Positions 1-38,473 of a DNA stretch of 38,473 nt are shown here, piece by piece. A program made the translations under genes and the position numbers. Position 1 is the first letter of the stretch; each line of letters begins with the position of its first letter. The stretch comes from Methanomassiliicoccales archaeon (GTDB lineage Archaea > Thermoplasmatota > Thermoplasmata > Methanomassiliicoccales > UBA472). The notes under the pieces were generated by a model. It saw only the letters and a list, made by a program, of their open reading frames with translations. It had not been told where the DNA came from and searched no databases. The stretch spans positions 1 to 38,473 of the forward strand of contig JAFGPG010000001.1 of NCBI GenBank assembly GCA_016926075.1. The letters are read 5' to 3'.

Positions 1-363
1 GCGGTGCACTCCTCCTCCTTCGACGACGTGCACAACGTGGGGGTGCCCTGCTCCTTCCTGATACATATGGACGGGAAGGTCGTCTATCACGCCGGCGACA
101 CCGCGCTCTTCGGGGACATGCGGTTGGTCGGAGAGGAGGCGCCGATCGACCTGGCCATGTTGCCGGTGGGAGGTACGTTCACCATGGGACTGAAGGACGC
201 GGTCAAGGCCATGGGGTTCCTGGGCGCCAAGAGGATGGTCCCCATGCACTACGGTACCTTCGAGGCCATCGCTCTGGCGGTCTCGGAGATAAGGGAGGCC
301 TGTTCTTGCGCCCCCTTCCAACTGATCGTGATGGAACCGGGGGGGCGCTTGGGGCTCGATTGA
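1..363 (+). CDS. MBL-fold metal-dependent hydrolase, C-terminal part (UPF0173 family)
   Basis: This is the C-terminal 120 residues of a metallo-beta-lactamase-fold hydrolase whose 5' end lies outside the window; the frame is open from base 1. The remaining part shows the family motifs: VYHAGDT near residues 28-34 (metal-binding Asp), MLPVGGTFTMG near 54-64, and VPMHYGTF near 80-87 with the last metal-ligand His. These match the UPF0173/YtkL-like group of cytoplasmic hydrolases, for which no physiological substrate is generally known. The stop codon TGA lies 40 bases before the next gene, which runs in the same direction. Family membership is well supported; the substrate cannot be read from the sequence. 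Confidence 0.88.
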   Translation, partial: AVHSSSFDDVHNVGVPCSFLIHMDGKVVYHAGDTALFGDMRLVGEEAPIDLAMLPVGGTFTMGLKDAVKAMGFLGAKRMVPMHYGTFEAIALAVSEIREACSCAPFQLIVMEPGGRLGLD

Positions 364-403
364 AGCAAACGTTTTATGTTCCGGGGGCATGGAGGAGGTT
401 GCC

Positions 404-1945
404 ATGTTGCACGGCGGAAAAGCGGCCCTGGCCCTGATGGCGCTCATGTTCCTGTTGGTCAGCCTCAGCCCCCTATCGCAGGCCGCCCCCCAGGACGTCT
501 CGGTCTGTCCGGTGGAGGACCAGCATCGCCTGGAGGCGGGGGACACGGCCTCCTTCCAGTGGGTCGTCTACAATAACGGGAGCAGTCCTCTTCTGCTGAC
601 CTTGGAGCTGGAGACCACCCTCCCTTCCAGGATGTCCTACCAGCTGGACCCTTACTACATCGTGCTGGGGCCGGGGGAGGGACGGGACGTCTATCTGAAC
701 GTCACCGCCGACCGGGACATGTACAACCTTATCCTCCAACTGGAGCTAGGGTTCATCATCGTGGACATGGTGGACGGAGGCAGCGCGCAGGAGACGTACT
801 GGGTGACGTTGGACGTCCGCGCCTTCTACGGTGAGCTGGACCGGGAGAACAAGGTCCTCGGCATCTGGGACAACTTCCTGCCCGCCCCCCTGGACGGGGT
901 TTGGGGGGCCTTCGGGGTCAGCGTGCTCCTGTGGTTGCTCATCGCCTACCTGGTCCTAGTGGTTCTGGGGCCCAGGGTCCGGCGTATGGCCGAGAGGACA
1001 GCCACGCGTTGGGACGATGTCCTGGTCGGGGTGCTCAGACAGCCGCTGTTCCTTTTCATATTGCTCTACGGCGCGATATCCTCCCTTCAGATACTGGGGC
1101 TCGACCCGGGGACGGTGTCGGACCTCGAACTCCTGTACCTGGTGGGGCTGGTGATCATCGGCGCCCTACTGGCCTATCGTTTGTTGGTCAGGATGGTGGT
1201 ATGTTTCGGAAGGGAGCGCTACCAGCGTAACGGCAAAGAAGGGACCTACAGCCTGGTCAGCGCGGTGGAGATGCTGGGGAAGGTGGTGATACCCGTGGCG
1301 GCCATATTCGTCCTCGCCGCCATGTTCGGACTGGACCTGACGGGGGCCGTACTGGGCCTGGGGTTCCTGGGGCTGGTCATCGGCTATGCCACGCAGTCCA
1401 CCCTCAGCAACTTCTTCGCCGGCCTGCAGCTGATGGTGGACCGGCCCTTCCGGGCCGGCGACCGCGTGCCCTTGGAGGACGGGCATGTCGCGGAGGTGCG
1501 CAAGGTCGGGCTGCGCATGACCACCTTATACGATCTGGACACCAACGAGCTGGTCATGGTGCCCAACAACCTGATCGAGAACCAGGTCATAGTGAACATG
1601 TCCGCCCCGGACATCCGCTTCAAGGTCAACGTCAAGGTGAGGGTGCCCCTGAACGAGGACCCGAAGAAGGTGGAGGAGCTGATGATGGAGGCCTCCCGGC
1701 TCACCCCCCAGATATTGCAGGGAGCGAACGCCCCTGTGGTTAGGGTGTCCGAGGTCAAGGATGGCAGGATGCTCCTGACCATCTTCATCTGGGTGGACAG
1801 TGTGTACGATCGACATATCGCCCGCACCGAGTATCGCGCCAACCTCTACCGCCTGTTCCGGGAGAACGGTGTGGAGTTCGCCTACCCACGCATGATGGTC
1901 TGGTTACACAGGGAAGGAGGGGAGGGCCCGCAAGAGGGGGCCTGA
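404..1945 (+). CDS. MscS-family mechanosensitive channel with exported N-terminal domain
   Basis: A 513-residue protein. The start at ATG 404 is chosen because a near-perfect SD, GGAGGAGGT, ends 4 bases before it; an in-frame ATG at 389 lies before that site. Residues 1-27 form a signal peptide or first membrane anchor (Leu/Ala-rich, ending SQA-AP). About 140 residues of beta-rich, exported-type sequence follow, with a VVYNNGSSPL segment like Ig/CARDB-type folds. Then come four to five hydrophobic helices (about residues 160-345) and the MscS signature: a Gly/Ala-rich pore helix (GAVLGLGFLGLVIGYATQS), RPFRAGDRV, and the beta domain containing MVPNNLIENQVIVN. The family releases solutes under membrane tension. 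The large N-terminal domain is an addition to the minimal MscS core; its ligand is unknown. Confidence 0.9.
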   Translation: MLHGGKAALALMALMFLLVSLSPLSQAAPQDVSVCPVEDQHRLEAGDTASFQWVVYNNGSSPLLLTLELETTLPSRMSYQLDPYYIVLGPGEGRDVYLNVTADRDMYNLILQLELGFIIVDMVDGGSAQETYWVTLDVRAFYGELDRENKVLGIWDNFLPAPLDGVWGAFGVSVLLWLLIAYLVLVVLGPRVRRMAERTATRWDDVLVGVLRQPLFLFILLYGAISSLQILGLDPGTVSDLELLYLVGLVIIGALLAYRLLVRMVVCFGRERYQRNGKEGTYSLVSAVEMLGKVVIPVAAIFVLAAMFGLDLTGAVLGLGFLGLVIGYATQSTLSNFFAGLQLMVDRPFRAGDRVPLEDGHVAEVRKVGLRMTTLYDLDTNELVMVPNNLIENQVIVNMSAPDIRFKVNVKVRVPLNEDPKKVEELMMEASRLTPQILQGANAPVVRVSEVKDGRMLLTIFIWVDSVYDRHIARTEYRANLYRLFRENGVEFAYPRMMVWLHREGGEGPQEGA

Positions 1946-1956
1946 GGACGGTGAAG

Positions 1957-2031
1957 CGAGCGGGGAGGGATTCGAACCCCCGACCTGCAGCTTAGGAGGC
2001 TGCTGCCATATCCAGACTAGGCCACCCGCCC
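1957..2031 (-). tRNA. tRNA-Arg (anticodon CCT)
   Basis: The reverse strand folds into a complete cloverleaf. The acceptor arms are GGGCGGG/CCCGCTC with one G-U pair, the anticodon stem is GCAGC/GCTGC with loop CTCCTAA, and the T-arm loop is TTCGAAT. The anticodon CCT (positions 1994-1996, complement) reads AGG, so this is an arginine tRNA. The discriminator base is G and the CCA end is not encoded. There is no intron. A TATA box lies about 30 bases upstream of the mature 5' end. Confidence 0.95.
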
Positions 2032-2057
2032 GTGCGATGCGTTGATTGGGAATGGAT

Positions 2058-2066
2058 TATTTAAAT
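2058..2066 (-). promoter_or_regulatory. TATA box of tRNA-Arg
   Basis: TTTAAATAA on the minus strand is centred about 31 bases upstream of the tRNA 5' end, in an AT-rich patch between tRNA-Arg and the FKBP gene. Spacing and sequence fit an archaeal TATA element. Confidence 0.6.
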
Positions 2067-2083
2067 TGTTTTGGAAAGAGGGC

Positions 2084-2896
2084 TCACAGCTCCTCGGGGG
2101 CCTTCTCTTCCTGGGCCTCTTCAGCGGGTGTGACCGGTGCCTCCTCAGGGCTCTCCTTCTCCTCGGAGGGTGTGGCCGGTGCCTCCTCAGGGCTCTCCTC
2201 CTTCCTGAGGTACTCCTCGACCAGTTCCACGGTCACCTGACCGAAGACCTCGCGCAGGTCGGCCACCACCTTGTACTTGGAAAGCAGCCATCTCTGGTCG
2301 TACTTGCATACGTCTGGGAGGTAAAGCACTATCTTGCCCTCCTCCACCACCGCCCGGAAGCCCTCGCTGGTGTTGTAGTCCATCTCGCAGATGGCCAGGA
2401 CCTTGTCCGCGTCGTCATCGATCCTGTCCAGGACCGTGTAGTCGTACCTTAGGCTGTCGCCGGCGAAACGCCGGTTGAAGTCCACTCGGACCATACGATT
2501 GGTCACCGTGATAACGGTGCCCATGCGGTTCTTGATATTGACCTCCATCCCCGGTTCGGGGCGGATATCCTGCCTGAGGAACTCGCGCAGGGCGATGTTC
2601 TCCACGAGCTTGGGATCGCGGGCCCCGGCGGCCTTCTCCGGGGGGATCTCCGCGCTTCCCTGAACGCCCACCTCGGCGCCATCCAAGGCCTCGTCGAATC
2701 CGGCGAAGACCCTGCCGCCGCCTATCAGTATGGGCATGGGATGGTAGGTCAGTTCCTCGCTGAAGATGCCGGCCTCCTTGGCCTTCTCCTCGTTGGTGGT
2801 ATCGAAGAGCATGCCCCCTTCCACGAGGTATGCGTCGTAATCAACGTGTACGATGTCCCCTTTGGAGACCTTGATGGTCGCAGTTTCATCGGTCAT
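2084..2896 (-). CDS. FKBP-type (SlyD-like) peptidyl-prolyl isomerase with acidic repeat tail
   Basis: A 270-residue cytoplasmic peptidyl-prolyl cis-trans isomerase and likely folding chaperone. The FKBP half shows VHVDYDAYL, an FDTT motif, PMPILIGGGRVFAGFDEAL and a PPEKAAG segment. An inserted IF-like region carries VDFNRRFAGDSLRYDY, the counterpart of the VDxNHPLAGxxLxF motif of SlyD-type proteins. The C-terminal ~60 residues hold a basic/aromatic linker and then a Glu/Pro-rich tail with two 14-residue repeats starting ESPEEAP. ATG 2896 is preferred over GTG 2905 because GGTGA lies 5 bases before it. The gene has its own TATA box and no partner gene. The family is certain; clients are unknown. 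Confidence 0.9.
   Translation of the reverse strand: MTDETATIKVSKGDIVHVDYDAYLVEGGMLFDTTNEEKAKEAGIFSEELTYHPMPILIGGGRVFAGFDEALDGAEVGVQGSAEIPPEKAAGARDPKLVENIALREFLRQDIRPEPGMEVNIKNRMGTVITVTNRMVRVDFNRRFAGDSLRYDYTVLDRIDDDADKVLAICEMDYNTSEGFRAVVEEGKIVLYLPDVCKYDQRWLLSKYKVVADLREVFGQVTVELVEEYLRKEESPEEAPATPSEEKESPEEAPVTPAEEAQEEKAPEEL
2134..2199 (-). repeat. Two 42-bp tandem repeats in the FKBP acidic tail
   Basis: Two near-identical 24-base cores begin at 2134 and 2176, 42 bases apart, each encoding an ESPEEAP block of a 14-residue unit. In-frame spacing shows the tail grew by duplication without breaking the reading frame. Confidence 0.75.
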
Positions 2897-2944
2897 GAGC
2901 TTCACCAGTAATCCTGATTAAGGCGGATTGGTTGAATGGTTCCC

Positions 2945-2955
2945 CATAATTATAC
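2945..2955 (-). promoter_or_regulatory. TATA box of the FKBP gene
   Basis: GGTATAATTAT on the minus strand would place transcription start near 2924, giving a leader of about 25-30 bases that contains the GGTGA ribosome site of the ATG at 2896. Confidence 0.5.
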
Positions 2956-3028
2956 CTTTTGGTAATTCCAGTCTCGCCTGCAGGCCGGAGCCTCGACTTC
3001 CTTGGGCCGTGAATGCTTGGGAACAGGC

Positions 3029-3622
3029 CTAGGACGTGTCGCCCAAGGGCAATACGTCCCTCTGATAAACGCCGTTCAACACCATGGCCAATGCGGTATA
3101 GATGGCCGATGCACCGCAGACGATCCCTATGAGACCGGCGATGGTGGTGATGTCCGATATTCCCGTGAAATCGCCCAAGGCCAGGACGAAGAAGAGCAGG
3201 GCCAGTGAGCCGAACACGAACTGGGTGGCCCGGTTGATCCTCAGGCTCCCGAAGAACATGAAGAAGGTGAACAGCCCCCACATGAGGAGATAGTAGCCCA
3301 TGGCCGTTCCATCGGCGGCCTCGGCCAGACCCAGCTCAGGCAGTATCAACAGTCCGACCAGGGAGAGCCAGAACAGACCATAGGACACGAACGCGGTGGT
3401 CCCGAAGGTGTTGCCCTTCTTCCATTCCATGACTCCGGCCAGGATCTGGGCCAGGCCTCCGTAGAAAATACCCATGGCCAGGATCATGCTGCCAAGCGCT
3501 ATGAACCCTGCATTGTGCAGGTTAAGCAGCACGGTGGTCATTCCGAATCCCATCAGCCCAAGCGGAGCCGGGTTGGCGGTGCAATCGACCAGAACCCTGT
3601 TCTCCGAACCCTCGCCCCTCAT
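3029..3622 (-). CDS. Acetate uptake transporter family protein (AceTr/SatP/YaaH)
   Basis: A 197-residue integral membrane protein of the AceTr (GPR1/FUN34/YaaH) family, whose studied members import acetate or succinate with protons. It carries the family signature [14 protein letters not shown] at residues 17-30, followed by LLNLHNAGF, and about six membrane helices. The C-terminal loop [10 protein letters not shown] is also typical. The frame opens 22 codons further upstream (ATG 3688), but a TATA box at 3663-3671 lies inside that extension. ATG 3622, preceded by GGAGG only 2 bases away, is therefore the likelier start. Monocistronic by position. Acetate is the expected substrate from the family, not proven here. 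Confidence 0.88.
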
Positions 3623-3662
3623 GCCCTCCAATGACTCACCTGCTACGCGTAAAAATTTGTGC

Positions 3663-3671
3663 TTTATTAAA
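3663..3671 (-). promoter_or_regulatory. TATA box of the acetate transporter gene
   Basis: TTTAATAAA on the minus strand predicts a transcript start near 3640, about 18 bases before ATG 3622. It argues against the longer reading that starts at 3688. Confidence 0.55.
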
Positions 3672-3795
3672 TCATTGTCGGCATTCACTACGTTAATTGT
3701 CTACAATTTCCGACAAAGTGACGGAAAATTACGAATTTCGTTGACGGGGACCGTGGTCCATCGACACCTTACGCCCTCACCGGGGACGTGAAAAC

Positions 3796-3804
3796 GGTTA
3801 AATC
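3796..3804 (+). promoter_or_regulatory. TATA-like element of tRNA-Thr
   Basis: GGTTAAATC is centred about 28 bases upstream of the tRNA-Thr 5' end. It is a modest match to the archaeal TATA consensus, but the spacing is right. Confidence 0.45.
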
Positions 3805-3827
3805 CTGTACACCGTTCCAGAGGTGAG

Positions 3828-3900
3828 GCCACCATAGCTCAGCTGGTGGAGCGGCTGACTTGTAATCAGCAGGTCGGGAGTTCGAATCTCCCTGGTGGCT
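3828..3900 (+). tRNA. tRNA-Thr (anticodon TGT)
   Basis: A full cloverleaf: acceptor GCCACCA/TGGTGGC, anticodon stem GCTGA/TCAGC with loop CTTGTAA, and T loop TTCGAAT. The anticodon TGT at 3861-3863 reads ACA/ACG-type threonine codons. The discriminator base is T, usual for archaeal tRNA-Thr. The CCA end is not encoded, there is no intron, and a short T-rich tract (TTCCCTTTTCC) follows as a likely termination site. Confidence 0.95.
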
Positions 3901-3925
3901 TCCCTTTTCCTGAGGGGACGTTCGC

Positions 3926-4285
3926 CTACTGCCGGTCCAACCATACGGTGTCATGGTCCTTGAGGTCCACCTTCAACACCAATATGCGGAAGTCGTTCTC
4001 GATGACCGGGTTGCCGTGAACGTCCCCCGGCTCGCAGACCAGACAGTCGCCCTCTCTCATGACCGTTGGCTTTCCGTTGATGACGAAGGGGGCCGGACCC
4101 CTCAGGCAATAGAAGATCTCCCGGGTGACCTGGTGGAAGTGGAAGGCCACCCTGTCCCCGGCCTTGAACTCTACCTCCTGCATCATGACCCCATCCACCC
4201 CGATGTCCGCCGCCTCCAGCATTATGCGCTTGAGATAACCGTCCCCCCTGACCTCCCTGAAATCCTCGTGCGGTATGAGTCTCAT
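3926..4285 (-). CDS. Small cupin-domain protein
   Basis: A 119-residue single-domain cupin. The first cupin motif is seen as FHFHQVTREIFYCLRG (residues 49-64), with two His and a Glu placed as metal ligands, and the second as EPGDVHGNPV (residues 85-94) with the distal His. Its ATG overlaps the aminotransferase stop codon (ATGA at 4282-4285), so the two are translationally coupled and very likely work together. Small stand-alone cupins include isomerases, lyases, dioxygenases and ligand sensors; nothing here decides between them. It lies last in its operon, facing the tRNA-Thr gene. Confidence 0.85.
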   Translation of the reverse strand: MRLIPHEDFREVRGDGYLKRIMLEAADIGVDGVMMQEVEFKAGDRVAFHFHQVTREIFYCLRGPAPFVINGKPTVMREGDCLVCEPGDVHGNPVIENDFRILVLKVDLKDHDTVWLDRQ

Positions 4286-5634
4286 GCCCTGTCCCTGACC
4301 GCATCGGAGATGCTCTCCTCCAGTATGTCCATCCCCCGCTCCAGGTTCCTCTCCTCGATGGTCAACGGAGGTATGAGCCGTATGCCGGAGCGACCGCAGC
4401 CCAGCAGCACCAGGCCTTTGTGGAAGGCCCTGGAGACGATGTCGTTGCGCAGCTTGACCGCCGGCTCCTTGCTCCTGCGGTCCTCCACGAACTCCAGGGC
4501 CCGCATCATGCCTAGTCCCCTCACGTCGCCCACGTTCTCGAAGCGCGCCTTGATCTCCTCGGACCGCTCGCGCATGACCTCCCCCTTTTTGGCCGCCTGT
4601 TGCACGACCCCTTCCTCCTCGATCACGTCCAGCGTGGCTAGTGCCCCCGAGCAGGCCAGACAGTTGCCGCCATAGGTGCTGGAGTGGGCTCCGGACTGTT
4701 TCCAATCCAGCTCCTTGCGGAACACCGTGGCGGCGATGGGCATGCCTGAGCCCAGGGACTTGGCCATGCAGACGATGTCCGGGTCCACCCCGAAGTGCTC
4801 CACCGCCCACATCCTGCCTGTCCTCCCCATCCCGGCCTGCACCTCGTCGTCGACGGTCAGGATGCCATGCGCCCGGCATATCTTGGCCAGCTCGGGAATG
4901 AACTCCCGGGGTGGAACGATGTACCCGCCCTCGCCCTGGACCGGCTCGAAGAACATAGCGGCCACCTCTTCCGGGGGCAGCAGGGCGTCCAGGTAGACCT
5001 CCTCCAGTATCTTGGCGCACCATATGCCGCAGGAGGGATATTCCAGATGGTATGGGCAGCGATAGCAGTAGGCATAGGGGATATGGGTCACCCCGGGCAC
5101 CAGCGGGAAGTAGCGGGCCCTCTGTACCCTCTTGCTGCAGGTCAACGACAGCGCTCCCTGTGTGCGGCCATGGAAGGCGCCGATGAAGGCGATGAACTGC
5201 TTCCGTCCAGAGGACCAGCGGGAGACCTTTATGGCCGCCTCGACGCTCTCCGTCCCGCTGTTGCTCAGGAAGACCTTCCTCTCCCCCCTACCGGGAGCCA
5301 CCCGGGCCAGTCGTTCCACCAGGCGCGACTGCACATCGTAGTAGAAATCGGTCCCCGCGAAATGTATCACCTTGGCCGCCTGGTCCTGAACGGCCCTGAC
5401 CACCTTGGGATGACAGTGCCCGATGTTGATGACGGAGACCCCGCTGGCGAAGTCCAGGAACAGGTTGCCGTCCACGTCCCAGACCAGTTCTCCTTGGGCC
5501 CTTTCCACGGCCAGGGGCGATGCCTTGGTCACCGTGGCCAGAAATCGTTCGTCCTTGTCTATGATCTCTCGGGCCTTAGGGCCGGGCAGGTCCGTGACCA
5601 CCTTCGGTACCTCATGTTCTCCTCTTTCGCTCAT
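4282..5634 (-). CDS. Class III (ornithine/GABA-type) PLP aminotransferase
   Basis: A 450-residue pyridoxal-phosphate enzyme of the class III aminotransferase family. Visible motifs are SGVSVINIGHCHP near 64-76, SNSGTESVEAAIK, the GAFHGRT segment, EPVQGEGGY, DDEVQAGMGRTG, the PLP lysine in CMAKSLGSGMP, and SSTYGGNCLAC. An insert with four cysteines (CYRCPYHLEYPSCGIWC) resembles the subgroup found in Thermococcales, whose members include ornithine aminotransferases and amino-acid racemases. The substrate is therefore open: ornithine, 4-aminobutyrate, or racemisation of hydrophobic amino acids. It differs clearly from ArgD nearby. A TATA box 26 bases upstream of the ATG predicts a leaderless message. 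The downstream cupin is coupled by a 4-base overlap. Confidence 0.88.
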   Translation of the reverse strand: MSERGEHEVPKVVTDLPGPKAREIIDKDERFLATVTKASPLAVERAQGELVWDVDGNLFLDFASGVSVINIGHCHPKVVRAVQDQAAKVIHFAGTDFYYDVQSRLVERLARVAPGRGERKVFLSNSGTESVEAAIKVSRWSSGRKQFIAFIGAFHGRTQGALSLTCSKRVQRARYFPLVPGVTHIPYAYCYRCPYHLEYPSCGIWCAKILEEVYLDALLPPEEVAAMFFEPVQGEGGYIVPPREFIPELAKICRAHGILTVDDEVQAGMGRTGRMWAVEHFGVDPDIVCMAKSLGSGMPIAATVFRKELDWKQSGAHSSTYGGNCLACSGALATLDVIEEEGVVQQAAKKGEVMRERSEEIKARFENVGDVRGLGMMRALEFVEDRRSKEPAVKLRNDIVSRAFHKGLVLLGCGRSGIRLIPPLTIEERNLERGMDILEESISDAVRDRA

Positions 5635-5654
5635 CGCTTATAATAGCGCATGAC

Positions 5655-5664
5655 CGAATAAATG
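5655..5664 (-). promoter_or_regulatory. TATA box of the aminotransferase-cupin operon
   Basis: CATTTATTCG on the minus strand is centred 26 bases upstream of ATG 5634, so the transcript would begin at or next to the start codon. A second AT-rich block (TATTATAAG, 5639-5647) is too close to the ATG to be the main element. Confidence 0.45.
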
Positions 5665-5676
5665 GCTTTGGAGTTC

Positions 5677-6363
5677 TCAGCCGCGGTTCTCGGTGGCCCT
5701 CTCCGCGCCCTCCAGTAGGCCGGAGAGGATGGAATAGGCCCTTATCATGTCCCTCTCGTGCACGATGAAGATGGTGTCCGTGTAGCAGGAGACGGTCTCC
5801 ACCATGTTCACGCCCTGCTCGGAGAGGTTGGATGCCAGATAGGAGAACACGCCGCTGGTCTCCCCTATCTTCTGCGGGCTTTTGACCGTTATCTCCACCA
5901 GGTCCTCCCGCACCTTGAGGACGTTGGTCTCCCCCACCTCGTTCACCACCTCGTGGCGCAACTTCTCGTCGGCGATGATGGTGATGGCCTGTGCCCCCTG
6001 TATGACCTGCATGAGGGCCTTCTGGTTGATGAGCTTGGCGAAGATGCGTTCCAGGCGCTGCAGCACCGTCCAGTCGTTGCTGGCGGTGACGATACTGATC
6101 TTGGTCTTGACCTCCAGCCGGCTGTCGGCAAGTATGGCCAGGATGTCCCTCTCGTGGTCCCTCTGGGAGAGCTTCTGGGCGTAGCGGCGGCAGGCGATCA
6201 TGACCGCTTCCTCGTTCTTGATGCCCAGGTCCTTCATGATCAGTCGTGCCAATGAGGAATAGTTGATGAGGTCCTTGGCCATGCAGTCCTTGACCGAAGG
6301 GTGGGCATCGATATAGGCGCGGGTCCTTTCCGCCACGCTCTCCTTGTGGGGGGATTCCTTCAT
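5677..6363 (-). CDS. ACT-domain amino-acid regulator-like protein
   Basis: A 228-residue protein. Residues 1-75 are helical and charged, with a segment (LINYSSLARLIMKDLGI) resembling the N-terminal helical part of archaeal proteins described as predicted regulators of amino-acid metabolism with ACT domains (COG2150-like). The C-terminal half (about 85-220) reads as two ACT-like repeats: KTKISIVTASNDWTVLQRL, and the VEITVKSPQKIGETSGVF to GVNMVETVSCYTDTIFIV stretch, the latter like the ACT domains of aspartate kinases. ACT domains bind amino acids and act allosterically. It lies just downstream of argD but has its own TATA box. No catalytic domain is present. A role as an amino-acid sensor is inference. 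Confidence 0.7.
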   Translation of the reverse strand: MKESPHKESVAERTRAYIDAHPSVKDCMAKDLINYSSLARLIMKDLGIKNEEAVMIACRRYAQKLSQRDHERDILAILADSRLEVKTKISIVTASNDWTVLQRLERIFAKLINQKALMQVIQGAQAITIIADEKLRHEVVNEVGETNVLKVREDLVEITVKSPQKIGETSGVFSYLASNLSEQGVNMVETVSCYTDTIFIVHERDMIRAYSILSGLLEGAERATENRG

Positions 6364-6385
6364 CGCTTGCCCATAATCCGCGGCG

Positions 6386-6394
6386 ATATATATT
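6386..6394 (-). promoter_or_regulatory. TATA box of the ACT-domain gene
   Basis: AATATATAT on the minus strand is centred 27 bases upstream of ATG 6363. There is no SD before the ATG, so a leaderless message is expected. It sits within the 50-base gap after argD. Confidence 0.6.
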
Positions 6395-6413
6395 GTTTTA
6401 TTTCAGACATCCT

Positions 6414-7589
6414 TCAGCCGAGGAAATCGCGCATGGCCTGGTCCAAGGCATCGATGGACCCCTGGGAGACGATGAGCGGGGGCACCATCCGGACCACCTT
6501 GCCCGCGCTCACGTTGACCAGCAGTCCCTTGCCCAGCGCGTACCTCTGGAACTCGCGGGCCAGGTCGCCCATCTCCACCCCCACCATGAGTCCCTTCCCG
6601 CGCACATCGATGACCTCCTCATGCCCCGAGGCGATGGAGCGCAGCTCGTCCATCCATTTCTCCCCCATCTCCGCGGCCCGCTCCACCAGGGCGTCCCTCT
6701 TGAGCACATGGATGACCGCGTTGGCCGCCGCGCAGACCAGGGGGTTGCCTCCGAAGGTGGTGCCGTGCGTCCCCGGTGTGAATGTCCTGGCGATCTCGGG
6801 GGTGGAAACGATGGCCCCGATGGGGACCCCTCCCCCCAGCGCCTTGGCCAGGGAGATGACGTCCGGGACCACACCGAAATGCTGGAAGCCGAACCACCTG
6901 CCGGTGCGTCCCATTCCGGTCTGCACCTCGTCCACGATCATGAGCGCCCCCCGCTCAGTGCACAGGTCGCGTGCGGTGCGGAAGTACTCGGAGGAGGCCG
7001 GTATGACCCCTCCCTCCCCCTGCACGGATTCCAGGATGACCGCCGCGGTGTCCCCGTCCACCGCCCCCTTGATCGCCTCCAGGTCGTTGAAGTCGATGAA
7101 CTCCACGTTCTTGGAGAGCAGGGGCTCGAAGCCCTTCCGATGTTTGTCCTGGCCGGTGACGGACAGGGTGGCCGAGGTGCGCCCATGGAAGGAATTGCGA
7201 CAGGCGATGACCCGCCTACGCCCGGTGTGCTTGATGGCCAGCTTGAGGGCGGCCTCGTTGGCCTCGGCCCCGCTGTTGCAGAACATGGACCGGCCCAGAG
7301 GTGCGGGCACCACCGAGGCCAGGGCCTCCGCCAGATCGACCTGTTCCTTGATCTGATAGAGATTGGAGACGTGGATGAGGCGGGAGGCCTGCTCCGCAAC
7401 AGCCCTCACCAGATCGGGATGGGCATGGCCGAGGCAGTTCACGGCTATCCCGGCCACGAAGTCCACATAGCGATTACCTTCCAGGTCCCACAGGTGCTCG
7501 CCCTTCCCATGGGAGAAGCATATGGTCTCTCGTCCGTAGTTCTGGAACAGATAATATGAGCTCAGTTCCGCAACTTGTTTGCTATCCAT
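6414..7589 (-). CDS. argD: Acetylornithine aminotransferase
   Basis: A 391-residue PLP enzyme that converts N-acetylglutamate semialdehyde to N-acetylornithine with glutamate as amino donor. Motifs are FVAGIAVNCLGHAHP (residues 44-58), FCNSGAEANEAALK, NSFHGRT, ESVQGEGG, VDEVQTGMGRTG, the PLP lysine in LAKALGGG, and GTTFGGNPL. These are the ArgD/LysJ pattern and the length is standard. It is the last gene of argCJBD, 10 bases after argB, with a GAGGCGA ribosome site before its ATG. The complete arg cluster makes arginine its main pathway; a parallel role in lysine synthesis is possible in archaea but not indicated here. Confidence 0.96.
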   Translation of the reverse strand: MDSKQVAELSSYYLFQNYGRETICFSHGKGEHLWDLEGNRYVDFVAGIAVNCLGHAHPDLVRAVAEQASRLIHVSNLYQIKEQVDLAEALASVVPAPLGRSMFCNSGAEANEAALKLAIKHTGRRRVIACRNSFHGRTSATLSVTGQDKHRKGFEPLLSKNVEFIDFNDLEAIKGAVDGDTAAVILESVQGEGGVIPASSEYFRTARDLCTERGALMIVDEVQTGMGRTGRWFGFQHFGVVPDVISLAKALGGGVPIGAIVSTPEIARTFTPGTHGTTFGGNPLVCAAANAVIHVLKRDALVERAAEMGEKWMDELRSIASGHEEVIDVRGKGLMVGVEMGDLAREFQRYALGKGLLVNVSAGKVVRMVPPLIVSQGSIDALDQAMRDFLG

Positions 7590-7599
7590 TTCGTTCGCC

Positions 7600-8448
7600 T
7601 CATAAGGTCAATTTGGTGCCTAGGTTCCTGCCGCTGAGCAGCTGGTCCACTATGGCGTTGGGGGTCGTCCCTTCGATGATGTGCGCCGCCCTCACCCCAC
7701 CATGCAAGGCCAGGAAGCAGGCCTCCACCTTGGGGATCATACCGTCCTTCAGAAGCCCTGACGCCATCATGGTCGGCAGGTCCGCCTCCCGTATCTCGGG
7801 TATGGTCGAGGTGGGGTCCTGGAGGTCCCGAAGCACGCCGGGCACCTCGGTCACCAGCACCAGGTCCCGGGCCCCTATCCCTGCGGCCAAGGCCGCCGCG
7901 GCGGTGTCCGCGTTCACGTTCATCAATCGCCCCTCTTCGTCCGCGCAGATGGCGTACACCACCGGTACGCAGCCCTGTTGGCACAGCAGCTCCACGGCCT
8001 TGGGCTCAACCTTGACCACCTGGCCCACGAGACCCAGGTCCACCGTCTCCGCACCGTTGGGGCCCTCGACGCGCAACGGTCCCATCCTGTGGGCCACCAG
8101 GGTGTTGAACTCGCTTCCGGCCAGGCCGATGCTGCTCAGTCCGGCCTTGCGCAGGGACATCACCACCCGGTCGTTGATGCGGGACAGAACGGACTTGGCT
8201 ATCTGCAGGGTGGTATCATCGGTGACCCGCAGGCCGGCCACCTTCCTGACCGGCAGGCCGCAGCGCCTCATCTCCTCGGAGATCTCGGGCCCCCCGCCGT
8301 GAAGGATGATCGGGGCCAGGCCTCGGTCCTTCAGCTCGGATATCTGTTCGGCGAAGAGATCGATGCGCTCCATCCCCCCGATGGACGAGCCTCCGAACTT
8401 CACCACAACCTTGTTCCCGACCGGACCGATACTGGACGCTGAGCTCAT
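7600..8448 (-). CDS. argB: Acetylglutamate kinase
   Basis: A 282-residue kinase of the amino-acid kinase fold that phosphorylates N-acetylglutamate with ATP. Evidence: VVVKFGGSSIGG at residues 13-24 (phosphate-binding loop), ILHGGGPEI near 48, GLRVTDD near 72 (acetylglutamate contact), and NVNADTAAAALA near 177. The length fits. The N-terminus has about 12 extra residues before the first strand and no long helix of the kind found in arginine-inhibited hexameric forms, so feedback by arginine is not evident. The ATG begins 4 bases before the end of the argJ stop region (TGA at 8453-8455), inside the argCJBD operon. Confidence 0.96.
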   Translation of the reverse strand: MSSASSIGPVGNKVVVKFGGSSIGGMERIDLFAEQISELKDRGLAPIILHGGGPEISEEMRRCGLPVRKVAGLRVTDDTTLQIAKSVLSRINDRVVMSLRKAGLSSIGLAGSEFNTLVAHRMGPLRVEGPNGAETVDLGLVGQVVKVEPKAVELLCQQGCVPVVYAICADEEGRLMNVNADTAAAALAAGIGARDLVLVTEVPGVLRDLQDPTSTIPEIREADLPTMMASGLLKDGMIPKVEACFLALHGGVRAAHIIEGTTPNAIVDQLLSGRNLGTKLTL

Positions 8449-8452
8449 TCCA

Positions 8453-9679
8453 TCACGTGGTGTACATGGCGTTTATCTTCACATAGTCATAGCTTAGGTC
8501 GCAGCCCCAGGCCTCACCGGAGGCGTTGCCGGTCCTCAGGTCCAGGTCCACGATCACCTTCCTGTGGGACAGGACCTTGCGTGCGGCCGCCTCGATATCG
8601 TTCCCGGGTAGGAGGGTGGGGGACCCGTTCTCGAAGAGGGTGACGGAATCGCCATTGTTGCTGAGCACCAACTTCACCTTGTCCAGGTCGAAATCGGCCT
8701 CGGAGTTGCCCAGCGCCGATAGGATACGGCCGAAGTTGGGGTCGCCCCCGAATATGGCGGTCTTGACCAGGGACGAGGTGATGATCGCCCGCGCTGCAGA
8801 GCGGGCCTGCCTGGGGTCCTTGGCCCCGTGTACCAGGACCTCGATGAGCTTGGTGGCCCCCTCCCCGTCGATGACGATCTTCTTGGCCAGCTGCTGCGCC
8901 ACGTACCTCACGCCTTCCCAGAAGGCGGGATCATCGTCCGCCGGCACGCCTCCGGCCATGCCATTGGCCATGAGCACAGATATATCGTTGGTGCTCTGGT
9001 CCCCGTCCACGCTGATGACGTTGAAGCTCTCGTCCATGATCTCCTGCCAGTAGCGGTTGAGGTCCTCGTTCAGGTGGGCATCGGTCACCATGAAGGTGAG
9101 GGTGGTGGCGTGCATGACCTTCAGGGCCGGGGAGATCATTCCACTGCCCTTGGTGATCCCGGCGATGGTCACCATGGTCCCGTCCCCCAGGGTGACCCGG
9201 CAGGCCGCTTGTTTCTTCACCGTGTCCGTGGTGAGGATGGCCCGGGCCGCCATGTCGTCGGCCTCCTCACCACTTCCCAAAATGTGCACCGCCTTGCCGA
9301 TCCCCGCGGATATCTTGTCCATGGGCAGGTAGCGGGAGATGACCCCTGTGGACGCCACCCCCACCAGGCGGTCCTTGATGCCCAAGGCCTCCGCCGTCAG
9401 GGACACCATGCTCTGGGCGTCATGGATGCCCTGGGCACCGGTGATGGCGTTGGCGTTGCCGCTGTTGATGATGAGCGCCTGCAAAGACCGGGGGTTCTTC
9501 TGCATCATTATCTGTATGGGCGCCGCGCGCACCTTGTTCTGGGTGTAGGCGATGGCGCAGTTCGCGGGGACCTCGGAGAAGATGAGCGCCAGGTCGGGCC
9601 TCTCCTTCTTGATGCCACAATGAAGTCCGGTGGCCTTGAAACCCTTCGGCGAGGTGATTCCGCCCTCTATGACCTCCAT
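8453..9679 (-). CDS. argJ: Glutamate N-acetyltransferase (ornithine acetyltransferase)
   Basis: A 408-residue ArgJ-family enzyme that moves the acetyl group from N-acetylornithine to glutamate and may also use acetyl-CoA. The start ATG 9679 is chosen because it gives the family N-terminus (GGITSPKGFKATGLHCGIK) and lies directly after argC; the upstream open frame overlaps argC. Family motifs include TQNKVRAAPI, INSGNANA, TTDTVKK, ITKGSGMISP and HATTLTF, the last holding the Ala-Thr bond where ArgJ proteins self-cleave into two subunits. Spacing between GMISP and Ala-Thr is about four residues longer than the usual GMIxPNMAT. Other family signatures (VDGDQSTND, GDPNFGRI) are intact. It closes the acetyl cycle, and no argA is seen. 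Confidence 0.95.
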   Translation of the reverse strand: MEVIEGGITSPKGFKATGLHCGIKKERPDLALIFSEVPANCAIAYTQNKVRAAPIQIMMQKNPRSLQALIINSGNANAITGAQGIHDAQSMVSLTAEALGIKDRLVGVASTGVISRYLPMDKISAGIGKAVHILGSGEEADDMAARAILTTDTVKKQAACRVTLGDGTMVTIAGITKGSGMISPALKVMHATTLTFMVTDAHLNEDLNRYWQEIMDESFNVISVDGDQSTNDISVLMANGMAGGVPADDDPAFWEGVRYVAQQLAKKIVIDGEGATKLIEVLVHGAKDPRQARSAARAIITSSLVKTAIFGGDPNFGRILSALGNSEADFDLDKVKLVLSNNGDSVTLFENGSPTLLPGNDIEAAARKVLSHRKVIVDLDLRTGNASGEAWGCDLSYDYVKINAMYTT

Positions 9680-9681
9680 TC

Positions 9682-10698
9682 TCAGACCCCCAGCCCCGGG
9701 AAGTCCAATCCCGTCTCTTCGGGCCATCCGAACATGGCGTTGCAGTTCTGAATGGCCTGCCCGGCACCGCCCTTCACCAGATTGTCGATCGCGCTCATTA
9801 TCACCACATTCCTGTTCCCCAGGACCTCCAAGCCCACCTCGCAGTGGTTGGAGCCGACCACGGCCTGCATGGAGGGAACGTCCGTCAGACGCACGAAGCG
9901 CTTCCCACGGAAGAACTCCGCATATATTCCCATGAGCCTCTTCTTATCGATGTCCTCGTTGAGCTTGAGGTACATTGTGCACAGCATGCCGCGCACCACC
10001 GGTATGAGATGGGGGACGAACACCACATCGGCCGGACGTCCCTGTAGATGGCCCAAGGTCTGGGCGATCTCCGGGGCATGACGGTGCCTGCCCACCTTGT
10101 AGGGGTTCACGCTCGCCCCGCAGTTGGGATGGTGGGTGGCCCTGGTGAGCTCCATGCCCGCCCCGGAGGTGCCGCTCTTGGCGTCTACGGCCACGCCCTC
10201 CTTCACCAACCCCTCGACGAAGAGGGGAGCCAGTCCCAGTATGGCGCAGGTGGGATAGCAGCCGGGGTTGGATACGAAGTCCGAATCGGAGACCTGCTGC
10301 CAATACAGTTCGCTGAGCCCGTACACCGCCCTCTTGAGGTTGTGGGGGTCGGTATGCTCGTGTCCGTACCATTCCTGGTACACCTTGGGGTCCTTCAGAC
10401 GGTAATCCCCGCTGAGGTCGATGACCTTGGCCCCGCTACGTACCAGGTCGGGCACCAGTTGCATGGAGGCCCCGTGAGGGGTGGCCAGGAATATGACGTC
10501 CATTCCCTCACCGGTGATGGACCCGCTGAACTCCAGGTCGACATATTCCCGGAGGTAGGGATGTGTGTCCGACACCATCTTCCCGGCCAGCTGCCGGGAG
10601 GTTATGGCCTCCAAGGATATCATAGGATGACGGCTCAACAAACGAGCTAGCTCTCCGCCTATATAACCGGAACCTCCGACCACTGCTGCCTTGATCAT
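9682..10698 (-). CDS. argC: N-acetyl-gamma-glutamyl-phosphate reductase
   Basis: A 338-residue NADPH-dependent reductase making N-acetylglutamate semialdehyde. The Rossmann motif VVGGSGYIGGEL lies at residues 5-16 and the catalytic Cys is in SNPGCYPTC (about residues 145-153). Other family segments are HGASMQL, SGTSGAG and a His-rich active-site stretch. ATG 10698 is chosen because it puts the Rossmann motif at the N-terminus and is preceded by GAGG 5 bases away; the upstream open frame runs through the promoter. It is the first gene of argCJBD, with its own TATA box and a palindrome between TATA and expected start site. Confidence 0.96.
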   Translation of the reverse strand: MIKAAVVGGSGYIGGELARLLSRHPMISLEAITSRQLAGKMVSDTHPYLREYVDLEFSGSITGEGMDVIFLATPHGASMQLVPDLVRSGAKVIDLSGDYRLKDPKVYQEWYGHEHTDPHNLKRAVYGLSELYWQQVSDSDFVSNPGCYPTCAILGLAPLFVEGLVKEGVAVDAKSGTSGAGMELTRATHHPNCGASVNPYKVGRHRHAPEIAQTLGHLQGRPADVVFVPHLIPVVRGMLCTMYLKLNEDIDKKRLMGIYAEFFRGKRFVRLTDVPSMQAVVGSNHCEVGLEVLGNRNVVIMSAIDNLVKGGAGQAIQNCNAMFGWPEETGLDFPGLGV

Positions 10699-10725
10699 GC
10701 CTGCCTCTTTGCTATGGGAGTGTGC

Positions 10726-10740
10726 CGAATTAAGAATTCG
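10726..10740. promoter_or_regulatory. Candidate operator palindrome of argCJBD
   Basis: CGAATT-AAG-AATTCG, a perfect 6-bp inverted repeat with a 3-bp centre, directly abuts the argC TATA box on its downstream side. A repressor bound here would block RNA polymerase entry. No matching site was found before argG. Confidence 0.45.
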
Positions 10741-10750
10741 TTTATTAAGC
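10741..10750 (-). promoter_or_regulatory. TATA box of argCJBD
   Basis: GCTTAATAAA on the minus strand predicts a transcript start near 10719, about 20 bases before the argC ATG. That leader contains the argC ribosome site (GAGG). Confidence 0.6.
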
Positions 10751-10830
10751 ATTATGACCCAAACGAGACATTTGTCCCATGATCGGCGTCCGTGAGCTCT
10801 TTCAAGGTTCCAGGCGGGCCTGAGTAACAC

Positions 10831-10847
10831 CTTTACATAAGGTAAAG
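10831..10847. promoter_or_regulatory. Candidate operator upstream of the MFS gene
   Basis: CTTTAC-ATAAG-GTAAAG, 6-bp arms with a 5-bp spacer, overlaps the upstream edge of the AT-rich promoter (AAAGTAATAATA) of the MFS transporter gene. It lies in the 232-base divergent gap between argC and the transporter, which holds nothing else but the two promoters and the argC operator. Confidence 0.4.
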
Positions 10848-10856
10848 TAATAATAC
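10845..10856 (+). promoter_or_regulatory. TATA-like box of the MFS gene
   Basis: The AT-rich AAGTAATAATAC predicts a transcript start near 10876, leaving a leader of about 50 bases ending in a GAGGT ribosome site before ATG 10931. Confidence 0.45.
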
Positions 10857-10930
10857 CCTGCGCCGCTCAATCCTCGGGCATTGTTTTTTCCTTTCCAGCC
10901 CGGCCAACCAGGAAAGGTTGAGGTACGAGC

Positions 10931-12331
10931 ATGATTGGCCGAAGGCTCAGGGAGTTCAGATGGAAACCCTATCACACAGTATGGTTGCTGCTGTTCACCG
11001 CCTGGGCCATGTGCTATCTGGACCGGGCCATCACCGGGCCGGTGGTGTCCTGGATGATCGCCAATGGCTCCCCCCTGCTGGCCGGTTTGGAGCAGCCGCA
11101 TGCGGTGGGAGGTCTCATCGGTTCCATGTTCTTCGCCGGGTACATGCTCACCCAGTTCCCGGCAGGATACCTGGGGGATCACTTTGGCAGGCGGACCATG
11201 GTGGTCATAAGCACCGTATGGGCTGGGGTGACCACCACCGTAAGCGGGCTGTCGCGCTCCCTCACGGTGTTCGCGGGAACCAGGGTGATGACCGGTCTGG
11301 GGGAGGGCGCCTACTATTCCAATGACCGGGGCCTTGTGGTCAGGAACACACCCCCGGAGAAGGTCGGGACGGGGATGGGGGTGGTGTTCGTGGGACTGGC
11401 CATAGGGATGACCGTGGCCACCGTGTCAGCTCCCTGGTTGATTGACCAGGTTGGCGGGATGCTGGGTGAGGACGCCTGGGCCTTCCCCTTCCTGCTCTTC
11501 GGTCCCCCCACTGTCTTGGTAGGATATGTCCTGCACCGGTACCTTCCCAAAGGGGAGACGGAATCGTATCGGGGCGCCTTTCCCCGCCTGCTACTGTACT
11601 CGCTCCTGTTCCTGACCGTGATCATGGGATTCTATCAATTGTCCTTGGTGCTCCACCTGGACATTCTTTGGCAGACGCTCTTCACCCTGATGGCATCCTT
11701 CTTGCTGATAGTGGTCATCTATGCCCGACTGGGTACCATAAGCGCCCTGGTGCTCAGGGACCGTTCGCTGCAGCTGATGTACCTTTCGGCCATTCCGATC
11801 CTCTTCACCTTGTGGTTCTTCGGTTTCTGGGCCCTGCTGGTAGTGGCCGAATCGGCCGAGCTGGGATTGAGCGGGGCGGCCGTTTATGCCGGTCTTTTCG
11901 GGGCGGCCAATGCCATAGGTTACCCTCTGGGGGGAGTGATGTGCGATCGTTTTCCGGGCATCAGGCATCGGAGTGGATTGTACGCCGGTCTTTGCATGGC
12001 GGTGTGCGGCACGGTGCTGCTGCTGGTCCCGGCAATACTGAGCACCGACCTGATTGTTCTGGGCCTCCTGCTGTTCCTCATAGGAGCGCTCTTCTCGGCC
12101 ATGCAGACCGTGCACATGACCCTGACCGCCGACCTGGCCCCTACCGAGGCGCTGGGACAGGCCTTCGGCATGTGGAACCTGGTCGCGGAGGTGGGAGCAC
12201 TGCTCTCCCCTGTGGTGTGTGGTTGGCTGAGGGATGCCTTCGGCGGTTGGGAGCCGGCCATACTGCTGACCGCTCTGCTGCTCGCCATAAGCGCCGGACT
12301 GGTGTCCGTCATCCCTCGCACTGTCCGATAA
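10931..12331 (+). CDS. Major facilitator superfamily transporter
   Basis: A 466-residue integral membrane carrier with about 12 hydrophobic helices. The MFS loop 2-3 signature is clear as GYLGDHFGRRTMV (about residues 77-89). Helix 1 holds AWAMCYLDRAITGPV, a helix-1 Asp/Arg pattern common in organic-anion and sugar-phosphate type MFS members. The second half repeats the fold, with GGVMCDRFPGIRHR as the loop 8-9 counterpart. The start has GAGGT about 7 bases upstream. It sits between the two arginine clusters and is transcribed with neither. An amino-acid related substrate is possible from location alone and is not supported by any substrate-specific motif. Confidence 0.88.
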   Translation: MIGRRLREFRWKPYHTVWLLLFTAWAMCYLDRAITGPVVSWMIANGSPLLAGLEQPHAVGGLIGSMFFAGYMLTQFPAGYLGDHFGRRTMVVISTVWAGVTTTVSGLSRSLTVFAGTRVMTGLGEGAYYSNDRGLVVRNTPPEKVGTGMGVVFVGLAIGMTVATVSAPWLIDQVGGMLGEDAWAFPFLLFGPPTVLVGYVLHRYLPKGETESYRGAFPRLLLYSLLFLTVIMGFYQLSLVLHLDILWQTLFTLMASFLLIVVIYARLGTISALVLRDRSLQLMYLSAIPILFTLWFFGFWALLVVAESAELGLSGAAVYAGLFGAANAIGYPLGGVMCDRFPGIRHRSGLYAGLCMAVCGTVLLLVPAILSTDLIVLGLLLFLIGALFSAMQTVHMTLTADLAPTEALGQAFGMWNLVAEVGALLSPVVCGWLRDAFGGWEPAILLTALLLAISAGLVSVIPRTVR

Positions 12332-12374
12332 TGAACTCTTATCAGGAACAATGTCCGCGGTTCGGCGTTTCAGA

Positions 12375-12381
12375 TTAATAT
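12375..12381 (+). promoter_or_regulatory. TATA box of argGH
   Basis: TTAATAT is centred 33 bases before ATG 12411. The message would have a leader of only about 5-10 bases, so argG translation is probably leaderless or nearly so. Confidence 0.5.
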
Positions 12382-12410
12382 GCTCGCACTCTACCACGCC
12401 GCGGATTCAC

Positions 12411-13631
12411 ATGGTAGCGAGCGGAGAAAAGGTTCGTGACAAGGTCGTCCTGGCGTACTCCGGAGGTCTGGACACCTCGATTGCCATTCGTTGGTTGCAA
12501 CAGAAGTACGACCTGGACGTCATCGCGGTGGGGGTCAATGTTGGCCAGCCTGGTGACCTGCAGGAGGCGGTGGACAGGGCGCTGAGGATAGGGGCGGTGC
12601 AGGCCTATGCCTTCGACGCCACGGAACGGTTCGTGGAGGAGTACGTGGGACCGTCGCTCAAGGCCAACGCATTGTACATGGGCACCTACCCCCTGGCCAC
12701 GGCCATCGCCAGGCCTTTGATAGCCAAGATCATGGTGGACATCGCACGGAAGGAGAAGGCCAAGTACATCGCCCACGGCTGCACGGCCAAGGGCAACGAC
12801 CAGGTGCGTTTCGACGTGAGCATCGCCGCCCTGGCCCCTGAGATCGGGATCATCGCCCCCATGAGGGAATGGGTCATGACCAGGGAGGACGAGATCGAGT
12901 ATGCCAAACAGAACGATGTGCCTATCACGGTCAAGAAGGAATGCCCCTACAGCACTGATGAGAACATCTGGGGACGCAGTTGCGAGTGCGGTGTCCTGGA
13001 GGACGCCATGGTGGAGCCGCCCCGGGACTCCTTCGAGTGGACGGTGGACCCTTTGGAGGCCCCGGAGGAGCCCTCGTACGTTGACATCCACTTCCAAAAA
13101 GGCCTCCCGGTGGGACTGGACGGCTCCAAGGGGATGTCCCTCACGGAGATCGTGAGGAAGCTCAACGACCTGGGAGGGAGCCATGGGTACGGGCGAATAG
13201 ACCATATCGAGGACCGCCTGGTGGGCATCAAGTCCCGCGAGACCTACGAGGCCCCGGCCGCGCTCTTGTTGATCGCCGCCCATAAGGACCTGGAGAAGAT
13301 GGTCCTGACCAAGGACGTGCTGGCCTTCAAGCGTTCGGTGGAGCAACGGTACTCCGAGCTGTGCTATGACGGGCTATGGTTCTCCCCGCTGAGGGAGGCC
13401 CTTGACGCCTTCATCGATCAGACCCAGGAGCGCGTCGAGGGAACGGTCAGGGTCAAGCTGTACAAGGGGAGCGCCACCATCGTGGGCCGCGCCTCATCCC
13501 GCTCGCTGTACGATACAGGACTGGCCACCTATGCGGAGGGTGACCTCTTCGACCATCGCAGCGCGGAGGGCTTCATCTATGTGTGGGGACTGCCCTTGCG
13601 TACCGTGGCCAAGGCCCAGAAGAAGCAGTGA
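12411..13631 (+). CDS. argG: Argininosuccinate synthase
   Basis: A 406-residue ATP-dependent ligase joining citrulline and aspartate. The N-type PP-loop is LAYSGGLDTSIAIRWL (about residues 13-28). Other family segments are AHGCTAKGNDQVRF, ECPYSTDENIWGRS and ESRETYEAP-like (KSRETYEAPAA). ATG 12411 is chosen because the TATA box at 12375-12381 lies upstream of it but downstream of the other in-frame start. The length is standard. It is followed 5 bases later by argH, so the two form the final arm of arginine synthesis; argF, which makes the citrulline, is not in the window. Confidence 0.97.
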   Translation: MVASGEKVRDKVVLAYSGGLDTSIAIRWLQQKYDLDVIAVGVNVGQPGDLQEAVDRALRIGAVQAYAFDATERFVEEYVGPSLKANALYMGTYPLATAIARPLIAKIMVDIARKEKAKYIAHGCTAKGNDQVRFDVSIAALAPEIGIIAPMREWVMTREDEIEYAKQNDVPITVKKECPYSTDENIWGRSCECGVLEDAMVEPPRDSFEWTVDPLEAPEEPSYVDIHFQKGLPVGLDGSKGMSLTEIVRKLNDLGGSHGYGRIDHIEDRLVGIKSRETYEAPAALLLIAAHKDLEKMVLTKDVLAFKRSVEQRYSELCYDGLWFSPLREALDAFIDQTQERVEGTVRVKLYKGSATIVGRASSRSLYDTGLATYAEGDLFDHRSAEGFIYVWGLPLRTVAKAQKKQ

Positions 13632-13636
13632 TCCGC

Positions 13637-15088
13637 ATGGCCGAGAAGCAGCTATGGTCAGGTCGTTTCTCCGAAGGCCCCAGTGAGTTGACCCTTTCCT
13701 TCACCTCCTCCCTGTCCGTGGACGCCAAGCTGGCCTGGTACGACATCGCCGGCTCATTGGCCCACGCGCGCATGTTGGGGTCGACGGGGATCGTGCCGAG
13801 GGAGGAGTCGGAGAGCATGGTGCAGGGGCTCCTGCAGCTGCTGGAGCGATTGGAGGCGGGCCAGCTGGACCTCTCTGAGGAACTGGAGGACGTGCATACC
13901 AACGTGGAGGATATGCTCACCAAGGCCGTCGGGGACGCGGGAAGGCGCTTGCACACCGCCCGCAGCCGGAACGACCAGGTGTCGACAGACCTGCGCATGT
14001 TCGTGCGGGACGCCATACTGGAGATCGTCGCCCTTCTCATCGATGTGCAGGAGATACTCACGGACCGGGCGGAGGAGGAGAGGGCTACCATGATGCCCGG
14101 GTTCACCCATCTGCAGCACGCTCAACCGGTGAGCGTGGGATTCCATCTCATGGCCCATGTGTTCCGCCTTCAGCGGGACGCCGAGCGTTTCCTGGACGCC
14201 TACAAGCGAGTGAACCAATCACCCCTGGGTGCCGGTGCGCTGGCCGGTACCGGTCATCCCATCGACCGGGAGATGACCGCTCAGGCCCTGGGCTTCGATC
14301 GCCCCACGGACAACGCCATGGACTCGGTCAGCGACCGCGACTTCGTCCTGGAGTTCGCCTTCGCCTGCGCCCAGACCATGGTGCACCTCAGCAGCATGGG
14401 AGAGGAGCTGGTCATCTGGACCTCACCGGAGTTCGGTTTCGCGGAGATGTCCGACGCCTTCGCCACCGGCAGTTCCATCATGCCGCAGAAGAAGAACCCG
14501 GACGTCGCCGAGCTGGTGAGGGGCAGGAGCTCGCTGACCATCGGCAACCTGATGCAGCTGCTAGTCCTGATGAAGGGACTGCCCCTGAGCTACAACCGCG
14601 ACCTACAGGAGGACAAGGGGGCTGTGTTCAGCTGCTATGAGACCCTGAGCGCCTGCCTCTTCGTCCTTGGCCCCATGTACCACTCCCTGACCCTCTGCCG
14701 GGAGAGGATGGCCGTGGCCTGCGCCCAGGGGTTCCTCAACGCCACCGATCTGGCCGATCATCTCGTTCAGAGGGGGATGCCGTTCCGCCAGGCCCACGAG
14801 GTGGTGGGGGCGGTGGTGCGGCACTGCATCGAGCGGGGCAGGACCTTGGAGGAGCTGAGCGTGGAGGAGCTACGGGGGTTCTCCCCCCTTTTCGACCCCT
14901 CCTCCTTAGAGCACATACGGCTGGAGGCCTGCCTTGATCGGCGTGGTTCGTTGGGTGGTACCTCACCCGTTCAGGTCCAGGAGCAGATATCCGCCGCCCG
15001 TGCGCGGGCGGAGGGGCAGCGGGCTCTATGCTACGGGGAGATCGAGCGCCTGGAGAAGGTCTGGTCCAAGCTTCGTGCCGAGCGGTAG
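13637..15088 (+). CDS. argH: Argininosuccinate lyase
   Basis: A 483-residue lyase of the fumarase/aspartase superfamily that splits argininosuccinate into arginine and fumarate. The N-terminal QLWSGRFSEGP, HTARSRNDQVSTD (about 113-125), the HLQHAQPVS segment with the catalytic His, and the superfamily signature GSSIMPQKKNPD (about 279-290, flexible loop with catalytic Ser) are all present. ATG 13637 is chosen because it gives the family N-terminus directly after the argG stop, with 5 bases between. It ends convergent with a small minus-strand gene 33 bases away. Confidence 0.97.
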   Translation: MAEKQLWSGRFSEGPSELTLSFTSSLSVDAKLAWYDIAGSLAHARMLGSTGIVPREESESMVQGLLQLLERLEAGQLDLSEELEDVHTNVEDMLTKAVGDAGRRLHTARSRNDQVSTDLRMFVRDAILEIVALLIDVQEILTDRAEEERATMMPGFTHLQHAQPVSVGFHLMAHVFRLQRDAERFLDAYKRVNQSPLGAGALAGTGHPIDREMTAQALGFDRPTDNAMDSVSDRDFVLEFAFACAQTMVHLSSMGEELVIWTSPEFGFAEMSDAFATGSSIMPQKKNPDVAELVRGRSSLTIGNLMQLLVLMKGLPLSYNRDLQEDKGAVFSCYETLSACLFVLGPMYHSLTLCRERMAVACAQGFLNATDLADHLVQRGMPFRQAHEVVGAVVRHCIERGRTLEELSVEELRGFSPLFDPSSLEHIRLEACLDRRGSLGGTSPVQVQEQISAARARAEGQRALCYGEIERLEKVWSKLRAER

Positions 15089-15121
15089 CTGTGTTTATGG
15101 TGCGAGAGCGCGCCGGTCCGT

Positions 15122-15496
15122 TCAGCCATCCATGCAGGAAAGGGCGTTCCATTCCAGCTCGTGGTCCACCCCGCTGCGGGTGAGAAGCTTGCTCAGCTTC
15201 TCCGTCACCCGTACCACCTCCCCGCTCTTGGAGGACCCTTTGACATAGAACTCCATGCGCTTGTTGGTGATAGGGAATATCAGGCGCATCCTGCCCTTGC
15301 GGTTGTAACCCTCTGGTTTGCGGTTGTTCTTCAGCTCGACCATGTTGAGGTGGACGAACATCTGAAGTATCTCGGGGTCCTCGGGCATCTGGTCGGTCTC
15401 CTCCAGAAAGAGCTTGAGGAGATTGGGAAAGATCTCTGCCATGTCCCGGTACTCGAAACGGTCGTTCAGAACGAAATGGCCACTGTTAGCCTTCAT
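15122..15496 (-). CDS. Hypothetical protein, 124 residues
   Basis: Not recognised. A 124-residue soluble protein, mildly basic in the middle (KNNRKPEGYNRKGRMRL), with no signal peptide, membrane helix or metal motif. The N-terminal third looks helical, with amphipathic segments; residues 65-110 could form beta strands followed by a helix (MEFYVKGSSKSGEVVRVTEKL). It is real by promoter evidence: a strong TATA box is centred 27 bases upstream of the ATG, predicting a leaderless message, and codon use matches its neighbours. It is divergent from thiDN and convergent with argH, so it stands alone. Confidence 0.65.
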   Translation of the reverse strand: MKANSGHFVLNDRFEYRDMAEIFPNLLKLFLEETDQMPEDPEILQMFVHLNMVELKNNRKPEGYNRKGRMRLIFPITNKRMEFYVKGSSKSGEVVRVTEKLSKLLTRSGVDHELEWNALSCMDG

Positions 15497-15518
15497 CCCC
15501 TTTTCGATGAGGAGTTCA

Positions 15519-15527
15519 TTATATATA
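15519..15527 (-). promoter_or_regulatory. TATA box of the 124-residue protein gene
   Basis: TATATATAA on the minus strand, centred 27 bases before ATG 15496, is one of the strongest TATA elements in the window and leaves no room for a leader. Confidence 0.65.
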
Positions 15528-15564
15528 CTTTACCAGTTTCCTCCACAGGCGGCCCATCCCTGCC

Positions 15565-15578
15565 TATCAGTCCTGATA
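15565..15578. promoter_or_regulatory. Candidate operator at the thiDN promoter
   Basis: TATCAG-TC-CTGATA, a perfect 6-bp inverted repeat with a 2-bp centre, overlaps the upstream edge (BRE position) of the thiDN TATA box. A thiamine-responsive repressor of the archaeal ThiR type would be a natural ligand, but its motif was not compared. Confidence 0.4.
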
Positions 15579-15585
15579 TTTATTA
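15579..15585 (+). promoter_or_regulatory. TATA box of thiDN
   Basis: TTTATTA is centred 27 bases before ATG 15609. The message is expected to be leaderless, which excludes a TPP riboswitch in front of thiDN. Confidence 0.6.
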
Positions 15586-15608
15586 GGGAGCACTCGCCTT
15601 TCCCCATC

Positions 15609-16919
15609 ATGGTCCTCGTACTGACCGTGGCCGGCTCAGATTCCGTGGGCGGGGCAGGTGTGGAGGCCGACCTCAAGGCCGTCGCCTCCATGGGCGGGCA
15701 TGGGGCGGTGGCGTTGACCGCGATCACCGCACAGAACACAGTCCAGGTGCGCAAGGTCTTCCCTCTTCCCCCCGAACAGGTCACCGCACAGATCATGGCG
15801 GTGATGGAGGACACCTCACCCGGGGCGGTGAAGACCGGCATGCTGTACTCCCCGTCTATAGTGTTGGCCGTGGCCCCCCTGTTGGAGGAGCTGGGAGCGC
15901 CCCTGGTGGTCGATCCGGTCCTCTTCGCGGGAGCGGGCAGCCCCTTGCATCGGGAGGGTCTGGCTGAGTCCCTGGTCCAGGACCTCTTCCCATTGGCCAC
16001 CATAATAACCCCCAACCGGGAGGAGGCCGAGGCCCTTTCCGGATTGGACATCTCCGGACCGGAGTCCCTGGACCAGGTGGGGGCCCGGCTTCTGGAGAGC
16101 GGGACCCAGGGAGTTCTTTTGAAAGGTGGGCATATGGGAGGGGCAATGGCGGTGGACATCCTGTACACGGCCGATGGTACCTATGAGTTCGCATCGCCCC
16201 GGCTGGACCGCAAGGTGCACGGTGCGGGATGCACCCTGGCCTCCTTCATCGCCTGCGGTCTGGCATTGGGAATGTCCCTGCGTGACGCGGTGCGGGAGGC
16301 CAAACGGCGCATCTACGACTCCATAGCTATGTCCCTGCCCGTGGGTCAGGGCATGGACTGCATCAATCCATTGGCCACGCTGTACAAGGAGGCCATGAGG
16401 TCCCGGGTCCTGGATGCGGTTAGGGCCGGGGTGAGGGAGCTCGAGGAGCGCCTCCCTCCGGAACTGGTCCCGGAGGTGGGCATGAACCTGGCCTACGCCC
16501 TTCCCTATCCCCAGGGGTATGACGAGGTGTGCGGGGTGCAGGGCAGGCTGGTGCGGGCCGGGGAGCGGGTGAGGATGGCCGGGGAGGTGTGCTTCGGGGG
16601 GAGCAGGCATATCGCCAGGGTGGTCATGGCCGCCTCGGCCGCGGAGCCTAGAATGCGCTGCGCCCTGAACCTGCGGTTCAGCGAGGAAAGGATCGAGATG
16701 ATCAGGTCCTTCGGGCTACAGGTGGGGCACTTCGATAGGCTGGGGGAACCGGAGGCGGTGTCCTCCATGGAATGGGGCACCGCAGAGGCCATAAGGGAGA
16801 TGGGACATGTCCCGGACGTGATCTTCGATCGCGGTGGGCCGGGGAAGGAGCCGATGATCAGGGTGCTGGGGGAGGACCCTGGGCATGTGCTCTCGAAGGT
16901 CCGCCCTCTACTGAAGTGA
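15609..16919 (+). CDS. thiDN: HMP(-P) kinase fused to thiamine phosphate synthase (ThiDN)
   Basis: A 436-residue two-domain enzyme. Residues 1-255 are ThiD: LTVAGSDSVGGAGVEADLK near 4-22 binds the pyrimidine, and VHGAGCTLASFIACGLA near 204-220 is the anion hole of ribokinase-type kinases with the catalytic Asp position replaced by Ala in GAGC. Residues 265-436 are ThiN, seen from PEVGMNLAYALPYPQGYDEVCGV through GGSRHIARVV to VIFDRGGPGKEPM. ThiD phosphorylates hydroxymethylpyrimidine twice, and ThiN joins HMP-PP with the thiazole phosphate, replacing bacterial ThiE. ATG 15609 fits the TATA box. Most ThiD/ribokinase members have GTGC or GAGD, so the Asp question deserves attention. Confidence 0.93.
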   Translation: MVLVLTVAGSDSVGGAGVEADLKAVASMGGHGAVALTAITAQNTVQVRKVFPLPPEQVTAQIMAVMEDTSPGAVKTGMLYSPSIVLAVAPLLEELGAPLVVDPVLFAGAGSPLHREGLAESLVQDLFPLATIITPNREEAEALSGLDISGPESLDQVGARLLESGTQGVLLKGGHMGGAMAVDILYTADGTYEFASPRLDRKVHGAGCTLASFIACGLALGMSLRDAVREAKRRIYDSIAMSLPVGQGMDCINPLATLYKEAMRSRVLDAVRAGVRELEERLPPELVPEVGMNLAYALPYPQGYDEVCGVQGRLVRAGERVRMAGEVCFGGSRHIARVVMAASAAEPRMRCALNLRFSEERIEMIRSFGLQVGHFDRLGEPEAVSSMEWGTAEAIREMGHVPDVIFDRGGPGKEPMIRVLGEDPGHVLSKVRPLLK

Positions 16920-16929
16920 GGTTGATAGA

Positions 16930-18099
16930 CTGAAGATAGCCATGTTCACCGATTCCTACCTTCCCACCCGGGACGGTGTGGTCACCTCACTGCTCCTGAC
17001 CAAGAGGGAGCTGGAGAGGATGGGGCATCAGGTGTACATCTTCGCTCCCTGTCCGGCCAAGGGCGGTGAGCGCGAGGAAGGTGTCCATTACTTCAGGTCC
17101 ATCGGGTTCAACAGGTACTCCGGATACCGCATACCTCTCTTCCCCACCAACAAGTGCGAGATACTGACCCATCTGGATGTGGACGTCATACACGTGCATG
17201 GGCTCATGTTCCAGGCTGTGAGGAGCCTGTTGGCCGGCCGGGCCTTGGGCAAGCCGGTGGTGCTGACCTTCCATACCATGGTGACGGATGCGGCCAGGTT
17301 CTACAACTTCACTCCCTTCCCGGAATGGGTGGTCCAGCTGGGCCTGTGGAGCTATTTGCGCATCATATTGAGCCGCCCGGAAGTGGTCATCGCTCCCACC
17401 CACACCATCAAGATGGAGATTAAGCGCTACGCCCCGCACATCCGACGCTTCGAGGTCATCCCCACCGGGGTGGACCTGGACCGCTTCCATCCGGACATCG
17501 ACGGGGGCGCCGTTCGGGAGAGGTACGGACTGCAGGGAAAGAAGGTCATACTGCATCTGGGCCGCATCGCCTGGGAGAAGAACATCGACCTGGTGCTGAG
17601 GGGCTTCACCAGATTGCTGCGCCGGGAGCCGGAGGCCGTATTGGTGATGGTGGGGGAGGGGCCGGCCAAGGAGCACCTGCAGGAGCTGGCCCGCGAGCTG
17701 AACGTTGAGGACAAGGTCCTGTTCACCGGCTTCGTCCCGGATGACGAGCTGCCACAGTTCTACGCCGCCTGCGACGTCCTGACCCTGGCCAGCAAGTTCG
17801 AGACCCAGGGCCTGGTCATCCTGGAGGCCATGGCCTTGGGGAAACCGGTGTCCGGTATCCGCTATCGGGCGGTGGAGGAGCTGATCAGGGAGGGCGAGAA
17901 CGGTGAGCTGTTCAACGAGACCCCTCAGAGCTGGGCCTCGGCCACCTTGCGTTTATTGAGGGACCCGGAAAGATATCGGGAGGGGGCCTTGGCCAGGGCC
18001 AACGAGTTCTCTGCTGGTCAGTGGACCACCAGGCTCGTGGACATATACAGGTACGCCGTGCAGAGCAAGGCGGCCAGGGTGGGCAGAAAGGTTTTATAA
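16930..18099 (+). CDS. GT4-family glycosyltransferase
   Basis: A GT-B fold retaining glycosyltransferase of about 389 residues, similar to diacylglycerol glucosyltransferases and PimB-like enzymes. Motifs are MFTDSYLPTRDGVVTS at the N-terminus, VIPTGVDLDRFHPD in the linker, LGRIAWEKNIDL, and the EX7E element in KFETQGLVILEAMA. The first ATG (16942) would cut into the first beta strand. A CTG at 16930 restores KIAMFTD and has GAGGT 7 bases upstream, so CTG is taken as the start; 16942 is the cautious alternative. It begins 10 bases after thiDN and is probably cotranscribed. A role in glycolipid or S-layer glycan synthesis is inferred. Confidence 0.88.
   Translation: MKIAMFTDSYLPTRDGVVTSLLLTKRELERMGHQVYIFAPCPAKGGEREEGVHYFRSIGFNRYSGYRIPLFPTNKCEILTHLDVDVIHVHGLMFQAVRSLLAGRALGKPVVLTFHTMVTDAARFYNFTPFPEWVVQLGLWSYLRIILSRPEVVIAPTHTIKMEIKRYAPHIRRFEVIPTGVDLDRFHPDIDGGAVRERYGLQGKKVILHLGRIAWEKNIDLVLRGFTRLLRREPEAVLVMVGEGPAKEHLQELARELNVEDKVLFTGFVPDDELPQFYAACDVLTLASKFETQGLVILEAMALGKPVSGIRYRAVEELIREGENGELFNETPQSWASATLRLLRDPERYREGALARANEFSAGQWTTRLVDIYRYAVQSKAARVGRKVL
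18092..18099 (+). promoter_or_regulatory. TATA box of the membrane protein gene at 18122
   Basis: TTTTATAA, overlapping the last codons of the glycosyltransferase, is centred 26 bases before ATG 18122. This predicts a leaderless message for the membrane protein. Confidence 0.55.
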
Positions 18100-18100
18100 A

Positions 18101-18119
18101 CATCTGGGCGTACCAGATG
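18101..18119. promoter_or_regulatory. Candidate operator between TATA box and start
   Basis: CATCTGG-GCGTA-CCAGATG, a perfect 7-bp inverted repeat with a 5-bp spacer, fills the space between the TATA box and the start codon at 18122. It could be a repressor site, or a hairpin ending the upstream transcript, though no T-tract follows. Confidence 0.45.
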
Positions 18120-18121
18120 GG

Positions 18122-18742
18122 ATGTTATCCCTCGGCGAGGCCTTCTATGGGTTCTTCTCGCCCCTGGGCCTGCTGGGTTGGCTGATGTGCACCTTCCTGC
18201 TCTTCTACATCGACGCCATCGTCTTTCCCACCCTTCCCGAGCTCTTCGTGGTCCTCTTCTACATGGCCGGCCATGGGACCTTGCCCGATTGGGAGCTATG
18301 GGCCCTTTTCGTGGCCGTCATAGCCCTGGCGGAAATCGGGGGGTTGACCACCCTGTACCTGGTGGTGAGCAGGGTGCGCGTCCCGCCCCGGGTGGCCTCC
18401 GTGGCGGACAGGTACCGGCGTTTCCTGCTGTGCACCGACGAGCGGATGATATTGCTCAATCGCGTGGCCCCCTTCCTTCCTTTCACGGGGGCCTTCGTGG
18501 CCATATTCGGATGGTCCTACAGAAGGTCGCTGTTCTATCTGGTGCTGGGTGGGACCCTCAAGTACGGGCTCATCCTGGCCGCCAGTAGCTATTTCCTCAA
18601 CTATCTGGAGAAGGGGGTGGCGGCCGATATCACCCTCATCATGGTGGCCATCATACTGGTCCTCAGCTTCATCGCCTCCGTCTACCGCAAGCGCAGGGCG
18701 GACAGGGAGGGGTGCGAAGGGCAACCGTCCTCGCCGCTGTGA
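18122..18742 (+). CDS. Polytopic membrane protein, VTT/DedA-like features
   Basis: A 206-residue membrane protein with five or six hydrophobic segments (about 8-30, 33-50, 58-83, 108-131, 134-160 and 166-188) and a short basic, Arg-rich C-terminus. The stretch RVAPFLPFTGAFVAIFGW followed by a helix ending in LKYGLIL recalls the Arg/Pro membrane-inserted loop of VTT/DedA-type proteins, but the match is loose and I do not assign it. A leaderless start at ATG 18122 is predicted from the TATA box. It follows a glycosyltransferase gene but has its own promoter and possible operator. Function is unknown; transport or lipid handling is conceivable. Confidence 0.7.
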   Translation: MLSLGEAFYGFFSPLGLLGWLMCTFLLFYIDAIVFPTLPELFVVLFYMAGHGTLPDWELWALFVAVIALAEIGGLTTLYLVVSRVRVPPRVASVADRYRRFLLCTDERMILLNRVAPFLPFTGAFVAIFGWSYRRSLFYLVLGGTLKYGLILAASSYFLNYLEKGVAADITLIMVAIILVLSFIASVYRKRRADREGCEGQPSSPL

Positions 18743-18877
18743 GGACCAGGGGGGCATCTCCCTTTGTCCACGATCGACCGGGGGCCCTCCCCTTCGATGG
18801 TGCGATGAAGAATGGCGGAGGATAGGAGCGCGTATAATGACCGAGCGAGGTACGCCCTCGGAAAGGGGACCGGTACC
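18743..18877. other. Convergent gap with no gene seen
   Basis: These 135 bases separate the ends of the membrane protein gene and the FKBP gene. No reading frame or RNA is supported. A short hairpin, CGAGG-TACGC-CCTCG (18845-18859), could aid transcript ending for the convergent genes, but lacks a T-tract. Confidence 0.35.
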
Positions 18878-19771
18878 TCAATCGACGATGGAGACCACGG
18901 AGATGATGAACACCAGGGTCTTGCCCTGAAGTTCGCTGTTGTAGTTCCTTACCGCCGTTCCGCCGGCGGTGTCCACCTGGATGACAAAGAAGGTGCTGGA
19001 GCCGTCCACGCCCTTGACCATGTCGCTGTCCGCATCGTCCAGCTGATGCTCGATGGTGATCCGGTCGCTGCCGCTATCGATGTCGGTGACCTGGACGTCC
19101 CATCCGGAGTCGCCATCCCCGTAGATGCGGTACTTCTCGTTGAGTGTTGGCACGTTCTTGACCGTGACCTGATCGGCCTGCACATCCCACTCCAAAACGG
19201 TCACCGGCCAACCGTAGAAGGGGTCGGTGACTGTCAGGCCGTTCACGGGGCCCACCCCATATTCGCTCTGGAAGGAGGAATAGGTATGGGTCTCCAGGAG
19301 GGGGACCGTCTCCACGAGATCGAACGAGATAAGCTTGGACTGGTCCATGGCGCCGTACGCCTCTTCCGGAGGGATCGTCACCGTCTTGGTCTCCCCCACC
19401 CTCATGCCCACCACCCCATTCTCGAACCCGCTGATCATCTCACCCTCGCCCACGGTGAAGGACAGTGGGGTATAGGAGCTCTCGCTGCGCAGGTTGAAGG
19501 ACAGGGTCTTGGGGTAATTGGCATCGTCGATGGCTATGGAGTAGTTGGAGGTGTCGAAGACCCGGCCGTCCGTCAGCTTGCCGATGTAATCCACCGTGAT
19601 GGTGTGCCCCATGGCCACCACATCACTGGTGGACTCCTCGGACTGGCCACCCTGATAGAGCATGATGACCACGGTGCTGGCGCTGACCATCAGCAGGGCG
19701 ATGAGAACGATGAGCAGGACGTTCACTGCGCCCGTGACGTCCCTTGCCAGCTTCGAGGACCTTGGGACCAT
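18878..19771 (-). CDS. Membrane-anchored FKBP-type peptidyl-prolyl isomerase
   Basis: A 297-residue protein with one N-terminal membrane helix (about residues 13-38, NVLLIVLIALLMVSASTVVIML) and a large outward domain. The FKBP core is seen as HTITVDYIGKLTDGRVFDTS, then SFTVGEGEMISGFENGVVGM and KTVTIPPEEAYG, with acidic and aromatic residues of the proline pocket retained. A long beta-rich insertion/extension follows (about 150-280). It is probably a folding factor for proteins outside the membrane. ATG 19771 is preferred over TTG 19783 because the TATA box at 19798-19803 puts the transcript start next to it. It differs strongly from the cytoplasmic SlyD-like FKBP at 2.1 kb. Confidence 0.87.
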   Translation of the reverse strand: MVPRSSKLARDVTGAVNVLLIVLIALLMVSASTVVIMLYQGGQSEESTSDVVAMGHTITVDYIGKLTDGRVFDTSNYSIAIDDANYPKTLSFNLRSESSYTPLSFTVGEGEMISGFENGVVGMRVGETKTVTIPPEEAYGAMDQSKLISFDLVETVPLLETHTYSSFQSEYGVGPVNGLTVTDPFYGWPVTVLEWDVQADQVTVKNVPTLNEKYRIYGDGDSGWDVQVTDIDSGSDRITIEHQLDDADSDMVKGVDGSSTFFVIQVDTAGGTAVRNYNSELQGKTLVFIISVVSIVD

Positions 19772-19797
19772 GCGTCCCGGCAAAATGATTACTTGAA

Positions 19798-19803
19798 TTT
19801 AAA
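19798..19803 (-). promoter_or_regulatory. TATA box of the membrane FKBP gene
   Basis: TTTAAA, within GGTTTAAATTC, is centred about 29 bases upstream of ATG 19771, so the message should be leaderless or nearly so. Confidence 0.55.
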
Positions 19804-19857
19804 CCTTGCTTACACCCCACCACAGGTCCAGATATCCAGGGGCTTTATCGGAATCGC

Positions 19858-19866
19858 TTATTTATA
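19858..19866 (+). promoter_or_regulatory. TATA box of thrS
   Basis: TTATTTATA predicts a transcript start near 19888, 17 bases before the thrS ATG, with a weak AGGCGA ribosome site between. Confidence 0.55.
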
Positions 19867-19904
19867 CACGTTGGCCATTACACATCAACCCACCAGGCGA
19901 TAAG

Positions 19905-21740
19905 ATGCGGACCCTCTACATTCACGCGGACTTCATGGAGTTCGAGGTCAAGAAGCCCACCCCCCTGGCCGAACCGATCACCGATGAGGAGAGAACGGGG
20001 AGGATGGAGGAGGTGCTAGTGGCCTTCCTGACCGTGGAAAGACAGGACCAGGACAGGGCGGTGCAGGTGGCATCCCAGGCCTCTCAGGACATCATGGAGA
20101 CCGCCCGAAGGGTGGGGGCGGAACGCATCATGCTCTATCCCTACGCCCATCTGAGCCCGGACCTTTCCGACGCTGAGACCGGCAAGCGGGTCCTGAGGGA
20201 GATGGAAGGTATCGTTTCCGATTCCGGTTGGCAGGTACATCGCGCCCCCTTTGGCTGGTACAAGGCCTTCAAGATCAGCTGCAAGGGGCACCCCCTCTCC
20301 GAGCTTTCCCGGGAGATAGTGGGGGAGGAGACCGAGGAGGCCCCCAAGGGCGAGGAGCGCTTCATCGTGCTGCTCCCGGACGGAACGGAGATGGCCCCCG
20401 AGGACTTCCAAGGGGGCACCGAATGCTTCCAGATCATGATGGCCAAGGAGGCGCTCAAGAAGGATTGGCCAGGTGTGGGAGAGGTCAAGTACACCCGCCT
20501 CTGCAGGAAGTTCGGTATCAACTGGGAGAGCATGAGCGATTCCGGTCACATGTGCTTCTCGCCCAAGGGAGCCCTGATGTTCGATCTGGTGGCCGACCAT
20601 TCCTGGAACGTGGTGAACTCCCTGGACCTGCCGGTGTACACCGTCCGAGGCACCAACATGTTCAGCCTGGACGAGGGACCGGTGGCCGAGCACGCCAAGC
20701 TCTTCGGGGACCGGCTGTACGTCATCAAGGGTGAGAAGCGGGACTTCGTCATGAGGTACGCCGCCTGCCATCAGCAGTTCGCCATGATGCGCCTGTGGAA
20801 CATCAGCTACAAGACGTTGCCCTTCGGGGCCTTCGAGGTGGCCGACTCGTACCGTCTGGAGCAGTCCGGGGAGACCATGCTCTGCTTCCGCACCCGGCGC
20901 ATGAACATGCCCGACCTGCACGTTGTGTGCGCGGACATACGGGAATCGGAGGAATGGTTCAGGCGTCTGGACCAGCGCATATACCAGGAGGCCGCATACC
21001 TGGGGCGGGACTACGAGATGCTGGTCAACTTCTCTTCGTGGGACGCCTACCGGCAGCACAAGGACATGCTCCTGAGCATCGTGCGTCAGCATGACCGGCC
21101 GGCCTTGCTCCACTTCTACCCCGAGGGGATCAACTACTACTGGACGGTCAACATCGAATACCATATTCTGGACGATATGAGGCGGGCTCGGGAGATCGGG
21201 ACGGTCCAGATCGACGTGGGCAACGCCGAGCGCTTCGGCATCACCTTCACCGATGAGACTGGCAGGAAGGTGTTCCCGGTCATCCTGCACTCCGCGGTCA
21301 TCGGCACCATCGAGCGTTACCTGTACATGCTCTTCGATACCGCGGTGCGGGAGGAACGTCAGGGTAAGGTGGGCACCCTGCCCACCTGGGTCCTGCCGGA
21401 GCAGGTGCGTTTCATGAGCGTCTCCGAGAACCACCTGCATAGGGCCAACCAGCTGGCGGACCGGGTGCAGCAGGCCCAGGTACGGGTGGGGGTGGACGAT
21501 CGCTCGGAGACGGTGGGGAAGAAGGTGCGCGAGGCCAAGCAGGACTGGGTGGCCTACGCCATCGTGGTGGGGGACAGGGAGCTCGATTCGGAGCTTCTGA
21601 CCGTCTATGACAGGGCACAGAACAAGAACGTGGAGATGAGCGTGGACCAGCTCGTGGAAAAGGTGAGGTCGGAGATCGAGGGAATGCCCTTCCGGCCCAT
21701 GTACATGCCCCGCGAGCTGAGCCGGCGGGTGGACTTCTAG
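19905..21740 (+). CDS. thrS: Threonyl-tRNA synthetase, archaeal type
   Basis: A 611-residue class II aminoacyl-tRNA synthetase. Residues 1-145 form the archaeal editing domain (MRTLYIHADFMEFEVKK), related to D-aminoacyl-tRNA deacylase, which removes mischarged serine. The catalytic core includes the motif-2 region (SYKTLPFGAFEVADSYRLEQ) and the TRRMNMPDLHVVCADI stretch typical of archaeal ThrRS. The C-terminal anticodon-binding domain (VRFMSVSENHLHRANQLA to RSETVGKKVREAKQDW) is complete. ATG 19905 matches the family N-terminus and the promoter. A glycosyltransferase gene follows 10 bases later. Together with tRNA-Thr(TGT) the window carries both partners of threonine charging, though not adjacent. 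Confidence 0.96.
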   Translation: MRTLYIHADFMEFEVKKPTPLAEPITDEERTGRMEEVLVAFLTVERQDQDRAVQVASQASQDIMETARRVGAERIMLYPYAHLSPDLSDAETGKRVLREMEGIVSDSGWQVHRAPFGWYKAFKISCKGHPLSELSREIVGEETEEAPKGEERFIVLLPDGTEMAPEDFQGGTECFQIMMAKEALKKDWPGVGEVKYTRLCRKFGINWESMSDSGHMCFSPKGALMFDLVADHSWNVVNSLDLPVYTVRGTNMFSLDEGPVAEHAKLFGDRLYVIKGEKRDFVMRYAACHQQFAMMRLWNISYKTLPFGAFEVADSYRLEQSGETMLCFRTRRMNMPDLHVVCADIRESEEWFRRLDQRIYQEAAYLGRDYEMLVNFSSWDAYRQHKDMLLSIVRQHDRPALLHFYPEGINYYWTVNIEYHILDDMRRAREIGTVQIDVGNAERFGITFTDETGRKVFPVILHSAVIGTIERYLYMLFDTAVREERQGKVGTLPTWVLPEQVRFMSVSENHLHRANQLADRVQQAQVRVGVDDRSETVGKKVREAKQDWVAYAIVVGDRELDSELLTVYDRAQNKNVEMSVDQLVEKVRSEIEGMPFRPMYMPRELSRRVDF

Positions 21741-21750
21741 AGGTGTTCCC

Positions 21751-22827
21751 TTGAGGGTCGTGCAGGTCAGTGCGTTCCACTATCCTTTCATGGGGGGGAT
21801 AGAGCATCGCATGCACCATGTCTGCAGCCGTCTCGGAAGGGACCACGAGGTCTTCGTTATCACCAGCCGTCTTCCGGGGACGGCGGAGCGGGAGAGCATG
21901 GACGGGTACACGGTCATCCGGCTGCCTTCCACCTTCATCGGCCTGTACAATCCCCCGTACGTGCGCATATCAGGGGTGAGGAAGGCACTGTGCGACCTGG
22001 AACCGGACCTGGTGGACCTGCACTATCGCTGGGCGGGTACGCTGACCAAGGCCGTCCTGGACTGCCCCACCCCCCGGGTCTACACCTGTCATAACACCAT
22101 CGGCGAGGGCATGGGCCTGGTCCATTACCTCAGCGAGCTGAACGACCGCCTTTTCCTGAGGCATCTGGGTCAGTTCGACAAGGTCATCTGCGTCTCCGAC
22201 TACATGAAGGCCGATGTGGCCGCGCGCGGCATCCCGGAGGACCGGTTGGTCACCATCTACAACGGCGTGGACCTGCCCAAGGTGAACGGCGAGGAGGGGG
22301 ACTACGTGCTGTCCCTGGGAAGGCTGGTCCGCCTCAAGGGACTGGACCACCTGATAAGGGCCATGGCCCGTACCGACGCCCAGCTGAAGATCTGCGGGGA
22401 GGGGCCGGAGAGGAAGAGCCTGGAGCGGCTGTCATATCGCCTGGGGCTCACCGATCGCATCGACTTCATGGGGTGGGTGAGCGAGGAGGAGAAGCGCGCC
22501 ATGCTTTCCCAATGCCGTATTTTCGTTATACCCTCGGTGCACGAGGCCTATGGCATGGTGGCGGCGGAGGCCATGTCCTATGGGAAACCGGTCATCGCCT
22601 CCTCCACCGGCGGATTGCCGGAGGTGGTGGGGGACGCGGGGATCCTGGTGCCGCCGCAGGACGAGGACAGATTGGCCGGTGCCATCAACGAGCTGAACGG
22701 GGACCCGGAGCGCAGGAGGGCCCTGGGCAGGGCCGCCCGGGAGAGGATGGGAGCCTTCACCTGGGAGGAGATCGCCAAACGAACCGCTGAGACCTACGCG
22801 GAGGTCGTCAACGATAGGCGTCGATGA
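21751..22827 (+). CDS. GT4-family glycosyltransferase (TTG start)
   Basis: A 358-residue GT-B glycosyltransferase. The N-terminal donor/acceptor half starts VVQVSAFHYPFMGGIEHRMH, with the GG loop usual in GT4 enzymes; the C-terminal half shows YNGVDLPKV, LGRLVRLKGLDHLIRAM, CGEGPERKSLERL, and the EX7E motif in VHEAYGMVAAEAMSYGKPVIAS. The start is TTG 21751, placed 5 bases after GAGGTG. It follows thrS closely and is probably cotranscribed, which looks like chance operon membership. The sugar donor and acceptor are unknown; archaeal members often build surface glycans or lipids. Its 3' end overlaps the convergent acetolactate decarboxylase gene by 20 bases. Confidence 0.9.
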   Translation: MRVVQVSAFHYPFMGGIEHRMHHVCSRLGRDHEVFVITSRLPGTAERESMDGYTVIRLPSTFIGLYNPPYVRISGVRKALCDLEPDLVDLHYRWAGTLTKAVLDCPTPRVYTCHNTIGEGMGLVHYLSELNDRLFLRHLGQFDKVICVSDYMKADVAARGIPEDRLVTIYNGVDLPKVNGEEGDYVLSLGRLVRLKGLDHLIRAMARTDAQLKICGEGPERKSLERLSYRLGLTDRIDFMGWVSEEEKRAMLSQCRIFVIPSVHEAYGMVAAEAMSYGKPVIASSTGGLPEVVGDAGILVPPQDEDRLAGAINELNGDPERRRALGRAARERMGAFTWEEIAKRTAETYAEVVNDRRR

Positions 22828-23557
22828 CCTGGACCTCGCTCAGTCCCACGCTCCACACCTGGCCCATCTCGAAGCTCACGTCCAGGACATGTCCCCCATA
22901 GGACAGGTCATCGCTCAGGAAGTGCAAATGGAACCCGGCGACGTTGACCTCCCCCAGCCCCTCATGGATCACGAACCCTATGAGCGATCCGCTGATATCG
23001 TGCAGGACCGTGGTCGATTGTGCGGCTATCACCTCGGCCAGAGGGGGATATGGCTCCTGCTGGCCCGGGACGCTACGTATGGTCAGCGATCCGAACTCCG
23101 TCTGGACGAGTACGGCGGACACGATGTGATCGCCCGCCTGCTCGTAGAACCGCTCCTGGAGCACCGTGTAGTTGCCGACATCGTAGGCCCAGAAGGCGTC
23201 GCCGGCATCCTCATCGAAATCGGCCACCATGGCGAAGGGTATACCGGTCCCCCGGGGTACCTCATGGGGCACCATGTCCGTACCGGCCCGGTAGGCGACC
23301 CCGTCCAGAATCATCATCTCCCCATCGATGCCCTCCACGGTGCCGATGCCGAGGCCCCCCTTCTCCAGCAGCTCCTCGATGGTGATCAGCCCGCGGTACC
23401 CCCCGGCACTGAGACTCGCGTATGTCGAGACCTGGAAATATCGAGCGTCACCGCTGAGGTCGTTGCCCTCCCCGGGCGCCATCCAGTAACCCAACAGGCC
23501 GCTGCTCGTCATCAACAGCGCCACCACAAGGACCAGCCCTATCCTCTTCCTCTCCAT
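22808..23557 (-). CDS. Exported or membrane-anchored alpha-acetolactate decarboxylase
   Basis: A 249-residue enzyme of the acetolactate decarboxylase family (BudA/AlsD), which turns 2-acetolactate into acetoin. Seen: the family start YQxSTYxSLxAGxYxGLITIEELL, GLGIGTVEGIDGEMMILDG, and the zinc site with three His in GFHLHFLSDDLSYGGHVLD (about residues 206-224). Residues 1-28 form a signal peptide or membrane anchor (KRIGLVLVVALLMTSSGLLGYW), so it should act outside the membrane. ATG 23557 is chosen over TTG 23566: a TATA box lies 26 bases upstream, predicting a leaderless message. No acetoin pathway gene is nearby. 2-Acetolactate is also the valine/leucine precursor, and the leu operon lies next door. 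Confidence 0.9.
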   Translation of the reverse strand: MERKRIGLVLVVALLMTSSGLLGYWMAPGEGNDLSGDARYFQVSTYASLSAGGYRGLITIEELLEKGGLGIGTVEGIDGEMMILDGVAYRAGTDMVPHEVPRGTGIPFAMVADFDEDAGDAFWAYDVGNYTVLQERFYEQAGDHIVSAVLVQTEFGSLTIRSVPGQQEPYPPLAEVIAAQSTTVLHDISGSLIGFVIHEGLGEVNVAGFHLHFLSDDLSYGGHVLDVSFEMGQVWSVGLSEVQVIDAYR

Positions 23558-23578
23558 GTGCGACAAATAATCTTGTCA

Positions 23579-23587
23579 GGTATATAG
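23579..23587 (-). promoter_or_regulatory. TATA box of the acetolactate decarboxylase gene
   Basis: CTATATACC on the minus strand is centred 26 bases before ATG 23557; no SD precedes the ATG, so leaderless translation is expected. Confidence 0.55.
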
Positions 23588-23646
23588 AAGTGAACAGGGT
23601 AGAAGGATGGGAGGAAAAGGTTTGAGGTCCGTGTGGGTACGCGCCC

Positions 23647-24762
23647 TCACTTCATCCTGTGTATGGCGTCGACCACCGCGTCCCCCATCTGCCTGGTGGT
23701 GGCATTGCCGCCCAGGTCCTTGGTGTAGACGCCCTGGTCGAAGGCCCCGCGCACCCCGTCGAAGATGACCTGCCCCAGGTCCCGGCGGCCCAGGTTGTCC
23801 ATCATCATCTTGGCCGCTAGTATGGTGGCCACGGGGTTGATGCGGTTCATGCCCTTGTACTTGGGGGCCGAGCCGTGCACCGGTTCGAACATGGATATGC
23901 CCTGGGGGTTGATGTTCCCGCCCGGGGCCAGACCGAGGCCGCCGGTCACCTCGGCCAGCAGGTCGGTGATGATGTCCCCGAACATGTTCGGCGTTGCCAC
24001 GACCCGGAACCTGTCCGGGTTCTTGACCAGGGCCATGGTCATGGCGTCGACGAACATGAAGCCCAGCTGCTTCCCGGCGCGCCGGCACTTATCGGCCCAT
24101 ACCTCCCGCCATAGGGAGTAGATGTTACTGCAAACGTTGGCCTTGTCCACCACGGTGATGTAGTTCTCGTTGATTAGATCGCAGTATTCGATGACGTGGT
24201 CGGCGAAGCGCTCGATGTTCCTGCGGGACATCATGCCTATCTCGAAGGCGTAGTCGTCCGGCGCATCAGCGTCAACGTCCAGGCGCACCTTCATATCGTA
24301 GAGATGTCGCTTCACCCGAAGGTCCAAGGTGCCCTTGCCCTGGGAGATCCTTCCCCCGACCGCCACGTAATAGTCCTCGGTGTTCTCCCGGAAGACGTCT
24401 ATGTTGAAGTCCACCTCCCTCTTGAGACGACCGAAGGGCTTCCACAGCGGCGCCGGGCGGTGGTTGACGTACTGGTCAAAGGTGAAGCGCAGTGCCAGCA
24501 GGATGCCCTTCTCCAGGATGCCGGGTTTCACGCGGTCGTCCCCGATGGCCCCCAGGAAGATGGTGTCGAACCTCTTCAACTGGCCGATGTCCTCGTCGGT
24601 CAGCAGTTCCCCGGTGCGCAGATAGCGCTCGGAATTGATCTCGAACTCCTGGAAGTCGAACTTGACCGAGTAGTTCTCGGACAGTACGTCCAACACCTTC
24701 ATCGCCTCGGCCACCACCTCCGGGCCTATGCCATCGCCCGGCAGCACCGCTATCTTGTACAT
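23647..24762 (-). CDS. leuB: 3-isopropylmalate dehydrogenase
   Basis: A 371-residue NAD-dependent beta-decarboxylating dehydrogenase. The N-terminus [28 protein letters not shown]-type active-site segment ([17 protein letters not shown]), [12 protein letters not shown] with the metal-binding Asp, [21 protein letters not shown], and [13 protein letters not shown] with the cofactor loop are all present. Isocitrate, homoisocitrate and tartrate dehydrogenases share the fold, but its place last in leuACDB points to leucine synthesis. The ATG lies inside the end of leuD (13-base overlap). An added role in the 2-oxosuberate (coenzyme B) route cannot be excluded in a methanogen. Confidence 0.93.
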
Positions 24763-25244
24763 CTCTTATCCTCCCTGATCTTGGCCATGAGGCCCCCTTT
24801 GTCTATCAGTTCCTGGACGAAGGCCGGGAAGGGTGCGAAGCTCCACTCCCTCCCCTTGGTCTCGTTGATTATCGTCCCCGTGCCGAAGTCCACGGCGAGG
24901 ACGTCGCCGTCCTCCGCCTCTATCTGACACTCCACAGGTAACAGGCCGGTGTTAATGCAGTTCCTATAGAATATCCTTGCGTAGCTCTGGGCGACGACGC
25001 ACGATATGCCCATCTGAAGGAGCGCCCGCGGAGCGTGCTCCCGGCTGGAGCCGCAGCCGAAGTTCCTGCCGGCCACTATGATGTCCCCCTTGCTCACCCT
25101 GGCTGCCATGCCCGGCCTCACCTTCTCGAAGGCGAAGGTCCCCAGACGGTCGTTGTTGTCGCTGGTCAGGCGCTCCGCCGGAATGATCTGATCGGTGTCC
25201 ACATGGTCCCCGAAGGCCCATACCCTTCCCCGTACGTTCCTCAT
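24750..25244 (-). CDS. leuD: 3-isopropylmalate dehydratase, small subunit
   Basis: A 164-residue swivelling subunit of the heterodimeric isopropylmalate isomerase. It shows GDHVDTDQIIPAERL near residues 12-26 and AGRNFGCGSSREHAPRAL near 58-75, the archaeal LeuD signature for substrate binding. It lacks the iron-sulfur cysteines, which are on LeuC. Its ATG overlaps the leuC stop by 4 bases (ATGA), giving equal expression of both subunits. Archaea often keep related pairs (LeuCD and HacAB); the operon with leuA and leuB supports the leucine pair. Confidence 0.94.
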   Translation of the reverse strand: MRNVRGRVWAFGDHVDTDQIIPAERLTSDNNDRLGTFAFEKVRPGMAARVSKGDIIVAGRNFGCGSSREHAPRALLQMGISCVVAQSYARIFYRNCINTGLLPVECQIEAEDGDVLAVDFGTGTIINETKGREWSFAPFPAFVQELIDKGGLMAKIREDKRCTR

Positions 25245-26512
25245 CCCCTCACCTCCAGGTCACGGGGGTCGGTGATCCTGCCGGTGACCGCCGAGGCGGC
25301 CACCACCGCCGGTCCGGCCAGGTACACCTCGGAGTCCCGGTGCCCCATGCGCCCGATGAAGTTGCGGTTGGTGCTGCTGACGCACCTCTCACCGGCGGCC
25401 AGTATGCCCATGTGTCCTCCCAGGCAGGCCCCGCAGGTTGGTCCGGAGATGAACGCTCCGGCGCGGGAGAGCTCGGCCAGCAGCCCTTCTGACAGGGCTT
25501 GCTCGAAGACCTTGGTGGAGGCAGGAACGACGATCATGCGCACCTCCGGGTGTACCTTCCTTCCCCGCAGCACCTCCGTCGCCAGGCGCAGGTCCTCGAT
25601 CCTGCCGTTGGTGCAGGAGCCCAGGTAGGCCTGGTCGATGCTCACGTCCACATCCCTGGCCTTCCTCCCGTTGGATGGCAGATGGGGCAGGGCGACCATG
25701 CTCTCCAGCTGGGAGAGGTCGTACTCCAGGACACGTTCGTAGCTGGCACCCTCGTCGGCATGTACGGGGGTGATGTCGTTCTTGCCCACGGATCTCATGA
25801 AGTCCGCCGTGGCCCCATCGCAGGGGAATATGCCTGCCTTCCCGCCAGCCTCGATGGCCATATTGGAAACGGTCAAGCGGTCAGAGACGGTGAGCTCGGC
25901 CACCCCGCTGCCCGCGAACTCCAGGGCCCTGTAGTTGGCCCCGTCCACACCGATGTCGCTGATGAGCTTGAGCACCAGGTCCTTGCCCCCCACGTACCTC
26001 GAGAGGCGACCCTTGAGCATCACGCGTATGGAGGCTGGCACTTTGAACCATAGGCGGCCGGTGGCGAACACCGCCGCCGCCTCGGAGCTGCCTACCCCGG
26101 TGGAGAAGGCGTTGATCCCGCCGTAGGTGCAGGTGTGGGAATCGGCGCCCACCACCAGGGCACCGGGGTAGGCGAAGCCCTCCTCCAGCATGACCTGGTG
26201 GCATACGCCTCCCCTGCCCACCTCGAAGTAGTTGACTATGCCCCAGCGTTTGGCGAACTCCCTCATCTCCTTGGCCTGCTGGGCGGAGGCCACGTCCTTG
26301 TTAGGGACGAAATGGTCGGGGATGAGCACGATGCGCTCCCGTACCGGCTCGCATCCCAGTGCCTCGAACTCCTGGAAGGCCAGAGGGCCGGTCACGTCGT
26401 TGACCATGACATGGTCCACCTCCGCCTCCACGATGTCCCCGGCCCTGGCGTCCTGTCCGGATTTCAGCGATAGAATCTTCTCCGATATGGTCTTGGGATG
26501 GTCTGGCGTCAT
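25241..26512 (-). CDS. leuC: 3-isopropylmalate dehydratase, large subunit
   Basis: A 423-residue aconitase-superfamily subunit carrying the 4Fe-4S cluster. Cluster cysteines are seen in YLGSCTNGRIEDL and SGPTCGACLGGHMG (the CxxC pair). VVGADSHTCTYGGINAFSTGVGSSE marks the active site, and DHVMVNDVTGPLAF is an early family segment. ATG 26512 has AAGGT 6 bases upstream and starts 11 bases after leuA ends. It forms the isomerase with the next gene, leuD. The length is that of the archaeal-type LeuC. Confidence 0.94.
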   Translation of the reverse strand: MTPDHPKTISEKILSLKSGQDARAGDIVEAEVDHVMVNDVTGPLAFQEFEALGCEPVRERIVLIPDHFVPNKDVASAQQAKEMREFAKRWGIVNYFEVGRGGVCHQVMLEEGFAYPGALVVGADSHTCTYGGINAFSTGVGSSEAAAVFATGRLWFKVPASIRVMLKGRLSRYVGGKDLVLKLISDIGVDGANYRALEFAGSGVAELTVSDRLTVSNMAIEAGGKAGIFPCDGATADFMRSVGKNDITPVHADEGASYERVLEYDLSQLESMVALPHLPSNGRKARDVDVSIDQAYLGSCTNGRIEDLRLATEVLRGRKVHPEVRMIVVPASTKVFEQALSEGLLAELSRAGAFISGPTCGACLGGHMGILAAGERCVSSTNRNFIGRMGHRDSEVYLAGPAVVAASAVTGRITDPRDLEVRG

Positions 26513-26523
26513 GTACTACCTTC

Positions 26524-28128
26524 CTAGATCTTGTGTTTGGACAGCAGGCGGTCGATGGCCTCCATGGCCGCGTCCACGCTGGTGAGCACGATGTCCGTGC
26601 CGATGCCTTTGCCCACCGACATGACCTTCTGGTCACCGTTCATCCTCAGCTTGACGGTCACCTCGCACAGGGCATCGCTCCCCCCGGTGATGGCGTTGAG
26701 ACGGTATTCCACCAGGGTGATGTTCTCGCTGACCGCGGAGCGTATGGCGTTGAGGGCGGCGTCCACCGGCCCTATTCCCACGTTCGAGGAGCGGGCCAGC
26801 TTCCCGTCCACGTCCACCACCACCGTGGAGGTGGGGGTGATGTTCATGCCGGTGAAGACGGTGAACTCCTTCAGCTCCACGTGGCGCCTCCGTTTCTCCA
26901 CCTGTCCGGCGATGTGCGAGGCCAGGGCCACCAGCTCGGCGTCGTCCACCTCCTTCCCGCTCTCCGCCAGCCGTTTCACCTTCTCTACCACGTCCTCAAG
27001 CTGATGCTCCGGTAGGGTGATGTCATACTCACTCAGCTTCTCCTTGACCGAGTGAGCCCCGGTGTGCTTTCCCATGACGATGTTGCGCTGCATGCCCACC
27101 AGCTCGGGGCTGAAGGCCTCGTAGGTCGAGGGGTCCCTCAGTACCCCGTGCACGTGTATGCCGGACTCGTGGGCGAAGGCGTTGTTGCCCACGATGGCCT
27201 TGTTCTCGGGCACCGGGATGCTTGTCAGACGGGCCACGGTCTTGGAGGTCGTTCCCAGCTTGCGGGTGTCCACGTTCGTGCGCACGTCCAGGAAGGCCAG
27301 TAGCCCCATGACCACCTCCTCAAGGGCGGCATTCCCTGCCCTTTCGCCCAGACCGTTCATGCACACGTGCACCTGTCGCGCCCCCTTGCGAACCGCGGAG
27401 AGGGAGTTGGCGGTGGCCATCCCGAAATCGTCATGGCAATGTATGGACAGAGGGACCTTGGTGACCTGCATGACCTCGGAGACCAGATACTCCATGGCCG
27501 CCGGGGACATGGTGCCCACCGTGTCAGGGAGGTTGATCTTGTGCGCTCCGGCCTCCTGCACAGCCATGTGCATCTCCTTGAGGAAGTCCAGTTCGGTGCG
27601 GGTGCCGTCCTCGCAGGAGAACTCCACGGTGACACCGCGGGAACGGGCGTACTCCACGGCATCCACCGCCTTGGCCTTGACCTCCTCCCTGGTCATCTTG
27701 AGCTTGTGCCTCATGTGCCCCTCGGAGGTGGCGATGAAGGTGTGCACATAGTCCACGCCGTTGTCCACCGCGGAGTCGATGTCCTGCCTCGAGCAGCGGG
27801 CCAGTCCGCACACCTTGGCCTTCAGCCCCAGGGAGCTGATCTTGCGTATGGCCTCCTGCTCGCCTTGTGAGGTGCGGGGGAACCCCGCCTCTATGATGTC
27901 GACCCCCAGCTCGTCCAGCAGCTGGGCTATGCGGACCTTGTCGTCCATGGACAGGGCCACACCAGGGGTCTGCTCGCCGTCCCTCAGCGTCGTGTCGAAG
28001 ATCTCCACCGAGGAGGGGGTGGACAAGTCCCGGGCACAGCTATTGAAATGACTGGTGAATATGCTGTTTCCCTGTTGCCCGCCACGGGCTCTATAGTCCT
28101 GACTGCTCGACGATCGAAGTTCGGTCAC
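26524..28128 (-). CDS. leuA: 2-isopropylmalate synthase (LeuA/CimA/AksA family)
   Basis: A 534-residue enzyme joining 2-oxoisovalerate and acetyl-CoA. The catalytic TIM barrel starts at EIFDTTLRDGEQTPGVALS (about residue 42) and includes the HCHDDFGMATANSLSA metal-binding stretch, HVCMNGLGERAGNA and AHESGIHVHGVL. The C-terminal region from about 390 (VFTGMNITPTSTVVVDVDGK) is the LeuA regulatory domain, which normally binds leucine. GTG 28128 is chosen because GAGGTG lies 6 bases before it; the GTG at 28137 is too close to that site. The first ~40 residues are an unusual Ser/Arg/Gln-rich extension. It is first of leuACDB and preceded by a ~110-base leader. Citramalate or homocitrate synthases are alternatives, less likely in this operon. 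Confidence 0.93.
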   Translation of the reverse strand: MTELRSSSSQDYRARGGQQGNSIFTSHFNSCARDLSTPSSVEIFDTTLRDGEQTPGVALSMDDKVRIAQLLDELGVDIIEAGFPRTSQGEQEAIRKISSLGLKAKVCGLARCSRQDIDSAVDNGVDYVHTFIATSEGHMRHKLKMTREEVKAKAVDAVEYARSRGVTVEFSCEDGTRTELDFLKEMHMAVQEAGAHKINLPDTVGTMSPAAMEYLVSEVMQVTKVPLSIHCHDDFGMATANSLSAVRKGARQVHVCMNGLGERAGNAALEEVVMGLLAFLDVRTNVDTRKLGTTSKTVARLTSIPVPENKAIVGNNAFAHESGIHVHGVLRDPSTYEAFSPELVGMQRNIVMGKHTGAHSVKEKLSEYDITLPEHQLEDVVEKVKRLAESGKEVDDAELVALASHIAGQVEKRRRHVELKEFTVFTGMNITPTSTVVVDVDGKLARSSNVGIGPVDAALNAIRSAVSENITLVEYRLNAITGGSDALCEVTVKLRMNGDQKVMSVGKGIGTDIVLTSVDAAMEAIDRLLSKHKI

Positions 28129-28157
28129 GATAACCACCTCTCACATCCAAGGTCGCG

Positions 28158-28180
28158 GCGATGAGCTGGTTCAAGCTCGC
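28158..28180 (-). other. Hairpin in the leuA leader
   Basis: On the minus strand GCGAGCT and AGCTC(AT)CGC enclose a 6-base loop that holds the leader-ORF stop codon. Its downstream arm (GCTCATCG, 28159-28166) can instead pair fully with CGATGAGC at 28210-28217. No T-tract follows, so it is not an ordinary terminator. Confidence 0.5.
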
Positions 28181-28215
28181 AAAAGACCGTGTCCAACCAC
28201 GATATCTGTGCTCAT
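28171..28215 (-). CDS. Putative leader peptide of the leucine operon
   Basis: A 14-codon reading frame, MSTDIVVGHGLLRA, between the leu TATA box and leuA. GAGGT ends 6 bases before its ATG, as good a ribosome site as those of the main genes, and the predicted transcript start (near 28236) is about 20 bases upstream. Five of 14 residues are Ile, Val or Leu, the products of the pathway. An extra in-frame ATG at 28221 would add two residues. Its stop lies in the loop of a hairpin. Translation-linked control of leuACDB is suggested. It is short enough to arise by chance, so confidence is moderate. Confidence 0.5.
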   Translation of the reverse strand: MSTDIVVGHGLLRA

Positions 28216-28256
28216 CGTCATACCTCGTATGTACGGCTGATGAACAGGAAACGGGG

Positions 28257-28265
28257 TATATAAAA
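28257..28265 (-). promoter_or_regulatory. TATA box of leuACDB
   Basis: TTTTATATA on the minus strand is a strong TATA element just after the end of queE. It predicts transcription from about 28236, giving leuA a leader of about 108 bases. Confidence 0.65.
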
Positions 28266-28288
28266 TCATTGCTAGGGCCTGACCGACC

Positions 28289-28918
28289 TCAGACCCCCTG
28301 ACGGTCCCCCCATATGAGCTTGTGCAGTTGAGGGAGCACCCTTACCTCCAGCTTCCTGGAGAGGACGAAGGAGACCGCGGGCTCAAGGGAGAGCCCGCCC
28401 AAGGGCGTGAAGATGACCGGGCAGCGGGGGGGATGTGCCCTCAGGACCTGCTCGGCCCTCTCCAAATCCTCCATGTCGGCGACCACGAACTTGAGCTGGT
28501 CCTTCGGTCCGAGCAGTTCCAGGTTCCTGAGCAGCATGCGACCCTCCTCCCCGGAGGAAGGGCACTTGTAATCCATGCTGATCAGGAGCTCGGGATGATC
28601 GGGCAAAACGTCCAGGGGCAGGGAGCCGTTGGTCTCCAGCGTCACGTGGCGTCCATCCTCCAGCAGTGCGGACAGGAGGTGGACCGAATCGGGCTGGCAC
28701 AGAGGCTCGCCTCCCGTGAGGCAGACATGCCGCACCGCCATGGAGCGTACCAGGTCCAGCACCTTGGCCACCGACATCTCCTCGCCTCCCTCCCGGGCCT
28801 GTCTGGTGTCGCACCAGCGACAGTCCAGGTTGCATCCGGACAGACGCACGAACGCCGTGGGCAGCCCCATGGTCCGACCCTCTCCTTGGATGGAGAGGAA
28901 GGCCTCGTGCACGAGCAT
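28289..28918 (-). CDS. queE: 7-carboxy-7-deazaguanine synthase
   Basis: A 209-residue radical SAM enzyme that contracts the ring of 6-carboxytetrahydropterin to 7-carboxy-7-deazaguanine. The N-terminus SIQGEGRTMGLPTAFVRLSG leads into CNLDCRWCDT, whose three cysteines hold the 4Fe-4S cluster (C-x3-C-x2-C). TGGEP (about 69-73) and ETNGS (about 95-99) are the usual SAM-binding positions. The C-terminus ends LPQLHKLIWG, as in the family. Its ATG follows the queC stop by one base. It is last of queDCE, which makes preQ0 for archaeosine in tRNA. Confidence 0.95.
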   Translation of the reverse strand: MLVHEAFLSIQGEGRTMGLPTAFVRLSGCNLDCRWCDTRQAREGGEEMSVAKVLDLVRSMAVRHVCLTGGEPLCQPDSVHLLSALLEDGRHVTLETNGSLPLDVLPDHPELLISMDYKCPSSGEEGRMLLRNLELLGPKDQLKFVVADMEDLERAEQVLRAHPPRCPVIFTPLGGLSLEPAVSFVLSRKLEVRVLPQLHKLIWGDRQGV

Positions 28919-28919
28919 C

Positions 28920-29588
28920 TCATTCCTCGTAGGGCACAGGGTCTATCAATCCCGCTTCCTTGAACCCTTTCAAGCGAAGCAAGCAGGAGTCGCAGTGCCC
29001 GCAGGCCCTCTCCCCTCCCCGGTAGCAGCTCCAGGTGAGCTCGAACGGAACGTCCATTATCTTGCCCATCTTCACTATGTCCCCCTTGGTCTTGCGCAGG
29101 AGAGGATGTTCCACCCGTATGGGATGCCCCAGGGTGCCCATCTTGGTCCCCACCCTCAGCATCTCCTCGAAGGCCTGGAAGAACTCGGGGCGGCAGTCCG
29201 GGTACCCGCTGTAATCGATGGAGTTGGCACCGATGAACACATTGCTGGCCCCCAGGCTCTCGGCCAATCCGGTCGCTACGCTCAGGAAGATGATGTTGCG
29301 CGCCGGGACATAGGTGTCCGGGATGTCGTACCCGATGTCCTCGACCTTGCGGTCCGGGAGGGGAATGGAAGGGTCGATCAGAGAACTACGGAACTCGGTC
29401 AGGGGCAGCTTCATGACCACGTGCCGGACCCGGTAATGACTGGTCACCGCCTTGGCCGCTTCCAGTTCCCGCTGGTGCCTTTGCCCGTAATCGATGGTCA
29501 GGGCGGTCACCTCATGCCCCTTGCACAGGGCATAGGCCAGGGTCACGGTGGAGTCCAGTCCGCCGGAGAGCAGGCAAATGGCCTTCAT
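28920..29588 (-). CDS. queC: 7-cyano-7-deazaguanine (preQ0) synthase
   Basis: A 222-residue ATP-dependent enzyme converting 7-carboxy-7-deazaguanine with ammonia to preQ0. The PP-loop LLSGGLDSTVTL is at residues 6-17; YVPARNIIFLSVA and GANSIDYSGYPDCRPEF follow; the zinc site is made of Cys residues in SCYRGGERACGHCDSCLLR near residues 188-206. Its ATG overlaps the queD stop by 4 bases (ATGA). In archaea preQ0 goes to archaeosine at position 15 of tRNAs; the transglycosylase is not in this window. Confidence 0.96.
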   Translation of the reverse strand: MKAICLLSGGLDSTVTLAYALCKGHEVTALTIDYGQRHQRELEAAKAVTSHYRVRHVVMKLPLTEFRSSLIDPSIPLPDRKVEDIGYDIPDTYVPARNIIFLSVATGLAESLGASNVFIGANSIDYSGYPDCRPEFFQAFEEMLRVGTKMGTLGHPIRVEHPLLRKTKGDIVKMGKIMDVPFELTWSCYRGGERACGHCDSCLLRLKGFKEAGLIDPVPYEE

Positions 29589-30067
29589 CTCTTCCCTCCC
29601 AATTTCTTGCTGGCCCAGGCGCTCTGGCCCAGTTCCTCGTGCACCCCCACCTCCACCTCCTTGACGTTGGGAGGGAACTCCATGACGTCAAGTAGCTTGT
29701 CGAGTATGACCTTGCACAGCTCCTCCGCGCTGCTCTCCTCGGTGGGCAGCAGCACCACGTCCTCCTTGGGCAATGCGTATTTCTTGCCGTCGGACTTGAT
29801 GAAGACCTCATCCCCCATGGCCACGATGATCTTCTTGGAGTTGGCGGGGACCAACACCCGATGGTCGAGCCCATCGGCGATGGCCCTCAGCTCCTTTTTC
29901 AGGGGGACGAAGTCCATGACCATACCGTCCTTGCCCACCTCGCCCTGCAGCCTGAGACTGACCACATAGGTATGTCCGTGCAGCCTTCCGCACTTATGGT
30001 GCCCAGCTATGAAGTGGCAGGCGGAAAATCTGATATCGGTGTATTTGCCATCAATCTCCAGTCTCAT
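29585..30067 (-). CDS. queD: 6-carboxytetrahydropterin synthase
   Basis: A 160-residue member of the PTPS/QueD family, the first committed step of preQ0 synthesis from dihydroneopterin triphosphate. Zinc ligands are seen in FSACHF and RLHGHTY, and the catalytic Cys in HHKCGRLHGH (about residues 24-33). A lysine/charged insert (SKKIIVAMGDEVFIKSDGKK) lies between the two halves, a feature of longer archaeal members. ATG 30067 is chosen because GGGGAGGGG precedes it; upstream codons in the same frame overlap mtxX. It starts queDCE, 47 bases after mtxX, so it may be read from the mtxX promoter. Confidence 0.93.
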   Translation of the reverse strand: MRLEIDGKYTDIRFSACHFIAGHHKCGRLHGHTYVVSLRLQGEVGKDGMVMDFVPLKKELRAIADGLDHRVLVPANSKKIIVAMGDEVFIKSDGKKYALPKEDVVLLPTEESSAEELCKVILDKLLDVMEFPPNVKEVEVGVHEELGQSAWASKKLGGKR

Positions 30068-30114
30068 CTCAATGCCCCTCCCCATATTGTACGTGATACT
30101 CGATAATCGTTTTC

Positions 30115-30867
30115 CTAGCCCGAGAGTGCGGAGGCCAGGGCTATGGAGTCCACATAGCACTTCTTGGCCCGGGAGGTGTCCACGAAGACCCGTTCCAGGT
30201 TCAGTATGGGAGCGCCCATGGACACGCATCCGTCCACGAGGTGCATGGTGCGGAATATGAGGTTGCCAGTGATGCCATCGGGGGCCAGGATGAGGTTCTT
30301 CCTGCGCACTGCCTCCTCTATGAGTATCTGGCAATGTTGGACGGAATATCCCTCCCTCCTACCTCGTTCCTCCAGCTCCATGGCGTCCCTGATGGTGCGG
30401 TCCACTATCGCGTTCCTTCCCATATCCCCCAGGCGGCCTCCGGAAAGCACTCCTACCTCCATCCTCAGGTCTAAGGAGGAGAACAACCGGGAAGAGAGCC
30501 GTATGAACTCCATCTTGTCCTCGACCTCCCACCCCTCGTCCACGCCCACGGGGGCCAGGAAGAACATGCGGCCCCCCTTGGGCTGCATGAGGGCCGCCCG
30601 TAGCAGATGGTCCAGGGAGAACTGCCCTTTGATAGCGGCCATGGTGCTGTTGGCGCTCAGGTCGCCCCTTACCGCAGCGTCTATGCTTCCCGAGGCCAGA
30701 GCGGAGACCATCTCCTCCGGGGACCTGAAGGTGGACACCTTCGCGTAACCTCTGCCCTCAGCGGAACGGGCGTTGCTCCTGACCTTGCCAGTATTCTCCC
30801 CCAGTCCTATGCCCACCCGGGCCTGGTTCTCCCTTGCTCTCTTGAATATCTGCTCGGGGGTAAGCAT
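30115..30867 (-). CDS. mtxX: Methanogenesis marker protein 4 (MtxX)
   Basis: A 250-residue protein matching the methanogenesis marker 4 family, related to phosphate acetyl/butyryltransferases and originally named as a putative methyltransferase subunit. Seen: MLTPEQIFKRARENQARVGIGLG at the N-terminus, SGSIDAAVRGDLSA (residues 62-75), SLDHLLRAALM, FFLAPVGVDEGW, LSGGRLGDMGRN and ILAPDGITGNLIFRTMHLVDG with GAPILNL. No biochemical role is established. ATG 30867 is chosen because a TATA box at 30892-30900 predicts a leaderless start there. Its presence is the clearest sign of a methanogen in this window. Confidence 0.88.
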   Translation of the reverse strand: MLTPEQIFKRARENQARVGIGLGENTGKVRSNARSAEGRGYAKVSTFRSPEEMVSALASGSIDAAVRGDLSANSTMAAIKGQFSLDHLLRAALMQPKGGRMFFLAPVGVDEGWEVEDKMEFIRLSSRLFSSLDLRMEVGVLSGGRLGDMGRNAIVDRTIRDAMELEERGRREGYSVQHCQILIEEAVRRKNLILAPDGITGNLIFRTMHLVDGCVSMGAPILNLERVFVDTSRAKKCYVDSIALASALSG

Positions 30868-31110
30868 GGAAGGATGATTCCCTCTTGCGCCTATAATAAC
30901 TTCATCGCCACCCCTGGTCACGTGGGCGCCCTTGCCCATCGTGTCGGTGCGTGGTCCATTATTCGCTACGACGCCCTGCGCCCTCATGTTTATCCCGTCC
31001 CAGGGATCGGGATGTTGAGCACGGTGGAGCGAGGGTCCGATCGCGAAGATGATGGCCCAACGGTAGCACGGGCCCCGGTCGAGGGAGTGCGATAGAGAAG
31101 GGATAGCGCA
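30868..31110. other. Gap between dph2 and mtxX, no gene seen
   Basis: 243 bases, GC-rich apart from the mtxX TATA box. Frames crossing it are short and overlap real genes. A run with GATGATG at 31051-31057 resembles a C-box, but no matching D-box pair was found. Confidence 0.35.
30892..30900 (-). promoter_or_regulatory. TATA box of mtxX
   Basis: GTTATTATA on the minus strand is centred 29 bases before ATG 30867. No SD precedes the ATG, so the message is expected to be leaderless. Confidence 0.55.
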
Positions 31111-32103
31111 TCATAGAGGGGTATCCCCGGCCAGTATCTGGTCCAGCCGGTAATCCTCCATATCCCTTAGTCCCAGCACCATCTCCATCTCCTGGGGCGT
31201 CAGCAGGGGCATGGTAAAATGTGGGCCATCATCAATGGCCAGACGAGGACATGCGGTGCTCACCGCGGCCTGCGCCCTGAAAGGCAGCAAGGAACCTGCC
31301 CCGATCTCGCTGAGCAGCAGCAGATCGGCCTTCCTTCCGGCGGCACGCAACCGCTCCACGCATGCACGTGCCAGTGGCAGGCGTCGCTGTCCTGGCTTGT
31401 CGCACACGATCACCAACCAATCCAAGGCATCCCTGGCCTTGGAAATGGCCGCATAACGCTGTCTGAGCACCTTATCCCGACATTCCTGCACATCGTCGAC
31501 CACCCCCCGATAAGGGTCCAGGGAGAGCACCGGAAGCCCGGTGGCCAGGGATAATGCCAGGGGATGGAAATAACCGCTTCCTAGGAAGATGATCTGGTCG
31601 ACCTTACCTTCCAGCATCTGGGCGGATGTCACGTTACAGCCCAGAACCTGTCCCGCCGCAGCGGTGCGGGCGTCCCCGCGACCGATATGCACCTCCCTCC
31701 CCATCCCCTTCAGCAGGTCCTCCGCCACAGAGAGGAGATGTAGATGCTGGGCGGTGGTCACCAGACCGACGCTGGGGGCCACCCGTTCCATGTTATTCGA
31801 CAGGAGGCCGGCCACATCGAGGTCCATGCGCACCTCCAGGAAGACCGTTGGCAGACCGGTTCTCAGATCCGGGATGGGGGTGTGACCGGCGTGTACCAGC
31901 AGGTCGATCCCTTCGGGGTAATGGAGGTCGCAGGCCCCGTAGCATGGGTCCCCTAGAATGATCACCTCACATCCAGTATCCTTTTCCAGCTTCCGGGCCA
32001 TCTCAATGGCCCTGGTCTTCAAGCCCTCCGGCATCTGAAGTCCGATCACCGAAGCCCCTCGCTTGACGATCTCCTTGATCACCTCTTCGGTCCTGAGCTC
32101 CAT
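31111..32103 (-). CDS. dph2: 2-(3-amino-3-carboxypropyl)histidine synthase (diphthamide step 1)
   Basis: A 330-residue non-classical radical SAM enzyme that moves the aminocarboxypropyl group of SAM to a histidine of elongation factor 2. Three widely spaced cysteines that hold the 4Fe-4S cluster are seen in LGDPCYGACD (about residue 54), VLGCNVTS (about 156) and STACPRLAIDD (about 282). QMPEGLK near the start and AGHTPIPD are other family motifs. The ATG overlaps the antiporter stop (TGATG), with GGGGTGG as ribosome site; two GTGs just upstream are less likely. It is translationally coupled to the antiporter gene. Confidence 0.94.
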   Translation of the reverse strand: MELRTEEVIKEIVKRGASVIGLQMPEGLKTRAIEMARKLEKDTGCEVIILGDPCYGACDLHYPEGIDLLVHAGHTPIPDLRTGLPTVFLEVRMDLDVAGLLSNNMERVAPSVGLVTTAQHLHLLSVAEDLLKGMGREVHIGRGDARTAAAGQVLGCNVTSAQMLEGKVDQIIFLGSGYFHPLALSLATGLPVLSLDPYRGVVDDVQECRDKVLRQRYAAISKARDALDWLVIVCDKPGQRRLPLARACVERLRAAGRKADLLLLSEIGAGSLLPFRAQAAVSTACPRLAIDDGPHFTMPLLTPQEMEMVLGLRDMEDYRLDQILAGDTPL

Positions 32104-33386
32104 CACCACCCCTTGCCTTTCTTAACGAGATCGATCATTCTGCATACCTTCTTGTCATTACGCTTCTCCTGCAGCTCCATGTAGAAGGCGCCCAGGGACG
32201 CCATCACCGTGGAGAGCAGGACTATCATCACGGTCACGCCCAGTATGGCCGCCGCCGTCCGTTCGCTGAAGACGGTCGGATAGGAGAAGGGCACCGAGGC
32301 CATGACCGCCGCTGCCAGCCCGCGAGGCATCATGTAGAACAGCCCCATCTGGTCCCGGTCGTCCAGTCCGATGTACCTGTCGGCGAGCACCAAGGAAGCG
32401 AAACGTGCCAACAGAAGTCCGAAGAAGACTATCAGCCCCAGCAATATGTACCAGGGGGTGAAATGGATGGTGGTGATCACCAGTCCAAGATAGACGAAGA
32501 AGAACGTTCGGATCATGAACGATATCTCGTCATGGAAGCGCTTGACCCTCTCCTCAAGGGCATAGTGGTCCTCCCGCCTTCTCAGTATGCGGACGAACTC
32601 CCCCCTGTTGCCCAGGGTCAGTCCGAACACCAGAACTGCTATCGCTCCCCCTCCTGCCCTGTCCACCAGAAGGTTGGTGATGGAGAAAACGATGAGCATG
32701 GCCGCGATGGTGATCATGTAGGAGAAGGGTTGGGCACTGAGCCGCTGCAGCACTCTGGTCCACAGTAACCCGGCGACCACGCCTACCATGGTCGAGACCA
32801 TGAAGGAGACGACCAGCAGGCTCGCTCCCGAGGAAAGGTGCGCCCCTTCCTGGCTCATGAACACGATGAGCGAGGTGGACACCACTATGACCAGCACGTC
32901 GGTGATCGCCGATTCCAGGGTCAGTATCATCTTTATGGTGTTCGAGCAGCGCAGACCGGTAAGGATGGGGATGACTATCGCCCCGCTTGTGCCCCCGACG
33001 ATGGCTCCCAGAAGAAGGCAGACGGATATGTCCCAGTCGGTGAGGAGGGAGCAGATTATCGTGGTGACCAGCATGGATGTCACGAAGGCCATGACCGTTT
33101 GGATGATCGATTTCTTGAAGGAACGCACCACCTCATCGATGTGCAGGTCCAGACCGGCCTGGAACATGATCACCGCCAAGGCGGCGGAGGCCACATAGGG
33201 GGTGACCAGCTCGATGTCATAGGCGATGCTATCGGAGATGAGGCCCAGGGCGCTAGGGCCCAGCACGATGCCCAGGAACATGAGCATCAGGACGTCTGGG
33301 GCCTTGAACCGCCGGAACAGATAGTTCGAGATGAACCCCATGAATATGATGGCGCCGGCGGCCAAGAACAACGTGTCAGCGTCCAA
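32103..33386 (-). CDS. Cation/proton antiporter (CPA family)
   Basis: A 427-residue membrane antiporter with about 12 helices. Family segments: the N-terminal FRRFKAPDVLMLMFLGIVLGP, AVIMFQAGLDLHIDEV (helix with the LDL segment), GAIVGGTSGAIVIPIL, and the ion-binding helix LTLESAITDVLVIVV (about residues 154-168), where the usual Asn-Asp pair is Thr-Asp. The second half has YLGLVITT and GLFYMMPRGLAAAVMAS. It expels Na+ or K+ against protons. TTG 33386 is the start, with GGA 6 bases upstream and a TATA box at 33416-33425. dph2 is coupled behind it. Confidence 0.9.
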   Translation of the reverse strand: MDADTLFLAAGAIIFMGFISNYLFRRFKAPDVLMLMFLGIVLGPSALGLISDSIAYDIELVTPYVASAALAVIMFQAGLDLHIDEVVRSFKKSIIQTVMAFVTSMLVTTIICSLLTDWDISVCLLLGAIVGGTSGAIVIPILTGLRCSNTIKMILTLESAITDVLVIVVSTSLIVFMSQEGAHLSSGASLLVVSFMVSTMVGVVAGLLWTRVLQRLSAQPFSYMITIAAMLIVFSITNLLVDRAGGGAIAVLVFGLTLGNRGEFVRILRRREDHYALEERVKRFHDEISFMIRTFFFVYLGLVITTIHFTPWYILLGLIVFFGLLLARFASLVLADRYIGLDDRDQMGLFYMMPRGLAAAVMASVPFSYPTVFSERTAAAILGVTVMIVLLSTVMASLGAFYMELQEKRNDKKVCRMIDLVKKGKGW

Positions 33387-33415
33387 ATTCGTTCCTTTGG
33401 TGGATAACCGTTCTG

Positions 33416-33425
33416 GTAATATAAT
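33416..33425 (-). promoter_or_regulatory. TATA box of antiporter-dph2
   Basis: ATTATATTAC on the minus strand predicts a transcript start near 33394, a few bases before the TTG at 33386 and its AGGAA ribosome site. Confidence 0.5.
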
Positions 33426-33471
33426 GCTCGCAAAGAAGGTCGGGAGGAATGAAAGGGATGATTTGGGGTTT

Positions 33472-33987
33472 CTACTTGATCAGCTCGGCGCCCTTCTCCA
33501 CCTCGATGAAGCAGGGAGTGGGCAGTTTGAGCGATGCCTTCCACAGGGCCGTCTTGGCGCTGTTGAAGTTGGAAACGGGTATCCTGATGGTGAGTATGGT
33601 CTGACCGGCATGTACCCGTGCCGCGGTTCCCACGTTCTTGCCGAAGGAATGCCTCATACCGCTGGAGACACGGTCGGCACCTGCCCCGGTGGCCAACTTG
33701 TTCTCTCTCAGCACGTGGTGCGGGTACGTCCTGAATTTGATATGGTAGTTGTTCCCCGGGGTCTTGGACATGACCCTGTTGCAGGCGATACGGGCAGCCT
33801 CCATGGCGGTGTGCCTGATCTGGCAGGTCTCCTTGACCTTGAGGTTGATGGTGATGGGGAAATCGGCATTGGTCATCCCCATATTGAAAGTGTTGATCCT
33901 GAGGGCGGGAACTCCTCCCATGTACTCCCTTCTGGTGAAGGCCTGTCCCGTGACCCTCCTGTACATCCTTGCTGGCTTTCTGGCCAT
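33472..33987 (-). CDS. rpl10e: Large-subunit ribosomal protein L10e (uL16)
   Basis: A 171-residue ribosomal protein of the uL16/L10e family. MARKPARMYRRVTGQAFTRR at the N-terminus, RNTFNMG-type strand (INTFNMGMTNADFP), the HTAMEAARIACNR helix, and the P-site loop segment VSSGMRHSFGKNVGTAARV are characteristic. uL16 sits beside the A-site tRNA and the peptidyl-transferase centre. AAGGTGA lies 6 bases before the ATG. It is transcribed from a TATA box shared with the divergent acetyltransferase gene. Confidence 0.97.
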   Translation of the reverse strand: MARKPARMYRRVTGQAFTRREYMGGVPALRINTFNMGMTNADFPITINLKVKETCQIRHTAMEAARIACNRVMSKTPGNNYHIKFRTYPHHVLRENKLATGAGADRVSSGMRHSFGKNVGTAARVHAGQTILTIRIPVSNFNSAKTALWKASLKLPTPCFIEVEKGAELIK

Positions 33988-34040
33988 ATCATTTCACCTT
34001 GTGCATCGTCGTAACGGCGGGATGGCTACATTCATATTTT

Positions 34041-34050
34041 CGTATATAAG
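34041..34050. promoter_or_regulatory. Bidirectional TATA region of rpl10e and the GNAT gene
   Basis: CGTATATAAG contains the self-complementary TATATA, so it can serve both strands: about 57 bases before rpl10e and about 90 before the GNAT gene. The minus-strand reading (CTTATATACG) is the better match. Confidence 0.45.
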
Positions 34051-34134
34051 CCTGATGCATGTCCGATGTTACCGACCACCGTTCACCAGAAGAAAAAAGA
34101 TACGTGTTGGGACCCTTTGCGGGACGGTGATCTT

Positions 34135-34593
34135 ATGGGGGTGTGGTATGAGGTCATGGCGGAGGATGGGCTCGACCTTATTGAACCCTTGTGGTCGCAG
34201 CTAAGGCAGATGTACCGGGCCAGATCGACGTATTTCAAGGGATCGCTGGGATCGCTCTCATTCCAGGATTACCGGGAGGGGATGCTGGAGAGGGCGGCCG
34301 GAGGGTTGCTCAGGGTCGAGCTGGCCAGGGACGGGGAGGGACGTCCGGTGGCCTATTGCGTGTCCGTCATCGATCCTAACATGACAGGGGAGGTGGACTC
34401 CGTCTTCGTGGCCGTGGGATATCGGGGCCTCGGCATAGGGACCCGTCTCCTGGAGGGTTCCATGAAATGGATGGACGGATTGGGGGTTCACGTTAGGGTA
34501 ATAAGCGTCATCGTGGGTAACGAAGGCCTGCACGACTACCTCGCTCGCTTCGGTTTCAGGCCCAGGAGCGTGATCCTTGAGCGCCTCCAATGA
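34135..34593 (+). CDS. GNAT-family N-acetyltransferase
   Basis: A 152-residue acetyltransferase. Motif A is clear as VFVAVGYRGLGIGTRLLEG (about residues 89-107), with GYRGLGIG binding the acetyl-CoA pyrophosphate; VGNEGLHDYLARFGFRPRS near the C-terminus is motif B. The frame continues 23 codons upstream to ATG 34066, but that part is unlike the family; from ATG 34135 the GNAT fold begins at once (YEVMAEDGLDLIEPLWSQL), with GGTGAT before it. The substrate is unknown; ribosomal-protein or small-molecule acetylation are both possible. rnp4 follows, with its own promoter. Confidence 0.82.
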   Translation: MGVWYEVMAEDGLDLIEPLWSQLRQMYRARSTYFKGSLGSLSFQDYREGMLERAAGGLLRVELARDGEGRPVAYCVSVIDPNMTGEVDSVFVAVGYRGLGIGTRLLEGSMKWMDGLGVHVRVISVIVGNEGLHDYLARFGFRPRSVILERLQ

Positions 34594-34621
34594 GCCTGGT
34601 GTGGAACAGGGAAGTGGAGCA

Positions 34622-34632
34622 ACATATTAAAT
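34622..34632 (+). promoter_or_regulatory. TATA box of rnp4-yhbY-serS
   Basis: ACATATTAAAT predicts a transcript start near 34653. It overlaps the ATG at 34631, which therefore cannot start rnp4. Confidence 0.5.
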
Positions 34633-34669
34633 GAGTCAGTGTTCATGGCACGCCTCAAGGAGAATCCCA

Positions 34670-35014
34670 TTGAGTAGGAAGAAGGTATCCAACAGCCAGG
34701 TGCGGGGCATCGCCCGTAAGAGGATGGAGGTCCTGGTCCGTATGTCCGAACGAGAGGCGCTGGCCGGAAACATGGACAGGGCTAAGCGGTACATGACATT
34801 GGCCAGGCGTATCTCGATCCGTAACAAGACCCCCATGCCGGACCGGGCCTTGTATTGTCGTAGCTGCTCGGTCCCCCTGATACCAGGCCTGAACTGCCGG
34901 GTACGTCTCAGGGACCGGAGGATAAGTGTGCATTGCCTGGAATGTGATACTATCAAGAGAAGGCCCTATCTTCGGGAGATCAAGGAGAGGAGAGCGTGCC
35001 ACCGAGGACAATGA
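34670..35014 (+). CDS. rnp4: RNase P protein component 4 (Rpp21/Rpr2 family)
   Basis: A 114-residue subunit of archaeal RNase P, which trims the 5' ends of tRNAs. It shows the helical part RGIARKRMEVLVRMSEREAL to DRAKRYMTLARRISIRNKT and a zinc ribbon with CRSC and HCLEC (Cys pairs at about 63-66 and 90-93). TTG 34670 is chosen because AAGGAG lies 7 bases upstream and the TATA box overlaps the longer ATG start. It opens a translation operon with yhbY and serS, whose genes overlap one another. Partner subunits are not in the window. Confidence 0.92.
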   Translation: MSRKKVSNSQVRGIARKRMEVLVRMSEREALAGNMDRAKRYMTLARRISIRNKTPMPDRALYCRSCSVPLIPGLNCRVRLRDRRISVHCLECDTIKRRPYLREIKERRACHRGQ

Positions 35015-35292
35015 AGGAGATCAAACGGGTAGGCCATGGGATCAAGGCCAGCGTGCATGTGGGAAAGGAGGGGGTCACCGACACCCTTATCGAGGAGATA
35101 GCCAGGCAGGTCAAGGGACGCAAGGTGGTAAAGATAAGGATATTGCCCAGCGTGGACCAGGAGCGCAGGTTGTTGGCCGAGGAGCTGGCCTCACGTTCCC
35201 GCTCGGTGCTGGTGGAGGTCGTTGGTCATATTGTCCTGCTGTGCGATAGAAGGTACATGGAGGGAAGGGAGGACATCGATCAAAAGGGGTGA
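34996..35292 (+). CDS. yhbY: YhbY/CRS1-type RNA-binding protein
   Basis: A 98-residue protein with a single CRM (CRS1-YhbY) domain, an RNA-binding fold linked to ribosome assembly. Seen: RVGHGIKASVHVGKEGVTD, with the GKxG loop that contacts RNA, then LIEEIARQVKGRKVVKIRI and VVGHIVLLCDRR. GTG 34996 has GAGG five bases upstream and is used here; ATG 35011 forms an ATGA overlap with the rnp4 stop and is an equally plausible start. Its neighbours are RNase P subunit rnp4 and serS, so a role in RNA maturation is likely by context. Confidence 0.9.
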   Translation: MPPRTMKEIKRVGHGIKASVHVGKEGVTDTLIEEIARQVKGRKVVKIRILPSVDQERRLLAEELASRSRSVLVEVVGHIVLLCDRRYMEGREDIDQKG

Positions 35293-36560
35293 TGGACTTG
35301 TTGGACGTGAACGTGATCAGGAACGACCCGGAGGCCATACGTGCCATGCTCAGGAACCGTACCTACAGCGAGGACCTGCTGGACCGGTTCCTGGAGATCG
35401 ATGGGGAATGGAGGACTAGCGTCGAGGAGGGCAATCGTCTGCGCAGGTTGAGGAACGAGGCCTCCCTGCGCATCTCGAAGGTGAGCGGGAAGGAGAAGGC
35501 CGAGGCGATCAAAGAGATGAAGGAGGTGGCCTCCCGAATAGGTGAGCTGGACGCCGCCATCGCCGATCTCGAGGCCCAGAGGAACGAGGCGATACTGCTT
35601 TTCCCCAACATACCGCACCGATCGGTCCCGGTGGGGGATTGTTACGAGAGGAACGTCCTGATCTCCACGTTCGGTCAGGAGAGGAGGTTCGATTTCCAGC
35701 CTAAGGACCACATCGCTCTCGGGGAGGACCTGGACATCATAGACTTCCAGAGAGGTGTCAAGGTGGCGGGGAGCGGCTTCTTTGTGCTGAAGGGGGACGG
35801 GGCTCGATTGGAGAGGGCGCTCATCAATTATATGCTGGACCTGCATCATGAACAGGGATACATGGAGGTCTTCCCTCCGGTGGTGATCAACCGGGCGGCG
35901 GTCGTGGGCACCGGACAGTATCCCAAGCTCAAGGAGGACATGTACTGGTGCGAGCGGGACGATCTGTGGCTGAACCCTACGGCGGAGGTTCCGGTGACCA
36001 ACCTGCTGCAGGACGATATCCTGGCCAAGGAGGACCTGCCCATCTACTACACCGCTTACCTGCCCTCCTTCCGGCGAGAGGCTGGGCGCCATGCGGAGAT
36101 GAAGGGGATGATCCGTGTGCATCAGTTCAACAAGGTCGAGCTGGTCAAGTTCGTACTGCCGGATAGCTCCTTCGAGGAGCTGGAGTTGTTGGTGCGGGAC
36201 GCTCAGGAGGTGCTGATGGGGCTGGGATTGCCCTTCCGGACCATGCTGTTGTGTACCGGGGACATGGGGTTCGCCTCCTCCAAGACCTATGATCTGGAGG
36301 CGCATGCTCCAGGCACCAATGGCTGGCTGGAGGTCTCCTCGTGCAGTTGTTTCACCGATTTCCAGGCCCGCCGGGCCAGGGTGAAGTACAGGCCCGAACC
36401 GCACCTCAAGAGCGAGTTCGTGCATACCCTGAACGGTTCTGGGCTGGCCCTGCCACGTACCATGGTCTCGATCATGGAGAACTATCAGGACAGCGGGGGC
36501 CGTATCGAAATTCCCAAGGTCCTACGTCCTTACATGCAAGGGCAGGAGCTCATAGAATAG
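35292..36560 (+). CDS. serS: Seryl-tRNA synthetase, bacterial/common type
   Basis: A 422-residue class II synthetase. The N-terminal coiled-coil arm (about residues 30-105, RLRRLRNEASLRISKVSGKEK and on) binds the long variable arm of tRNA-Ser. Motif 2 is YLPSFRREAGRHAEMKGMIR with HQFNKVELV, and motif 3 is NGSGLALPRTMVSIMENYQ with its ATP-binding Arg. This is the widespread SerRS, not the rare methanogen form. ATG 35292 overlaps the yhbY stop; a TTG at 35298 has a better-spaced GGGGTGA and gives the canonical start MLDVNVIRNDP, so the true start may be there. It is last of rnp4-yhbY-serS. Confidence 0.96.
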   Translation: MDLLDVNVIRNDPEAIRAMLRNRTYSEDLLDRFLEIDGEWRTSVEEGNRLRRLRNEASLRISKVSGKEKAEAIKEMKEVASRIGELDAAIADLEAQRNEAILLFPNIPHRSVPVGDCYERNVLISTFGQERRFDFQPKDHIALGEDLDIIDFQRGVKVAGSGFFVLKGDGARLERALINYMLDLHHEQGYMEVFPPVVINRAAVVGTGQYPKLKEDMYWCERDDLWLNPTAEVPVTNLLQDDILAKEDLPIYYTAYLPSFRREAGRHAEMKGMIRVHQFNKVELVKFVLPDSSFEELELLVRDAQEVLMGLGLPFRTMLLCTGDMGFASSKTYDLEAHAPGTNGWLEVSSCSCFTDFQARRARVKYRPEPHLKSEFVHTLNGSGLALPRTMVSIMENYQDSGGRIEIPKVLRPYMQGQELIE

Positions 36561-36580
36561 GGGGATGGATCTCTTAGACC

Positions 36581-36609
36581 GCGGGAGGACCTTATTGTTC
36601 TGGTCCCGC
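36581..36609. terminator. Possible terminator hairpin between convergent genes
   Basis: GCGGGA and the later GGTCCCGC can pair around a loop containing TTATTGTTCT, between the ends of serS and the acidic protein gene. The stem has a bulge; the T-rich loop could act on either strand. Confidence 0.25.
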
Positions 36610-36632
36610 TCGGTGGAGGTCGTATTCGGCCT

Positions 36633-36860
36633 CTACTCTTTTTCCTCTTCCTCCCCCTCTTCTTTTTCCTCGGACCCCTCTTCCTCTTCAATATCCTCAT
36701 ATCCCATGAAGTCGAAGAGGTCCTCCTCGAGGCCCTTCAATACCTCTATGGCCTCTTCCTGTTCGCCTTCCTCAAGAAGGTCGATGGCCAGGGTGACCTG
36801 GTCTAAAAAGTCTTCTAGGGTGCAGTCGAGCTCCTCGATCAGATCGTTCAGGCTAACCAT
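36633..36860 (-). CDS. Small acidic protein, 75 residues
   Basis: Not recognised. Residues 1-50 read as helices with a DUF-like pattern (SLNDLIEELDCTLEDFLDQV, then LAIDLLEEGEQEEAIEVLKGL) resembling two-helix repeats; the last 20 residues are almost all Glu/Lys/Gly (EEEEGSEEKEEGEEEEKE). GAGGT sits about 8 bases before the ATG and a TATA/palindrome region lies upstream, so it is very likely expressed. Opposite-strand Ser-rich frames are shadows of the acidic codons. The pattern suggests a small protein-binding or chaperone-like partner, but nothing fixes its role. Confidence 0.65.
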   Translation of the reverse strand: MVSLNDLIEELDCTLEDFLDQVTLAIDLLEEGEQEEAIEVLKGLEEDLFDFMGYEDIEEEEGSEEKEEGEEEEKE

Positions 36861-36881
36861 GCGTCTTACCTCGTTCTCTGA

Positions 36882-36900
36882 TATCTATTGCCAATAGATA
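36882..36900. promoter_or_regulatory. Perfect 19-bp palindrome at the promoter of the acidic protein
   Basis: TATCTATTGCCAATAGATA: 9-bp arms with a single central base. It lies at the start-site side of the TATA-like elements of the acidic protein gene, about 20-40 bases before its ATG, and looks like a dimeric repressor site. The 1-base centre makes an RNA hairpin unlikely. Confidence 0.55.
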
Positions 36901-36917
36901 AGATATAGGGTATATCG
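36900..36917 (-). promoter_or_regulatory. TATA region of the acidic protein gene
   Basis: Two TATA-like elements, CTATATCTT (36900-36908) and GATATACCC (36909-36917), lie directly upstream of the palindrome on the minus strand. Either predicts transcription from within or just beyond it. Confidence 0.45.
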
Positions 36918-36944
36918 ACCGTCTCCGGGAGCAGCGCGGCCCCA

Positions 36945-38473
36945 TCACCATCCAACCGCCTCATGCACGGAGGCCTTGCATAGCCATATGTCCACCAGGT
37001 CCCCCGCCGGCACATGGGGCAGCGAAAGGACCTGGGAAGGCACCCCGCAGATGCCTGCCCCGGCCCTCAACCCCCACCCCGCCCCCTTCTCTCCGAAGAG
37101 GGCGGAGAGCAGGGCCAGGTTGGCCTCCATGGAACTGACGTATTGCACCTCCAGGTCCGTCCCGGGCATCGAGACCATGCTTGGCAGACCGATCCCCCCG
37201 AAGGCGGACGCCCCGAACCAAAGATCATCTTTGGACAAAGGGGCGGAATTGGCCACCTGGAACGGGTTGATGAACCCCTGGAGCAGGGAACCGGATGATC
37301 CGGCCAGTGTGTCTAGCATCTCGCCCAACGTACCACATTGCAGACAAAGCTCCACGCGCAGTCCCGCCCTGATGGCCGATGTGTAGTCATTGGCCGCCAC
37401 TTCCAAGAACATGCCCACCTCCACCTCTCTTCCCAATACCTCGTTCGCCAGCCTCAGTATGAGGTGCAGGATGGTGGAGCTTAGGGTATCGGACAGGGTC
37501 TGTAAAGTGGGCGGGCCGGAGCTCAGTTGATAGAGGGATTCGGTGACCGCGGCAACGAAGGCCTCCTGGAACGGAGGGATGTCGATGAGGGTGAAGGGGT
37601 CGATCCCGTTGCCGTACCCCTTGGTCCCGCTCCTGAACTCCCAGCGGTCCGCTCCGTCCTGCGCCCTCTGCCATGTCCGTCCGTCGTTCCAATGGTCGGT
37701 GCTGAAAGGGGTGTTGTCCACTCTGCGGCCATCGCTGTCGCACAGCAAGATGCTCTCCTGTTCCGGGAACTCATTCCCTTGATTGTCCAGGGCTTGATGG
37801 GGGAAGTGGTACACTAGCCGTTCCTTGGGCATGAGCATCGCGGAACCGATGGGGACCAGGGCTTCCGTGCCATGCGTGGTCCGCACCGTCCATCCGACCA
37901 GGTTCACCGCCTCGGAGGTCGGGTTGTACAGCTCTATCCATTCGTTCCCCGCATCCTCCCCGACGGGGTTCAGTTCGTACTCGTTGATGACCACGTTGTC
38001 CGTCCGGGCCCTCAACAACCTCACGTAGATCCCTGTGTCGAGACTGCCCTTGACCCCGGGCAGGGGGATGGGGATGCTGGACAGAAGCTTTCCCACCCCC
38101 GGTATGTCGGAAAGGGAAAGGGAGATCTTCTGATAGCAGACCAGCTCAGGCATGACGAGTTCGATGCAGGCACCGTCGACAATGCCACGAAGTTCGACCA
38201 TGTGCTGGAAGGTGTCCATGAAGGGATCGAGCACCAGATACACCGACCAGTCGTCACCGCACAGTGTAGCGTTGGTCAATAGCCCATGACCGTCATGCAC
38301 CTTGGTGAGGCGGGTGGTGATCGAGATATGGCAGCCATTGGCCATGAGGTCCATGGCAAGGGCGGCGGGCACGCCCACTCCCGGCAACACCAGTTCCTTG
38401 GGATGGACCATGAGGGTAACGGTCAACCCGAAGAGGCTGAACCTATAGTACCTGGGGCCTATGACGTCGGCCA
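36945..38473 (-). CDS. Lamin-tail-domain (LTD) surface protein, 5' end cut by window
   Basis: At least 508 residues; the frame stays open past 38473, so the N-terminus is missing. A lamin tail domain is visible as VVINEYELNPVGEDAGNEWIELYNPT, followed by VNLVGWTVRT and the ILLCDSDGRRVDNTPFS stretch (roughly 145-275 counting from the TTG at 38426). The N-terminal 140 residues are beta-rich with four Cys; the C-terminal 220 residues contain helical stretches and more Cys, and are unlike anything I recognise. LTDs in prokaryotes occur on exported, often surface-bound proteins. No membrane anchor is seen in the visible part. A signal peptide may lie outside the window. Confidence 0.8.
   Translation of the reverse strand, partial: ADVIGPRYYRFSLFGLTVTLMVHPKELVLPGVGVPAALAMDLMANGCHISITTRLTKVHDGHGLLTNATLCGDDWSVYLVLDPFMDTFQHMVELRGIVDGACIELVMPELVCYQKISLSLSDIPGVGKLLSSIPIPLPGVKGSLDTGIYVRLLRARTDNVVINEYELNPVGEDAGNEWIELYNPTSEAVNLVGWTVRTTHGTEALVPIGSAMLMPKERLVYHFPHQALDNQGNEFPEQESILLCDSDGRRVDNTPFSTDHWNDGRTWQRAQDGADRWEFRSGTKGYGNGIDPFTLIDIPPFQEAFVAAVTESLYQLSSGPPTLQTLSDTLSSTILHLILRLANEVLGREVEVGMFLEVAANDYTSAIRAGLRVELCLQCGTLGEMLDTLAGSSGSLLQGFINPFQVANSAPLSKDDLWFGASAFGGIGLPSMVSMPGTDLEVQYVSSMEANLALLSALFGEKGAGWGLRAGAGICGVPSQVLSLPHVPAGDLVDIWLCKASVHEAVGW

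Follow-up and report, generated by a model that had tools for sequence, protein, structure and literature searches.

A conserved leucine-codon leader ORF within an RNA hairpin upstream of leuACDB as a candidate ribosome-mediated attenuator in Methanomassiliicoccales archaea

The leader of the leuACDB operon in a Methanomassiliicoccales archaeon carries a 14-codon micro-ORF (28215-28171, minus strand; coordinates refer to the window, i.e., the whole 38,473-nucleotide stretch of DNA analysed), which comparison with the leuA leaders of related genomes indicates is real and not a chance reading frame. The ORF, its Leu run, the position of that run, and an RNA hairpin in which the ORF lies, the last a feature beyond those given in a preliminary description of the locus, are all conserved when leaders are compared. 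We consider it probable that the ORF is translated into a leader peptide whose Leu codons sense charged leucyl-tRNA and thereby set the expression of leuACDB, most likely at the initiation of leuA translation.

The leuACDB leader

Downstream of the leader, the gene order is leuA-leuC-leuD-leuB by NCBIfam matches, all on the minus strand. The genes leuA (2-isopropylmalate synthase, 26524-28128; NF002085, 657 bits at a cut-off of 517), leuC (25241-26512; NF001614), and leuD (24750-25244; TIGR02087) scored above cut-off, and leuB (3-isopropylmalate dehydrogenase family, 23647-24762) retrieved PRK03437 as its best match, below the equivalog cut-off. In the window leuA begins with GTG at 28128, preceded by the Shine-Dalgarno sequence AGAGGTGG (28134-28141), and five congeners have ATG at the equivalent site, which supports this start call. 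The genes that precede the leader on this strand (28289-30334) resemble a 7-deazaguanine (queuosine/archaeosine precursor) set, in which queE was matched by NCBIfam below cut-offs and its neighbours were judged by eye.

An archaeal BRE/TATA promoter, AGCAATGATTTTATATA (28256-28273, minus strand), with the TATA box TTTTATATA at about 28264-28256, is found here and also upstream of leuA in congeners. When the window was searched with AGCAAYGATTATATAA allowing up to three mismatches, the promoter site was the sole match. Placed from the TATA box, the transcript would start near 28233-28237. The micro-ORF that follows, MSTDIVVGHGLLRA, reads ATG AGC ACA GAT ATC GTG GTT GGA CAC GGT CTT TTG CGA GCT TGA, and its proposed regulatory Leu codons are CTT-TTG (codons 11-12; 28180-28185), which are invariant in the 10 congeners. 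The sequence statements of the preliminary description were borne out throughout: the ORF at 28215-28171, a GAGGT six bases 5' of its ATG, the TATA box, and the 87 nt separating the uORF ATG from leuA. An in-frame ATG lies two codons further upstream (28221) and is absent in L005, L007, and L010, while position 28215 is ATG in nine of the 10 congeners and GTG in the tenth.

Conservation of the micro-ORF and its leucine codons

We collected the regions upstream of leuA in all ten genus members and in about sixty further genomes, giving 72 scored leaders under 27 genus labels, one of them a Thermoplasmata leader from outside the order (L042). A uORF was counted if it had 10-25 codons, lay 70-125 nt upstream of leuA, and contained a Leu-containing run near the ORF end. 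By these criteria, a uORF is present in 67/72 leaders and under 24/27 genus labels, compared with 8.0% of dinucleotide-shuffled leaders and 10 of the 205 control gene upstream regions (5%), which excludes the chance origin that had been allowed for on account of the ORF's shortness. Because the criteria were fixed after the pattern had been seen, the binomial figure for genera of about 1e-23 is only indicative. No uORF was found by these criteria in g24, g27, and one g13 genome, and in g20 the run is weaker (FLREY). The family f2 leuA leaders with no recognisable Leu uORF are L066 and L067 (g24), L088 (g27), and L086 (G042).

Within the genus, the uORF is always 14 codons long, in frame and with no indel in 10/10 genomes; it starts with ATG (9) or GTG (1) and stops with TAA (8), TGA, or TAG, start codons being replaced solely by alternative start codons and stop codons by alternative stops. 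Neither the loss of the ORF in relatives nor the frameshifts between close relatives that had been named as evidence against it were therefore seen in the genus. The window's copy differs from the commonest genus form, MSIIIVDGHGLLRA, in the middle of the peptide and has the same leucines. In other genera, Leu-rich-ended uORFs stand almost equally far from leuA (MRHTSIISLLLLLH, MNDWRPDLLLLLRLVPVSSL, MCVIATKLALILRKY, and MVSNGLHRTLILRLL), and family f2 uORFs likewise have a leucine-rich end (MIFAQHIGLLLIE, MICNAFIGLLLLLE, and MIFKPTTGLILLK). Beyond the scored set, and outside the 67/72 statistics, leuA-like genes of the Thermoplasmata family f9 (L169-L171 and L173-L180) have Leu-rich uORFs, MNSITFIRQLYFLLLE and similar, several of which lie in a hairpin GATAATGTTTA/TAAACGTTATC whose arms change together, reading GATAATATTTAC/GTAAATATTATC in another species. 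Two phylum-level relatives (L091 and L092), also outside the statistics and judged by eye, have leuA uORFs in which Leu/Ile/Val residues abound (MKGEILMEGNLFPSLLGIVIAFILIL and MKNVELATRIGCESLLVLGLVVLVSLISH).

The preliminary description had pointed to Ile, Val, and Leu codons as end products of the pathway, and this holds for Leu near the ORF end, which is kept across the order and is the only amino acid so conserved. The Ile/Val codons in the middle of the ORF are not kept outside the genus, and we have rejected them as part of the leuA signal. In the genus, Leu is encoded only by CTT and TTG, with two Leu codons per uORF; in the window, CTT makes up 7.7% and TTG 11.7% of Leu codon usage, and CTG and CTC together 75%. 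Leaders being AT-richer than genes may account for part of this bias towards rare codons. The Leu run of f2 uses all of CTT, CTA, CTC, CTG, TTA, and TTG, yet at the run's final two codons the second base does not vary, and the internal gaps of the f2 ORF alignment come in threes. Lengths of the uORF run from 39 to 63 nt in steps of three, as for any ORF, and the spacer from its stop to leuA takes many lengths, which do not differ by multiples of 3.

In 33 non-f2 leaders, the main run has its last Leu 53.6 +/- 3.8 nt 5' of leuA, a figure that leaves out genera g4-6, which have longer spacers, and in which L021 is an outlier where the automatic choice took an earlier run; in f2 the distance is 44 +/- 3 nt. 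Over the same non-f2 leaders, the uORF stop shifts from -42 to -22 relative to leuA while the Leu position stays nearly fixed. This bears on a simpler reading in which ribosomes terminating on the uORF reinitiate at, or are otherwise coupled to, leuA, the Leu codons acting as rare-codon speed bumps and not as leucine sensors. A uORF stop 22-69 nt 5' of leuA in all leaders and a structured region near the leuA start would both suit such coupling, but it leaves the nearly fixed Leu position unexplained, as well as the match of the conserved residues to the pathway product, with Val/Ile/Leu instead in the leaders of ilvB described below, and we regard it as quite unlikely.

Outside the Leu run, genera differ greatly in the peptide sequence. 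A Leu-Arg at the run end is kept in most non-f2 leaders, as might be expected if the nascent peptide itself, together with free leucine or another signal, arrested the ribosome in the manner of TnaC and tryptophan. The Arg is absent from most f2 leaders, however, and known arrest peptides do not vary in this way, so that we give such arrest hardly any credence.

The leader hairpin and the level of control

Folded singly, the window's leader has no extra stability over shuffles (z = -0.54; mean z of -1.86 over 25 leaders), and we therefore tested the hairpin comparatively, which is where its support comes from. In an arm-swap test with one leader per genus, we computed the duplex energy between the 5' arm (the uORF start region) and the 3' arm (the region between the Leu codons and leuA). 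Own arms averaged -25.5 kcal/mol vs -18.9 kcal/mol for swapped arms (z = -8.0, 24 genera), and f2 alone gave z = -2.3 over eight genera. The RNAalifold consensus of the 10 congeners pairs 28233-28230 with 28145-28142, 28227-28222 with 28153-28148, and 28217-28210 with 28166-28159, so that the Leu codons fall in the apical part. The 5' arm of the lower helix, UACA..CGAGGU (28222-28233), overlaps the uORF's own Shine-Dalgarno GAGG (28226-28223), and its 3' arm, ACCUUG..UGUG (28142-28153), lies directly 5' of the leuA Shine-Dalgarno. The upper helix joins the start-codon strand CGAUGAGC (28210-28217) to GCUCAUCG (28159-28166), a UCAUYGCU element kept irrespective of reading frame. One of the 28 pairs, in the lower helix, shows a compensatory change within the genus (A-U/G-C). 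For f2, RNAalifold returned a basal stem only, of six pairs (ACCGUC/GACGGU), with changes on both sides at three of the six. The well-supported helices adjoin the leuA Shine-Dalgarno without covering it, and outer pairs that would cover it need bases upstream of the inferred transcript start. Of the two mutually exclusive structures expected of a ribosome-mediated attenuator, this one hairpin is supported, and an alternative pairing, of the 28163-28161 region with GAUGUGAG before leuA, was seen by eye only.

From this arrangement, a mechanism can be proposed. Once the leader is transcribed, a ribosome would load on the uORF before the remaining leader is made. With leucine plentiful, it would complete the 14 codons and leave, 28233-28210 would pair with 28166-28142, and the closed hairpin, abutting the leuA Shine-Dalgarno, would lower leuA translation. 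With leucine short, the ribosome would wait at the rare CTT-TTG, where its predicted footprint (about 28200-28165) would block hairpin closure and allow leuA to be translated.

Control could instead be exerted on transcription, with a stalled or absent ribosome deciding whether RNA polymerase terminates in the leader, at a U-run or with the help of a factor. The same uORF evidence applies to this reading, and a run of five T is present in 12/26 f2 leaders, just 5' of the leuA start in the examples listed. The window's leader, in contrast, contains no terminator-like site (hairpin and U tract) of the kind a classical transcriptional attenuator has, and no T run of five occurs in the leaders of the genus or of other f1 genera. 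We therefore favour control at translation initiation over a bacterial-type terminator, and hold transcription-level control to be unlikely. The bacterial-type leu/ilv leader-peptide layout that had been suggested for this locus is accordingly supported in its conserved uORF and Leu run, but not as regards an intrinsic terminator.

Another reading is that the ORF is incidental and that the conserved CUUUUGCG and UCAUYGCU are recognised by a regulator that binds RNA or DNA, or by a riboswitch. Both vary hardly at all within the genus, UCAUYGCU is retained in whichever frame it falls, and the promoter carries AGCAATGA, nearly the reverse complement of UCAUYGCU. In f2, though, the letters differ and yet the Leu-run uORF persists, and pairing with the start-codon region explains UCAUYGCU. 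Rfam models gave no riboswitch or T-box family match, retrieving from the window only tRNAs elsewhere and one chance-level SmY match on the other strand. We find this reading very improbable. A search of the window's own genome for the pattern CTTTTGCG-N{3,12}-TCAYCGC gave no match and is uninformative, since the true spacing is 13.

The resemblance between the promoter and the leader is an observation in its own right: AGCAATGA (28266-28273) and the leader's TCATYGCT (28159-28166) are near reverse complements, and the corresponding pair reads AGCAATGG/CCATTGCT in L013 and L023 and ACAATGA/TCATTGT in L017. It is conceivable that the two form a DNA operator, although RNA pairing explains the leader copy and f2 promoters, by eye, are without AGCAATGA.

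Leaders of other genes and known systems

For ilvB (acetolactate synthase), which belongs to a second branched-chain operon, we counted the 24 loci of families f1, f3, f5, and f6 not cut by a contig end, and 23 have a uORF with a terminal Val/Ile/Leu run that reaches the stop or ends no more than two codons short of it. A strong hairpin usually lies directly 3' of that stop (L190-L213). The window's own genome has such a leader, with the GTG-started uORF SNDNMGEMISMLLPVLTAVVVL (L211, G000:C62, about 3258-3187, minus strand). The ilvB uORF is absent in five f2 loci, and the leaders sampled as negative controls, those of hisG, ilvC, and leuA paralogues, yielded no conserved uORF. Leaders of trpE are short, and many have a TGTACA-type repeat; in L227-L248, TGTACA/TGTATA-type inverted repeats surround the TATA box and are repressor-operator-like. 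Three other trpE leaders (L220, L223, and L224) have a possible uORF with one Trp codon and a common RD(L/F)LW motif (MKQKRDFLWKQKKEI, MKRSRDLLWKLGNEFQ, and MRDLLWLPGRS).

On balance, these comparisons incline us to the view that in Thermoplasmatota archaea branched-chain synthesis is under ribosome-mediated attenuation, in which the leader peptides are matched to the pathway, with Leu codons ahead of leuA and Val/Ile/Leu codons ahead of ilvB, and control falls on translation initiation via a hairpin formed from the ORF's own start region. This would be the first archaeal example of such control. The layout had been put forward as not commonly described in archaea, and the open papers searched, a set outside of which fall most subscription papers and all preprints, hold no archaeal precedent for leader-peptide attenuation; given this coverage, priority is not claimed. 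If the proposal is true, archaea too read aminoacyl-tRNA supply via the translating ribosome, archaeal transcription-translation coupling and uORF function become testable at a defined site, and leucine, valine, or isoleucine is predicted to elicit a response from the leaders.

In bacteria, leader-peptide attenuation is a textbook mechanism, exemplified by leuL and ilvL, the attenuators of the Escherichia coli leu and ilv operons. As in ribosome-mediated attenuators generally, a short ORF with its own ribosome-binding site lies upstream of a biosynthetic operon here, codons for the pathway product stand at the control position (Leu before leuA; Val/Ile/Leu before ilvB), and the arm-swap test and consensus folds support a conserved RNA structure overlapping the ORF. 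Like the bacterial leu/ilv attenuators, which serve the same pathways, the present leader has a short uORF that contains end-product codons and precedes the first biosynthetic gene. It differs in its archaeal host and promoter, in that no terminator hairpin with a U tract was found, and in a hairpin that pairs the uORF start region with sequence lying 5' of the structural gene's Shine-Dalgarno. Translational attenuators, such as that of ermC, are similar in that a ribosome stalled in the leader ORF would free a downstream ribosome-binding site. Here, however, the signal would be leucyl-tRNA supply and not an antibiotic, and the comparative support covers one hairpin and not a set of alternative hairpins.

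Bacterial leader-peptide attenuators also include that of Corynebacterium glutamicum ilvBNC (PMC11857589). Of described systems, the nearest is an actinobacterial one, the LEU element upstream of leuA, whose Leu codons base-pair with the Shine-Dalgarno and which is predicted to contain a pseudoknot (PMC1262725); leader peptide mutants of Streptomyces leuA, as cited in that paper, did not fit classical attenuation. The present leader differs from the LEU element in its pairing partners: the consensus fold does not pair the Leu run with the leuA Shine-Dalgarno, and instead places the Leu codons in the apical part, with the start-codon region as the pairing arm.
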